Below, in pieces: positions 1-64,000 of a DNA stretch of 64,000 nt. Source of the stretch: Bryoerythrophyllum caledonicum (taxonomy: Eukaryota; Streptophyta; Bryopsida; Pottiales; Pottiaceae); assembly GCA_963971425.1 (NCBI GenBank), contig OZ020515.1:8572291-8636290 (forward strand). Reading direction: 5' to 3'. A program made the translations under genes and the position numbers. The notes under the pieces were generated by a model. That model saw only the letters and a program-made list of their open reading frames with translations. It made no database searches and had not been told where the DNA came from. Every line of letters begins with the position of its first letter. The first letter of the stretch is position 1.

Positions 1-730
1 GGAGTTGGCTCTTGGTTTGCAACACATTAAATCAACCATTTTCATGTAGTTTTTATATCACAAAGTATTTAAGAAAAAAGGTAACAACAATCTACATAAA
101 ATATGAATATATCTTTGAAACCTATGCATTAATTTGAATAATGTAATAGAATGGGATAGAAAAAAAAATACTACTACAATAGTTCAATATTATTAACTAA
201 GGATGGAGATTGAGATAAAATAGGGAGAGTAAAACTAAAATAAATAAATAAACAAGTATGAGGGAGAGTTAGGGAGGGAGGGAGAGACTTGAGGGATTTA
301 TTTTTAGAGTAGTTTATATTTTTAGAATATGTAATAAGGGGAATCTAAAAAGAAAATCAAATGTAAAAAAGAGATGGGGAGGGAGAGTAAAGGCGAGGAA
401 GAGTAAAATAGGGAGAGTAAGGGATTCTTTTAGAGTAGTAAGTTAATTATAGAATGTGTAAGTATTGGAATCACGAGGAGTCTAAAAAATATTAGAATCA
501 AGATTAAAAAAGAGATGGAGATGGAGAAGGAGGGGAGAGTAAAACAAAAATAAGAAAAACAAGTGAGGGAAAGAAGGGAGGGAGAGTAACGGAAAGGGAG
601 ATTCAGCTTTTCCACTAATGTCGTTTTAAATTCAAGTATAATTATTACTCTAATACCCGGTGAACCCGAGTATCTATTATAGTCATATCTAATACCCATG
701 AAACCGGGTATCAATACGTCTTCTCACGCA
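1..730. repeat. purine-rich low-complexity tract
   Basis: AT-rich DNA followed by irregular runs of GGGAGGGAGAGTAA-like sequence on the + strand (about 200-600), then a short block with ACCCGGT/ACCCGAGT-type motifs (650-712). No gene is supported; the ORFs here are short and low in complexity. The order purine tract then CCCGGGTAT-type block is also seen, in inverted orientation, at about 49.86-50.23 kb, so this is probably a diverged member of a dispersed repeat family. Confidence 0.45.
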
Positions 731-1659
731 TGCTCACGACATTGACAATGTCATGATTGTGAAATGGACACGTTGTACATGTACGTCTTTTCAGCTGATT
801 TTTAACTTCACCCACTGTCATCAAGAGCCGTCACACCCTTGAGCCGTCGAGATTGTCCTCTTTGGGTTTTGGGAACTCCAAGAATGAACCATTTCTTGAT
901 TTTTTTGGCTTTTGTCTTCGTAATGTCGAAGGTAGTGAGCGGAAGTGGCGGGAGGGGTTTTCTTTCTTGGTTTGCGGAGTGGGCGTCGACGCATTAGGTT
1001 AGTTTCGTATGCGCTGTGAGAGGCCGTTGGTGTGCGAGGTGAGTGTTGATTTATGTGAGGGACATTGAGCGTGCCGTGGAGAGGTTGTTAACTGGATATG
1101 GACTGAAGGTCAGAGAGTAGGACTGAAAGAGAGCGAATGCGTTAGGAAGAAATTTGAAGAGCGCCTAGGTTCAGTAGCCAAGAGTGAACGACGTTGCGGT
1201 TGAGGGTGGCGTCAACACGAACGACCACGACGTACGGGTGCGCCGATTCGGCAAGTGAAGAGGTATGTAAAGTCTAAAAAATGGCTTTCAGTGAAATTTC
1301 AGTTGAATTTGCACATGACTTCATAGAATCGTCACTGGAGCAGGTGTAGGGTTCGGTAAGCTTCATTAGGGTTCGAGAGAGTCGAATAGTACTGATGTTG
1401 ATAATCGTTTGAGCGAAATAGAAGGGTTTAGGGTTTAGGGTTCTAGTTTTCTGTGCATTCAGTTTCGAAGGGCCGTAATTGAGCAATTTATGCAGTGTTG
1501 AAATTTGTTCCACCGAATTCCTGTACGTCAGAACTGGACCATACATTCTAGGGCATTTGAGAGATTGTATAGTTTGTCGTTCTGAGTTGTTGAATGCTTA
1601 TGTACTGCAGAGTTGTGTATACGCTTTAATCCAGAGCAGTTACTGGAGGAGATTGCGAA
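731..1659. other. stretch without a recognised gene
   Basis: Mixed-composition DNA with G-rich patches such as GGCGGGAGGGG near 945. I see no protein family signature. It may be promoter and leader of the gene that begins near 1660, because GC content rises from about 930 onward. Confidence 0.3.
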
Positions 1660-1709
1660 ATGGCGACTATAGCAGGGACGTGGAATGAGACTGCGTGGGA
1701 TGGAAACCG
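1660..1709 (+). CDS. possible short first exon
   Basis: An ATG at 1660 opens 16 codons (MATIAGTWNETAWDGN plus two bases) that end at a perfect GTAAGT donor at 1710. The phase would let it join the acceptor TTGCAG at 2647, giving RIRGHPHFRLNVDPGNLG before a stop near 2707. That downstream reading differs in frame from the long ORF that follows, so the exon is plausible but unproven. Confidence 0.25.
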
Positions 1710-2441
1710 GTAAGTATACACAATTGAACTGTTTATGCTCAGTCCGGGCACACTTGAATGATTTTGAAAAACCTCAAAAAATGCGTACTAGAATTCCGAT
1801 GTCTGTTTGGCTATAGTCGATTGGTTTTTTGTTGTCCCGTGAACATATTTGTATATCTATTCATGAATATGCAAATGATTTTGGAATTCCATGAATGTTT
1901 GAATGTGTTGTTCCTCACTGAGTCTGTCGAGTCTGGTTCGATTCAATGTATATAGTTTAATCCATGTAGAGTCGTCAAATTTGGCGTTCCATCGAAACAT
2001 TAGCGGATTCTTCTTCTAGTGTGTAAGGTCGAGTTATAACAGAATTGTGTGAGCTCATTTGATAAATGTATTTATGTTCTCAATTATGTAACTTGTTATT
2101 TAAGTATGTCAAACTTCAAGAGTTATACGTCAAACCTCTCTGTAAATGAATGTAAATATTCGAGTCCTGATATGATCCGATTAGTGCTTCGAAGTTCCGT
2201 ACGTGCTTCTGCCGGAGATCTCCGGCTGAAAATACGGAGTTCTAGTAATCAGCCGGAGATCTCCGGATGATGTAGCGATCAGAGGAATATGTAAACCCTA
2301 TACAGGCGTTAGTTATTCTCGAAATCAGCCGGAGATCTCCGGACGTATTGAAACAGTGGAAATTCACGTTGAGGGGTCATTAACCGGAGATCTCCGGTTC
2401 AGGTCAGAAATAGACCCGTCAGAGCAGCCAGGATTCGTTCC

Positions 2442-5400
2442 TTGTCGGATGCACTCGACTTCCCCAAATCAGCCGGAGATCTCCGGGAACTGTCCCCTGC
2501 TGGCACTATGATACAGATTTGGAAGCACGATTCATGGTTTCAACATCTAGGAACTTGTCAGGTGATTATGTTTCGGATTCTTGTTATTGACCAGACAATT
2601 GCATCGATTCTAAACTGCCTGCTTGTTCTTTCAAAATCATCTTGCAGGGATTCGTGGACATCCACACTTCCGACTGAATGTCGACCCGGGAAACTTGGGG
2701 CATTTGTAGAGTATTGGCTCCCTGAGTTTGTCTACAGAGGGATACACAATGTCGGCTACGTATACAATTGCCGAAAGAGCATAACCGAGTGGGGCATCAA
2801 GCTCATAAAAAACCCTGACGGTGCCTGGGAATTCGTCCCTCAACTTCGGATTGGCAAACGGGGTCACCCCGACATTGGACTCCAGGTTCTCGAGTTGCAG
2901 GGTCTTGATGACGAGGTCAGTCTCGTTATCGTCCAGGAGAACGTGGACTCCTCCACCGAGCCACATATATATGGCTTGATCCTAGAATCATCTAAGATTT
3001 CGGATGAGATGGTGGAGACCTGCCAGAGTGAGAACTTTTTATTTGCCCCTCCAACGGGTGATACGTGGTATCCGGAGTACGTGAATGAGCAGTGGAAGTG
3101 GATGGCTGAAGCACAAGAGAAGTCCCGAATGCCCGTTCCTGACGCAACTCCCAATCTGTCTCTGACACCAGCATCGACCTTGGCAAGAAAACGCAAGACC
3201 ACCTTGAAGACTTCGACCCCAGGTTCCTCATCGCGGGCGGAGAGCGGGAAGAAAGCGAAGGCCGATGAGCCTGCCCTCGCGATCGAAAGGTGCCTGAACT
3301 TCACACAGGCTGACCTCACCAAAATGAAGCGGACTGAAGTGGAAGCAATTGGTAAGGTACTCGACGACGCGTTCAAAAACGTTTACATACACAATAATAA
3401 GCCTTTGACAGTAGAAGACCCTGACACGAAGAAGGATGTCGTGAAGCTCGTTCATTTCGATAAGCTGCACCGGGCCCCCCCTGGAGGATTAGTATATAGG
3501 GGCATCCAGAAAGAACGGCTTGAAGGAATTATCAACGCAGTTCGCGCGTCTTCGAAGGCCACGGCACCTGAGATTCACATTCGAGTCCTGCCACTGAAGA
3601 AGAAACCTGAAGGAAGTAAGGTAGAGTTTTTCGCGACCAAGCCGACGAAGGAGGACTGCCTGAGGGACTCGACACACTTTTACATTATCGGAGGTCAGCA
3701 TACTGTGGCGGCGCACAAGGTTCTGTCACACGAATTGCCAGCAACGTGGACGCTCGAAGAGATCTCCCACTTCTCTATCATCCCGGTTTGGACAAAACCG
3801 GACCCCAAAGACATGACCCTGCTACAGCTCTCGCGCGCTCTTAACCAAGATCTGACGGGTTTGCGGAAGGAGCAGAGTTTCACTGAGCAGCTGCAGACGT
3901 GCAGAGTGAAGTGGTTTGAGTTCGGTAAACCAGCCCCCCAACTATATGGTCGTCCTCAATCTGACGCATTCTCGGTAAATATACATTCTCAACCTGAAAA
4001 TATTTTTTACTCCGTGGATGTGCTCTATCCTCACAGCAACCAAACCAATCATCCGGAGATCTCCGGCTGCTTACACCCTGTAATTGTTTTCATTGCAGAC
4101 GTTCCAACGGCAAGTGGTGCCAACGGTTTTTACACACCTCGGTAAAACAGACCCCAAAGACGCGAAGGTCCCACTTCTATTCGAGATGGATGATGCGGTG
4201 GTCCAGAAGTGGATCCGAATCGACAGGCTGTTCGTCACTGGAGTCTTACCAGACTCCAACGGGAAGACGGGGGATCCAGCTAAGCTGAAGCGGAAACCTC
4301 TGGTGCAGAACGACTTCAAGCCTCTTTACAAAATGCGCGCTGAAGACCTAGACTACCTCGCGGAATTAGTGCTCGAGAAGAAGGTCTGTGTGAAGTCCTC
4401 CAAAGCGGCAAACCAGGGTACTATGAAAGGGCAGGCGGAGACTCTCGAAAACGCGGCGAACAGAGAGAAGAGAGTCCGTGCAATGAAGAATGAACTGATG
4501 CTTAAATACAAGTCGCACCCCCTTCCCTCGAAGTCTGCTGACTTCGTCCCATACACGAAGGAGCAGTGGGACGCATTTGCCGAAGAGAAGAATATTGGAA
4601 GGGTCCAGCTCGAGTCCTGGGTCGACGCCGCTAATCACTCTGCCAAGGGTAAAGCTTGGCTTGAGGGTCGACTGAAGGCGATAAACAAGGATACCGACCC
4701 CACTCCAGACTTCCTCGTGTCCATTTGGAGTCAACACATCATTGAAGATGCTGCCGAGGCCATACCCACGGATGATACGTCCCTGTTCGACTCCAAATAC
4801 ACCTGCAGGGTTATGCCTGACAGAGGGGGCGAGATCGCCGAAGTACTTATTATGCCGGACATTCAGCAGTGGCGTAACGTCACTGACCCTCACTTTTACT
4901 TCTTTTTCCTTTACTGCGTTAAAGACGACATATGCCGTGCACAGGTGCTCGATGTGTTTGACTTCAGAACCATTTTCGACCATCTCGAAGTGGACACGAA
5001 GGACGGGCGGACGAGGGTCAGATCACCGTCGGTTCTTATCACTGACGTCGCAGGATTCGTTGAATTAAAGAGGTACATCAGTCTTCGGCAGAGAGAGGCC
5101 AGAGGCAAGGTAAAATTGTGGGCAACGCATGTCGTCTACTACTTCCCACACCCTGGTGATGGATTTCCGGTTCCAGTAATTGGGGTCGAGGAGACAGTAT
5201 ACTGCGTATTCCTGTATGAATACGATTCAAGCGAGACGCCTGCTCAGTCATTCAAGAGGCTCTTCAAAGGCCACCCCGAAAAAATGCCGGCCTTCTTTTC
5301 AGCCGCTCAACATAAAGAAACCATCCAGCGCTGGAGCCTGGAAGCAAACCGGTGTCCCACAGCTGAGGATCTCGGTCCTCGATTCGCTGTTCACGGGATA

Positions 5401-5790
5401 CATCAGAGAGGGTATGGTGGTCGTCAATGTTCATGGAGGACCACATATTACATACCTCGGCTTGGTAAGCAAGACATCCTTCCCAAGCAATCCAATGTCT
5501 AAGATTTCCGGTCCGCATACAGTTATATGAACTCGATATCGCCGTCCTAATTTTTTTTTGGTTTGCAGACTCACGACGCGCGGGTCCTCGAGATTGTGAA
5601 CAGCGAAGATGCCAAAGTAAATGCCGAATCCTGCGCAGAACAAATATTCAAATTCCACTTGAATATCTTAGCTGACGTTACCGACACCGATCCTGAGGAG
5701 TTACTGGAGACTGACATCACTGGGTCGACCCAAGCCGCTGGAGTTCAAACACGGGCTATGTCGAGGATAAATTACACCGGCGAGGTATAA
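2442..5790 (+). CDS. ParB-like domain protein, unrecognised family, probable frameshift
   Basis: Function unknown. The N-terminal exon (open 2442-3974) holds a Lys/Ser-rich linker, then a block resembling ParB/sulfiredoxin-type folds: IIGGQHTVAAHK near 3685-3720, then IIPVWTKPD and LSRALNQDLTGLRKEQ, the order seen in ParB (G-x-x-R/H box, then the DL-x-x-x-E region). Splice sites are clean: donor at 3975, acceptor before 4099 (phase 0), donor at 5465, acceptor before 5569. Exon 3 (THDARVLEIVNSED) is in frame with VVVNVHGGPHITYLGL, which lies one base out of frame with the long exon-2 ORF, so a 1-nt shift is likely near 5360-5385. The first ~65 codons contain a palindrome and may not be coding. 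Exon 3 ends NYTGEV-stop, but GAG|GTATAA could instead be a donor joining 6008. The ParB assignment is by motif only. Confidence 0.5.
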
Positions 5791-6022
5791 CGCCTACGGA
5801 TACTACCTGACCCGGAGATCTCCGGATGTTTATTCCATTCGGATGCCCTCCATTCCTTAGGACTCGTCTTTACCATTGCCATGTTTATTTTTAGTTCCCC
5901 CGGTAGACTCGGACAACTTAGAACCGGAGATCTCCGGGTGTATGATATCGTTTTATTTCGTATTGCGTCTTAATGTAGTCCACACTGACTTCGTCAATGT
6001 GACGCAGACGACTGATGCCACG

Positions 6023-7676
6023 ATGCTTGATGTTGATGTGCGGAATGAACCAAGTTCATCAGCGGTTCCCAATTTTAGACTCGAGTCCTTGGCTACAGCC
6101 GCTCGGATCATCGGTGCGGGCACCCCAATCGACCCATTGCAGGTAAACGTTGATGAACCACATCTTGCTGTCGGGCGTGCCTCGCCTAGTTCAACAAGCG
6201 ACTCTACTTTGGACGGTAGACGGCGTCCCTCTCAAATGGAAACCAGTTCGCATTCCGATAGGCAACGTTCTCCTCCGCCAGATCTGGACGATGACACGGC
6301 AATGTCCGATCGCCTGGAGTTCGACCACACCCACAGAGAACCCGGAGATCTCCCGCTGGACAACCCTTCCACGACGCGTCCTGAAGTGGAGGTTGTGTCC
6401 AAGACTGCCGAGGACCTGACTTTGCGTGACACTGATCACACGATAGATGAGGCATCGGCGCAACAAACATTGCGTGAATTACAGGTTATGAGCCCTCCGC
6501 GCAGCCCTCCACGGAGCCACGGGCAGCTGGCTCAAAAAGAGAAGAAGAAGGCAATCGCGAAGAATCCTGTGCCGAAAGCTCCTCCTCCTCCGCCTACAGT
6601 TCGGACAAGGGCCCAGAAAGATAAGGTGAACAGTTACTTGTCCATCAAACCTTCTTGATTGTTCTCAAGACAGTGCACTCTCTTCAGACCGTGTTCTTAC
6701 CACTACATTACTGGTATTCAGGTGTCGGCCGGATCAACACAGTCGAAGGATGTCGGTGGCAGAAGCCTCGCACAGACTGTTGAAGTCGCTGGTGTAGCTC
6801 AGACTTCTAGGGATACTACACCTACTGTCCCAGGTGCCTAATATGGACATTCATACTTACGTGCCATCATCTATATAGTGCTCATTCTTTCATCCAGCAT
6901 TTCTGGGTTCTGAGTGCGGAACACTTTTATATGTATCTTTGCAATTTCTCTAAGCTGTACAAGTTCCTCATCTCAGCCGACGTACTCGTATTTTGGGTTC
7001 AGGTCTGAAGAAGTTTACGACGATCGTCCGAGAGCCTCCAATCGAGGATCAGGTAACACAACAACGGGTTTATCATGTCGTGTTTGACTTAAATGGAGTT
7101 CTTGTGCACAGGGGGGAATTTAAACAGGGACAACCGAGAGACATCAAAGTAAGGCCTGGTTCCACTGAAATCCTGAACTTCGTGGGAGAGAAGGCTACTG
7201 TCTCATTCTGGAGCAGTGTACTGGAAAAGAATATTGTGGATATCATCAAGGAGTTGCGCAAGAAAGGTGCTACCATTCCGGAAGGCGCCAGAATCCTGAC
7301 ACAGGCCGATTGCACAAAAACATCATATATGCTTCCATCTCAGCCAAAGAAGCCAATTTTCCTAAAGGACCTGACAGTTTATAATAGCAAAGCGTCGCCC
7401 ACATCTCCTAAGGATGTCTTGCTTGTGGACGATACCCCACTAAAGAACATCCTTAACGATCCCTTCAGCGCAGTTCATCCGCCATCATGGACTGGGAATT
7501 CGGGTGAAGCCTGGTTGACCACCATGTTTCTCCCATGGCTCTCCGGACTACTAGCGTCAAATGAGGATGTTCCCGACTTTGTTAGACGGAATCAATTGAA
7601 GTTTGCCAGTGATCCAGTAGACAAAAATTCCACTCAGGCTCGCTCCGTGGTGAAGGGCATAATTTCGGCGCCTTAG
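6023..7676 (+). CDS. disordered N-terminus with FCP1/NIF-type HAD phosphatase domain
   Basis: Three exons join in phase: 6023-6625 (donor AAG|GTGAAC), 6722-6833 and 7003-7676, giving about 462 residues. Residues 1-240 are rich in Ser, Pro, Asp and Arg (SPPRSPPRSHG, KAPPPPPTVRTRAQ) and look disordered. The C-terminal domain carries HAD/CTD-phosphatase motifs: VVFDLNGVLVHR (motif I), VSFWSS (motif II), and DVLLVDDTPLKN (motif III). In motif I the second aspartate of the DxDx(T/V) signature is Asn, so catalysis as in FCP1/SCP phosphatases is doubtful. An in-phase acceptor before 6008 means it may be the 3' part of the upstream ParB-like gene, with two palindromes in the joining intron (5788-6007). 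Confidence 0.6.
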
Positions 7677-8058
7677 AACAATGAAATATACTGGATAGTA
7701 TTAACTCTATGCTTTGTAAATGTTTCGTCATGAATGTCTGTCGGATTTTGACCTTTCAATTTTGAAGACTAATGTTCTTGTCAGTAACGTTATTTGTTGA
7801 GGTCCTTCATTTTATTTGTTATTGTTGGTGTCTCGCCCCCAAACTTCACCCTTAATATCTATGAACTCTATTAAGTTCATATCTATGAAGTTAATATCTA
7901 TGAACTCTTGGTCTGACCATTTCCACTGCAGAACGTTGGTCTGGGAGGGGCACCCGGAGATCTCCGGTCCAGGATGTGACTTCAGTTCCTCCTACCATAT
8001 TTTCTCTTCTTTTCAATGTTCAATTTCTAATTCTATGGTCGTGCCATCTATTTCGCAG

Positions 8059-8511
8059 GTCATAATCATATCTCTCCGTGGTCCTCTCTGCTCGGACGAG
8101 GTCCTTGACTCGGCCAAGTCCCGATCCGCGCAGCTGCCTTCCTTTGATGACACCGCAGATGTTATTCGAATACTACTGCGGTATTTCAATGTCGGGATCT
8201 GGTCTCCTATGCGTCCAGATAGGCTCATGGAGGCGGCCCAAGTGTTATTGCCCCCAGACATCTTATCAGATATTCTTTTTTGCTATGCCAGCAAACAGAC
8301 TCGAAGGCCCAGCTATGTTAGGTTTCTCCACATCTTTAAGAAGGCCTCATTTAATCCTAGAACAAGGCATTATTTGTGGCCAAAATCTGTTGTTGTTGCA
8401 GATCTAGATCCATTCAAGAATCCTAGAAAGGCTATAGTTCATTATCTAACATATGGGAGACACCATACAGGACGGGTAGAGGGCATCTGTAAAGCACTAA
8501 AATTAGAATAG
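8059..8511 (+). CDS. unrecognised exon or small gene in the palindrome locus
   Basis: An acceptor (TTTCGCAG, ending 8058) opens 150 codons to a stop at 8511. The protein begins VIIISLRGPLCSDEVLDSAK and ends VEGICKALKLE, and it includes LLRYFNVGIWSPMRP and KSVVVADLDPFKNPRK. Its composition is that of a folded globular protein, but I recognise no family. A palindrome copy lies 90 bp upstream (7954) and two variants lie downstream (8628, 8800). It could be a further exon of the preceding gene (a possible GTGAAG donor near 7650) or a separate gene. Confidence 0.4.
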   Translation, partial: VIIISLRGPLCSDEVLDSAKSRSAQLPSFDDTADVIRILLRYFNVGIWSPMRPDRLMEAAQVLLPPDILSDILFCYASKQTRRPSYVRFLHIFKKASFNPRTRHYLWPKSVVVADLDPFKNPRKAIVHYLTYGRHHTGRVEGICKALKLE

Positions 8512-8519
8512 TTGATTCG

Positions 8520-9620
8520 ATTCTCCGTAGATTACACGCGCCTCTTATCAACGGCTACCCTTCATATTTTGTATGACACTTTCTTATAATGAAACAGTTT
8601 AGTACTGGACTCTTACTCTGATTTCATCCGGAGATATCCGGTTGCATGTTCTATCAATTGCGAGTAATTTCTGTCCGCATCTCTGTCCCATTTTTTCCTT
8701 CCACATGTTTCCCAACCACACATTTGTGATGTACCGTATGTCCATTAATTTCTGTTTTCAGGACTCGGTTCTTCTTCTGGTTTCCACTTTGATATTCACC
8801 CGGAGATATCCGGCTGCATGTTCCGGACTCACGCATTGTCTAAATTCAAATTTGGTCGCTCTAGCCATTTCTTCCTTCATAAGTGTCATTGGTGATGCAT
8901 TTAATGCTTGGAAAGTACACGAAACTCCTCGGCTTTTACGCTTCACTCTCATTTATGAGGCACATCTCCGGATCTTTCTTTTAGTCCTTAGTCCAGAATT
9001 CACCTCATAGTCCAGAAATAGTTAAATACAGCATCAATGTAGGCCGCGGCCAACAATAATTAACTATAAAGAAAATACTAGCTAATGAACAAGAACACGA
9101 CGCCGGTCACTAAAAATAAACGAATTCCTACAACAGAGCCACAAACAAAGCAAAGACGCCATTTTTCAACTCAGACCAGAAAGAAGGAACAAAACGACGA
9201 ACTACAAGAGAAACTAATGAGAAGCGCAAGAAAATAAATATGCGGCAAGAGAAAGCATCAAACCTCATATTGATTGCGTACAAGTTAGACGCGGGGCGAG
9301 GCGAGAGTTTGGCGATGGCGAATCCTCTACGAGCCAGATTTGATGTAATGCAGAAGACTGATGAAGGAAGCACAAGTAAATTAACCGATCGCGAAAGAAG
9401 AAAGCACGCTCTATACAAGCAAGCAAGGGCGGGCTCGGATTCATGTGCAGCAAGTTGATACCTGCCACCATATCGATGTCCTATCAAGCCAAAACACATT
9501 GATAGATTCCTTGACCTAAGAATCTACAAATTCAACGTTCTTGAAACCCTCAGCTCGACCAACAACACATGCTTCATGAAATACCTCTCTTGTGGTATCA
9601 ACTTGGAAGTCCAAAGCCTT
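8520..9620. other. stretch without a supported gene
   Basis: Holds the two AGATAT palindrome variants and a half-site near 8964. From about 9120 there are overlapping ORFs on both strands, none with a recognisable family. A + strand ORF at 9240-9458 (KLTDRERRKHALYKQ) has a charged helical look but no support beyond that. Confidence 0.3.
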
Positions 9621-9639
9621 CGTGCTTTCGTTACAACTC

Positions 9640-10952
9640 TACTATGACATGGTATTCTGCAAGACGTTTGGCAAACAAGTGGACCTCCATGAGCACCAAT
9701 CCAAAACAAAATAGATGCAAATTATGTGCTTTTTGGGGCAGAAGATGACACTCACCATCTGGTCTCCGCAGGCACAGGCCATCATATCCCATCTCCCACT
9801 CATCGTCGCTAGACCCAACTCGAACCAGCCGCCACCATCCTGCAAAAATTCTACCTTTCCTACATACTAATATGAGTGACTTTCAGAAGATAATTGCAAA
9901 TAGTTCTGACTTGAAACATGGAATTAGGTTCTTCATGAGATATTTTTGGAATCACCCTAATTCAGATCCATAAATTGTAACTCACCTTCTTCATCATAGC
10001 ATCGGCAAGCGTATGAATATGTAATCCATAGTATGAACCAGGTGTATCATCTTCAAAGAACTATATATTCACCGAAGCACGTCATCCAACAAGCATGCAT
10101 CACAAAGAAAACTTGGAATTTATTTGAAGACTCTACAAGTAGTTCCTTGAAGGTTAGGGATGGAGGCAAATAAACCTACAATGAAACCCTAAAACTCACT
10201 CACAGCGACAATTGAGGAAATCAGTTCTTAACCTTTGATCTTCACCATGATTGGATCGGCAAGCGTTTGGAGTACATGCTTTCGCAATCAGAAACTCAAT
10301 TACATTGTTTGCATCACTCTTGCAAAATTCTCACTCAAAACATGGAAGGACAGAGATGATTCCGAGATCAAAACAGACAGACAGACAGATAGATACGGTT
10401 CTTCAAGAGCAGTTTGGCTATTCATAAACTAGGTAGAGTTTCTAGCAACTCACCTTCCATCTTCGAAAATTCCATCACCAAGAACTAAATTATTTCTACC
10501 AAATCACAATCGCTATTTTCCCCTCAACATCAATGCAACGAAGATGCGCCTCAGATACAAACTTACTTGTTAACTGATTCAAAGCTGATCTTCCACTGCG
10601 GTTCAACTCCTTGCCTGGCGCCAGCTCCTGCAGCAGCTTCTCCCACGCCGCCCCAAAAGCTCTCACCGCGCCCTCACCTCCGCCTCCCCTCCCGCTCGTC
10701 CGCAATGTACCTCTAAAATCCACCTCTTCCAGATTCACCGCCTACAGATTTTGAGAGAGAACTATCTCAAACCCTACTGAAAAACTCACTCACCAGGGTT
10801 TGACAAAGCTTGAACACGAATCTGGTAGCCGCGACCCCGGCCTTGAGCTTGCACGCCACGTTTGTGCTCTTCCACTCCTTAATGCGGTCTTCCGTCACAT
10901 GCAGGCATTGTATCCCGAAGTGCGCCATCATGAAACAATCAATCGCCCCCAA
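9640..10952 (-). pseudogene. THO2 (THOC2)-like N-terminal exons, probably truncated
   Basis: THO2 is the large scaffold of the nuclear THO mRNA-export complex. The first exon (start 10952, donor near 10793) reads MAHFGIQCLHVTEDRIKEWK and ends RFVFKLCQTL. This fits the plant THO2 N-terminus, which has a (V/F)T(D/E)-x-x-(L/I)-(K/R)EWK motif and then RFLYELC. Exon 2 (about 10740-10564) gives AVNLEEVDFRG and AFGAAWEKLLQELAPGKE, matching the spacing of the THO2 helices that follow. Exon 3 candidates (ILGDGIFEDGR near 10470; LADPIMVKIK near 10230) are weaker, and I cannot find the conserved RLLYQQTKFNLLREE block downstream. It is either a 5' fragment of a duplicated THO2 gene or a gene with hard-to-see exons. 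Confidence 0.42.
10375..10397. repeat. GACA microsatellite
   Basis: A short run of ACAGACAGACAGACAGATAGATA lies in an intron-like part of the THO2-like region. Confidence 0.8.
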
Positions 10953-11567
10953 AAAACCTCCTCCGAAACCCTAGATTTGACTGTGATTGGGTGCCGGATA
11001 TCAGGTGGGTATCGAGAAGTATGTGTCTGAGCGAGAGTGTTTCCACCGATGTCTACCAGTGTTCTCTGCCAATTGGGGTATTTTACTTGCGATGAGTGCT
11101 GGCGTTGTTAGTACTCAGTGACTGGGACTCTCATAGAAAGCACTCGTGCGTGAAGTGACCTAGATTGGATTAGGTTTTTTTTTGTATCAATCGGGTCTGT
11201 CATGGACTCGGGGTGCACAATCAATCGAAACTTTATATCTAGCTAGGTTACAGTGTGGTTCACTGAAAGCTAGCGGCATCGACCTGTATTTAGTGGACTG
11301 TTTCTGCGGAGATTCTAGTGCGACCACTCTAATGGCAGAGGGAAATGGTTTCGCCAAGGTTGTCAGTATGTCACTTGATTTTAATTTGTGTTTCCTTGCA
11401 TCTCATGACTAATAGGGTTTTTTGATGATTGCTCATTTCGGAGCCAATGTATATGATGTGTAGGCATATCTGGATTTTCAAAATCTGTATGTTCAGGCTT
11501 GTTGTTGATGTGATATCTGTGCGTTTATGGCTTGACTTTTTTTTTCGTGTGGAATCTTGCAGAGTAG

Positions 11568-12538
11568 CTGCTAGTGATATTGCGAGATGGAAGGAAAATA
11601 ATTGGCATACTCCGGTCTTTTGATCAATTCGGCATGTAGTTCTGAACTATGCATTCATGATGCATCTTTTATTGTTTTTCATCATATTCTGTGAGGGAGT
11701 TTATCTTTAGGGTTCTCTACCAAAATTGGTGTGATATTCAGCTCTGTACAGTTTTTGATATTGTGGCGTCATTTAAGTGCATTCTACATGGATATTAAGC
11801 GTGGGTTGTTTCTTTTGTGAAAACAACAAATGTAGTGTTGGAAGGGGCACTTGAAACGATAACGGTTGGAGAGCTGTATTGCGACCTTCCTTTGGGTCTG
11901 TATGTTATCCGTGGAGAGAATGTTGTTCTTATTGGCGAATTGGTAAGTACTATTTTGAGACCGTTTTGCACCTTGGCCATATGTTTTGTCTCGCTGTATT
12001 TGCAGCTAACTCTTTCTCGATTCTCTATCAATGTGCAAGAACTTTTATCTGTGTTACACATAGAGGAACGCAGGTGGAATATCCCATTGTGTTATGAAGG
12101 GTTGTCTGTGGTTAGTTCAATTGAGAAGATCTAAGAGAAATCGGGAAACTGGTTGGTGTATACAGGATCTAGAAAGGGAGGAGTTGCCATCTTTTATGGT
12201 CCGTATCACTCCTGCCGAAATCAAAGAGGTTCGTAAATTGATACTCTCTTTCAGGTGTTCTATTATAGTGTGTTGCTAGTGTGAAGTTTTTCGTAACGAT
12301 CTATCAAACAAAGAAATCCCACAAGTGTGTATGGGTCAAGGGCACGAAACAAGACTAGGGAACATCCTAGGTGCAACTATGTTCTCGAATCTTTTTGAAA
12401 ACGTCTTCAGAGGTTGTTACCATAGCTCAGAGACGGTTGTGTTGTTTTGTGTTGATACAGGCTCAGAAAGCAGAGAAAGACACAACAGAGTTGAAGGGTA
12501 CAATGAGGAAGCGCATGGAGTTTCTGGATCTCGATTGA
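11568..12538 (+). CDS. LSM1: LSM1, Sm-like subunit of the LSM1-7 decapping activator
   Basis: LSM1 is the defining subunit of the cytoplasmic LSM1-7 ring, which binds deadenylated mRNA and promotes decapping. Visible exons: 11568 to about 11630 (LLVILRDGRKIIGILRSFDQF, Sm1 motif); about 11825-11942 (NVVLEGALETITVGELYCDL, then LYVIRGENVVLIGEL, Sm2 motif with the IRGEN RNA-binding turn); 12166-12228 (DLEREELPSFMVRITPAEIK); 12461-12538 (AQKAEKDTTELKGTMRKRME ending FLDLD-stop), the plant LSM1 C-terminus. The initiating exon (normally about 25 codons) was not located in 10.95-11.56 kb. The junction between the first two exons is odd: no AG in the right phase precedes NVVLEG. The gene faces away from the THO2-like exons with about 600 bp between. 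Confidence 0.85.
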
Positions 12539-12783
12539 GCTATGAAGTCATTGGACCAGATTCTCCACATGTACGGATGTTTACCGATATAAAGCAAACG
12601 AGGGGAGGGGGGAATACGCCCCGCCAGTGTGGCGAGTTTTAAGTGTCATTCTAGCCCGCATATTTTATCGCGGATCTGCGTTCCTAGTGGTGGTATTCAC
12701 CGCAAAATTTACCCTCTAGGGTGACTCCCATTTTTATCTAGTTTTTCTTGCTCGTTCCTCCCAGTTATGGACGAGTTGATGTA

Positions 12784-13182
12784 AGGTTGGATGACCTATA
12801 ACCACCACGAACCCCATAATGGACAAGGTAAAGTGGACTAAAACCACCACAGACCCACCCCATTTCCGAAATTTTAGGAAGTCACATATGATTGGGTGTT
12901 AGTTCATGATTGGTTCAAAGCTGCCGGTTTTCAGTCAATGTAGAAGTGGTTATTAGTACAACTTAGTGTGGAAATAGAGAGTTTTGTAAGTCGAGGAATG
13001 GGTCACGGCTTACTATCCACTTTGAAAATTTGTAGCAATTTCAATATGAAGAAATACATGGTCACGACAATTGCAATATTCATGAAATCCTATTTTGAAT
13101 TCCCAAAAAATGTCTTACCACGTATACAAACGCTATAAATAGGTCAGCAAGCTTAAGTTGGTGGTTATAGGTCATCCAACCT
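12784..13182. mobile_element. pogo-related MITE, ~400 bp
   Basis: Terminal inverted repeats AGGTTGGATGACCTATAACC (left) and its complement at the right end (13157-13182) are flanked by a TA duplication (12782-83, 13183-84). It has no coding capacity. The TIR design, the GTTGGTGGTT inner end and an internal TTTGAAAATTTGTA block (13020) are also found in the 4.4-kb element at 32.6-37.0 kb, so this is probably a non-autonomous relative of that family. Confidence 0.75.
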
Positions 13183-13439
13183 TAGTCCATGCTCTCTATC
13201 GTAGTTCCTTCTGTTTCTTGCAGCAAAGTGTCGGAGCTGTTTCCTTGTTCTTTCCTATCCCTCTTTAACTGTCAGTCTTACAAGGAACAAATCTGTGCTT
13301 ATCTCTTGCTCAAGGCAGTTACTCCGTCATGCTTCTGCAACACCACATGGACTTTCTCTTTGTCATTTTCCATTGATCTCCCACTACTAGAATCTAATGG
13401 CGAAGGTGTCATTTTCCTTTCTATTCATTGATAGAAGCT

Positions 13440-14770
13440 CGAATACCACTCTAAACTAAGTTACTGATAAATAATGCAGGACACCACCTACATGCTACTT
13501 GTCACATCAGCACTATAGGATTTAAAATGGCATCTGTCTATGTCAGCAGGTTTTCAAAAATACCCATGAGTTATTTGAGGTTTAAAAAGATAGCACCGTA
13601 TTAGTTATTTCATGGTGAAGTAGTTATATATATATATATATGTATTACTTAAGAATTATTGCAAAACAATCTAAGTCAGCACCTACTTGCTACATTATAC
13701 TAAGGGAATCCAAGCATCAACTACTAGCGCTTTCAGTCATTGTTGAGTTATAGATGACACATATCACTAGGGAATTACTAGAATTCAATCCGAGTCACCA
13801 CCTATTTGACACATCAGCAATGTTAGACAGAAATAGACATCCATCTACGTCAGCAAGTACAAAAAATATAGACGAGTAAGTTTTTAGTTATAGATATATC
13901 ACTAGACCTAGTTATTTTCTAGTGACAGAGTAATTCTTTTTATATGTATCACTAATGAATGACTTAGACATAATCCAAGTCAACAGTATTTGACAAAACC
14001 CTGCATCCATCCACGTCAGCAAATTGTCCAAAGTGTCAACGTTTTGATTGGAAGTTATAAAATATATTAATGTGCTGAGTAATTATCTAGTGATATAGTA
14101 ATATGTCTCAAACTGATTACTGAAGAATTACTAGCATACAATCCAAATCACCCCTAATTGCTACATCAGAAATGTCAAATGGAAAAGCCTAAAAGGGCAT
14201 TCATCCGCATCAGCAATATATTAAAAATTATCCACTAGTTATTTTTCAGTTGTTAAATATATAACTCTGCCGAGTTATTTTGCGATGATGTAGTAATTTG
14301 TCTCTAGGGTATCACTAAAGAATTACTGGAATACAATCCAAGTTGCCACCTACTTGCCACATCAGCAATGTCAGACAGAAGTAGACATCCATCTATGTCC
14401 GCAATTTTCTAAAAAATATCCCCTAGTAGTTTTTTAGTGAAGCAATGATTAGTATAAAATATTACTGCACAAAGTAATTTTTTAGTGAAGCAGTGATTTA
14501 TGCCAAGTGTATTACTAAGGAATTATTGGAATACAATCTAAGTCATCACCTATTTACCACATCAGCAATGCCCGAGGGAAGTAGACATCCATCTACGTCA
14601 GCAATTTTCTAAAAATATCCCTAAGTTATTTTTTAGTTCTAATACATATTACTTTAACTAGTGATTTTCTAGTGAGACAGTAATTCTTTTTAAATGTATC
14701 ACTAATGAATCACTAAGGCACAATCCTAGTCAGTCACCTTCTTACCACGTCAACACTACCGGATGAGGCA
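13440..14770. repeat. diverged tandem array, ~185-bp unit
   Basis: About eight units share an anchor like CACCTACTTGCCACATCAGC, near 13483, 13672, 13792, 13976, 14144, 14339, 14539 and 14725 (spacings 120-200 bp, usually 170-200). Each unit continues with ACATCCATCTACGTCAGCAA, an AAAAATAT-CCC block and TTTTAGTGA-type sequence. It contains a (TA)n run at about 13626-13643. Purpose unknown; it abuts the 3' side of the broken minus-strand transposon-type gene and may be its subterminal repeat region. Confidence 0.8.
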
Positions 14771-14963
14771 TGGATGAAAACACTGAGATAACCATATGAA
14801 TGATGTTGGCCGTCATATGGTTTTCATCACCTTGCTGCCCGCAAAAACTTAAACTACTGTAAAATGACTAGGACAGTTAACTAGCTAGAACTGGGCAACA
14901 TCCGGAGATCCTGAGTAATTCTGTAGTAATTTTTTTCTGGCTAGTCATTTGTGCTGTAGTCAT

Positions 14964-17803
14964 TTATAGGCCGATTTTCCGTAGTGAAACAACACATCTA
15001 CAATGGCATGAAATACTCGTGTGGAAACCTTTGGTTGTGTCTCTAAGGAACTGTAGACCTTGACGTAACAAGTTAAGTTCCACATGGTACCTACAACAAC
15101 AAACATTCATCTCCTTGCATTTCTTTACGAAATATGGTCGTAGTGTTTCAAATGCCCGCATACTCAAAGAGGCCTCCCAATGTGCTTGAGTATATCGCTC
15201 ATACAACGAGGCTTGCCAGAGATACCAGAATGGTATATCAGTATCTCCACAGACAAGACCAAAGTATATTTGAACGCATATGAGAACTATATAATACCTT
15301 TCATAGTTTAGCAAAATAGCAGAGTATAGTATAGTATGAACACTAACGTACATCCCTTTTAGTGTCTCCAATGCGGTCAGATCCTATAGAAGTGGTTTTA
15401 AGTGAACCTGAGTAGTATATTGGACCATCTCCAAGTATATACAGACACAGCTGAATGGTTACAACAAACTGTGCACATGATGATACACCAGACACGGAAA
15501 AAAATATAGAGGCAGGTGTATATTCTAGAACCTGAAAAACATGTCAAAGAGCTAAACAAAGTACGCTGATACACTAGAGTGAAGCTCATTTTGGTTAAAT
15601 TTGGGTGTGCACGGATGACAAGGTACATGGAGTAAACGTTTCTTCTACACATTACCGTCATACGTGTGTTAGGATACTACACACGGGACGCTAGCACCAT
15701 ACAACTTTGCTAATAAAACATTAGGCAGCAGCATCTCATGGACTACCATGTCATATTAACATACTAAGTATGTGTATATCATGACAATCACAGTACTCAT
15801 GATCCTCATAGACTGTATGGAAACACAATGGAGTCATGCAAATGTTTACCTGACTCTCAAGGAGTAAGTGTGTTGCATGTTCTTCGTAAACCTTGGGTCC
15901 CAGCCGCTTTCTTCGGACATCCTTTTTGTTCGGACTCACCCGCGTCTATGAAGACCACCAGAAAATGACAAGGTCTCTTGTACTGTTGGGCAAGCCCAAC
16001 CTCTTTCTACCCTCGGCCAAGCTCAACCTCTTTCTACCCTCGGCCAAGCTGAAAATAGAGGAACTAGTAGATTCTAGGCTTAGACGCCGTTGTTTTGCTG
16101 CGGCAATGTTCTTAGGATTAGTGCCAAGAACCCTTGATAAGGCTCGCAGTCCTGTTGCTTCAGTATTGACCGCTGCCTCCAAAAGTGCGGTCTTCCTCAC
16201 TAGTTTTTCTTTTGAGTGGGGAAGTTTTAGTAGCTGTAATTCATTTTTGTAAGACTGTACAAAAGCATGGCTAGCTTTCACGTCCCGATATTGCTCCGGC
16301 AGATGTGGAACAATCGACCTGTCAGTTAGAACATTTTCTAACACGGCCTCCCGAAATGATGCACTTTCACCGACCGCCTCTAGCTCTCTTATAATGAGTT
16401 CAGAAATTTTTGAAGACACTCAGAAGATGTCCCTACACCGTACTCGTTCCAAACTGGGATCCTCTGTGGCCAACAAACGCTGCAGCGACGTCTCTTGAGC
16501 TATATTTTTTCTTGCCCGATGCAGTCTTTGACGTACTGCAGCCCTCTCCCTTCGAAGGATGATGTCATCAGCGGTCATGGGTAACCTTTCTCCAGCAACA
16601 TGCCTTGTCCCATCCCTCCTACTCCCACGGGCCCTAGTGGTAACCATGCTGCGTCCTGCCACACTTTGATGAGAGTCTAAAGTATACAGTACAGTATGTC
16701 CTGAAATTAGAGGAGTCACTACTAGTACACTAAGCACACCATACTCAAGAAAAGAATTGATTTATTTAAGCAAGAACATTGTGAAAATTCCAAAAAGAAA
16801 CTTACAATGCGTGTGCGTTTCTTTAAACTCGTAGCCAACTCAGCCGCACTCCTGAAACCTTAAACACCGGGTTTGGAATCCATATTGAATGCATCGATTA
16901 TCGTAGCAACAAACTCTGGTAGTGCGAGAAGCACTCTATTTTTTGCCCCTGGGTCTCTTCTGGTATGCCACATCTTATTGAAGTAGTCCGAGTACTAAAC
17001 AGTTGCTGGAGTATACAGTCCAAGCTCTTTAAGAGACCATTTCTCATCACTTAGGAACCTCTGGAAGAAGACCAACCATTTCAGTTAATTTCAAAGTAGC
17101 CTTTTCAACAAATCAAGCAAAATAGGCAAACAATTGAGAAACCGTACCGACAATCCCCAGGAATGAGTAACGAACGACATACATTGCACACAATTGTTGG
17201 AGCCCATAAGTGGGAAAACGATTGAATTTTAGCAACATATTTTAACAACATCCTCAATAATCCCGAAATGGTTGTATATAGTACAACCTCACCATAACTA
17301 ACCTCAACACTTGGCACGAACGTATCCTCTTCAACCTTGAACATGCCTTCTAAATCCGAAGATGACTCCTCCCACGGCAATGATGGATCCTCTGGAACTG
17401 AGAGATTGTTGACAAATTTATTAATAACGTCTGAACTCCAAAAAGGTTCTCCAACTACTTTACAGTAGTTTCATGAGAATTTTAATACCTGTTCTCTGTA
17501 ACGATGTACTTCCGCACGGATCTATACATAGTTCTGTAGCATTCGAGGTGCCCTCTGAATCCTCGAACTGGAATTGCGATAGTAAAAACCCAGTCTCTGG
17601 AAACTCACAGTACGTTTAATGTCATCTTCGAGAATACATAACAATTTTTTGGAAAGGAGATGCCTAGAATTACATGATAATATGAATACTTGCTGTTTGA
17701 AATGGTGCAGATGGACAAGATTCAATGGAAGTAGGTCTCACGCCAATCCTGACGTCCTCTTCGTTAGAATACGATTCTCCTAGTGCTAGTTCATAATCAT
17801 CCA
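14964..17803 (-). pseudogene. broken multi-exon transposon-type protein gene
   Basis: Read on the minus strand: a possible acidic first exon at 17803 (MDDYELALGESYSNEEDVRI), an acidic piece near 17380-17285 (SSSDLEGMFKVEED), then 16737-15946. That last block has Arg-rich and helical parts (RRERAAVRQRLHRARKNIAQ; LSRVLGTNPKNIAAAKQRRL), followed by SPNKKDVRRKRLGPKVYEEH and, after a donor near 15850, a later exon at 15371-14964 with FETLRPYFVKKCKEMNVCCC and RYHVE. I recall similar N-K-K-D-V and CCCRYHVE blocks in repetitive plant and algal proteins but cannot name the family. In-frame stops at about 16420 (TGA) and 15953 (TAG) show it is broken. An internal 11-residue duplication (LAEGRKRLxL twice) lies at 16005-16040. 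Confidence 0.45.
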
Positions 17804-17819
17804 TTGTCTACATAACATA

Positions 17820-20800
17820 AATTTAGTAGAATAACAGTAATGTTGCATGTTAAAAATATGTAGAATAATAGTAATGTTGCATGTTAAAAATAGAGAGGAC
17901 TAAACCTTTGGATTTCATGTCTGAATGTATTCTTCATCTCTTAACTTAGTTGAAACCACATCAAGATCGTTAAAACTATATCACCTGGATAACCACGGCC
18001 ACATCACCAGCTCAAATCCCTTCACACAAATCCTAACAATACACCACAAACTTCAACACCAGACAACACGGCGGCAAAACAGAAAAAAAGCACACCGTGG
18101 CAATACATACATCAACATCAGAACATGTCATCCACTTCATTAAAGCACATGGGAATGAGGTTTAAGACCGTTCTATTCTCATTCTGTTTCAAATTGAGTT
18201 CACAAAATATTAGGATATACGATGGTTTTTTTAACAAACTTCTTTAACCTGACAAACCTTGCCGTAGCTAAATGACTAACAAATGGTAATAAAAGTGCAC
18301 AAGTTGACTTGCCTTCTTGTTGGTTGTATCAAAAGGCGTGTATGATGTAGGATTCTCCCACCCGCGTCATGAACTGCAATCGAAGCACCAAACACCATCA
18401 TGTCCCAAGCAAGCACCTTCCACAGTCCAGCGTTCAGGTAATGCACGTTGTCCACTCCGATCCTTGTGAGCGTCTATATATCTCTGTCGTTGCTGACGCT
18501 ACCTCCCACGCACCTCTTCACTGCTACCTCCCACGCACCTCGTCTCTGAAAAGAGCGTCACATAGTAATTATGGTGCATTGTTATCACTTTGCCAAAGTT
18601 AGGTCCAATTTTTCCAAGTGGACCCGACTGACAGACATAGTATACGCACCTGCTTTGAACTGGTTTTCATGCGCCGTTTCATTTAAAAATAATGAAGTTA
18701 TTTTCCACAGTTCAAAAGAGGTAAATGATCACGCACCTGGTAATGGAGTTTGTGGTAGTGGCGGTGGACAAGGAAACGCTGAGATAGCCCAGGTCAGAAG
18801 CAATGAGCATGTTCAGGGCCAAGACGCCAAATTCTATCCAAACAATCGTCGCCTTCAAACCGTCCCTCTAGCGCACATTATTCCTTTGCTTCCCACGCTC
18901 CTTTTGCCTGAAACGCAACAACCACAACGTGCATCCTCAATAAAAGTGGTCGTTGTGCTTATGAGTAGTACCATTTAACGTATGCCTGCAGTTCATATTC
19001 CGCCCTGTAAGCGTTCCTACTCACCTGGAGGCATGGTCGCTCTCAAGATTCATGGCTTCAAAACCCACGGCGTTCAGCCCAGGAGCTCACATTCGGGGAA
19101 AAAAAGCGTAGGCCAAAACGTGCATCGCGACGCGATGGCCCTCAATTCCCCATGAATTTTGGAACGTTCATTTGGGCTTTGATATGGCGGCTGAACTCTG
19201 TGGTTGCCCACAGTCGCAGCGTTGAACCTGCAGCATGCAGAATTAAGAGAATTACGGCTAGTTAAACTAGAAGGTAAACTGCAGATTTAGTGATTGGCAC
19301 TGTCAGAATCTGTATGAGCCGGATCACTTACACATGGAGTGTTCTAGATCCTTGACAGGGATATACCAGAAACCATCTCCACATACTCATCCGGTCACAG
19401 AACATACTACTTCGTCCATTAGGTATATCGGTCGGCCAGGGCTCCCAAAACTTTATTTTTGAAGACATTGCATTAAAAATTTTGGATTAGCATAAAAGAC
19501 CATAAGCCTACTTAGAGATCTGTATGGCACACACAAGTATTCCAAAAACTCCATTGAAGACACGACCAAAATCATGGTGTTTTTTAAACCTATAAAGACG
19601 GTCTGTTTTCTATCATTAGAAGTGAGTTGGAATACCGGATTTGAAATTTTTTATGATATAGGCCATCCACAGCACCCTTTCAATGTGCACCAAAAGTTTC
19701 ACAATCATTAGTGCCGATATTCATTTACAAAGCGGTATATTTGTACAAAAAACGCCTTTTGTGACAAGTATAAACCGGACTACAAATATACCTCCATTGA
19801 TCAAACAATCCAGCAACCTCGGAAGTTTTTAGCATTCATGTAATGGAATGCAAGTAAGGATCAACATTCCGTTAAAAAAAATCCGAAATGAAATGTACAT
19901 TGCACTTGGTGTACCAAAGAATGTTCGTGAGTCCTTCGAAATCAGTTTGTGACATGTTTTTTATACCGGTGTAGCTTGCTTTCACCCTAGACTCACCCTA
20001 TAATGTCCAATTTTGAGATTCTAAAGATGGACGATTCATGACCAATAAATTAACATCATCATGGATACAACAATTCATGGCATTGTTTTACTCTCTCAAT
20101 GGGGCCCCTTGACTTGCAGCCCGGAAAAAAAAACTGCAAATTGAACAAAACACCGCATATCATTTGGGAACTTTACAACTGAGATTTCAATCCAATGTTT
20201 TTGATGAAAATTTCATTGAGAACGTAGATGAAATCCATTTTACTATTAATATGGATAATCGGCAAGCTTTAGGCTTTGGAGAGACATTTTGGTTAAAAAG
20301 ATGTTTTTAACCGATATTGTTGGTTGTTGTTGCTGGAGGGGATAACAACCGATGTTGTTGGTGATGGGGAGGCAATTACTATGGTTGTTCGGATTTTGGG
20401 GGGACGTAGAGCCATCATAGAAATTCCCATGCTTATTTTCAATAATGAAAATAGGAATTATCCTATCCGCGGTTCTGATGACAACATCCTCGGAGTTTGT
20501 TACCGAACGGGTCCAAAGGGTTGAATGGACCAAACTATATTCCCTCAATGCTTTGAGGAACCTTGGTCATACCAAACATACCCTCATAATCCCACGGTTC
20601 CCACCAAATTCATATGGGTGGATAATTGTACATGCATAATTTATCCCCTACATTAGCGGTTGTTCTAGCTCAAAAAATAACCATTTTGAAATACCTACCT
20701 CCGTGTGCAATCCATCTTTGCCAACCGGCGAACAATTTTATAATTTCATGACTGTATTAATGATCATATTATATAAATATTTACATGTAGATATAAATAT

Positions 20801-21530
20801 TATATATTTATAATTATGTCATGTTAATATTTAATATTTATGATTATTAAACTAATAGTGCAAAATAATATATAAATATTTATGGAATAGTGTTAATATA
20901 TGCCATTGTCCGGCACATCTAATTGTCAATTTGAACAAAAGAATTTGATATATATACTGGTATACAAATTATATTAGTATGATTTCTTTACTAACAGGGA
21001 CTAACCAATATGATGTGCAATACCAGAGCATGACCATGGAGTTGAGTTGTATCTGGGGAAGAAGTCCACTAAGGTTACTTACTTTTGGGCAAAAAACATA
21101 TACTCCGTAGTATATTTGTTTTGGAGCCCTTTGTTAAATTGTTGTCGAATGCAAAGCCCGTCCATTGATTAGGCGTGAAGATATCATGGCCAATAAAATG
21201 TTAGGTGAACAGATTATATCTTGAAAAAGGTGTTGGTTTTTTGGACTTTGTGTTGTCATAACACATGTTGTTCTACAGGTGGCCAAACCCTTTCCCGAGA
21301 TGAGTATGTTGCATATTGCAAAGACTAAAAATATACCAAATATACTACACTGTATATATGTTGAATCAAGGCACCAAAAATTAGGTTCTGAAGAAAATTA
21401 TGGATTTAAAAATAAATTAAAAATACTTCATGTATCAAGATAGATTTTTGTATACTAAAAAATGTTGAATAAGAATTTGGAGAAAAATCAACATTAATTT
21501 CTTATTTAGGCTTCTTGAAAAAATAACTTA
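17820..21530. other. long stretch without a supported gene
   Basis: AT-rich to mixed DNA. Two near-identical 38-bp units (AGTAATGTTGCATGTTAAAAAT) are at 17836-17895. A short direct repeat (GCTACCTCCCACGCACCTC) occurs twice at 18498-18541. Scattered ORFs of 60-135 codons lack any family signature or consistent codon use. I see no RNA gene. Confidence 0.5.
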
Positions 21531-22011
21531 TCTACCTATATAATAGGCATCAGTCAGTCTATCCGCCGCTCCCTAACCCTAAATACTAATCCTAAACCCT
21601 AAACCTAAACCTAAGACTTTGCCGGAACATGCGCATTGTTGTTGGTGAACGTCGTGTGGATTTGGACAACCGTACATTTCCAGAGTGGCTCCTGGCGCTA
21701 GGGGAAGACAGGCTCGAGAAGGTGAAGGATGACATGATTAGATGTCCACGGGCGATGATTGTCGGCAATCACACCTTGAACAGCTTGATCAATGCTATCT
21801 ATGGAGGAATTGCTCACGTCGAAGCAAATGCGCACGAGTACTTCAGCGGTCGTGCCATCCTCGCACGGAATGACGATGTTTCGCGGATCAAAGCACGACG
21901 TTTTGAAGGATGCAAATTGCAATCTAAATTATAATACGTCAAACAAATTTTATTCTAAGGAGCACTAATAAAAAAACCTTCCCCGGTCAGAACAACGGGT
22001 ACCGATACTAG
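21531..22011 (+). mobile_element. short Helitron with helicase fragment
   Basis: The 5' end TCTACCTATATAATAGG and the 3' end ACCGATACTAG (preceded by a CCCG...CGGG hairpin at 21981-21999) fit Helitron rules: 5'-TC, 3' hairpin, terminal CTRR, insertion between A and T (A before 21531, T after 22011). Inside is a 102-codon piece of the Rep/PIF1-type Helitron helicase. A degenerate plant telomere-like run (CCCTAAACC variants, 21570-21613) sits at the exact start of the helicase piece. At 481 bp it is non-autonomous. Confidence 0.72.
21611..21934 (+). pseudogene. PIF1-like Helitron helicase fragment
   Basis: Reads RLCRNMRIVV, then FPEWLLALGEDRLEKVKDDM, then GNHTLNSLINAIYGGI and AILARNDDVSRI. These are the conserved blocks (F-x-E-W-L-L-x-x-G; I-Y; I-L-A-x-x-N-D-D-V) of PIF1-type Helitron helicases just before the C-terminal part of the domain. 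ATPase motifs I-III are missing upstream, and the ORF ends soon after N-D-D-V, so it is a captured internal fragment without helicase function. Confidence 0.8.
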
Positions 22012-22845
22012 TTTTTTAATAATAAAAGTCAAATTAAGTTTTGGATCTAGAATTTTCAATTATAATGTAAGAGCACATTATGGTATGAATGTCTTCCAAA
22101 AAAATTGAAGTATTTTACCTCTTGAAACTCTCAAAAGAAATATATTTGTCTGATTTGAGATACCTGTTACAGGTATGTAGTAATGAAAGATATACTTCTA
22201 CTCGCCAAACCATGAGCCGAAACTCTATTTTTTTTGGATTCTCATGTTGCTATTAAAGTAAAAAATTACAATTCATTAGAAGAATTCAAAAATCAAACCT
22301 ACATTGGCGCTAGGTAGCAAACAAAGGCTCATAACTTGTCCCTACACCTTTTGTGACAGGTTTTTCATGCTAGCTTAGTTGACCAAGACCCCTTGTAAAT
22401 ATGACACCGTCACATTGTCGTCAACGTGGTCGACATTGGCCAAAAATAGGTAGATTAAATCGCCCGAGATCACGCAATTGAGATCTACCGATTTTATCTA
22501 CCAAAGCAGGAGGAATATCTACCGTTTTAATGGATGTGAATTTGCGAGGGATTTTGGGTCTATTGGTGGCCAACGGGCTCATGCTTCTTCCACAACAACA
22601 TAGGACGTAGAGGTGACTGATGGATGTGGATGTATCACTTTTTCATCCCTACTTGCTTCTTTGTTTGTTTTGATCGGGAGTTTGCTTCCAACAGTCAAGG
22701 CTCCATGGAAAGAATGATGGATGGAATAATCAATATAAAAGAATGTGTAATATTGTTGTAACAATTTTCTATAATTGTATTTGTTTTAGAAATTTCAAAT
22801 GAGATCATTATCTTAAATGTTGTGACGTTTCTACAAATTGATAAT
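22012..22845. other. AT-rich stretch, nothing recognised
   Basis: No coding signature on either strand. An unspecific short ORF lies at 22579-22764 (minus). Confidence 0.4.
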
Positions 22846-22848
22846 AGT

Positions 22849-23652
22849 TTATCTTCTAGATTGATGGAATCTGACTACTGTCCAAAAATCTAATGGGGCC
22901 TTTGTCCGGGGTGTAGAAGACCAACTATGTCTTTGGAAGTAGTATGGGGTGGCGTGGGCATGTTCATGCAAGTGTTTGGCATTTCTATGTGATTTATCTA
23001 GTCCTTCTTTAGCTAATTTATCCACTTGTTTGTTTCCTTTGATATTGACATGTGCTCTAACTCTATGGACAATTGTAATTTGTGTGCAGTTTTGTAGCAT
23101 ATGAACCATAGATGTTAGTGTGGCTTGGTCAGGGTGGCTATTGTGGAGGGTAGGGTGTGTTATTTGTGTATTTCATAGATACAATTTCGTTTATACAGTC
23201 TGTAGAGATGTGTGCGGATTCATTAGCATATTGTGTAGTGATAATTTGAAGGGTTTTATGGAGGGCCATCATTTATGCTTGGAGGATATTTTGAATTCCA
23301 TGTAGTCTTTTGGATATTTTTATTTCTTTGGTAAAGTTGTATATGCCATATCCTGCTTTTTCTTTGTGCCAATTGGACTTACTTCTGTTGGTTTTTGAAA
23401 GAACCATTTGTTTGGTAACTATATGCAGGTTCAAATTTTGAAGGGATATAGTCACAATATGTGGGGAGAGGGGGTGGTGTAGTGAGGCGGGCTTGTGTCA
23501 TGTTTGAATATTTCAATTGAGACCATTTTTTGTTGCGATTCACCGTGGTTTGGAGAAGTGTAGGTGGGGTTATTTTTGTGAATAATCGGCACATGTTGAG
23601 GTTGTTTGTTATGGAGGTCCTCATATATATATGTTAGGCAATGAATATTCAA
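22849..23652 (-). pseudogene. LINE 3' fragment with RNase H remnants
   Basis: On the minus strand, near 23360-23273, AGYGIYNFTKEIK and KRLHGIQNILQA resemble the start of a LINE RNase H domain. Further on (about 23060-22960), ITIVHRVRAHVNIKGNKQVD followed by KLAKEGL is its C-terminal block (H-V-x-I-x-G-N-x-x-V-D). Frames change between blocks and the middle of the domain is eroded. The sense strand is A/C-rich, like the LINE at 40-43 kb, suggesting the same family. Confidence 0.65.
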
Positions 23653-23659
23653 ATGTATA

Positions 23660-25348
23660 CATAATTATATGAATGGAAAATGCCCACGTATGTATGTCAA
23701 TATACTGGAGATTGGAAATACTCAAGTAATTTACAAACAATGTTCAAACCATTGAACAAGTTTTGTGTATTCCGAAAGAATTTATGAGGTTTTATCAAAT
23801 TGTCTGGTAAACAATTTTTTATTACATGGATATCAAATTTTTTTTTAAAATTCAATTATTATTCACTAATAATAATTACAATGTATATCCTTCCATAATG
23901 TCTACTTCATTGAAAGTATTATATAAAGACTAACCTCTTACATACATAATCTTATTTTCTTCTATAGGTTTCTTAATTGAATACATGACATCACATTAGT
24001 TTTTGGTGACTTTCTTTGGTTACAAATATTAATGATTGAGATAGAATTAGATCAATTTAATTACCAAACACTTCAAACATCTAGACAACAGATTAGTACA
24101 TACTATTTGTTTTACTAGTTTTCATTGTAACCCTAAAGTGCCTTTTCACTATCATAATAGAATTTTCAAATTGAATGTAATTTTTACCATCAATGTATGA
24201 TTTGGAACTTTTGATTTTTACATACAAATTAACAATGTCAAGAACTTTTATGTTTCAATTTATGAAAAATTAAGTATTATTTTATAAAAAATGGTACATT
24301 ATTATATCGATCGTTGTAGCAAAATAAATAATTTGACTTCTCATGCATGCTGGTCATATTTTGTTTTAAAATTTATATCTAAGTTTCTAAGAAAGTTTGG
24401 ATGATCAATAAAAGCAATGGATTAGAATCAATTGAATTTGAATGATGAGAATACAAAGTGTTTATCCTCTACAACTAATTGATTAAAAGGTAAGTAAAAT
24501 AATCAATTAATTTCACATGAAATGTTTTTATTTAAATTTATATCTATATTTTTATCTAAGTTATGAAGCTATTATCAAAATTTAACTAAGATATTATTTA
24601 ACATGAAATCATGAAAATCATGAACAAGTCTTTTGTATAATTTATAATTCATAATTTTGACAATAGTAGTTGTTGAAATAAACATTTAAAAACTACAAAT
24701 CTTCTATGCTTAGGGTTTTGAATTACAACAAAATAATTAACATGAGGCATTCAAGGGAGAATTAAAATACACATGCTCATAGAATAAACGAATTGGCGAT
24801 GTGAAAGAGCAATTGTACACATCGCAATGTCCAGATTGATCCTCCTCGTACCTCTATTGGAGCCCTCAACAACCCTTATTGGGCGTCAAAAACCTCTTTC
24901 ATTTAAAAAGAAACACAATGCACAGTTAATAAAACTTATAATTTCTTTAGTAGACAATGATTCATATACATAAATAGATAAAATATAACTTTTGTATACA
25001 AAAATCACATCTTATAAATGGAATGTATCTTTATTATTATAATATATTTGGAAGATCTAAAGTAGAATAAACTATTTCAATGCAAGTAGGATTTATTTGA
25101 ATTTAATGATTTGAAGCTTTATGCATATTTCAAGAAAATAAGATATATTTTCCTTTTTGAAAATTTTATTAAATAATACTTTATAATTTTATATTTATGA
25201 CAATTTTAGATGCTTGGATTGCAAATCATGAACATTTGTATAGAAAACTAAAATGGTGTAATAACATTTTTGTGAGTAATTTTGGTAGTGGGTGGTTTAT
25301 GGATAGAATATCGCATGCTAGCAAAAAAAGGCGAAGGGACATTCTCAG
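23660..25348. other. AT-rich stretch upstream of the MOK kinase
   Basis: Very AT-rich. It should contain the first exon of the kinase gene (start codon and Gly-rich loop), since the first recognisable exon begins mid-domain at 25349, but I could not find it here. Confidence 0.35.
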
Positions 25349-28300
25349 AGGTTTTGAAAGCACAATGTATCAAAACAAGCAAATATGTAGCCATCAAGTG
25401 TATGAAGAACAACTTCAACAATATAGATCAGGTGCATAATAATATAATTTTTAGATTATAATATATAATATATGTGTTACTTAGATTTTACAATCTACTA
25501 CTTATATTAAAAAATCAACATTTATAATTTGTGATTATTTTGCATTTCATATTTTTTCATTATTCTACTTTGATTATACATCTTTGGGTTTTTTTATAAA
25601 GATAAATTGTATTTGTGTACGCTTATAAATCAAATGACAATGTATAATTTGAGATTTTATTTTTGGTTGATATTGATATTCTATTTTACAAGTCAAACCC
25701 ATTTCAATAGACTTATAAGCAATGAAGATGTGTGGTTAGGTAACAAGCTTGAGGGAGATTCAAGCTTTGCAAAGGCTGTCTCCTCATCCAAATGTCGTAA
25801 AACTTCTGGAAGTCTTATAGTATGTTGTTTGAATCCTTTATGTAGACAATAAAATTGATATATTTATATATATATATATATATATATATAGAGATTTTGT
25901 TCATTTTAGATGTTGAATAATTTAAAGGTAAAATTTATAAAAACTTATATTTTTCTCAAATTTGAAAAATATTATGATCCTTGTAAAATCTTCAACATTG
26001 ACACTATTGCATCTTATAGCATTCATCATATACCTAAATGTTTAGCGATTGTTTGACTCAAATTAGTACTTAATGGACTTTTTTCAATGTTTTTAAAAAA
26101 CTACAGCGACCAACCAACAGGAAGACTTGCTCTAGTTTTTGAATTGATGGATATGAACATATATGAGCTCATTAGAGGACGTCGCAATTATGTGGCAGAA
26201 GACCGAATCAAAAGTTATATGTATCAACTAATGAAAGGTCAATCCATAATCATTTTCTACAATCAATTAAATTTATCCTAGCCTAAAGTCATGTTTGGCT
26301 TTGATCAATGCAAAATAGGCAAGCCAAATTAAGTAGGAAATTATTACGTGAAAATTCCAAAATTAAAAAATATATTATTAAACAAAATTTGCCACCAAAA
26401 GTGACATCAATGGAAAAGCCTTGGTCTCTAGATGTACATTCATGAAGAATTCAATTTGGAACTCCTAGGTCTTGAGTTCATACTCCATGGTCATCAAAAT
26501 ATACACAATGTAGTAATATAAGATTTCTTGCCAAAAATTGTTTTATTACTTTTTTGAAGGTGTCAAAGCTAGCTTTAGACTACAATAGTAATAGAATGCA
26601 AAAGGACAATATATTAGAACTTCTATCATTGATTCTAAACCACGATTAATGGAATGTTAATGATAATTATATTAGAACTTCTATTCTTAATTTTAAACCA
26701 TTGAGTAATGTTTTGCTGATGCAGCAATGGATCATATGCATCGAAATGGCATATTTCATCGTGATATAAAACCTGAAAATATTCTTATTATGGAAGAAGT
26801 TCTTAAAGTATAAAACAAAACATATACTTTTGATAAGTCTATATATGATGTAGTAGATTTTTTTAAATATGTAAGAATATTAAATTAATAATAAAGATAT
26901 AGTTTCATTAAATTTAATTTTTATAGGTTAACAATTATATATAATATATGACCCAAAAGGTAAAAACTATAGTTCTTATGTATCAAGAAGTTTATGTTGT
27001 AAGTGGAAGGAGGGTTTATAGCTTGCAGATTTTGGAAGTTGCCGAGGAGTTTATTCAAAGCAACCATATACTGAGTATATTTCTACTCGTTGGTAATATA
27101 ACCTTTCAACAATGATAAACTTCTTTGGAGTGATATAAATAAGTTGTTTATGCTTATATTTTATTCCTTTATCTTTTAAAATATAGTACATGAAATGCCA
27201 TTTGACTAAAGCTTTAATGTAATGAATGTTTAAGGTATCGAGCACCAGAATGTTTGTTGACGGATGGATATTACAATTACAAAATGGACATGTGGGGTGT
27301 GGGATGTGTCTTTTTTGAAATTGTTAGTCTCTTTCCTCTTTTCCCAGGTATGAAATGTTTACTATAAACTTATTTTAAAAACATCAAATTCAAGTCTTTA
27401 TGTATATTTTATCAACTTAATACAATGAATATGTTTCCTTTTCAAATTTAAAAAAGCAATGAATACATATTTGTTTATAGATTCATGTTTTATAAGTTTA
27501 TCAATTTTTGAATTGAATCTTTAGGCAACAATGAATTAGATCAAATACAAAAGATTCATAAAATTCTAGGAACGCCACCTCAACAATTATTGGAAAAACT
27601 AAAAAGGTGATTGAATTATGATTTATCAAACATATAATTAAAATTTTAAAAAAAAATAAAAAATTGAATAGTACGGTAATACCTTTTTACATTATCAGAA
27701 GGTCACAACATGCGGATTTTAAGTTTTCCCAACAAGATGGCACTGGAATTGCTCGACTAATTCCGCACGCGTCAACATCATGTGTGGAACTCCTCACCAA
27801 ATTGTTAGCATATAATCCAGATGATCGGTAAACATACAATTGAGTTTTTTTCTACATTGAGTGTAATTTCACACATTTTCACAAGTATTTATATAAGCTT
27901 ACTTATAAAATGAAAAAATACAATAATTGAATTTTTTATCAATTGATTCATAGATATTCTGCTAGACAAGCTTTAAGGCACATCTACTTTAAAGAATTGA
28001 GAGAAAAAGACAAGTTACAACAAGCATTTCACAATGCAAATCGCAATCATAATGTGCGGCCATCCCCTCGGTAAACATTTATATATTGGTGTATCCATTA
28101 AAACAAAATGACTTGATTAACTCCTTGTTGTGACTTTTCACCCTCCAAAATATTTTATGTAAGTTGAAATCTTATTTCACATTGCTTATATTTTCTTCAA
28201 GAGTATAAATGTTTAATAAATCCAACAATTTTTATGCATCTAATTTTGATATTATCTATATAAATTCACATTTTAAAGCATCAATGTGCAACAATGTGGG

Positions 28301-30687
28301 TTTATCAACATACAATTTCAATTCACTAGAATTAGCACCAATAATAACTCCATGAAATTTAAAGTCATATTTAAAAATAAAGAATTATTTTAAAACATGG
28401 ATTGTAGGGTGGTGCCACATGACAATGCAAAACAACGAGATGCATTCAAAGTGAATATCAATGAAAGAAATCCCATTAATCAAATTTTAAGCACGGGTAG
28501 TTCTCCACAATCCATGGCTGGTTTAATGCAAGTTCCAAATATAACAAGCACCTCTAAATCTTCCAAAGAGGTGAGATAATGTTATAATTAGAAAAGTAAA
28601 CTTTATTTCTAAATATATTAGAATATTGTTTGTTCCAAAAAGCCAAAACCTAGGTGATACTCTATTAGACATATATTTCACTAAGTACTATCCTTGCTCT
28701 ATTAGGGACAAATAGGCACTACACTTGTTAACTAATAACAATGTTGAAATGCTTTGATAATCATTTGTGACAATTTTTTAACCGTTTTAAAAAGTATACA
28801 ATATGCAGGATGAAAGAGATGTATTTCGAGAGGGAAATTCAACCCCTCTTTCTAATTTTCCAACTCAAAGAGACAACAATGATGAGGCTTGTAGGGAATT
28901 TGGTCATGCTTTGCCTCCCATCAAAAGCAGTTTATATAATGCTTCTATGCTCTCTCCAAAGATGTCCGGTGCAAATACTAATATTATAAACAATCGATTA
29001 CAAACTCCGAAGGTAGAATTTTCTAATATTCTATAATATTCTCATTTTTTGTTAATGTTTTATTTTTCTCATCACATGTTCCAACTCTTAATAAAACTAG
29101 AAAAACATGCATTTAACTAAAAATACAAATTATTCTAATTAAATATAGAGTCAAAAATCACATAGTCATAAATCAATAAAGACTATGAAAGGAACAAAAA
29201 GTCATCGTGCGCTCCCAGAGGTTTCACCAAAGAATGCAATGAGTAGTTACAAGCCTGGTGAACCACCTCCATATAAAAAACGTGCAAATAATAGCAAGTA
29301 AGAAATAATCTTTTCTCTAATTGCATTAAAAACATCAAAAAACAAAAGTATTGTTTACATATGCATTTGATATTTGATGTTTTGACAATTTTCTTATAGA
29401 CTATAGTACAAAAATAACTATTAGTATATATTTTAAAAAATGATTTCTAAATTATAGCAAATAAAAAAATTCCATAAGTTTTGAAATTAGACATAATGTA
29501 GAGATATTAGGATGATATTCAAATTTTGATCTAGTTATCTAACATACACATCTATATATTTATCACATCTTATGAATATTGACTTCCAAAAGACTTTTAA
29601 CCATGAAGTTATATTTTTTGCTACTTAAAAGTTCATCCTTTGTTTTTTTTTAAGAAATTTGTTAAAAACTAATTTAGACATAATCCAAATAAAGAAATTA
29701 AAAAAGGACCAATGCTTTAAGAGAATTGGCTTATTGACCATTCTCAAATTTTTTTAGAAACTTCAATCTTTTAAGGATATATTAGTATTACTTATATATT
29801 CTGATTAATATAAATATTTATACAAATTTACTAAAATAATTTTTTTTTTGACACTCTATAATAAAAAATCTTTTGTAATTTTGACTTGAATGAATGGCTA
29901 TGATAATATAGTTTAGAAGCTTGATTTTTGAACATTATTTTATTTTAAATACATTTCCAATATATTTTTAATGAATGAATTGCTTAATGAGAACATAATT
30001 ATTATTTTATAATCCTTATGATAAAAAACTATGGTTGATTGCTTTAATTGGTTCAAATCCATTTGCAAATTTGTGAAAGACTCAATTTTTTTCTAGCTTT
30101 TATCAAGTTGTATTTAAGATTTTTTAAGGTTTTGGATATATATTTTAGTTAATGTCCTTGAAAAAAAATTTAACATAGGTATTAATCAAATATCAAGTAT
30201 GTCAATTAGATATGTTTATTAAGACTTGATATGAAGAAAGCTTATTAAGTATGTTCACTGAGACTTGATATTAAGTTTGTTTTACCATTTGTAATTCAGG
30301 TATTTGAGTCCTTATTCCCAGAGACACAAATGAATTACAAATGGTAAAACATACTTAATACTGAGTTGATATTGATTTTTTGGGCCAACACTAAGTTCAT
30401 AATCTATACAACAACAATTAATAGTTGTTGGTATTTTGACAATTATTGGGTCTAAAGAATAACTATTATTATCAATGGTCAGATCCAAAGAATTGGTGTA
30501 TCATCAATCTGGAAGAAAAGAAGAAATAAAAACAAATAGGCTTTGTGGAGGAGGAGAATCACAACAAAGTGGTGCAAATATGACATTTCCTCAATGCAAA
30601 AATAGTGGAATTTCTAGTGCTACTTATTTCAGTTTGGGTAGAACAAATCAACCGGACTTTAAATACCAAAAAACACTTATCTACTAG
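25349..30687 (+). CDS. MOK: MOK-type ciliary protein kinase (RCK family)
   Basis: MOK is a CMGC/RCK serine-threonine kinase tied to cilia and flagella. Exons: 25349-25431 ([20 protein letters not shown], catalytic Lys); 25740-25819 ([20 protein letters not shown]); 26107-26237 ([18 protein letters not shown], a MOK hallmark); 26725-26807 ([19 protein letters not shown], catalytic loop); 27022-27092 ([26 protein letters not shown]); 27235-27347 ([20 protein letters not shown]); 27525-27606; 27699-27827; 27954-28070; 28408-28570; 28809-29012; 29149-29297; 30483-30687. All junctions checked are GT-AG and in phase, without internal stops. The first exon (start and Gly-rich loop) is missing from my reading. 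The tail past the kinase domain (about 250 residues) is Ser/Asn-rich. Introns are short and very AT-rich. Confidence 0.87.
25858..25891. repeat. (TA)n microsatellite in a kinase intron
   Basis: A run of alternating TA, about 17 units with one break, lies in the intron after the second recognised MOK exon. Confidence 0.9.
30264..30362. repeat. fold-back hairpin in the last MOK intron
   Basis: Arms of about 33 bp (left core GTTTTACCATTTGTAATTCA, right core TGAATTACAAATGGTAAAAC) are separated by about 33 bp. The wider arms match with a few mismatches (TTGATATTAAGT / ACTTAATACTGAG). It may be a tiny MITE or a structured intron element. Confidence 0.8.
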
Positions 30688-30689
30688 AA

Positions 30690-32600
30690 ATTATATATCA
30701 CAATTTTTCTATTATTAATTCAAAAGATTAATGGTCCAATCCACTGGCTTTTAAATTAAAAAAATACAAAAAGTCTGTAGTTGCATAGAGATGAACTTTG
30801 TAAGATTTGTAAGACTTGTGAATAACATTATAATTGGGGGTACAACCAATATTAAAGTTCAACATTTGATGTTGTGAGTGTTTACAATCTATTGAAAAGC
30901 CCTTATAATATTAAAAATATACATGAGATTTGACTACAAAGCCACTAAATGCAAAAACAAATATGTTTCTCACTTCATTAATTCTTGAAGACCTATGGGA
31001 GAATTTTTCCTAGGAGAACCTACGAGCGTAATAGATTATGCAAAACATCATCCACATAGTGAATGCATTTTATTGCGACCCCACTTCACGGAAATCATCG
31101 TAGTTTGCTAATGCATGCTTTCATTTTCGTGGCATCGATTGCAGTAAATGCTCAACTTGCTCCACATGTATATTTTCCTCACATTTTCCTTGGAGGTGGC
31201 TTGTAGCGTTTGCTACAAAGATTGGCGTGCTCCAAACAACCCAAATTGAAGGCTTGTCCTTAAAGAATTCAAATAGCTTGAAATGAATCAATTCCGAGCA
31301 CAAGCATTAAGAAAAATCAAGAAGCTTGGTCTCGCTACGCCTCTTTTCAAAAACCTACATGGCACATCTATAGTGGACAATACCAAATGCCTAGTCAACA
31401 AATTTGAACCAATAAAGATTATCCACATGCGCAAGTTGAGCCAACCCAACAAGAACATCTCATGGATAAATGAGATGATTACTATGTTCAACATAACGTG
31501 AATAGCCCTTTGCAAGCTTAAGCACAAGAGAACTGATACTTCTTCAAGCTCTCTATCTTCCTAATTAAAAAAACTTAAAAGAAAAATAAGGAAACCGGAA
31601 AATAATTAATGAAGATTTCATAAATGCATATCTTATGAAAAGAATTCCGTACTTTGTAAATCTTGATTAGTTTTCAAATTTAAATAGATAACAAATTTTG
31701 AATAGGAAAATCATTTTCTCTTACATATATTTCAATGGTGATTTGTAATTAAATAGCATAGTGTCTCTAAAATCTTGGTAAAAGTCTACTTTAGAATGTT
31801 GTTGTAATACAACAAAATAGAACAAAATTAGGCATAGCTTTCAAAATGATTTCTATCAACTCACAAATCAAGTAATGAAATTGTGATTTTATTTTAGTAA
31901 AATTATTCTAGAAATAACATCAAACAAGTTATAGAGCAAAATATATAACCACACATGAATCATTATATTTTGATTTCATTGTCTTTATGATTTAATTTTT
32001 TTCCCCATTGTATATGTTTTTAATCAGTTAACTACAATACTACAATAAATTACACTTAACTAAATTGCTTGTACATTCACAAACAACCTAAAAAAGTGAA
32101 TTGCAACATATTCACCTCACAACCTAAAGAAATCAAAGCAATAATGTCTATATAATGACAACAAATAAGAATGAACTTTAGCAATTGATATATATGTGGT
32201 GGAAAAAAATGATCGGGAATTTAAGCAAAATATGTTAAATGCAATAGAATCATGTGTACAATGGTTTATATCTTATTTTTAAAAATGAATTTTCTTTCAT
32301 GTGTATCAAAAACTGTTTTTCTTTACTCATCTTTTCTTGAATAATAAGACCACCAAACTTTCATACAACCACGTGAAAAACACCCACATTAAAGCTCTTT
32401 CATTTCTATTTAGCCCTTTAAAGACAAGAGGCTCATAGGTGGTCACTTTTAAAGCAATTTGCAAATTTGGTGGACCAATACTTCATCTCTCTTTGATCCA
32501 TGGCCTAAATTAAGTTCCTTGGATCCGTGCGCTTCCAATAAATGTAGTGAGAATGTGCTAAGGAGTCTAACGGGCAAACTGTAGTGATGTTTGTAGTAAC
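30690..32600. other. AT-rich stretch without a gene
   Basis: Between the MOK stop codon and the pogo-type element. Only short AT-rich ORFs; a G/C-richer patch at 31.0-31.5 kb has overlapping ORFs on both strands without recognisable content. Confidence 0.45.
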
Positions 32601-32602
32601 TA

Positions 32603-35600
32603 AGGTCGAATGCCCCAAAACCAGCACCGCCCCCATAGGCGTACCGTAGCCCTCCCCAGAAGCACCACTAGTGATGTCAGAATTCCGTGATATGTGGATC
32701 TGGGCGCCTGATTTGGGTTATCAACCCTAGTGGAGTACTGTGTCATTGGAATTCAATATGGGTGGCGGCTGAAGCGGTTTTAGAATGCCTCATATATTGT
32801 AAAGAACACTTGTAAGTTGGTGGAATTAGGAAACATATGAAAGTGGTTTCCCGATTTGGACGTCACGTTGTGTGGTTGGTGTTATCACATATTAATACAT
32901 GCCGTTGTATTGCTTTCACATTCCAATCGGGGCTATGTGTACACTGTTGCATGACAAAATTTCACACATTCCATGACAGAAATATCAACCACTCCTTACA
33001 ATATAATGAGCGTTCAAGTGTTTAATTTCATTGAGAGCGGTGGCATTCGACCTTAGCGTGAGTGAGCAAGGACTCAGGTTCGGTCAATTCCTGCAGTGCA
33101 ACCTCGGCATCATGTCTGCCATAGACTTAGCTACCGATGAGGGCTTCACCTACTCTGAAGGAGATGACTATGAGGATCGTGCATGTGAGGTGGGCACTAA
33201 TGATGAGTACAAGGATGGATTACAATCGAGCAGTAGTGACGACGAAGAACGCCGCAGCACCCAGCCGGTGGACTACAACAACCTACAGCTGGAGCAGGAG
33301 CATCGCAGTCGACGCCGGAGGGAGTGCCGCGGGGCGTGGCCTGCACCAACGGAGGTGGCGTCCAACATTCCAGGCGCCGTTGATCATCGCTCGGGCTTCG
33401 TCGAGGGTCACAGGGGGGCGGCATTGGGACAAAGCGGTGACTGCAGGGGTCGAGATGTACAAGGCCGTGGGCAGCAGAGTTCGAGACGCTCACATGGAGC
33501 TGCGATGGGAGGAGACTCCGCTTGTCGGCAGGGGTGTCGAGCCACTGTGGTCGGCATCTCCTTGTTCACAAATCGTGCTCGTGGTGGGGGGAGAATTCGG
33601 AGGGGCTTACATGATCCTACGCAGCAATCTCAGCCAACTTCGGAGGGGTTAAATTCTGGAAGAGAGGGAGTTGAATTACGGACAGATGCGCGATTTCCAA
33701 GACAACATCGACAGCGGAAGAACGGGAACTGGACAGATGAAGACTTGAGACGTGCTATGGCAGCAGTAAACAATGAGGAGACCATGAAGAAAGCAGCTCA
33801 AGAAAATAACATACCTTACTCGTTGTTCCGTGATCATTGCTATGGGAAGACAAGGAGTAGGAGGCGTGGAGTTGAGGGTGTTCTCACGCCTGAAGAAGAG
33901 AATCAGATTGTTGATTACCTTGTGAAGATGTGCGACATGGGTTTCGGCTTATCACCTAGTGCACTAAAGGTGAAAGTTTATGAGATCACGAAAAACAGAT
34001 GGACACCATTTAGGGACGGGATTCCTGGTGGAGGTTGGATGCGGTGGTTCAGGCATCGTCACCCGAAACTTACTGTCAGAGCTGCTCAAGGGCTGGAGGG
34101 TGCACGAGCCCGTGCTCTATGCCCTGAGAATGTGCAATCTCTATACAGGAATTTAGAATGCCTATACAGCTTGCACAATTACCCACCCGAGCGCATCTGG
34201 AACTGCGACGAGTCTGGCGCCCAAGCAGGTAATTTGCACGCTTTTTCCTATGAATTGCACAGAAATGCATGATAAGTGAAATCAAGAAGGGGTAGACTTA
34301 CCGAGAGCCACTCATGCTCTATGCAATTGCTGATTGAATGCATGCATGTACTCATGATGGTCACCGAACATGCTGCATGCTCAAATCTCACTGATCGCTC
34401 CGAAGGTGCTCATTGACCGCTGAACCTGCATGTAAACATGAGTGCTGTTAGTGAGGTCTACTGTTACTGGTTGCTGCAGAAGTTGTGAATGTGCCGCATC
34501 TATTCATTCAGCGATATACTAACCTTGAGCTACTGACTGCACTGATATGATGTAGGCAAAAGTGGAGGCGGAATGGTGATAGCAAAGACTGGAGCGAAGC
34601 GAGTGCAATCAATAGTACCAAATCAGAGAGAATGGCTCTCAGTTTTGGTATGCGTAAATGCTGCGGGTCAGTCAATTCCATCTTTCTACATTTTTAGAGG
34701 ACGACGCTTTAGATAGAATTACATCATGCATTGTGATCAAGGGGCAACAATGGCAATGCAACCACGAGCGTGGATGACGTCTTACCTTTTTAGTGCCTCT
34801 ATATCTCATTTCATTGCATCGATTAGACGTCATAGTGTTATATCTCCAGAGCAACGCCATCTGTTAATCCTGGATGGCCACAACTCACACGTTACATTAG
34901 AGGTAGCACGACTAGCTAAGAATGTAGGACTTGATCTAATCAGCCTTCCATCTCACACTTCTCATGCGCTACAACCGCTTGACGTATCTGTCTTTAAAAC
35001 CATTCAAACAATTTTTCAGAGAATATAGGGACTATTGGACGTCACGTAACATAGACCAATCAGCGACAAAAGAAATCTTGGCCCACTGGGTGTGAGGAAA
35101 GCTCTCTCGATTTCCAACATTCGTAGTGGATTCCGAGGCACTGGGATTTACCCTCTAAACAGTCAAGCAGTAGACGCCCACATGACCCCATCAGAGGTTT
35201 ACAGGTCGGCTGGAGGAGGTGACCCCGTGGAGGCACCATCAGCAGTCGAAGGTGAATTACTTGTACAACAACAAGGACAGGAGGAGGCGAGAGGAGATCG
35301 ACAACTGCCGGGAGAGGAAGAGGGGATGAACATACCTGCGGGACCGTCGGCTGGCGGAAAACCCCCTTCCAGCGAGCGCGACATCGCGGCGGACTTCAGC
35401 CACGAACCAGACTCCGCCACAGAGCAGTACTTCGTCGGTGTGGATCCCTCGGACCAGGCTGCGGAGAGCGACGTCGCTCAGTTGGACACGGCAGCTCCAG
35501 AGCCGGAGTCAATCACCCAATTCCTGCAGCTGCCTACGTTCACTCCGAGAGCAACTTCGGGGCGTCGGGATCCGATCGTGGATTTTGCAAAATCTGTGAT

Positions 35601-36977
35601 ACTCATGAGCACAGAGTATGAGGAGGCTGCAGTCGGAATCATAAACGCAAGAGAAGATGTTGTAAAGGAAAAGGAGAGGCAAAAAGAACAACGTGAGGAA
35701 TCAAAGAAACGGAAAATGGCAGAGAGAGAGGAAGCAATGGCTCGAAGAGCAACATCACGTGAGGAGAATCAACGCATGAAGGATTTGAAGGTGGCTGAGA
35801 GGGCCGAATCTCAGGCCAGAAGAGCGGCCGCGCGGGAGGAAGCTGCGCGGGCCAAAGCGGAACGTGCCTACTAGCTGGCCATGGTGAGAGCGGAGAAGGC
35901 AACTGAGCGGTCATGTAGAGCCGAAGAGCAACGAAGTAGTCGTGCACGTAGGGCGTCGGAGACTGTGGAAGTACGACAAAACGACAAGGAAGGGCTTGGG
36001 GATCCGGGCCGCTAGGCAGGGGAGTCTTCGGAGGGGGCGCCCTTACCTCGGGGGCAGCATCTGACCACCCCGTCCTCACAATTCTCTGCGTTTGCACCGC
36101 AGGTGCATGCCCCTCCTTACCACCCATCCCTCACTCCACAACCTCTCCATGCACACTACTTCTTCACTTCGCCTTCAAGCGGCATCCCCTCGCTCTCTCA
36201 ATTTGCCGTAAGTCCACATTCTATGAGGCCCATTACACAAATCCTCAACCCATTCCAAGTCCCTGCAATTCCACGAAGCCATCCCTGGAACACATCCATG
36301 CAACGAGAAGGAGGTCATTTGGAGGAGGGCCTTGGAGGGAGCCGTTGCAACGTCCCTATATGGCGACCCAGTTTAGGACCACCGCGCGGGAGAGAGGGGC
36401 CTAGGAGAGCGCGGGCCAGGCGGACGAAAGGATCGAGTCAGGGAGGAGGCACGCACAACACACCCACAGTGCCAGAGCGGGAGAGGGTAAAATGACGCGC
36501 GGGAGAGGGCGACTGGGCCTCGGATCTGAGAACCAGCTGGAGCGGGAACGCGAGCTAGAACGATCACTTGGCATCACACCGCGCTTTGGGTCTAAGAGGC
36601 CGTGGACACGCTTTACAGCCTGATTATTTGCGGACCACACCGTAGCCTACACACAGGATAGAGTCACACGTGACGCTTATTTTCAGTGGTAGACTCTGCA
36701 GTTTCAACAACCATAGCAAAATGGTTCTGAGTCACTTTAGACACCATAGGATGTTCAACACGGTTTGGACTTAGGAGAACCTACTGATCAGATTTGGATC
36801 ACGAGGTACTTTTGCCTTTGAAAATTTGTATCTATTTCAGTATTGAGTGTTAAATTTTGAAAAAAATTGCATCCTATGAGAAAACTTCTTCCCTATATGG
36901 GAAAAATATACTCCAAAAATAAGCCTCCAAAAAATCCCTCAAAATGCTTAAGTTGGTGGTTTTAGGGCATTCGACCC
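32603..36977 (+). mobile_element. pogo/Tigger-type DNA transposon, 4.4 kb
   Basis: The left end AGGTCGAATGCCCCAAAACC and the right end (complement reads GGGTCGAATGCCCTAAAACC) form TIRs of about 27 bp, flanked by a TA duplication (32601-02, 36978-79). It encodes a CENP-B-like transposase (33.0-35.9 kb) that is now broken. The right-hand 900 bp is GC-rich and then AT-rich; its final 160 bp resembles the MITE at 12.8 kb. Confidence 0.85.
33031..35874 (+). pseudogene. pogo/Tigger-like transposase, disrupted
   Basis: Exon 1 (33031-34228) has an acidic and Arg/Gly-rich N-terminus, a psq-type helix-turn-helix (NWTDEDLRRAMAAVNNEETM, near 33727), a CENP-B/Tc5-type DNA-binding block (LTPEEENQIVDYLVKMCDMG) and the start of the DDE_1 domain (IWNCDESGAQAG, first Asp). 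A GT-AG intron (34229-34555) joins in phase to exon 2 (KSGGGMVIAKTGAKRVQSIV, LLILDGHNSHVT with the second Asp, SHALQPLDVSVFK with the third). Damage: a TAG at 34714, a one-base shift in an A run near 34995, and another shift near 35094. A C-terminal coiled coil (KEKERQKEQREESKKRKMAE) follows to 35874. No longer able to make a full transposase. Confidence 0.85.
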
Positions 36978-36979
36978 TA

Positions 36980-37690
36980 GTCACAATGAAATGAACCCAA
37001 TGCGTAGATGATGTGTAGATGGTGTGTAGATGATGTTCTACATGATCTATTCCACTCTTGCATTCTCCCAAGGATGGTCACCCCGGTCATCCTTTAAGGA
37101 TTAATGTATGATAAATCCAAACTATAGATAGTAGAATTGGAATTAATAAACAAGGTGAAGCAATAAGGATCTTTTGGCAAGTTGTCTATAGGCACGACCT
37201 TTAGACACATACAAAATTAACCATAGGCCTATTGTAACAAAGAACACACAAACAATGTGAACTGTAGATCCTTGAAAAAACAAGAAACAAAAAACTTGAG
37301 TTCCAATCATATTCAATTATTTCTCAATTAATCCAATCTCACCTCAAGTGACAGGAAGAAGGCAAACATTCATCATCCTAACTCATGCAGACTAATTCTT
37401 CACTCTCAAAAATGACTAAAACTAGTTGGATAGATCCAATTTTTTAAAGAAAAGTTTAGGGTTGGCAATTAATGTACGGTTTTGTCACTACACTAAAGGA
37501 GTGGTTTGCATCTAGTGCACTAGTTCAGGTTTAGTGTATACTACACTAAACATCATTTTTAGTATAGTGGATCTTTTTGACGTTAAATGGTTAAATCTTG
37601 AATAACATGATTTCATTTTAGTACAGACATCTAGGATAAGTAAACTTACCTCAACGTTGTGGACGTACTTAGACTTCGTCGGGTCCTTTG
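36980..37690. other. stretch without a gene
   Basis: Flank of the transposon. A short imperfect repeat of TAGATGATGTG lies at 37010-37040. Nothing else recognised. Confidence 0.4.
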
Positions 37691-37699
37691 CCCGCTAAC

Positions 37700-37920
37700 T
37701 AATTCATTTATTCATTCATTCGTTTGTGATCATCTATGCCACAAGACTTATTGAAAAGCTCAAGCAATGCCTTTCACTTGCGGTCCACTCTTGCACTTGC
37801 ATTTTCACTGCGTTGCCTTTCCAATAGCAACAATGCTTCATATCCTAACGCCATCCTCAAACCTATGTTCCTTACTGCACACCTCACGGCTCTTCCTTGA
37901 AGGTCAGAGTTTATTACCTG
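37700..37920 (+). repeat. diverged copy of the RPT1 5' leader
   Basis: The stretch from TTCATTCGTTTGTG through CACTTGCGGTCCACTCTTGC, TTGCATTTTCACTGCGTTGC, CCTAACGCCATCCTCAAACC and CACACCTCACGGCTCTTCCT parallels 54640-54835, the leader just upstream of the RPT1 start. Order and spacing are kept and most blocks match at four of five bases or better. The copy stops where the RPT1 ATG would be; different coding sequence follows. Confidence 0.8.
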
Positions 37921-37979
37921 TATTGGCATTTGATTCTTCCAACAATTTTTTTCAAGTACATTATGTTTTCGCCTTATAG

Positions 37980-39227
37980 GTTGGTGGAAGTCGTTCGCGA
38001 CGAGTTTCCAACAAGAATTACAAGCACACAAGATTGGATCTCATCGTCACCGACATTCCCGAGAACTTGCCAGTTCCTTGATTCCTCAACATAGTTCCCA
38101 CATTCCTTCATGGAATGTCAGGCCAGAGAAATATATTGATACAATCTTCGAGTTTGCCGACAATTATTGTCATGACGATGCGGCATTACTTCTACTGCAT
38201 CCGAATGATAAAGATCTTCAACTGGAGATTGATGATTGTGCTTCCACTTATGAGTTCAAGCTCTTGATCGACTGGTGGGTTTTAAACGAGCTTCCTCTAG
38301 CTTTGCCTCGGGATCGTTCTGTAACGGTAACTTCCTTGAACATGTACTCTATACTTAATGGCTATAATTTCAAATGTTTGCATTGTTTTTGTGTGTCCCA
38401 CGGACATTTTATTGCAGGGCACGCGTTTCTGTGTTCAGTTCTTTGTTTGTGACAGTCATATCACCTCCAAATTCGTAGTTAGTTCCCCTCTTAGAGAGCT
38501 TGACATCTTATTCAATCTAGTTAACTCTGCCTCACAGCTTATGCAAAGAGAGTTACCATGGCTTAGGGGCTCAAGAGAAATCTGTGGATCTCATGAAGAT
38601 AGTACTAGAATCCCTTACCAAAGTGGGTGACATTGTTATGGATTGGAATGCCTCTACATGTAATTGTTACTTTCATTTATTTGCATACTTCCAAATTTTT
38701 ATCCTTGTAGTATTCATATATTTCATTATTTTGGAAATGATACATTGTAGATTCAACCATTTGGGTATGCCAGTCTATTGGCCGATATATTTTAGCTTTC
38801 GAGGAGGATTGAAAGATATTCTGGTGGATGTTGGCGCCACTGATTCCAAAGCCGACCGTAGATTCGGGAATGGAGAAGATGAAGCATGTGCGGCGCAAGC
38901 AAGGTAGACCATATCAAGAAAGGCAGAAGAGCAGTCGCATTCCTTCATGTAAGTAAGTTTCCACTTAAGATTCCACTTGTCATGGGGAAAATGCTAATCA
39001 TCAATATTTAATGGAATTCTAATGCCTCTATGTTTCATTGCAGCGTCAGGGGAGTAGAAATACCACAATCTCCACCTTCTATATGTTGTCTTCCAGTCTA
39101 TGCTAGGAAATATGCGGAAATACTGTCGACAACAAGGTCCTCACCTTTGTCACGTCGACGAAGAAAATATCATCACGGTGTGCTACAATATCTAGATGTA
39201 GTGGCTGATGAAGGTTTTGGGAATTGA
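37980..39227 (+). pseudogene. DNA N4/N6-methylase-like gene, degenerate
   Basis: Downstream of the copied RPT1 leader, an acceptor before 37980 opens RLDLIVTDIPENLPVP, which resembles motif IV (D/N-P-P-Y/W) of adenine/cytosine-N4 methylases. One frame away comes YIDTIFEFADNYCHDDAALL, LLHPND and LLIDWWVLNELPLALPRD. After a GT-AG intron (38327-38417), GTRFCVQFFVCD follows. Near 38575-38660, in another frame, QEKSVDLMKIVLESLTKVGD then IVMDWNAST resembles the motif X/I region (K-P-x-x-L-L ... G-D-x-V-x-D-x-x-x-G-x-G), though the Gly signature is altered. Last exon candidates are 38740-38907 and 39047-39227. At least two frame changes indicate a pseudogene. Family known in permuted (beta-class) DNA methylases; assignment is by motif. 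Confidence 0.5.
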
Positions 39228-39239
39228 GGCCAATTTCAA

Positions 39240-40110
39240 AGTCATGGATTAGTTGTTTTTAGTTTCTATTTATACTTTTATTTCTACACTGTAGCAGTAG
39301 AGGTAAGCTATGATGTTTCTAAAGATATTGCAGTATTAGTTCGACATACAAGAGTTGATGTTGGAGAATGTCAATCATTTAGTTGAAACTTCAGTTTGTT
39401 TTTGCTAAATGATAAACAATCATTGTTGATTGTTGAGATGACAACTTAAATAATATATTTGTGAGGTTCTTGAGCCTTTTAATTTAGTGCCTTACAATTG
39501 AATGTGTACTCTTACCCGAAACTCGACGGGTTCCTTGGATGTGGATATGCATTACATTTTTTACATTGGATTTTTTTATACTACGATAGCCATTTCAAAA
39601 ACACAACTTCTGATCTACTATAAACCGAGGTTGATGTTGGAGTGCTGCTAAACTCTTGATATAAAATTGAACGTCTTGTCGATGACGCAAATTAGTTCTT
39701 GAAAATGTGCAAAAAATGTACTACACCTCATTATCATGGCCAATTTGGAAATAAATATCATCTTATGAATATCGTATGGTTGATGTCCTCGTAAACTTTC
39801 CTGAACTGAATACTCAACATATGTATGTAGTTTATCTTAAAACAATGTCCATATGTATTGTACACCATTTGTACATACTAATTTCATTGTTCTAAAATAG
39901 TACGGCATGGTCACTCATCCACGGCTATAGGATATCTTATAACACTATAACAATAAATCAATACTATTTATGATCAATTCTATTCCTCTAATATTTCTAA
40001 TATGATTGAATAGTGTAATAAAATCCTAGACTAAAGGCCCTTCAAAGTATAATAATTTATTGCAAATTTTGCCTTTCACTCTTCAAACCCACTATTTTCT
40101 GCTCACTACT
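39240..40110. other. AT-rich stretch without a gene
   Basis: Lies between the methylase-like pseudogene and the LINE endonuclease. I looked for reverse transcriptase blocks on the minus strand, since the LINE should continue here, and saw none. Confidence 0.45.
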
Positions 40111-40112
40111 CA

Positions 40113-41800
40113 CTACTCTCTGTTCACAAAATAGCATTCCCCATTTTCATGATTAAAGAGGGTATTTTTGAGGTTGTCAATTTGTAAGGAATTCTTTTCA
40201 AAAAATGTTGTATTAAAGTTTTGTACCTTTTCTTTGGGGATAGGGTTGAAAATTTGAATATCATTTGGGTTTGTGGTAGTGGAAGGTCTGCTAATAAGGG
40301 TGCTGTGTGGAATGTTGAGTTGAATTGGAAAGTGGTCTGAGTTTAAATTGGTTGTCGTGTTAGTAGTAGCTGTGTATTGGGTGGGATTTGATGTTTTTAT
40401 ATAAAAACCATCAATTAGGCTGGTGTACATGTAGTTGAGTCCGCCTTGTCTAGAATATGGAGTCTTAGTTGGAATATATGCAAGTTTTAGGTTGTATGTG
40501 TAATTTTGCCTTTGGTAGTCTTTTTCAGCTGGGGGGTCAGGATATGGCCGTTTTGTCTTCCAAGTAGGGCAATGTCTTGATTAAAGTCTCCGCACAAAAT
40601 TATGGTGTGATTGGTGTGTGAGCTAATTTGAGTGGTGATGGTGGTTTGGATATCTGGAATAAGTCTAGAGTCTTTTAGATGTGAGGGCATGTACAAATGT
40701 AGAATAAGCCATGGTTGGAGTGGTCAATTTGCAATTTTGATAATTTGTAAGTATGGCAATATGTTAACAAGGATAGGGATTTTGGTAACGTTTCTGGGAA
40801 AAGTGTAAGATTGGTGTATGAGCATAAGAAGTCCACTTCTCGCCGGCGTATATGGCATTTGTTGTTGGATGCATCGTGTAAGTGCATGCGTGTTGTTGAA
40901 TGTGAGCTTGTAGTTGGGAAAAATTCTTTGTATATATTTTGTAGATTTTGTAGCGCTTAGTTTAGTTTCTTGAATGGCAATTATTGCCGCGAGGGGATTA
41001 GTATGAGAAGCTAGATTATGGATGTATGGTAGGGCGGTGTTTAATGATGAGGCGTTCCATGTTGTTACATAGGTGTCTCTAATTTCCATGTTTGGTGTAT
41101 GAGGGAGAGGAGGGATGTGGATGGGTGGTTGGGGAGGATGTGTGTATGCATTTATTGAATCAAAGCATCGCAGAGCTTCTTGGATGAGATTGTATGGGAA
41201 GAAGGGAAATTGTGATTGTAATGTTTCGAGGGTGGAGGTGGGATTGGACTGTGAATGAAGTTATATAAGTCGTTGTGGAGAGAGTTTTTGTGTTGCAAGT
41301 CGTTGTCTTCTAGGAATTTGGCGTATGGATGTTTTGTTTTCATGTCTTTGGAGGGGGGGTTTGTAAGGAAGAGAGGGTGTTTAGTAGTAGCTTTGTCCAA
41401 TATGTTGGATTAGTGTTTGTGGTAGTTTGTCCAATGATGTTATTACATTTGTCTATTGAGAGGTGAAGGGTGGTAATTAAAACGTAGAGAATGTGCGAGG
41501 GTGGGTAGTTATTATTATTATTATTTATTGTACAAAATGGAAAATATGTGGGTTTAGCGTGGTGTATTTTTGATGGAGTACGTGGGTATTTTTAAAAATT
41601 GGTACAAAAGTTGAGGCTAGGTGTTGGTATTTTGGATGGAATTTTATTGTGCTTGGAATAAAAAATGTGTTAGCCATTTTTTTGTGTTTTTTTGGCTGAG
41701 TGTAGAAGACATTAGGTATTGGACCAAGATTGGTTTCGATGTCTCCACGTAGTATTAGTAACAGTGTGCAGTGAATAAGGTTTCCGTACAAGAGTAGGAA
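40113..41800 (-). pseudogene. LINE ORF2 5' part: 2A-like leader and AP-endonuclease domain
   Basis: Minus strand. Near 41770-41700, LLLILRGDIETNLGP resembles the 2A-like leader (consensus D-x-E-x-N-P-G-P) found before many LINE endonucleases; here the first Pro is Leu. The APE-type endonuclease follows in several frames: YVTTWNASSLN and AIIAIQETKLSA (41080-40960), IILCGDFNQDIALLGRQNG (about 40610-40550), and TTTNLNSDHFPIQLNIP (about 40350-40310), the last being the SDH motif. Frames shift between blocks, and the reading ends at 40113 without reverse transcriptase. Sense strand strongly A/C-rich. Confidence 0.75.
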
Positions 41801-41860
41801 TAGTACGAAGAGTGGGATTTTAAAGGTGTACTTTCTTTGTTTGTTTACTTTATTTCTGTG

Positions 41861-41862
41861 GC

Positions 41863-41941
<79 letters not shown>
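41861..41941. repeat. (TTA)n microsatellite
   Basis: About 26 uninterrupted TTA units, bounded by a GTGGC sequence on the left and GCGTTG on the right. Confidence 0.97.
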
Positions 41942-43190
41942 GCGTTGTTGAGAATGTAGGGGGTGGAAATTAATAGTGTTGGAGATAAGGTAGCTGTGAG
42001 TGAGGTTTTTGTAGAATTTGGGGTAGGTGTGTAATATGTAAGGTATGAGCGTGGGGTTGGCTCCAATGGCACCTCGTACGAGAAGAGATATGTAATTTTT
42101 ATCAAAGAATATGTATTGGGGTAGGGTTGTATGTGGGGGTTTGTATTTTTCATTAGTATTTTGTTTAGTTTGGTAGGGGTGTTGGTTGTTTTCCGTGATT
42201 TGTTGGAATTTGTGTATCGTGATGAGTGATGTGGTTATGGTTGTGTTTATGAGAGGGGGTTTCTAGTGAAAGGTGTGGTGGCCTAGTATTTTAACTGCGA
42301 TATGGTATGTTTTTAGAGTTACGAATTTCTTAGCTTTGGTTGTATAGGAGTTGCAACTGTGTTTTGGATGGTGTGGTTGAGGGTTTTGTGTTGTCATTGG
42401 AAATATTTGTGTGTTGTGTACTATCTGGGTATGTATGGCTGTGACGTTGACTATAGATGTCATAAGAAAGGGGGTGGATAGATTGTTTGTAGTTGTAGGT
42501 GTATTTATGAACTGATGAGTGGTGTGGCTTGTGTTTATGGTCGTATTTGTGTATAATTGTAGGTTTAGAGTTATTTGGGTGTATGTGTTTGTGGGTGTGT
42601 TGGGGTTTAGCAATTTTATATGTGTGTTTGTTTTTTGTTTTTAGGGTGTCTTGCCATATGTATGCCTTTGGTGTAGTTCTAGATATTGATATGAGTGAAA
42701 TGGAAGTTGTGGTAAGGTTATACTTTGTGGTTAGGGGTGAGTTTGTAGTAGTGTGGGTTTTCTGTTTGTCGTTTTGGGAGGTGTGTATAAAAGGGTGTAT
42801 GTAGGGTGGTAAGTATTTTTAGTAGTTGGAGGTGTGTGTGGGAGTAGGGATAGTATGTTGTGTGTAGATGTATGAGGTGTGTTTTTAATGTAGATATGTA
42901 GTAGGGATGTATGAGTGTTGAGTGTGTATTCCATATGCGTTTTTCCAAGAGATATTCATACTGTAATGGTATATGTAGTGACAACGTTTATATATATGGA
43001 GGATTAAACCCCAAAACCAATATAGATGCCTACCATGTGGTCTCCAAATCGTGTATCTAGTTGTAGGTGTGTTGTAGCAAAAGTAGAGAGTATGTCTAGA
43101 GTAGGAGGTAGCTAGGGAGGGGAGTATAAAGACTATAGTGAGGCGAGAGTAAACTGCAGCGAGAGGAGTGGAATGGCATACCACTAGTGA
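41942..43190 (-). other. GT-skewed segment inside the LINE region
   Basis: The + strand is extremely rich in G and T, so the minus strand is A/C-rich with many THT/TNT-type codons. ORFs of 90-116 codons on the minus strand are low complexity. It probably belongs to the LINE, or is decayed DNA between ORF1 and ORF2, but no domain can be read. Confidence 0.4.
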
Positions 43191-43561
43191 AGGCAAAGTA
43201 GAGAAAGAGTGGTGATTTTGGGAGTTTATAGCTAGCCGGAGGGATGTGGAAAGTATTTAGGTAGTAAATATGAGAGTACCAACTAGCATATTGTAGTGGG
43301 GGAGAGAGAACATACTGGAGGAGATAAGAATTTCAATGAACACGGGAGTGCACAAAAAGAGTTGAAAAAGGTGGAGAAGAGGAGTGATAACCTTGTTCAC
43401 CCATGTGGTTCTACATTGGTGATATCTTTGGCCATAGTCCTTGGTCAATCCACGTTTGAGTGGTCCTCTAGAGCTGGAATAATTGGTGACCGCGATCCTG
43501 TAATTTGTTGCATAGCCATCAGTGCAGAGGCCATCAACTACTCAATATTTGAGAGTTTTGT

Positions 43562-44999
43562 CTATAACTCATTGGTGCAGTTGTCAGTGTAGGCCCTTGT
43601 ATCCTCAATGATGTCCTCTCTAAGGGTGGAGAGCTCCTCGCGCAATCTCTTGTTGCCTGCATCTATAATAGAAGTCATTTCTGACGTGGTAATGCTTGTA
43701 GGAGTGGCGGTAGCTTGGAGGGACGCCACAGTGTTTACAAGTGTTTTGTTGATGTCATTGAAATTCCATTTCTCCAAAAAGAGGGTGGAGGGTGGGTCAT
43801 CACCGTCGAGGTTGTGGCGGTGGGGAGAAATCTCCACTTGATGTCGCCCTATTGTGAAGGTCTTGTGAAGAAATTGGCGGTAGATGATGGGATTAGGGAA
43901 TTGCACATTGGCACTGCCATTGTGCTTTCCTCTTTGCTGTCTGTGGAACCATAGGGAGATGACATTCTCGGCATCAAAGATTTGGTGGATAATAGCCGTG
44001 GTTTCTGCCACGCTCATAAGGATGGAAAGTTGGGAAAGGGTAACCGTCAATGCGTCCTTCTTGGCTCTACGAGCAGGGGAGAGGCTTCCAGAGCTACTAG
44101 CGCGCGTTGATACCACCTCATGGTGTGTGGTAATCTGGTGGAGCTCATTTTTTTGGGTTGTTGGGGGCTGGGGCAACTATGAAGGCGTGTGACTCCTCTT
44201 GTACCTTCTGCACATCTGTAATCTTGAATTCCAAGTTTCCCGAGAAACTGTTTGCCACCACATCTTGGAAGAGGGTGTGGGCAACAATATTCTTGATTCG
44301 TATTGATAAGTTCCTTCGTGCCATCGTGTGGAAAGTTTTGCATACTTTCCCTCGAGAGGCCTATCTTATAGGATCCAAGTGTAGGATGAAGTAGCGGGTG
44401 GCACGAAGGAGAGCAATAGCGTCGACCTCCGGTCTAAGAAGATGCAATTTGATGATACCTGACCAAATACCCTTTTGTCCCTCTTTTTTGACCCCTTTGC
44501 ATAAAACTGGAATGGAGTCCATTGAGGTAGTGCCTAATGGCATTTTCATGTGACTAAGCCTAGCTAGAGCAAGTTCCTTCACATCATCATCGTACTTGGG
44601 GTGTTGTCGCAATTCAGAATGAATTGCCATCTAAAAGTCATAGGAGAGTCTTGTGACAGGGTTTGTAGGAATATCGAAGGGTACCTGTGTAAGATTATAA
44701 TGTTGGCCTTCAATGTTGTTGTTGTGCATCGAGGAGTATTGGAGTTGTGGGATCTTAGGATAGGCCACGACAACACCTAGGGCCTCCTGTGCTTCTTCTT
44801 TGGGTACTCCACGAGTGATCATATCTCTAACACTCTCCCCACTGAACAGGGGCTTGTGCTCCACATCCGTGGCAAGTTTTTCCATAGTGGAAAAACCCAA
44901 CCAAAATTGAAATGAACAGAGGTCAAGAATGGAAACCTGGATGGGGGTGAGAGACTTATCTCTGGCTTTTTTAGAGGGGGTTGGACCTTCACTTGCCAT
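43562..44999 (-). pseudogene. LINE ORF1-like protein, disrupted
   Basis: Begins at 44999 (MASEGPTPSKKARDKSLTPI), passes a stop at about 44631, continues in the same frame to 44361 (LARLSHMKMPLGTTSMDSIP; LRATRYFILHLDPI), then stops again. A second frame (44340-44160) carries SIRIKNIVAHTLFQDVVANS. The third piece (44176-43562) has FDAENVISLWFHRQQRGKHN, YRQFLHKTFTIGRHQVEISP and a helical tail (RLREELSTLREDI). The blocks fit an RRM-like nucleic-acid chaperone as found in LINE ORF1; position and strand match ORF2 at 41.8-40.1 kb. At least two stops and one shift. Confidence 0.55.
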
Positions 45000-45084
45000 T
45001 AAGACTAGCTTTTCAGTCTCTTAGGTCTTCGTAAAGCATGGTGGGAAGTTTTCAGTATCCATGGCGTCCATCTTGGCTCTGGGT

Positions 45085-46300
45085 GGGGGCCGTTGGACTA
45101 GGAGGTTGCTAGACTAGGGAGTCGTCAAGGGTCGCTGGGCTAGGAGGTCGCTAGACTAGGGATCGTTGAGGGTCGTTATACTAGGGGGTCGTTGAGAATA
45201 GAGTAGGTCTTTGGGAAGGGGGTCATTGGGGCAAGGAGGGTTGTTGGGATGAGGAGGGTTGCTGGGTCGGGGAAGGACGCTGGTGGGGATTGGATTGCGT
45301 CCACTTGAACGCTTGAGTTGTTGGCTAAAGTCTGTGCTCCTCGTATTGGGGATCTACATGCACTCTGCCTCTTCCTCGTTCAGTGATGTTTTGGTATTGG
45401 ATTCCACTCTATATCTTCCTGGTCCAATGATGTTCTGGTGTTGGGGTTCTGCACTTGCACTTTGTGTCTTCCTCGTCAGATGATGCTGCGGTATTGGAGT
45501 TTTGCACTTGGGCTCTACGTCTTCCTTGTTAGGTGCTGCTCTGAGACTCTTTGTCTTTCTCGTCCAGTGATGCACTTTGAGTGAAGCACTTTGAGTAGGG
45601 TTCACTGATGCTTCTTGACAAAGAAGACGTCCTCGTTAAGTGATGCTTCTAATCTAGCGATGCACATTGAGTGTCCTTTGTCGTGCGGAGCACTTTGAGT
45701 GGAGTTCTTTTTGCCGTCTGAGACTCTTTGTCATGTGGAGCAAACTTGCGCTCTTGTCGAGTGCAGCTCTACCGTCGTCTTCTTCGTCGAGTGAAGCACC
45801 TCCGCAAAATGAACCTGCTCTCTGATGCTCTTCGTTGCCGTCGTTGGGTGAAGCGTTTTTTTTTGTCTTTTGTGTCGAGTGTTGCTCTTCTTTTCATCTT
45901 CTTTGTCAAGTGAAGCACTGGAGGAAAATGATGCTAAGATCAGAGATCACACTTACACTGTGGGTTCTGGCGCTTGTTCTCTGTTCAGATTGAGTACTTA
46001 GGCAGTCGTTGTTCTTCTCGAGGTTGTTGTACAAAAGTGCCAACACTGCTTGTTTCGGCAGTTTCGGCAGGGTTGTACTCATCTCGCAGTAGTTGGTTGG
46101 AAGGTGCCGGCTATTGTCTAAGGTGTGGTCTTGTGCACTTGGGGTTGATGATGGTGTTGGATCTTGGTGTTGAAGTGCTTAGTTGATGTTGATAGATTGC
46201 TAATGATGTCTTGGTGTCTCAAGTTGAAGTTGCTAGTGATGCCTTGGTAGGCATTGATGTTGGCTTAGGCTTGACATGTTTAGGAGTAGCGGATGCTTAA
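45085..46300 (-). repeat. tandem-repeat leader upstream of LINE ORF1
   Basis: 45090-45260 holds short G-rich units (CTAGACTAGGGAGTCGT and relatives). 45350-45900 holds degenerate units of about 50-60 bp sharing CTTCCTCGTTCAGTGATG-like sequence. Both lie directly upstream (in minus orientation) of the LINE ORF1 start, where LINE promoters with tandem monomers are expected. No gene is supported in it. Confidence 0.5.
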
Positions 46301-48530
46301 CCTGGTGTCTCTCTAAAATTTCTAGGAAAAAATGTGCAACGCTTCCGTGCTCTACTACGGATGTGGAGATCTAGAGGTATGATGCATTTCTTGTTACAGA
46401 GTTCTAGGGCACACGCGCTTGCTGCTTCTGAGTGTGGTGCCCTCCAGGATGTGGCTGCGACTGTATGAGCTCCGCGTTTCAGTGTTGGGGCGTGTGCTCT
46501 TGATGTCTTAGATTGTGTAGTGACTAGTTGCTAGTGTTGTGAATATTGATCTACGAAGAGTTGTTGTTGTTTTGGAGTTGCGTTGGTCTTGTCTTCCCTG
46601 AAGTAATATAGGATAAATATCTCGGTCGGGGAGATGCGGGGACTAACAAAGAAGCCTGTAGATTTGGTATCCAGCCTTTAGATCTTAGGCAGATCTTTTG
46701 GTGTGAGACTTAGCTAGATCTATGTGCCAACATTTGCTCCCAAATTTTTCAGTAAACGCACATTATAGATCTACCACAATCTTACGTTCACTCTTCTATC
46801 CCCAAATCTGATGCTTGTGAGCCCCCTCCAACATGGTCTGCTTCCCCAACCTCTTTTTCCTCTCATATCTAAGGTTTGTGGGAGCTCTCACCAATTCCAG
46901 CCACCTCTTGGTGCCCACAATCTTGTTTCTGAGACTAAGTCCCACCTCCCCTAACCAAAAATTTTGGAGCTCACTCAGCCAATACCAAACAAAATCCAAT
47001 CAATCACTCCTAGCGCTAGTCATGTTACATGCTACATCAATCCATTTGACAACATACTCAGCAAGGAAAAAGGCACATGGCTCTGATTCTCCTCCGTGGT
47101 ATTTCATCTTCACCAGCTGACAACTAACCGAAGGTTTCAACTTAACCGGGGCCAAGTCTCTCGCCACCGCCTTCACCTCAATTTGATTATCCCTATGCAT
47201 TCACGAGCAATACCGACCAATGAGCAATATAGAATTCCGCGATCCATCCGATTTCAGGATTGGAGGATCCTTCAATCTCTACAAACACTAGGACAAAGAA
47301 TAATGTAGCGACTGTATGGCTCGGATAAACACTGCAACAACTATGGCTAATCCTAACACTGGAACAATTTGTGGCTAACCTCAACCTAAGAAGTATTACG
47401 CCTACATGGACAATCGCAAAATCCCTTGATCTTCACAAGGCATCGGAGGATCCCTCGATCCTCACAATCAATCAATCAAATATACACAATCAATCGAATG
47501 CTAGGTTGTGGATTAGATTTAGCATTGGGATTTGTATTCTAGGATTTAGGATTTAGGGTCTAGGTTTAGGTTTAGGATTTAGGGTTTGGAGTACTTACAG
47601 GCTCAACCATTCTAGCTCCTCTCCGGTCTTTGTTTCTCTGGTCTTATCTGCCATCTTCACTAATTTGAGCCACTGCTCTCAATGTAAGATAATCCAATTT
47701 CAATAACATAATTTCAAGAAGATTTCGACTCAATATTCCATTTCAATCACCAAGCAACATGATTTTGACTATGTCTTAAACCGATAATATGCAGCTCACA
47801 TATCAATTATAAGAACTGTCTCTTCTAACAATGTACAATTTTCAAACTACCAAATTTCTTACCTCAACTTTTGAATACCGCAAAGAAATTCTAGAGGAGG
47901 CTACAATGCAACAATAATCAACACCAGACTGTAATTACAAAGGAATTCTACATGCACATTGCATTGAACATGCATAACAAATATTGGTAACAACATTATT
48001 CTAAAAAATGGAAACAAAATTACATACCTTTTTATCAAAACCTAGGATACCACCAAGGTTGTTCATAGGACCTCTCCGTCCAAAGTATTGTCCGATCTGC
48101 ATGTCTGTTTGTTAAGGCTCAGTGGAGGTTCATTATGGGTCAACTTAAAGTTGACTATCTGAAGGGTTACAATGGAGTTACCTTGTCCACCTAGGATGCC
48201 ACGCGTTTGACATGTCACTGAATATTTTGAGGTATACGGTTGACATAGAGGAGCGCGATTGGCTGGGAGGCGCGAGCGTGTAGGAGGGGGAGTGTGTGGG
48301 GGAGGGATAGTGGGCGCGCGCGTCTAAGGGGGGCGCATGCGTCTAGGAGGGGGCGCTCACATCTAAACTTTCAAGCATTTCAAGGCATGCCTTCTATGGA
48401 CGAGAACCAAATTTCTATATATGTATACGAAAAAATACATTCAATAACCTTAGTCAATGTTTAATGGAAATTTATATATATATATATAACTCTATATCTA
48501 CTAATCTTCTATGTAATATGTTGACTTCCA
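46300..48530. other. stretch without a recognised gene
   Basis: Minus-strand ORFs at 47200-46796 (CAFFLAEYVVKWIDVACNM; FWLGEVGLSLRNKIVGTKRW) form a possibly coding piece of unknown family with a stop between. A degenerate telomere-like run (TTTAGGG/TTTAGGTTTAGG variants) lies at 47515-47592. 48.24-48.36 kb is G-rich and rich in GCGC (GGGCGCGCGCGTC). Confidence 0.4.
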
Positions 48531-48532
48531 TA

Positions 48533-49422
48533 TCAATCCTTTTTCTTTCTTAAGCTCCGCCATCTTAGATTCTTGTGAAAACTCGTCGTTTCCAATGGTG
48601 CTCTTACAATAATATCTTCATCATCAAGTACCTCTGCACAACTATCATCCAATCCATCTGACTCCTCATCACCATAAGCACTAGGCGCAAATTCCTTCAC
48701 TATTGAATTAATGTTGCCCACTTCCTTATTAACTATACCATCCACCATTGTTGTTACAATTTTTTTGAGCATTGTCACACATTGTCGGGCAAGGTACCAA
48801 AAAAACTTCTTCTTTTCCACATTAAACTTAGAAATCTTCAAATTTTTTATTTTTTATATACCTTTTTTTGTTATTCTTGTAGATCCCATCCTTATTGATT
48901 CCATGTGTATCCAAGAAACGTGTTGAAGACAAGAAAGTCCCTGCAATATTCTCCAAACAAAAAATGGACGAACAACCTTTAGGCAAAAGCTGACCGCTTT
49001 AGACCATGAGGTTCTTTAGAAGGTCCACCTTGCCAAACCATTCCAGAAGATGTGGGTGGAGCCCTTGAATTCAATGTTGGAGTAATTGTCTTCCCTGAAT
49101 CATGTCCGAGAGGTCTATGTGATAGAATTGGTGGAGCCCTCCCTAGACGAGTGAGTGTCGCACCTATTGAAGGTGTACTTTGTGAAGCCAAGCGATTTAG
49201 AAACAACTGGCCAATAGAAACATCTTCCTCCAAATTCTTTGAGCCATCATTTCTTGCGACGATTTTATTTGATTCTCTACAATGAGTTGTTTTTTCAATA
49301 TTTTGTTCGAATGCTTCATGAGGTTGATAAACTTCATCTCCGTTGGCAACTACTTGTTCATTTCGAACTTGCACCCCACCATCATCACCTCCACTATTGT
49401 TGAGGGAGTCTGAAACTCCCAC
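48533..49422 (-). other. two unrecognised minus-strand ORFs
   Basis: 49422-48979 (147 codons) has VSIGQLFLNRLASQSTPSIG and a Gly/Pro/Ser-rich end. 48841-48533 (102 codons) has a charged N-terminus, LARQCVTMLKKIVTTMVDGI and an acidic segment (DEESDGLDDSCAEVLDDEDI). Composition suggests coding origin, possibly part of a transposon gene, but I recognise no domain. Confidence 0.3.
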
Positions 49423-49859
49423 TTGGTTGTCCCTACCAAAAAAATTAGTTAAATTGTGATTTTTAGTCTTAGATAACTGAAAAATTTGTTAGTATTCCGT
49501 AGAAGTAGGTTGTAAAATAATTAGTGAAAGTCGGTGAATCCTTAACTAGTTAATTAGTCTTCAAGTGGTGATAAAATTTGGCCTCAAAACTACCAAAGTT
49601 GTGCCCAAAAAGACCTTGAAAGAATGCCCAGGAAGGATCTCCGAGACAAAAGTCCAAATCACCACTTAAAGACTAAACCAACTAGTCAAAGTCTTCATCA
49701 ACTAAATAGTATACTTAGTAGTGTTAGTAGTAGTTGTTTAGGTTTTCATGATTATTGTTGTAGTGGTTTAAGTCCCCATTTATGGACACTTAATTTTATA
49801 AGAAAAAAAAAAAGACTCAAAAATAAATTAAATGAAAAAGAAAAAGATTAAAATAAATA

Positions 49860-50230
49860 AAAATGATACTCGGATATAAACTCGGGTATGAGCCAACCCG
49901 GATATGGTTGGATACTCGGGTAGCAGTCCCACCAGGGCAGGGCTGGGCCTTAAGCTCGACCCCATCGGCCATGATCCAGGAGAACCGGGAACCCGGGTAT
50001 ATGCCCGGGCAGCCCAAGGTATGGGGCCCCACTAGCCAGTTGTCCCCGCCTTAGACAGCCTGCCCCTGATTAATCCATAGCCTCCCTCTCCGACCCCCCC
50101 TCTCCAGAATTATTCCTCCCTCTCTCCAACTCCTCTCTCCCTCCCTCTCTAAATTCTTTCCCCCCTCAAATATTTCTCTCTCTCCCTCTCTAGTTCTCTC
50201 CCTTTATAGTTTCTCTCTCTCTTTTTTATT
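49860..50230 (-). repeat. CCCGGGTAT block with pyrimidine tract
   Basis: Repeated ACTCGGGTA / AACCCGG / CCCGGGTATATGCCCGGG motifs (49865-50010), then a CT-rich tract of CCCTCTCTCC-type units (50085-50230). In reverse complement this has the same order as 200-712, so it is likely another diverged copy of the same repeat. Confidence 0.45.
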
Positions 50231-50239
50231 TTGGGGGAG

Positions 50240-52560
50240 TTGGTCGCACCTAGGGTTTGAAGCGTCAAACCTAGGATTTGGTCGTGGAGGAGGCTTTTTG
50301 ACAACGGTGGTGGAGATTACTAAGCGTGGAGGTGGTGCAAGGAGGTTCGTGGCCGCGGCGAGAAGTTTCATGAGACAAGACCACGAGTTCAAGTAGGTTG
50401 CGGGTGTAACAAGGATGTGGCAATAAGTTAGGGAAAAGGTGATTCTTGCCACATATTGGGTTTCTCTTGTTTGTGCAAATTTTCTTGTATGTTAAGTCTT
50501 TTTTTCTCTTTTTCTACCGGAGTGATCCCCGTTTACATCCTCTTCGGTTTAGAGAAAAGTCTACCGGTAGACTCTATCTAAACCTTGTATGTCCTAGATC
50601 TTGGTTTCTTGCACTTGCAAGTCTACCCTAGTATCCCACTGTTGGTTTACAATTGTCCCAGCCTTGTGGCAAAAATGTTCTTTATATTTTCTCCACTCCT
50701 CCCTCATCTCTAGGTCTTCTCTAATTTTTCTATTATTAACCCGGTCAACCGGGAAATCCTCTTCCAACTTCTTGTTTCCCAAGTCGCCTCTTCAAAGTAG
50801 TCAATTGTGATGTTTTATTTGTCGTGTTATTAGATACTTGCAATATCTACATCCACGTTAGTCCAATAAAGTTTTCCGGAGAAAGAACACCGGTTGTCCG
50901 GTGTATTTATGTTTTCCGGGCCATACTAGAGTTTGTGATAATTTGTGATAGGTGATTGGTGTACATACAAGGCACATCCCGGGGTAAGTCCATCCCGGAC
51001 AATATGACATCACCGGTAACACAGACGCTTTCTAAGATTGATTCGAACAAGTGGGAGGGGATTGCGAAAGGAGAATAGTTTGAAGAAGGTGGTTGAGTTT
51101 TTAAACTCAATCTTCTGGCTAATCCTTCCATGGATCTACCGGGAGATAATTCCACTCTTCCGGATGAGTCTTTTGGTTGAGCCTTTGTTTTATGTTATGT
51201 GTTATTGTTGATTTATCCCATCGGTTGATTGGATGTTGTTAAAGTTGCTAGAATAAACACTAGCATGAGAGTGGTGACGTCGATGGGGCCCCATTGCGCA
51301 CCCGGTCACTACCACTTGAGTGATTTCTCCAGCTACTTACTTTTGTTAAGGGATGGTTTGCCGATCTCGGACCGGGAGTCTTCCGGTTTACCGATCTACC
51401 AGTAATCCGCCGGTGACTAGGCTACCCTTGATTTTGGATCCAGATGCCATTTTGTCCTTTCGGGGATCTACTTTAGGAGGATAGCTATTGACTTTTGTGC
51501 ACTCTCTAGATGCCATTTCCACCTTTTGGGGATCTAGTTTTAGAGGGTAGCTATTGACTTTGGTACACTCTCTAGATGCCATTTCTACCTTTTGGGGATC
51601 TAGTTTTGGAGGGTATCTAGTTGCCTTTGTGTACTTAAAAAGTCTTGGGCTCTTGTATTAAGTACTCTTCTCTTTGTTCGTTTGCTCGTGTCTTGCCTTC
51701 ATTGCTTGTGTTTAGAGTCTTTTGTTGAGCTTGTGTGAGTAAAGGTGGAGAGGATTGAGTCCTCCTGGTGAGTCTTTAGTAGGATGTTAAATGTTATGTG
51801 ATTGAGTGTGAGTAGAGGCTTCCGGAGGGTGTAGGATATCCAAATTAGATAGGTGGAGTAAGATTCGAGATCTACTTCAAATCCATGATCGATGGGACCA
51901 GGAAGAGTTGTCTACCGAATGGGATCCATGAAGCCCACGGCTATTTATGATAGCCTCCCTTAAGTGGGAAGTGTTTGGATTGGTGGGAAGGAGGGGTGGT
52001 ATCCCGCCTTTTGGTACACCGGGAGAGATCCCGGCAAAGGCTGAGTCTGGAGTATTTTGAAGTTTCTACCCTTACAGTGGATGAGTTCCGGCGATCCCCG
52101 TGGATGATTGATTTGCTTATGTGATTTACTTAGCATTCGATTGTTGTTATTTTTGTATCTTCTTTGTTTGATTCATTCGGTGTGGTTGTAGTTGGAACCC
52201 GGGTTTGCATGATCGGTTTACTGGAACAAGTTTCCGGTAGATTGTGAATTCCGATAAACTAGTTGCAGCCTTTTTAACTCTTTCAAGGTGTAGAGTTAGA
52301 TTGTGGATATTGTGGACTCTAGACTGCGAGAACGGAGGGTAGTGACTTTCTGGGCAGTGTAAAAACTTACCGGATAACTACTTTGACGTTCAACAGAGTT
52401 TAAACTAAGCACTTGTGGATACTTGTTACCGGTCACTAAGGTACTGGGGAAGCCATCCTCCAAGATGTGCTGAGGTATCGAATGTGAAGTATTGTTAAGA
52501 TTTGGAGAGTTTGACACACGATAGAAATCCTTGGAAACGATCTGGTTAGGTGGGCTCACT
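50240..52560. repeat. repeat-rich non-coding stretch with a 66-bp triplication
   Basis: At 51441-51640 three successive ~66-bp units begin AGATGCCATTT (51442, 51509, 51574) and continue with GGGGATCTA and AGCTATTGACTTT. The surrounding 50.5-52.5 kb is dotted with CCGG-containing motifs (ACCGGTAG, TTCCGG). ORFs here are short and match nothing. Confidence 0.55.
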
Positions 52561-52575
52561 TAAGGTTAATTTTGG

Positions 52576-53990
52576 TTATCTTTGAGAATTGCAAACCACT
52601 CGACTACGACAATTGTTGCCATCATTATTGCCAAGATGTTCATCAATTCCTTGTTCATCGTCATTATCTTCATCTGCACGATCATATCCAATGGTATCAT
52701 CATCCTGCAAATCATTAACCACATCGTCAGTCCCCTGAAGTGGTTCATCCTCAAAATCCAACCAGCCAAAAATCCCATTACTAGTAGGAACCGCACGATC
52801 TTCATTTGGTTGGTTCTTGAGGTTTTTCATCCGACCTATGGCCACCTACATTGTCCATGTCAAATTCTCATTGCGAGTCATCCGCATTGTCATACCCAAC
52901 ATCATCACCATCATCATGCCCATCGGCCAATCCATCATTGCCACCATTGTCATGATTTTCTTTGACGTGTATTGGTTGAACATTTGGATCCTAATCTTTT
53001 TTTAAATGGATGGTTGTTGTACCATATAATCGGATCCGCTCCACGTTGCTCCCGAAAGCGCTTACTATTGGTGTAAATATACACTATGTCTTCTTCCTTC
53101 TTTACACCCAAATGTTTGCGAACCTTGCTTTGAATGAACAAATACATGCTCCAATTTCACTCACACAATGATGTCGAGCACGTAAACAAAAGAATGCCCT
53201 TCGCTATCAAAGGCAATACATCGTCCTCAACCCGCTGCTACTACTGTTGAGGTAGCATCCGTATTTCTTGAATGTCTAGGGCCTCTAGAGGGCCGTAAGG
53301 ACTTGTACACTCCTCAAAGTGCGTTAGTTTCTCCATCACAACGCTGTGGTTGACTCCAAGCGGCCTACTTAAATGCCTCAGCACTCTCTTGCGTGCACGC
53401 TTTGTTGTTCCACTCCTTTGAAGACCTCCGCAGTCCGTCAAATACAAATTCAACAAAGCATTTGCGTAGTGAAGATCAGTCACCTTCATCTTCCATCTTT
53501 GATTAAATTGCTTCTTGAAGCAGTTTGCTATAAGAAGGTCAAGTGAGAATCATGCATTCCATAGACCAAACACATGCTTCCTCAGATTATTCATGGCCAA
53601 CCACCCCCTTCCCATTGCCGGAGTTTGTCCATCGAAGGTCCTCAAAGTCACAATAGTTGGCTCGACGAGATGCACAAATTTCTCACAATGCATCCAAAAC
53701 GTCTCGTCAAGAATAATATTCCTGACCAAATATGCCAATGCATGAGAACAAAGCCCGTTTTGGCGATTGAATAAACTATTTACGTGCTCCCCCTATTTCT
53801 CATGGACTACCGCTTGCAGTAGTGTTGCTTTCACCTTAAACAGTCGACTAATCAACCAGAATTGGCAGCCAAATCTTGTCTCTGTAGGCAAGATTAAAGA
53901 CAATTTTGGGCTAAATTGGCAAAACAAAGCCAAGGTCATGTGACAATTCCTTATTAAAACGTAGATACATTTAGCCATAATAATCAACTG
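52576..53990 (-). pseudogene. hAT-superfamily transposase, C-terminal part, degenerate
   Basis: Minus strand, 5' to 3': LILPTETRFGCQFWLISRLF (about 53900), the hAT block P-x-x-T-R-F-x-S; then FWMHCEKFVHLVEPTIVTLR and FDGQTPAMGRGWLAM; then a segment to 53241; then near 53180-53030 CSTSLCE, NWSMYLFIQSKVRKHLGV and EDIVYIYTNSKRFREQRG, the hAT C-terminal dimerisation region (C-E-R-N-W-S ... L-V-x-I-x-x-N). Stops and frame changes separate the blocks. An acidic Asp/Asn-rich tail continues to about 52576. The BED zinc finger and first catalytic block are not seen. Confidence 0.75.
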
Positions 53991-54121
53991 CTTATAGGTT
54001 GGTTCCTTGCCTCAATCTTCCAACTTATCCCTTGCTTTACAACTATCTCAAATAAATTGAATGTTTGAACATCCATTGGTTAATCCTTACAAATCTAAAC
54101 AAGCCTTTGGTGTATACCATA

Positions 54122-54503
54122 GTATTCTACATGTGTGGTGTCATATTCTAACATAATAAGGTTCACATATTGGAATGACCTCCAAATTAAAGATGTTGAT
54201 GACCAATCTTCAAACTAAAAGGTGTAAGTCTTGCTAAACTTTAATACATTTTTTGTAATCCACAGAGCAAAATACTTGCTTGTACATTTGATTCCCGGCT
54301 GACGTTTAAGGGTTAACCCTTAAACGACCCACGGGGACTGTATGTATGGTCACGTATTTTATTTTGTGGAATACAAAAGATGTATTAAAGTTTAGCAAGA
54401 CTTACACCTTTGGATTAAAGATTGGTCAACTAGCATCTTTAATTTGGAGGTCATTCCAATATGTGAACCTTATCATGTTCAAACACCATACATGTGGAAT
54501 ACC
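54122..54503. mobile_element. fold-back element upstream of RPT1
   Basis: Two ~140-bp arms (54122-54265 and 54366-54503) are reverse complements with few mismatches, e.g. AAGGTGTAAGTCTTGCTAAA (left) and its complement at 54390-54410. The ~100-bp loop contains a perfect palindrome GTTTAAGGGTTAACCCTTAAAC (54304-54325), and a similar GTTTAAGGGTTAAGCC lies just outside the right arm. No coding capacity; a MITE-like hairpin about 330 bp upstream of the RPT1 start. Confidence 0.8.
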
Positions 54504-54832
54504 AATGGCACCTTCTAACGTTTAAGGGTTAAGCCTTGAATTACATTAATTTCCATTTAAGTATTGACATTTAGGAATAGAGTTACTTCTATATTTTGGA
54601 CGCACTCAGGCACAAGTTATTTATTCGTTCGTTCGATTTGTCATTCGTTCGCTTGTGGTCGTCTCCGTCACCAGGTCCATGGAAGAGTGCAAGCCATGCC
54701 TCTCACTTGCGATCCACTCTTACACCTGCATTTTCACTGCGTTGCAGCAGCAGCAGCAGCGCTCCAAACCCTAACGCCATCGTCAAACCCCACGCTCCCC
54801 ACCCGCACACCTCACAGCTCTCCCCTGAAACC

Positions 54833-57800
54833 ATGGCGGACATCGCCGACGATCTCCTCAAGGAGAAGAACCCGCCTCCGCTCGACGAGGACGACATCGC
54901 GCTCCTCAAAACCTATGTACGTCTCTCTCTTCTCCTCGGTCGATTGATTCTGGTGCAACGGCTTTCAGTTCCAGTGTGATGGCGCATACAACTGGAGCTC
55001 GGTTTTTGTAACCCTAGGTGGATCGGGGAGCCCATGTACTCGAATTAGGGTTTCGATGATTCGCAGCTATGGCGTGGCTTTTGAGTAATAGGAAGGATTG
55101 TTTTTTCTATGATGGACTTTGAGCGCCTCGAGACGGTTTGAGGTCGGTGAATGGTCGGTTCTGGTGCTTTGAATGGCTATCATGCGAAATTGGTGGTGGA
55201 TCGGGAGCGCATGTTGAGTGCTGCTATGTTGAGTTATGGTTTGTTACACGCTTTGAGGTGGTTATTAGACGCTGAATGGTGGAAGTTTTCTGTGGGGAAG
55301 GGGTATTTGAAACCTAGTTATTTGAAGCAGTTACGTTTTGGAGGAATTGTGGCTGGGATAGGTGACTAAGATAGGGTTACGGTGTCTCGGGGTTTTCAAG
55401 AGGTTTAGGGTTTGACGGTGCCGGTTTTCTTTTGAGGTTTCGATGTGAAAGTTGTTGATGACGATGTGGATGAGTTGGAATTGCAGGGCTTGGGACCATA
55501 TGCAAACCTCATCAAGAAGACTGAGAAGGACATCAAAGAGATGGCTAAAAAGGTCAACGACTTGTGTGGTATGATTGGTTTCCCCTACGTCTGATGTATT
55601 CGACGTTCATTTGTTATGTATTTATAGCGGACGTCTGTGTCGTTGGAGAAAATCACTTTGCGGCCATTGGCAATCAATTTGCTTCACCTTTTTCACTTAT
55701 TTGTGTTATCGTCTGTGCAGGAATCAAGGAATCCGACACTGGATTGGCGGTGCCCAGTCAGTGGGATCTTGTTTCGGATAAGCAGATGATGCAAGAGGAA
55801 CAACCATTGCAGGTAAATAGTCCTCGCTGCACATATCTTTTCGGGCAGACCTTGAGTTCTATGAGGAACATTTCTTATTTATGTAGAGAGTTAGATGGTA
55901 GTGTCTCATGTTTCTGCTTCTGGCAGGTTGCTAGGTGCACAAAAATTATCAACGCCAATACAGATGACTCGAAGTATGTCATCAATGTGAAGCAGATTGC
56001 CAAGGTACCACACTCCCTACATTAGTCAAAACATTGTCAATGATGGTCACTGAAGCTGCCTTTTTGTTGATTATTAGATGCCGGTCTCGCTTTGTTGTTT
56101 GTGAATCGACTCATACGGCTTTAGTTTCGCTTTTAGTTAGTTCATCCCATCACTTAATCATTAGTTCTGTATGGTGGTTTTGGCAGTTTGTCGTTGGATT
56201 GGGTGAGAAAGTGTCTCCAACAGACATAGAGGAGGGTATGCGTGTTGGGTACGTTTTTCCTTTATGTACCATTCCAGCTTTACTCTAGCCACCAATTTGC
56301 CTGTATGGATCAGCTACATCACAATATTTCTTTTAGGCATATATTCAATCAGAATGCTCTTTCGACTGCTATTGCTACGTGGTCGGCTCTTGAAAGCTGG
56401 TATTCTGGTCGAGATATTCACTTTATTGGTGGCAATTGACATATGCAGGGTAGACCGAAACAAGTACCAAATTCAGATTCCATTGCCACCTAAGATTGAC
56501 CCGAGTGTCACAATGATGACGGTGGAGGAAAAGCCAGATGTCACCTACAATGATATCGGTGGTTGTAAGGAACAAATAGAGAAGATGCGTGAGGTCAGTG
56601 TTTCGGAGATGACGCCTCCTAATATCATACTTGGTCGGTTGGAGTTTCTCTCGTATTCGAATCAAAATTTCATATGTATGCGATCTTGCTCCATGGTTTC
56701 CTTCAGGAACAGAATGGGGTTATGCTACTGTGATATTGTGATTGCGGATATCTGAAAATCCATGTTTTTTCTTGAACAGGTTGTGGAATTGCCAATGTTG
56801 CATCCCGAGAAGTTTGTAAAGTTGGGAATCGACCCGCCCAAGGGAGTCCTTTGCTATGGCCCTCCCGGAACTGGCAAGACTCTGTTAGCCCGAGCTGTTG
56901 CAAATAGGACAGATGCCTGCTTTATTCGTGTCATTGGCAGCGAGCTTGTTCAGAAATATGTAGGAGAGGGAGCTCGAATGGTTCGTGAACTTTTTCAGGT
57001 ACCGCACTGTTCATACATCTACATTTGCATTTCCTCTATAGACCGTCAAACTTGCTCGTCCATTGAATATCGATGTCCTTGAATATGGATGTCATTGAAT
57101 ATGGAATTTATTCAACGTCAATGTATTGCTGTTTTCTTTCATATATGTTCGTTTGACTTTATGTAACTTCGGTATATTTTTCTCACGATTCACTCTTTTT
57201 TTGAGTGAGCAGATGGCTCGTTCGAAAAAAGCCTGCATTGTGTTCTTCGACGAAGTAGATGCTATTGGAGGTGCTCGTTTCGATGATGGTTCTGGAGGTG
57301 ACAACGAAGTTCAAAGAACTATGCTTGAAATAGTCAACCAACTTGATGGTTTCGATGCTCGTGGCAACATCAAAGTGTTGATGGCGACCAACAGGTCAAA
57401 AGATCTTCTCTTTCATAAGTGTTTTTGTAGAGTGAGTGTATCACTTGAGACACATCGAGGGACGAACAAGCATGCACTCTCTTTAAGATGAACATGTCGT
57501 GACTGTCTTTCTGATGGTGAGAGCAGGATTGTTACTGTGCACATTACATCTCAACGACGGCCAACCACATTATACTAGTACTGAAACTGATTGTGATCTG
57601 TACAGACCCGATACGCTAGATCCGGCTCTTCTGCGACCTGGTCGGTTGGATCGTAAGGTGGAGTTTGGGTTGCCTGATCTTGAAAGTCGAACCCAGATCT
57701 TTAAGATTCATACGCGGACTATGAATATCGAGCGAGACATCCGGTTTGAGCTGCTCGCACGTCTCTGCCCCAATTCCACAGGTTTGGACCCTTATAACTT

Positions 57801-58151
57801 AGTATCCTTACAGAGAAACTTTGTCACTGGATTCTAGTCTTGTTCCTTCATATATTCTCACCTGAATACGATGGACTCTGTTGTGCGAACAATTCTACGC
57901 GGTGTCTTCTCTAGCTGATAAACCTCCAGACATTATGAAGGGTGGTGTCTTGTCACGAATTTCCATGACTAATGAAAGCACGACCTTTTCCAGGTGCGGA
58001 TATTCGGAGTGTGTGCACTGAGGCAGGCATGTACGCCATCCGAGCGCGGAGGAAAACCGTGACGGAGAAGGACTTCCTGGAGGCTGTCAATAAGGTGATC
58101 AAAGGGTATCAGAAGTTCAGCGCGACACCCAAGTACATGGTGTACAATTAG
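54833..58151 (+). CDS. RPT1: 26S proteasome regulatory ATPase RPT1
   Basis: RPT1 is one of six AAA+ ATPases in the base of the 19S particle, which unfolds substrates into the 20S core. Ten exons: 54833-54916, 55487-55568, 55721-55812, 55927-56004, 56187-56248, 56449-56593, 56780-56998, 57213-57394, 57606-57781, 57994-58151. They sum to 1278 nt (425 aa), the usual plant length. N-terminus [20 protein letters not shown]; coiled coil [21 protein letters not shown]-domain block [14 protein letters not shown]; Walker A GPPGTGKT (56864); Walker [10 protein letters not shown]; Arg-finger region [14 protein letters not shown]-terminus [11 protein letters not shown], ending in an HbYX-like tail (M-Y-N). 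All introns GT-AG and in phase, no stops: intact and probably active. Its leader is duplicated at 37.7 kb. Confidence 0.97.
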
Positions 58152-59048
58152 TCTAGTTCCAATGTTCATATTGTTTCAGGAGTTCTTGGTTGATTGGCTG
58201 CTGTTAGGTATTGTACACCTCCATGGCTGATGTAAACTCCATTGCAATCCGAATGGTGGTTCTACTGCTCATGGTCTACTATTCTCCACAGTGATTTGTA
58301 GCCAAATCTGAATGTGGTAGTTTGGAATGGTACCAAATCCAATGAAGCAGGAGCGTTCTACGTTTCTTCCTTCTCGTTGGCCCACTCTCCTTCGTGATCA
58401 GCAGTCTCTTGTGTGTGATTCCAAAGGTCCAATTCATAGTACCTTTACCTCATTTTAGTAAGAGAAGAAAAAAGACAGAACCAGGATCTCCGTAGGGATT
58501 TTTCATTTAGAATGTTATTGCTCTATACATCAAGGATAGAAGACCAAATTGCCTCACATTACAAACTCCTCAGAACTGTCGGGTACTACCCGTTAACGAA
58601 TTTTTCCTGTAAGCCAGTTCGCTCTGCGTGACCACCTCTCATTCGAATCGCTTCAGCTCTCAATCTGTTTGTGCTTTTGACTTTCTTTCAATTGGAGGGA
58701 ATTTCTACTCCGTATGGCCTCTCATCACCACAATTGCCTGATCCTACCGAGTCAAATCTTTCACTTCCATGATTTGTGAAAGTGAACTCATTCAAAACAG
58801 ATGTACTCAGACATGTTGTTTGTGCACACGGAATTCGCACCACCATGGAGCACATTAAAATAAGTCACTTTGCCACAAGTCTTCTCTACACATGGCAACA
58901 TCATATTCATGCATCGAATGCAACATTCATTGCACACTTGATCCACCAACCGAGACTGTATGAAACTAGATCACATTGAAAAAAGACAAAATCCAAACTA
59001 TGCAATACATCAACACATACCGTGTTCATGATGCATATACTTACATAA

Positions 59049-59993
59049 TCACCATCTAGTGTTGCCACCTTTCGCTTCTACAACAACTTTCAAGCGATCA
59101 GGCATACTTGAAATAAGGCAAAAAAGCTCGTCTTTAGAGACTTCATTCCATAGTGTTGTAACTGTCTGAACCATCTCCTCACTACTTCTTGGTCTATTGT
59201 AGTGACGTAACTTATCCTTCACAATTCTCCAAACATTTTCAATAGGATTCAAGTCCGGCGAATTAGGAGGCCACTCAAATTTTTTTATCCCGTGTGCCTC
59301 TCTCCAACTAGTGGCAAGTTTTCCTCGATGAACTGGAGCTCCGTCTTCCATAAGCGTTATCCTTTCTCGTATATCATGCATGAAATACAAGCCACTCAAC
59401 GTTCCTTTATACACGGTCCTTACAAAATGTTCTGATGTGCGCTCCCCTTGTGGCAAGATGACCAAAGGACTCTTGAAAAAGCGAGAGAAGGCACTCCAAA
59501 CCATAACCAAGGTGCGACCAGATTTGAAAGTTGGTGCCAAACATGCAGAAATTTTTTTCTCGTGAACTTTCCTCCAAACTCTAATTTGGCGATAATATTT
59601 ACCAACTTCAAAGCTAGACTCATCTGTCCAGATCACATGTTTCCACTCATGAACAGACCAATGTTTATATCGGTGCGCAAAAGCAAGGCGTTTCTTTCTA
59701 TGTGTAGCATTGAGAAATGCTTTTTTACGAGCTATACGGTTGGCATAACCAATACTACAGATATACCTTCGGATTGTGTTCCGGTGAACACCAAATATTG
59801 ACCCCGGTTGTCCCAAAGTTTGACGACATTCACAAGAGATGTAACGAGCTAACAATCGAACGTCTCGGTTAGTCAACTTACGTGTGATTGTCATCGATTT
59901 CTTCCTCTCACATGTGCCCGTACCTTTCCATTTCTTCAAAACCGTAGAAACAGTTGAAGGAGAAACCTCGAAACAGTTTGCTACATCCTTCAT
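59049..59993 (-). CDS. Tc1-like DD34E transposase, intact
   Basis: 314 codons, uninterrupted. An N-terminal helix-turn-helix (MKDVANCFEVSPSTVSTVLK) is followed by a second DNA-binding block (RRYICSIGYANRIARKKAFL) typical of Tc1 enzymes. Catalytic triad: VIWTDESSFEV (first Asp), LMEDGAPVHR (second Asp), and WPPNSPDLNPIENVW (Glu). Exactly 34 residues separate the second Asp from the Glu, which is the Tc1 spacing and not the DD39D of typical plant mariner-like elements. A stop lies a few codons upstream of the chosen ATG, supporting the start. Confidence 0.93.
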   Translation of the reverse strand: MKDVANCFEVSPSTVSTVLKKWKGTGTCERKKSMTITRKLTNRDVRLLARYISCECRQTLGQPGSIFGVHRNTIRRYICSIGYANRIARKKAFLNATHRKKRLAFAHRYKHWSVHEWKHVIWTDESSFEVGKYYRQIRVWRKVHEKKISACLAPTFKSGRTLVMVWSAFSRFFKSPLVILPQGERTSEHFVRTVYKGTLSGLYFMHDIRERITLMEDGAPVHRGKLATSWREAHGIKKFEWPPNSPDLNPIENVWRIVKDKLRHYNRPRSSEEMVQTVTTLWNEVSKDELFCLISSMPDRLKVVVEAKGGNTRW

Positions 59994-60109
59994 CGCATCC
60001 CTCCTTTACGCATCCGAACCATTAGAATCCTGTCTCTCGTGCTGAAGACCCTCCTCTTCATTCTCACGCAACACTTCTATCAAAGTTCCCACACTAACTA
60101 GTATCTTGA

Positions 60110-60670
60110 CAATCATCGAAACTATGGATCTCACGTCAGGATCTCATGGAAACTAAGAATACAGTCATGGAAAACTGTGATCTCACTTCTGGATCTCATA
60201 GAAAATTATCGATAGACAGTTATGAGTCATCAAAAGCTCTGGATCTCACTTCTGCACCTCATGGATAGACTATCATCACTCATCGAAAACTCTCAATCTT
60301 ACTTCTGCATCTCATGGATAGACAATCATCACTCATCGAAAACTTTCGATCTCACTTTTGCAACTCATCGAAACTAAATAGAGACAATTATCGAAAACTT
60401 CGAATCTGACTTGTGGATCACATGGTATGAATCCTCTATAAGTACCGAGATACTGCAAAGCTACATTGCCGAAATGTAAAAATCCCGATGCATAAGCTCC
60501 GTAGTTTCATAAATGAGACGTCATTTTCTTGAGTGTATCAGATTATCTTTTGAATTTTTTCTCAATTCTAATCGTTGGATTTGTATGGAGGTGGGTCCAG
60601 GAGAATATAGCCTCCACTTAAAATAATTGAATATCGATGCATGAGTTGACGGTTGACGGTTGACGGTTGT
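60110..60670. repeat. subterminal tandem repeats of the Tc1-type element
   Basis: Several degenerate units of about 65-70 bp share CTCATGGATAGACTATCATC and ATCTCACTTCTG (60130-60420). A perfect (TTGACGG)n run of about three and a half units lies at 60648-60668. Non-coding, between transposase start and right TIR. Confidence 0.75.
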
Positions 60671-61439
60671 GTAAGCATTGAGTTTTGCGGCAGTGTGATT
60701 TTTACATATGTTCTCTATGTCTCGGTTGGTGGATCAAGTGTGCAATGAATGTTGCATTCGATGCATGAATATGATGTTGCATGAATATGATGTTGCCATG
60801 TGTAGAGAAGACTTGTGGCAAAGTGACTTATTTTAATGTGCTCCATGGTGGTGCGAATTCCGTGTGCACAAACAACATGTCTGAGTACATCTGTTTTGAA
60901 TGAGTTCACTTTCACAAATCATGGAAGTGAAAGATTTGACTCGGTAGGATCAGGCAATTGTGGTGATGAGAGGCCATACGGAGTAGAAATTCCCTCCAAT
61001 TGAAAGAAAGTCAAAAGCACAAACAGATTGAGAGCTGAAGCGATTCGAATGAGAGGTGGTCACGCAGAGCGAACTGGCTTACAGGAAAAATTCGTTAACG
61101 GGTAGTACCCGACTGTACAAAACAAACCGTCTCCCCCTCAAACCAATCTTTCTCTTTTTTGTTTTTAACACTTTGTACACTATAAACAACTAACTTCAAC
61201 TCATGCCCTTACGCAAACCTACATTCCTTGAGACCCAACCCCACTAAGAACTTAGATCAAGATTGGAAGTAGAAATGGAAGTGAATGCACAAGTGAGTGA
61301 GAAGGAGAGTAAGAACGAAGTGGAAATGACAAGACATGTTCCGACTCGGAACGGTCAAGTGAGCTATAATACATTACATACCGTTGGTTTGCACCGTCAC
61401 GACAGTCAGTCCACGACGACGGCGTCGCCACGACAGCGG

Positions 61440-62087
61440 TCAAGTGTTGTGGCAGTCGGCGCGCTGGAGCGTCCCCGCGACAGCGCCGTTAGGCGGGGAG
61501 ACGGTGACGTCGCAGACAGAGTGCACCCAGACCCAGAACGAAGTGTAGGAGCCGACGTGCGCGCGGAGGCGCACGTCGATCTTGGTCTGCACCGTGACGG
61601 AGCCGCGGGCGATGTCGCGTCGCAGCGCGTCCGCGACGATGTCGCTCACCACCACGCTCGCGGCGCTCGTCGCGGCGGACACGACGATCGACCCCCGGCG
61701 AGGCACGCGCACGCGGCCCAGAGCGAAGCCGCGGTGGCCGATGTCGACCCCGACGTAGGTCGTTTGGAGGTGGAGCGCGTCGTACTCCAGGGTGACGCGG
61801 GTGTTCGGGTTGCGGAGCTCCACGCCGTAGAGGATTTGGGAGGTGATGGTGGAGGTGGCGGTAAGGGTGGGGACTGAGGCGGAGGTGATGTAGGAGCGCG
61901 CGGCGCGCGGGCGGAGGACGAGGTAGGTGATTAGGGTTGCGAGTCCGAGGAGGATGAGGAGGACGACGAGCAGCACGCAGAGCGCCGCACACGCCCGTCG
62001 CACGCGGCGCGCGCGCCCGTAGTCGAGGTCGTCGTAGTCGCCCTTGCGCTCGAACGGCATCCATCCCATCGCTCTAGCTAACAACAA
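61440..62087 (-). CDS. NDR1/HIN1-like LEA2-domain membrane protein
   Basis: Single-exon, GC-rich gene of 215 codons; ATGs at codons 1, 7 and 10 are all possible starts. Short charged cytosolic N-terminus (FERKGDYDDLDYGRARRVRR), one transmembrane helix (CVLLVVLLILLGLATLITYL), then a LEA2-type extracellular domain with VELRNPNTRVTLEYDALHL and GFALGRVRVPRRGSI. It ends WVHSVCDVTVSPPNG, where the final Cys-containing strand of NHL proteins is expected. Members of the family sit in the plasma membrane and several act in defence or stress responses; the role of this one cannot be told from sequence. Confidence 0.82.
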   Translation of the reverse strand: MLLARAMGWMPFERKGDYDDLDYGRARRVRRACAALCVLLVVLLILLGLATLITYLVLRPRAARSYITSASVPTLTATSTITSQILYGVELRNPNTRVTLEYDALHLQTTYVGVDIGHRGFALGRVRVPRRGSIVVSAATSAASVVVSDIVADALRRDIARGSVTVQTKIDVRLRAHVGSYTSFWVWVHSVCDVTVSPPNGAVAGTLQRADCHNT

Positions 62088-62099
62088 AATCGTAGTGAC

Positions 62100-62780
62100 G
62101 TGATTTTGTTGCTAGCTGCAACTACTACTTCCCGGTGACGGCCATCTCTCTCTCTCACCTAGACTATGATATGAATTTCTTCAGCTGCAACTACTTCCCG
62201 ATTCCGGCAATTCTTCTCTCTGCGCTACGGTATGTATTACATGAGTCACTTCAGCTGCAACTACAAACTAATATCGGCCTCCGATGCACTGTTTGTACAC
62301 GCAACCTGACGGATCAATAGGTGCTGCCCGGTTTTGCACCAGACTCGAGGATTTGACTCAGCAACAGTGGTCTGTCTCGGTTTTGGTAAAAAGTAGACGG
62401 CGCTACCGTACTGAAATTCTTCGTACAGCGGTTGAACCGTATCAACATACCATGATCAATTTCACAAGCGTTTGTGCGGCAGTGAACGCATGAGAGATTG
62501 CAACCAATAACCCGGATGAGTTCCCAGGTTTCGCATCAGACTCGAGGAAGAGATGGACATGACTCGACCTCGGTCCAAAAAAGAACAGCAAAATTTCTCA
62601 GACAAGGTCAAGAATATTCTTCTCGTGTGCCAGATGAACCAAAAGGATGACTGGATCTCCATTCCAGTAAACATATTCAGATGTAGTCACTGTGTGCCTT
62701 CAACGAGGATGCCAACGACTGAAGCTCTCTCGCAGAATGGGAAAAGCTGAGGTTTATGTTTGGGGGAGACGATGGATTAG
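62100..62780. other. intergenic region between LEA2 and eL37
   Basis: Probably the LEA2 promoter and upstream region of eL37. A repeated CA(C/T)CAGACTCGAGGA motif lies at 62338 and 62532. No gene recognised. Confidence 0.4.
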
Positions 62781-62952
62781 GGTTCTCAGCGCAAGGAGGA
62801 ACCATGGCCGTCGATTTTCGCGATCCAAGGGCTAGGAGGCGACGTGAAAGGAACGCGGGAACGGGCACCGGGAACAGGCCCATAACCCCCGCGGCCTTCA
62901 CGTCGAGGCTCTCTTTGTTGCTTTCGCGCGACCGTCATCGCCGCTGTCCGCC

Positions 62953-64000
<1,048 letters not shown>

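Follow-up and report, generated by a model that had tools for sequence, protein, structure and literature searches.

A conserved 14-bp palindrome spread along a large multi-gene DNA transposon with a DUF7869 protein in Bryoerythrophyllum caledonicum

The transposon and its genes

The DNA analyzed here (the window) is a 64-kb stretch of the Bryoerythrophyllum caledonicum genome. Its first part belongs to a DNA transposon copy, the remainder of which lies at C2:8564770-8572290 (L016:2480-10000). The features in the window were as follows.

1..9034, minus strand (strand of the presumed transposase gene): window part of the 16,555-bp transposon copy, from alignment with other copies
2212..2486, no strand: cluster of five palindromes (2212, 2253, 2329, 2384, 2473), all exact
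2649..3974, plus strand: second-gene exon, 442 codons (dN/dS 0.24-0.25)
4053..4066, no strand: exact palindrome, within an inferred GT..AG intron (3975-4098) that preserves the reading frame; intron read by eye
4099..5464, 3' end inferred, plus strand: next exon of the second gene, p4 (dN/dS 0.20-0.25, computed on 4102-5499)
5812..5825, no strand: exact palindrome, taken as noncoding; two changes in copy E4
5924..5937, no strand: exact palindrome close to where the p5 ORF, which is unconstrained, starts; abolished by substitutions in copy E2
6342..6355, no strand: one-mismatch site within the p5 ORF (window scan, alignment, dN/dS)
7005..7673, plus strand: NIF/FCP1-type phosphatase-like exon (PF03031, E = 3.4e-13 on ORF 6993-7676)
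7954..7967, no strand: exact palindrome between the NIF-like and p7 exons (window scan, alignment)
8068..8511, plus strand: small exon p7, constrained (dN/dS 0-0.27)
8628..8641, plus strand: subterminal variant CCGGAGATATCCGG, second from the end (window scan, alignment, genome count)
8800..8813, plus strand: subterminal variant CCGGAGATATCCGG, outermost, 172 bp from its neighbor (window scan, alignment, genome count)
9009..9034, no strand: 26-bp terminal inverted repeat AGTCCAGAAATAGTTAAATACAGCAT, a perfect match to the far end of the copy
9035..9038, no strand: 4-bp target-site duplication CAAT, with its partner at L016:2476-2479

The exact inverted repeats of the window copy were located at C2:8564770-8564795 and C2:8581299-8581324. 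All three copies read at both ends had 4-bp target-site duplications: CAAT (window), TAGG (E1) and ACAA (E2). Other aligned copies were found at C1:1561627-1579396, C1:3739139-3756014 and C1:6769358-6786901. The four-copy alignment consisted of the window copy (W), E1, E2 and E4; E3 was incomplete, and the left end of E4 was unaligned. Separate copies were surrounded by different flanking DNA. The element was dispersed and multi-copy, as revealed by 68 scored close matches to the DUF7869 exon, out of 4515 candidates, on many contigs. Noncoding divergence in a 32-copy set was 1.56%. The element is large and was apparently mobile in the recent past. The assembly also gave 58 matches to chlorophyll-binding protein genes and, together with an LEA_2 gene, these are indicative of a plant genome.

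The main exon encoded a DUF7869 (PF25273) domain (E = 2.6e-45, 154.8 bits, cut-off 26), the only Pfam-A match of this protein at E ≤ 10. Based on its position, its conservation and the repeats, the protein is the presumed transposase, and its exon was under constraint (dN/dS 0.13-0.19). A first look at the assembly gave 3614 candidate DUF7869 matches, and all 150 that were scored exceeded the cut-off. The literature searched contained no paper with the word DUF7869.

Further genes under constraint were found on the opposite strand. For the second-gene exon at 2649-3974, searches of Pfam, NCBIfam, PHROG and PDB gave no significant match. This exon contains GGQHTVAAHK, a putative resemblance to a ParB-like motif. 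A ParB-like reading of the second gene, prompted by this resemblance, was rejected, with no significant match in Pfam, NCBIfam, PHROGs or PDB. Single-sequence fold prediction of the candidate domain gave a mean pLDDT of 33.8. Constraint on the NIF/FCP1-like exon was weak (dN/dS 0.46-0.70), and profile search of the p7 exon detected no known domain.

Palindromes in the window and in the genome

Nine exact copies of the 14-bp palindrome were found in the 64-kb window, starting at positions 2212, 2253, 2329, 2384, 2473, 4053, 5812, 5924 and 7954. Three copies had one mismatch, at 6342 (CCGGAGATCTCCCG), 8628 and 8800 (each CCGGAGATATCCGG). The initial annotation had given the same counts. The only other matches with up to three mismatches were two 3-mismatch sites, and the resulting 14 matches compare with a mean of 0.95 and a maximum of 3 in shuffled controls. 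In a scan of the window for 12-mers with four or more occurrences inside a 12-kb span, excluding those of low complexity, all listed words belonged to the palindrome motif. The sites cluster at 2.2-8.8 kb because the element ends at 9034/9035.

The 437-Mb assembly contained 2718 exact palindromes, versus 3 for a reversed-pattern control, and 4841 with at most one mismatch, versus 58. The array had been described as confined to one locus, which therefore holds for the window only. Fifty of the 2718 exact sites were placed relative to the element, and all 50 fell in copies of this one dispersed element. Membership in a longer ordinary repeat had been named as grounds against the array; the sites do belong to a dispersed repeat that is long, yet they form a separate, selectively kept motif there.

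Each of the four aligned copies had 20-22 sites, at homologous positions. They were spread over the length of the element, with a central 4 kb free of any. None of 22 sites fell in the five best-supported exons, which were our choice (P = 8e-5); with two further ORFs added, 4 of 23 did (P = 0.002). One site lay in a constrained stretch of exon in the presumed transposase gene, and ORF p5 contained one or two. Some sites were lost or decayed in single copies.

A tiny mobile palindrome seeded into one gene had also been proposed. A perfect palindrome in high copy number would suit such a MITE-like unit, had it inserted repeatedly into a single gene or element. However, the sites occupy homologous positions across diverged copies, and the 50 listed genomic sites are all within the element. 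The three site differences inspected were due to substitutions, an indel of ~92 bp and, in E4, a larger insertion; none showed a clean 14-bp insertion or a target duplication. No tandem array was found at the sites, and their flanks differ from each other. The homologous positions, the indel patterns and the lack of a target duplication at the inspected differences argue against this candidate, leaving it next to no probability. Nothing points to a recombination site, another of the initial suggestions.

Two site clusters lay near the inferred 5' parts of divergent genes, at 2212-2486 in the window and at L016 ~8018-8227. Under our gene model, the right-facing gene probably carries the first cluster in its leader or first intron. 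The five sites of this cluster were exact in both E1 and E2, and E4 had three exact sites and two with a single G>A change. Such clusters would fit ordinary enhancers or silencers of the element genes on which a host transcription factor acts. Such a factor, with a near-invariant 14-20 bp site, should, however, have some sites outside the elements, and all 50 listed ones were inside. Promoter function is also a poor fit for the outermost sites and those in 3' regions, and we consider host regulation unlikely.

Conservation of the sites and their extended dyad

Among the four aligned copies, the palindrome cores diverged by 1-4% and the flanks by 10-15%; for the closest pair, the values were 1.7 vs 3.0%. 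Compared with E4, core differences numbered 8/280 in E1, 10/280 in W and 9/294 in E2, and flank differences 225/1610, 229/1610 and 274/1862, respectively. Ten of 20 sites were invariant in all four copies; of 123 windows in the flanks, 15 were (Fisher P = 0.0003). In the transposase region of 32 copies, six sites differed at 0.86% of bases, versus 1.56% for other noncoding DNA.

The copies are young, as the latter divergence indicates, and gene conversion or recent ancestry alone might keep the sites alike without any function. Between subfamilies, however, the flanks had diverged much more than the cores, conversion tracts of 14 bp are not expected, and a position-specific variant (see below) was not converted to the major form. 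Homogenization without function is thus very unlikely. In recent copies, CG-context decay was 1.56% at the sites and 1.64% in noncoding DNA; the sites are therefore not protected from deamination.

The dyad reached beyond the core to ~20 bp, CAnCCGGAGATCTCCGGnTG, with A at -2 in 80% and C at -3 in 56%. RNA hairpins in introns, acting in splicing or small-RNA priming, were considered as an alternative. The core has the potential to form a stem of 5 bp closed by a 4-base loop, and three segments of 23-26 nt (one composite) gave -8.8 to -16.1 kcal/mol. Several sites also fall within introns of the inferred gene model, and the five-base arms are intact in the AGATAT variant (see below). Pairing just outside the core, however, occurred at 7 of 22 sites versus a shuffle mean of 7.4, so the stem is not lengthened by covariation. 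The subterminal sites lie outside mapped exons, and the 14 core changes counted among the four copies were all C>T or G>A, which is decay-like and not pair-keeping. A hairpin function is highly improbable. The strong core conservation, the extended dyad and the mostly noncoding placement instead support a protein-binding array, in line with the initial annotation.

A one-base variant at the element ends

The two outermost sites of each end carried a one-base variant with an AGATAT center, in all four aligned copies. Genome-wide, this variant occurred 663 times (control 0) among 2123 one-mismatch sites. At one end its copies formed pairs 172 bp apart; at the opposite end the pairs were inverted and 237/238 bp apart. 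In L049, both right-end variants were intact at a surrounding identity of 82-90%. The earlier remark that the AGATAT center suggests selection holds up, given this position at the ends and the genome-wide count.

The fixed variant and fixed spacing of these sites suit end recognition, and the presumed transposase gene is conserved. The palindromes may thus be transposase-binding repeats needed only for assembly of the transposition complex, like the subterminal repeats of En/Spm or Ac. Known subterminal arrays generally extend no more than a few hundred bases inward from the element ends. Here, 16-18 further sites per copy, intronic and intergenic and likewise conserved, extend over ~16 kb except for the central 4 kb, and we regard a role restricted to complex assembly as rather unlikely.

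Other palindromes in the genome

In a 5-kb sample beside another DUF7869 ORF (L047, L048), copies of GAGGGGTCGAGGCCTCGACCCCTC were found in L047, within a diverged direct repeat. The 14-mer GTCGAGGCCTCGAC occurred 378 times genome-wide (control 0). Among the 50 places listed (C1-C3), it often formed close pairs, with another such pair at a distance of 4-15 kb, and it may therefore be part of some element, of LTR type or otherwise. In a comparison by eye, no DUF7869 match listed for these contigs came within 15 kb of any of the 50 places. CTCCTCGGTACCGAGGAG had 128 copies genome-wide (control 0).

Proposed explanation

We conclude that the palindromes are probably a cis-acting part of a large multi-gene DNA transposon, bound along its length by a predicted dimeric protein. 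A homodimeric DNA-binding protein would dock on each dyad. Its likeliest source would be the element itself, through either an upstream portion of the presumed transposase or a constrained product of the opposite-strand gene; CCGGAGATCTCCGG is the candidate target of such an element-encoded protein. The full-length array could let the protein recognize the DNA of its own family and counteract host DNA methylation there, so that this DNA stays open or expressed, and the subterminal variants could serve end recognition in transposition. By analogy, a VANC-like role in self-recognition and anti-silencing is plausible, though short of probable. The next most likely case, which we put forward with less confidence, is a purely transcriptional or transposition-complex role of the same protein; it overlaps the host-regulation and transposase-binding alternatives above. 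The probabilities of the alternatives overlap that of the preferred explanation and do not sum to one. The site-free central 4 kb, the sites in ORFs, the loss of sites in single copies, the CG decay of sites at the noncoding level and the lack of a significant database match for the candidate domain count against the preferred explanation. So does the finding that GTCGAGGCCTCGAC, sought as a possible motif of related DUF7869 families, had no listed DUF7869 match near the places compared on C1-C3.

More speculatively, the DUF7869 transposon might have evolved self-recognition independently. An element-encoded dimer of no known family would bind ~20 copies of a 20-bp dyad and override silencing, and a one-base half-site change would mark the ends for cleavage or synapsis. 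The other large palindromes in the genome could then be equivalents in rival families. We offer this as a tentative possibility.

If self-recognition were confirmed, a family-specific motif distributed over the length of another, unrelated type of transposon would make the generality and convergence of this strategy testable. The palindrome is a defined bait for finding the binding protein and a ready marker for the large DUF7869 element. The end-specific one-base variant allows internal sites to be compared cleanly with those at the ends.

Comparison with known systems

Bacterial parS sites, bound by ParB, are perfect palindromes of 14-16 bp present in several copies. The element resembles them in its multi-copy perfect palindrome and in the faintly ParB-like motif of the second gene, but the Pfam, NCBIfam, PHROG and PDB searches showed no relation to ParB. 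Subterminal transposase-binding repeats are known from En/Spm, with its TNPA motif, and from Ac/Ds. They share with the element a short conserved motif in multiple copies, some close to the ends. Unlike in these systems, most sites here are internal, over ~16 kb, and a separate variant is reserved for the ends.

Sola1 transposons produce 4-bp target duplications. A table of PMC9033089 lists this superfamily for Physcomitrella. By description, Sola1 and the palindrome element share the duplication length and a plant host.

The VANDAL transposons are Mutator-like, with the Mutator-type transposase VANA. Their inverted repeats are degenerate, whereas the palindrome element has a DUF7869 protein, 26-bp inverted repeats and 4-bp duplications, and its presumed transposase has no Mutator-type match (PF25273 only, in Pfam-A). 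According to PMC5735166 and PMC10398659, VANDAL21 and VANDAL6 of Arabidopsis achieve sequence-specific anti-silencing by VANC proteins and are, like the element studied here, multi-copy, multi-gene plant DNA transposons. In the same sources, the VANDAL motifs are 8-9 bp long, in one orientation and grown by tandem repetition, whereas the palindrome is a perfect dyad of 14-20 bp with unrelated flanks. The two systems are alike, within those accounts and the 50 genomic sites sampled here, in having a short motif that is dense in the noncoding and intronic DNA of the element and rarer elsewhere.

Distribution of the palindrome

Nine exact and three one-mismatch copies of the 14-bp palindrome CCGGAGATCTCCGG were found between positions 2212 and 8813 of the window, placed as the initial annotation had claimed. 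Its statement that full copies are absent from the rest of the 64 kb also held, the best match there having three mismatches. Shuffled controls of the 64-kb window gave about one match at ≤3 mismatches (maximum three), and a scan of the window for repeated 12-mers returned only words of the palindrome motif.

The window (C2:8572291-8636290) is part of a 437-Mb assembly, whose 58 matches to chlorophyll-binding protein genes identify the genome as photosynthetic. Exact copies of CCGGAGATCTCCGG numbered 2718 genome-wide, versus 3 for the reversed control; at ≤1 mismatch, the count proposed in the initial annotation, there were 4841 versus 58. The first 50 of the 2718 exact sites (C1:1.56-6.79 Mb) all lay inside four repeat copies on contig C1, E1 (16 sites), E2 (16), E3 (7, incomplete) and E4 (11), whose sequences were compared with the window.

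A large DNA transposon carries the sites

The window copy of the repeat, W, spans 16,555 bp (C2:8564770-8581324; window 1-9034 plus positions 2480-10000 of L016, the stretch to its left) and ends in perfect 26-bp inverted repeats. Target duplications were readable in three copies, with CAAT (W), TAGG (E1) and ACAA (E2) on both flanks; the left terminal 74 bp of E4 were unaligned, and E3 was incomplete. The exact 26-mer occurred 67 times genome-wide. Both ends were exact in six copies of 16.5-17.4 kb, and a seventh pair was 26 kb apart. C1 (65 Mb, 15% of the assembly) held 25 of the 67 exact terminal repeats and 25 of the 68 scored transposase-exon matches, with about 10 expected in each case; it may be a sex chromosome or exceptionally repeat-rich. 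At the far end of W, and at this element end only, a near-perfect hairpin (ATTTCTGGACTTTGCAAAGTCCAGAAAT, L016:2480-2530) adjoins the inverted repeat.

Exon borders of the element genes were inferred from DNA rather than RNA. A DUF7869 domain (E=2.6e-45) lies in the largest exon, which has 650 codons on the minus strand; the product of this exon is the presumed transposase, with putative catalysis. The 68 matches to the exon that were scored (from 4515 candidates) were 94-100% identical, and 32 of them were stop-free. A DUF7869 family search gave 3614 candidates, and all 150 scored exceeded the cut-off. The ORF upstream of the transposase exon had a dN/dS of 0.13-0.47 at residues 61-519 and 1.41 before them; its middle part appears to belong to the presumed transposase gene.

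On the opposite strand, a second gene has two long constrained exons (dN/dS 0.20-0.25); fold prediction of its domain gave no usable model. This strand also carries a small exon under constraint (0-0.27), an exon that resembles NIF-type phosphatases and is under weak constraint (PF03031, 0.46-0.70) and an unconstrained ORF, p5 (0.87-1.47). Synonymous divergence between W and E4 was 0.26-0.30 in the second gene (window 2649-5499) and 0.11-0.15 in the other element genes; this inequality suggests that the copies are mosaics.

The sites are conserved

In the alignment of W, E1, E2 and E4, one copy or more matched the palindrome with ≤1 mismatch at 24 positions; each copy had 20-22 such sites. Cores were compared with nearby 14-column windows at 22 positions, 20 or 21 of them gap-free per pair; alignment positions 3116, 6641 and 16834 were excluded. 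In five of the six copy pairs, cores differed by 0.010-0.036 and flanks by 0.098-0.147; for the closest pair, W-E1, the values were 0.017 and 0.030. Of 20 sites, ten were invariant across the four copies; of 123 flank windows, 15 were (Fisher P=0.0003). All 14 base changes in gap-free cores were C>T or G>A. Outside this comparison, site 3116 was lost in E2 through several changes, and site 14279 had a 1-bp deletion in E4.

In the transposase region, compared across 32 copies, differences affected 0.86% of bases (23/2687) in six sites and 1.56% in other noncoding DNA. Five of these sites had changes other than C>T/G>A at just 2 of 2239 bases. Escape of the sites from methylation found no support, since CG-context transitions were equally frequent in sites (1.56%) and other noncoding DNA (1.64%). 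We read these patterns as probable selection on the sites in a still-jumping lineage, plus ordinary methylation-type decay within single copies.

A fixed variant marks the element ends

In W, E1, E2 and E4, the outermost two sites at each end carry a one-base change in the centre (CCGGAGATATCCGG or its complement), with an additional C>T in one such site of E1. The variant occurred 663 times genome-wide (control, 0) and made up nearly one third of the 2123 one-mismatch sites. Among 100 places listed, 56 had a variant partner within 400 bp; 12 pairs shared one orientation at a spacing of 172 bp, 10 were inverted at 237/238 bp and six had other distances, and many end-variant groups were 16-19 kb apart. 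Both variants were also intact at a right end that has diverged further (L049, 82-90% identity with the four copies). These observations make the variant a constant mark of the element ends and not random decay.

Dyad shape and placement

Conservation extended beyond the 14 bp to an A at -2 (80%), a C at -3 (56%) and their mirror images, giving CAnCCGGAGATCTCCGGnTG, with position -1 free in between. Conserved dyads that include a free spacer base would be the footprint expected of a dimeric protein. RNA of the sites is also able to fold, but a hairpin at the palindrome is spoken against by the -1/+1 bases, which lacked covariation (7 of 22 sites paired; shuffle mean 7.4).

None of 22 sites fell inside the five best-supported exons, which we picked ourselves (P 8e-5). 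With the upstream transposase-gene ORF and p5 added, four of 23 sites were inside an ORF (P 0.002): one in a clearly constrained part of the presumed transposase gene, two at the unconstrained edges of the upstream ORF and one in p5. Site 5924 overlaps the start of a longer version of p5. Sites occupied inferred introns, intergenic stretches and the vicinity of both element ends; the central ~4 kb held none in the four aligned copies. In this site-free centre, polypurine GGGAGGGAGAGTAA units (window ~148-575 and the corresponding middle of other copies) varied in copy number among copies, with a 423-bp tandem period in E3.

Other palindromes and neighbouring elements

A second long palindrome, GAGGGGTCGAGGCCTCGACCCCTC, was present in another stretch (L047, C9:16372400-16374899) at about 937-960, 2152-2175 and 2228-2251. 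Its 14-bp core, GTCGAGGCCTCGAC, occurred 378 times genome-wide (control, 0); among the places listed, close pairs that recur at a distance of 4-15 kb were frequent. A third palindrome array, around CTCCTCGGTACCGAGGAG (128 exact copies; control, 0), adjoins E4 outside the element copy (L015:5709-7660, C1:6788708-6790659). Two further features lie in the window:

33031-35874, plus strand: ORFs whose Tc5/psq-type DNA-binding matches are weak and below threshold; they may represent a pogo-like element
59049-59993, minus strand: open Tc1/mariner-type transposase ORF, 314 aa, with DDE_3 and HTH_Tnp_Tc3_2 matches

Proposed function and known systems

The best-supported reading of the sequence data is that the palindromes serve, as an array, for the binding of a dimeric protein, which the element itself most likely encodes. 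Such a protein would bind the dyads along the element, and, to judge from the end variant, this protein or a relative might join in end recognition. The outcome could be anti-silencing, regulation or assembly of a transposition complex.

The term DUF7869 was not found in the literature searched. Sola1 elements, like the present element, make 4-bp duplications. A review lists Sola1 for Physcomitrella in a table (PMC9033089). In Arabidopsis, VANC proteins lift the silencing of VANDAL elements and bind short motifs in their noncoding DNA (PMC5735166; PMC10398659). Compared with VANDALs, our element is similar in its full-length, mostly noncoding and family-restricted site layout; it differs in its perfect dyad, its lack of tandem growth and its transposase type. 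Self-recognition through a motif array, or a transposase-site array, is already known in principle, and would here occur in a different kind of element.
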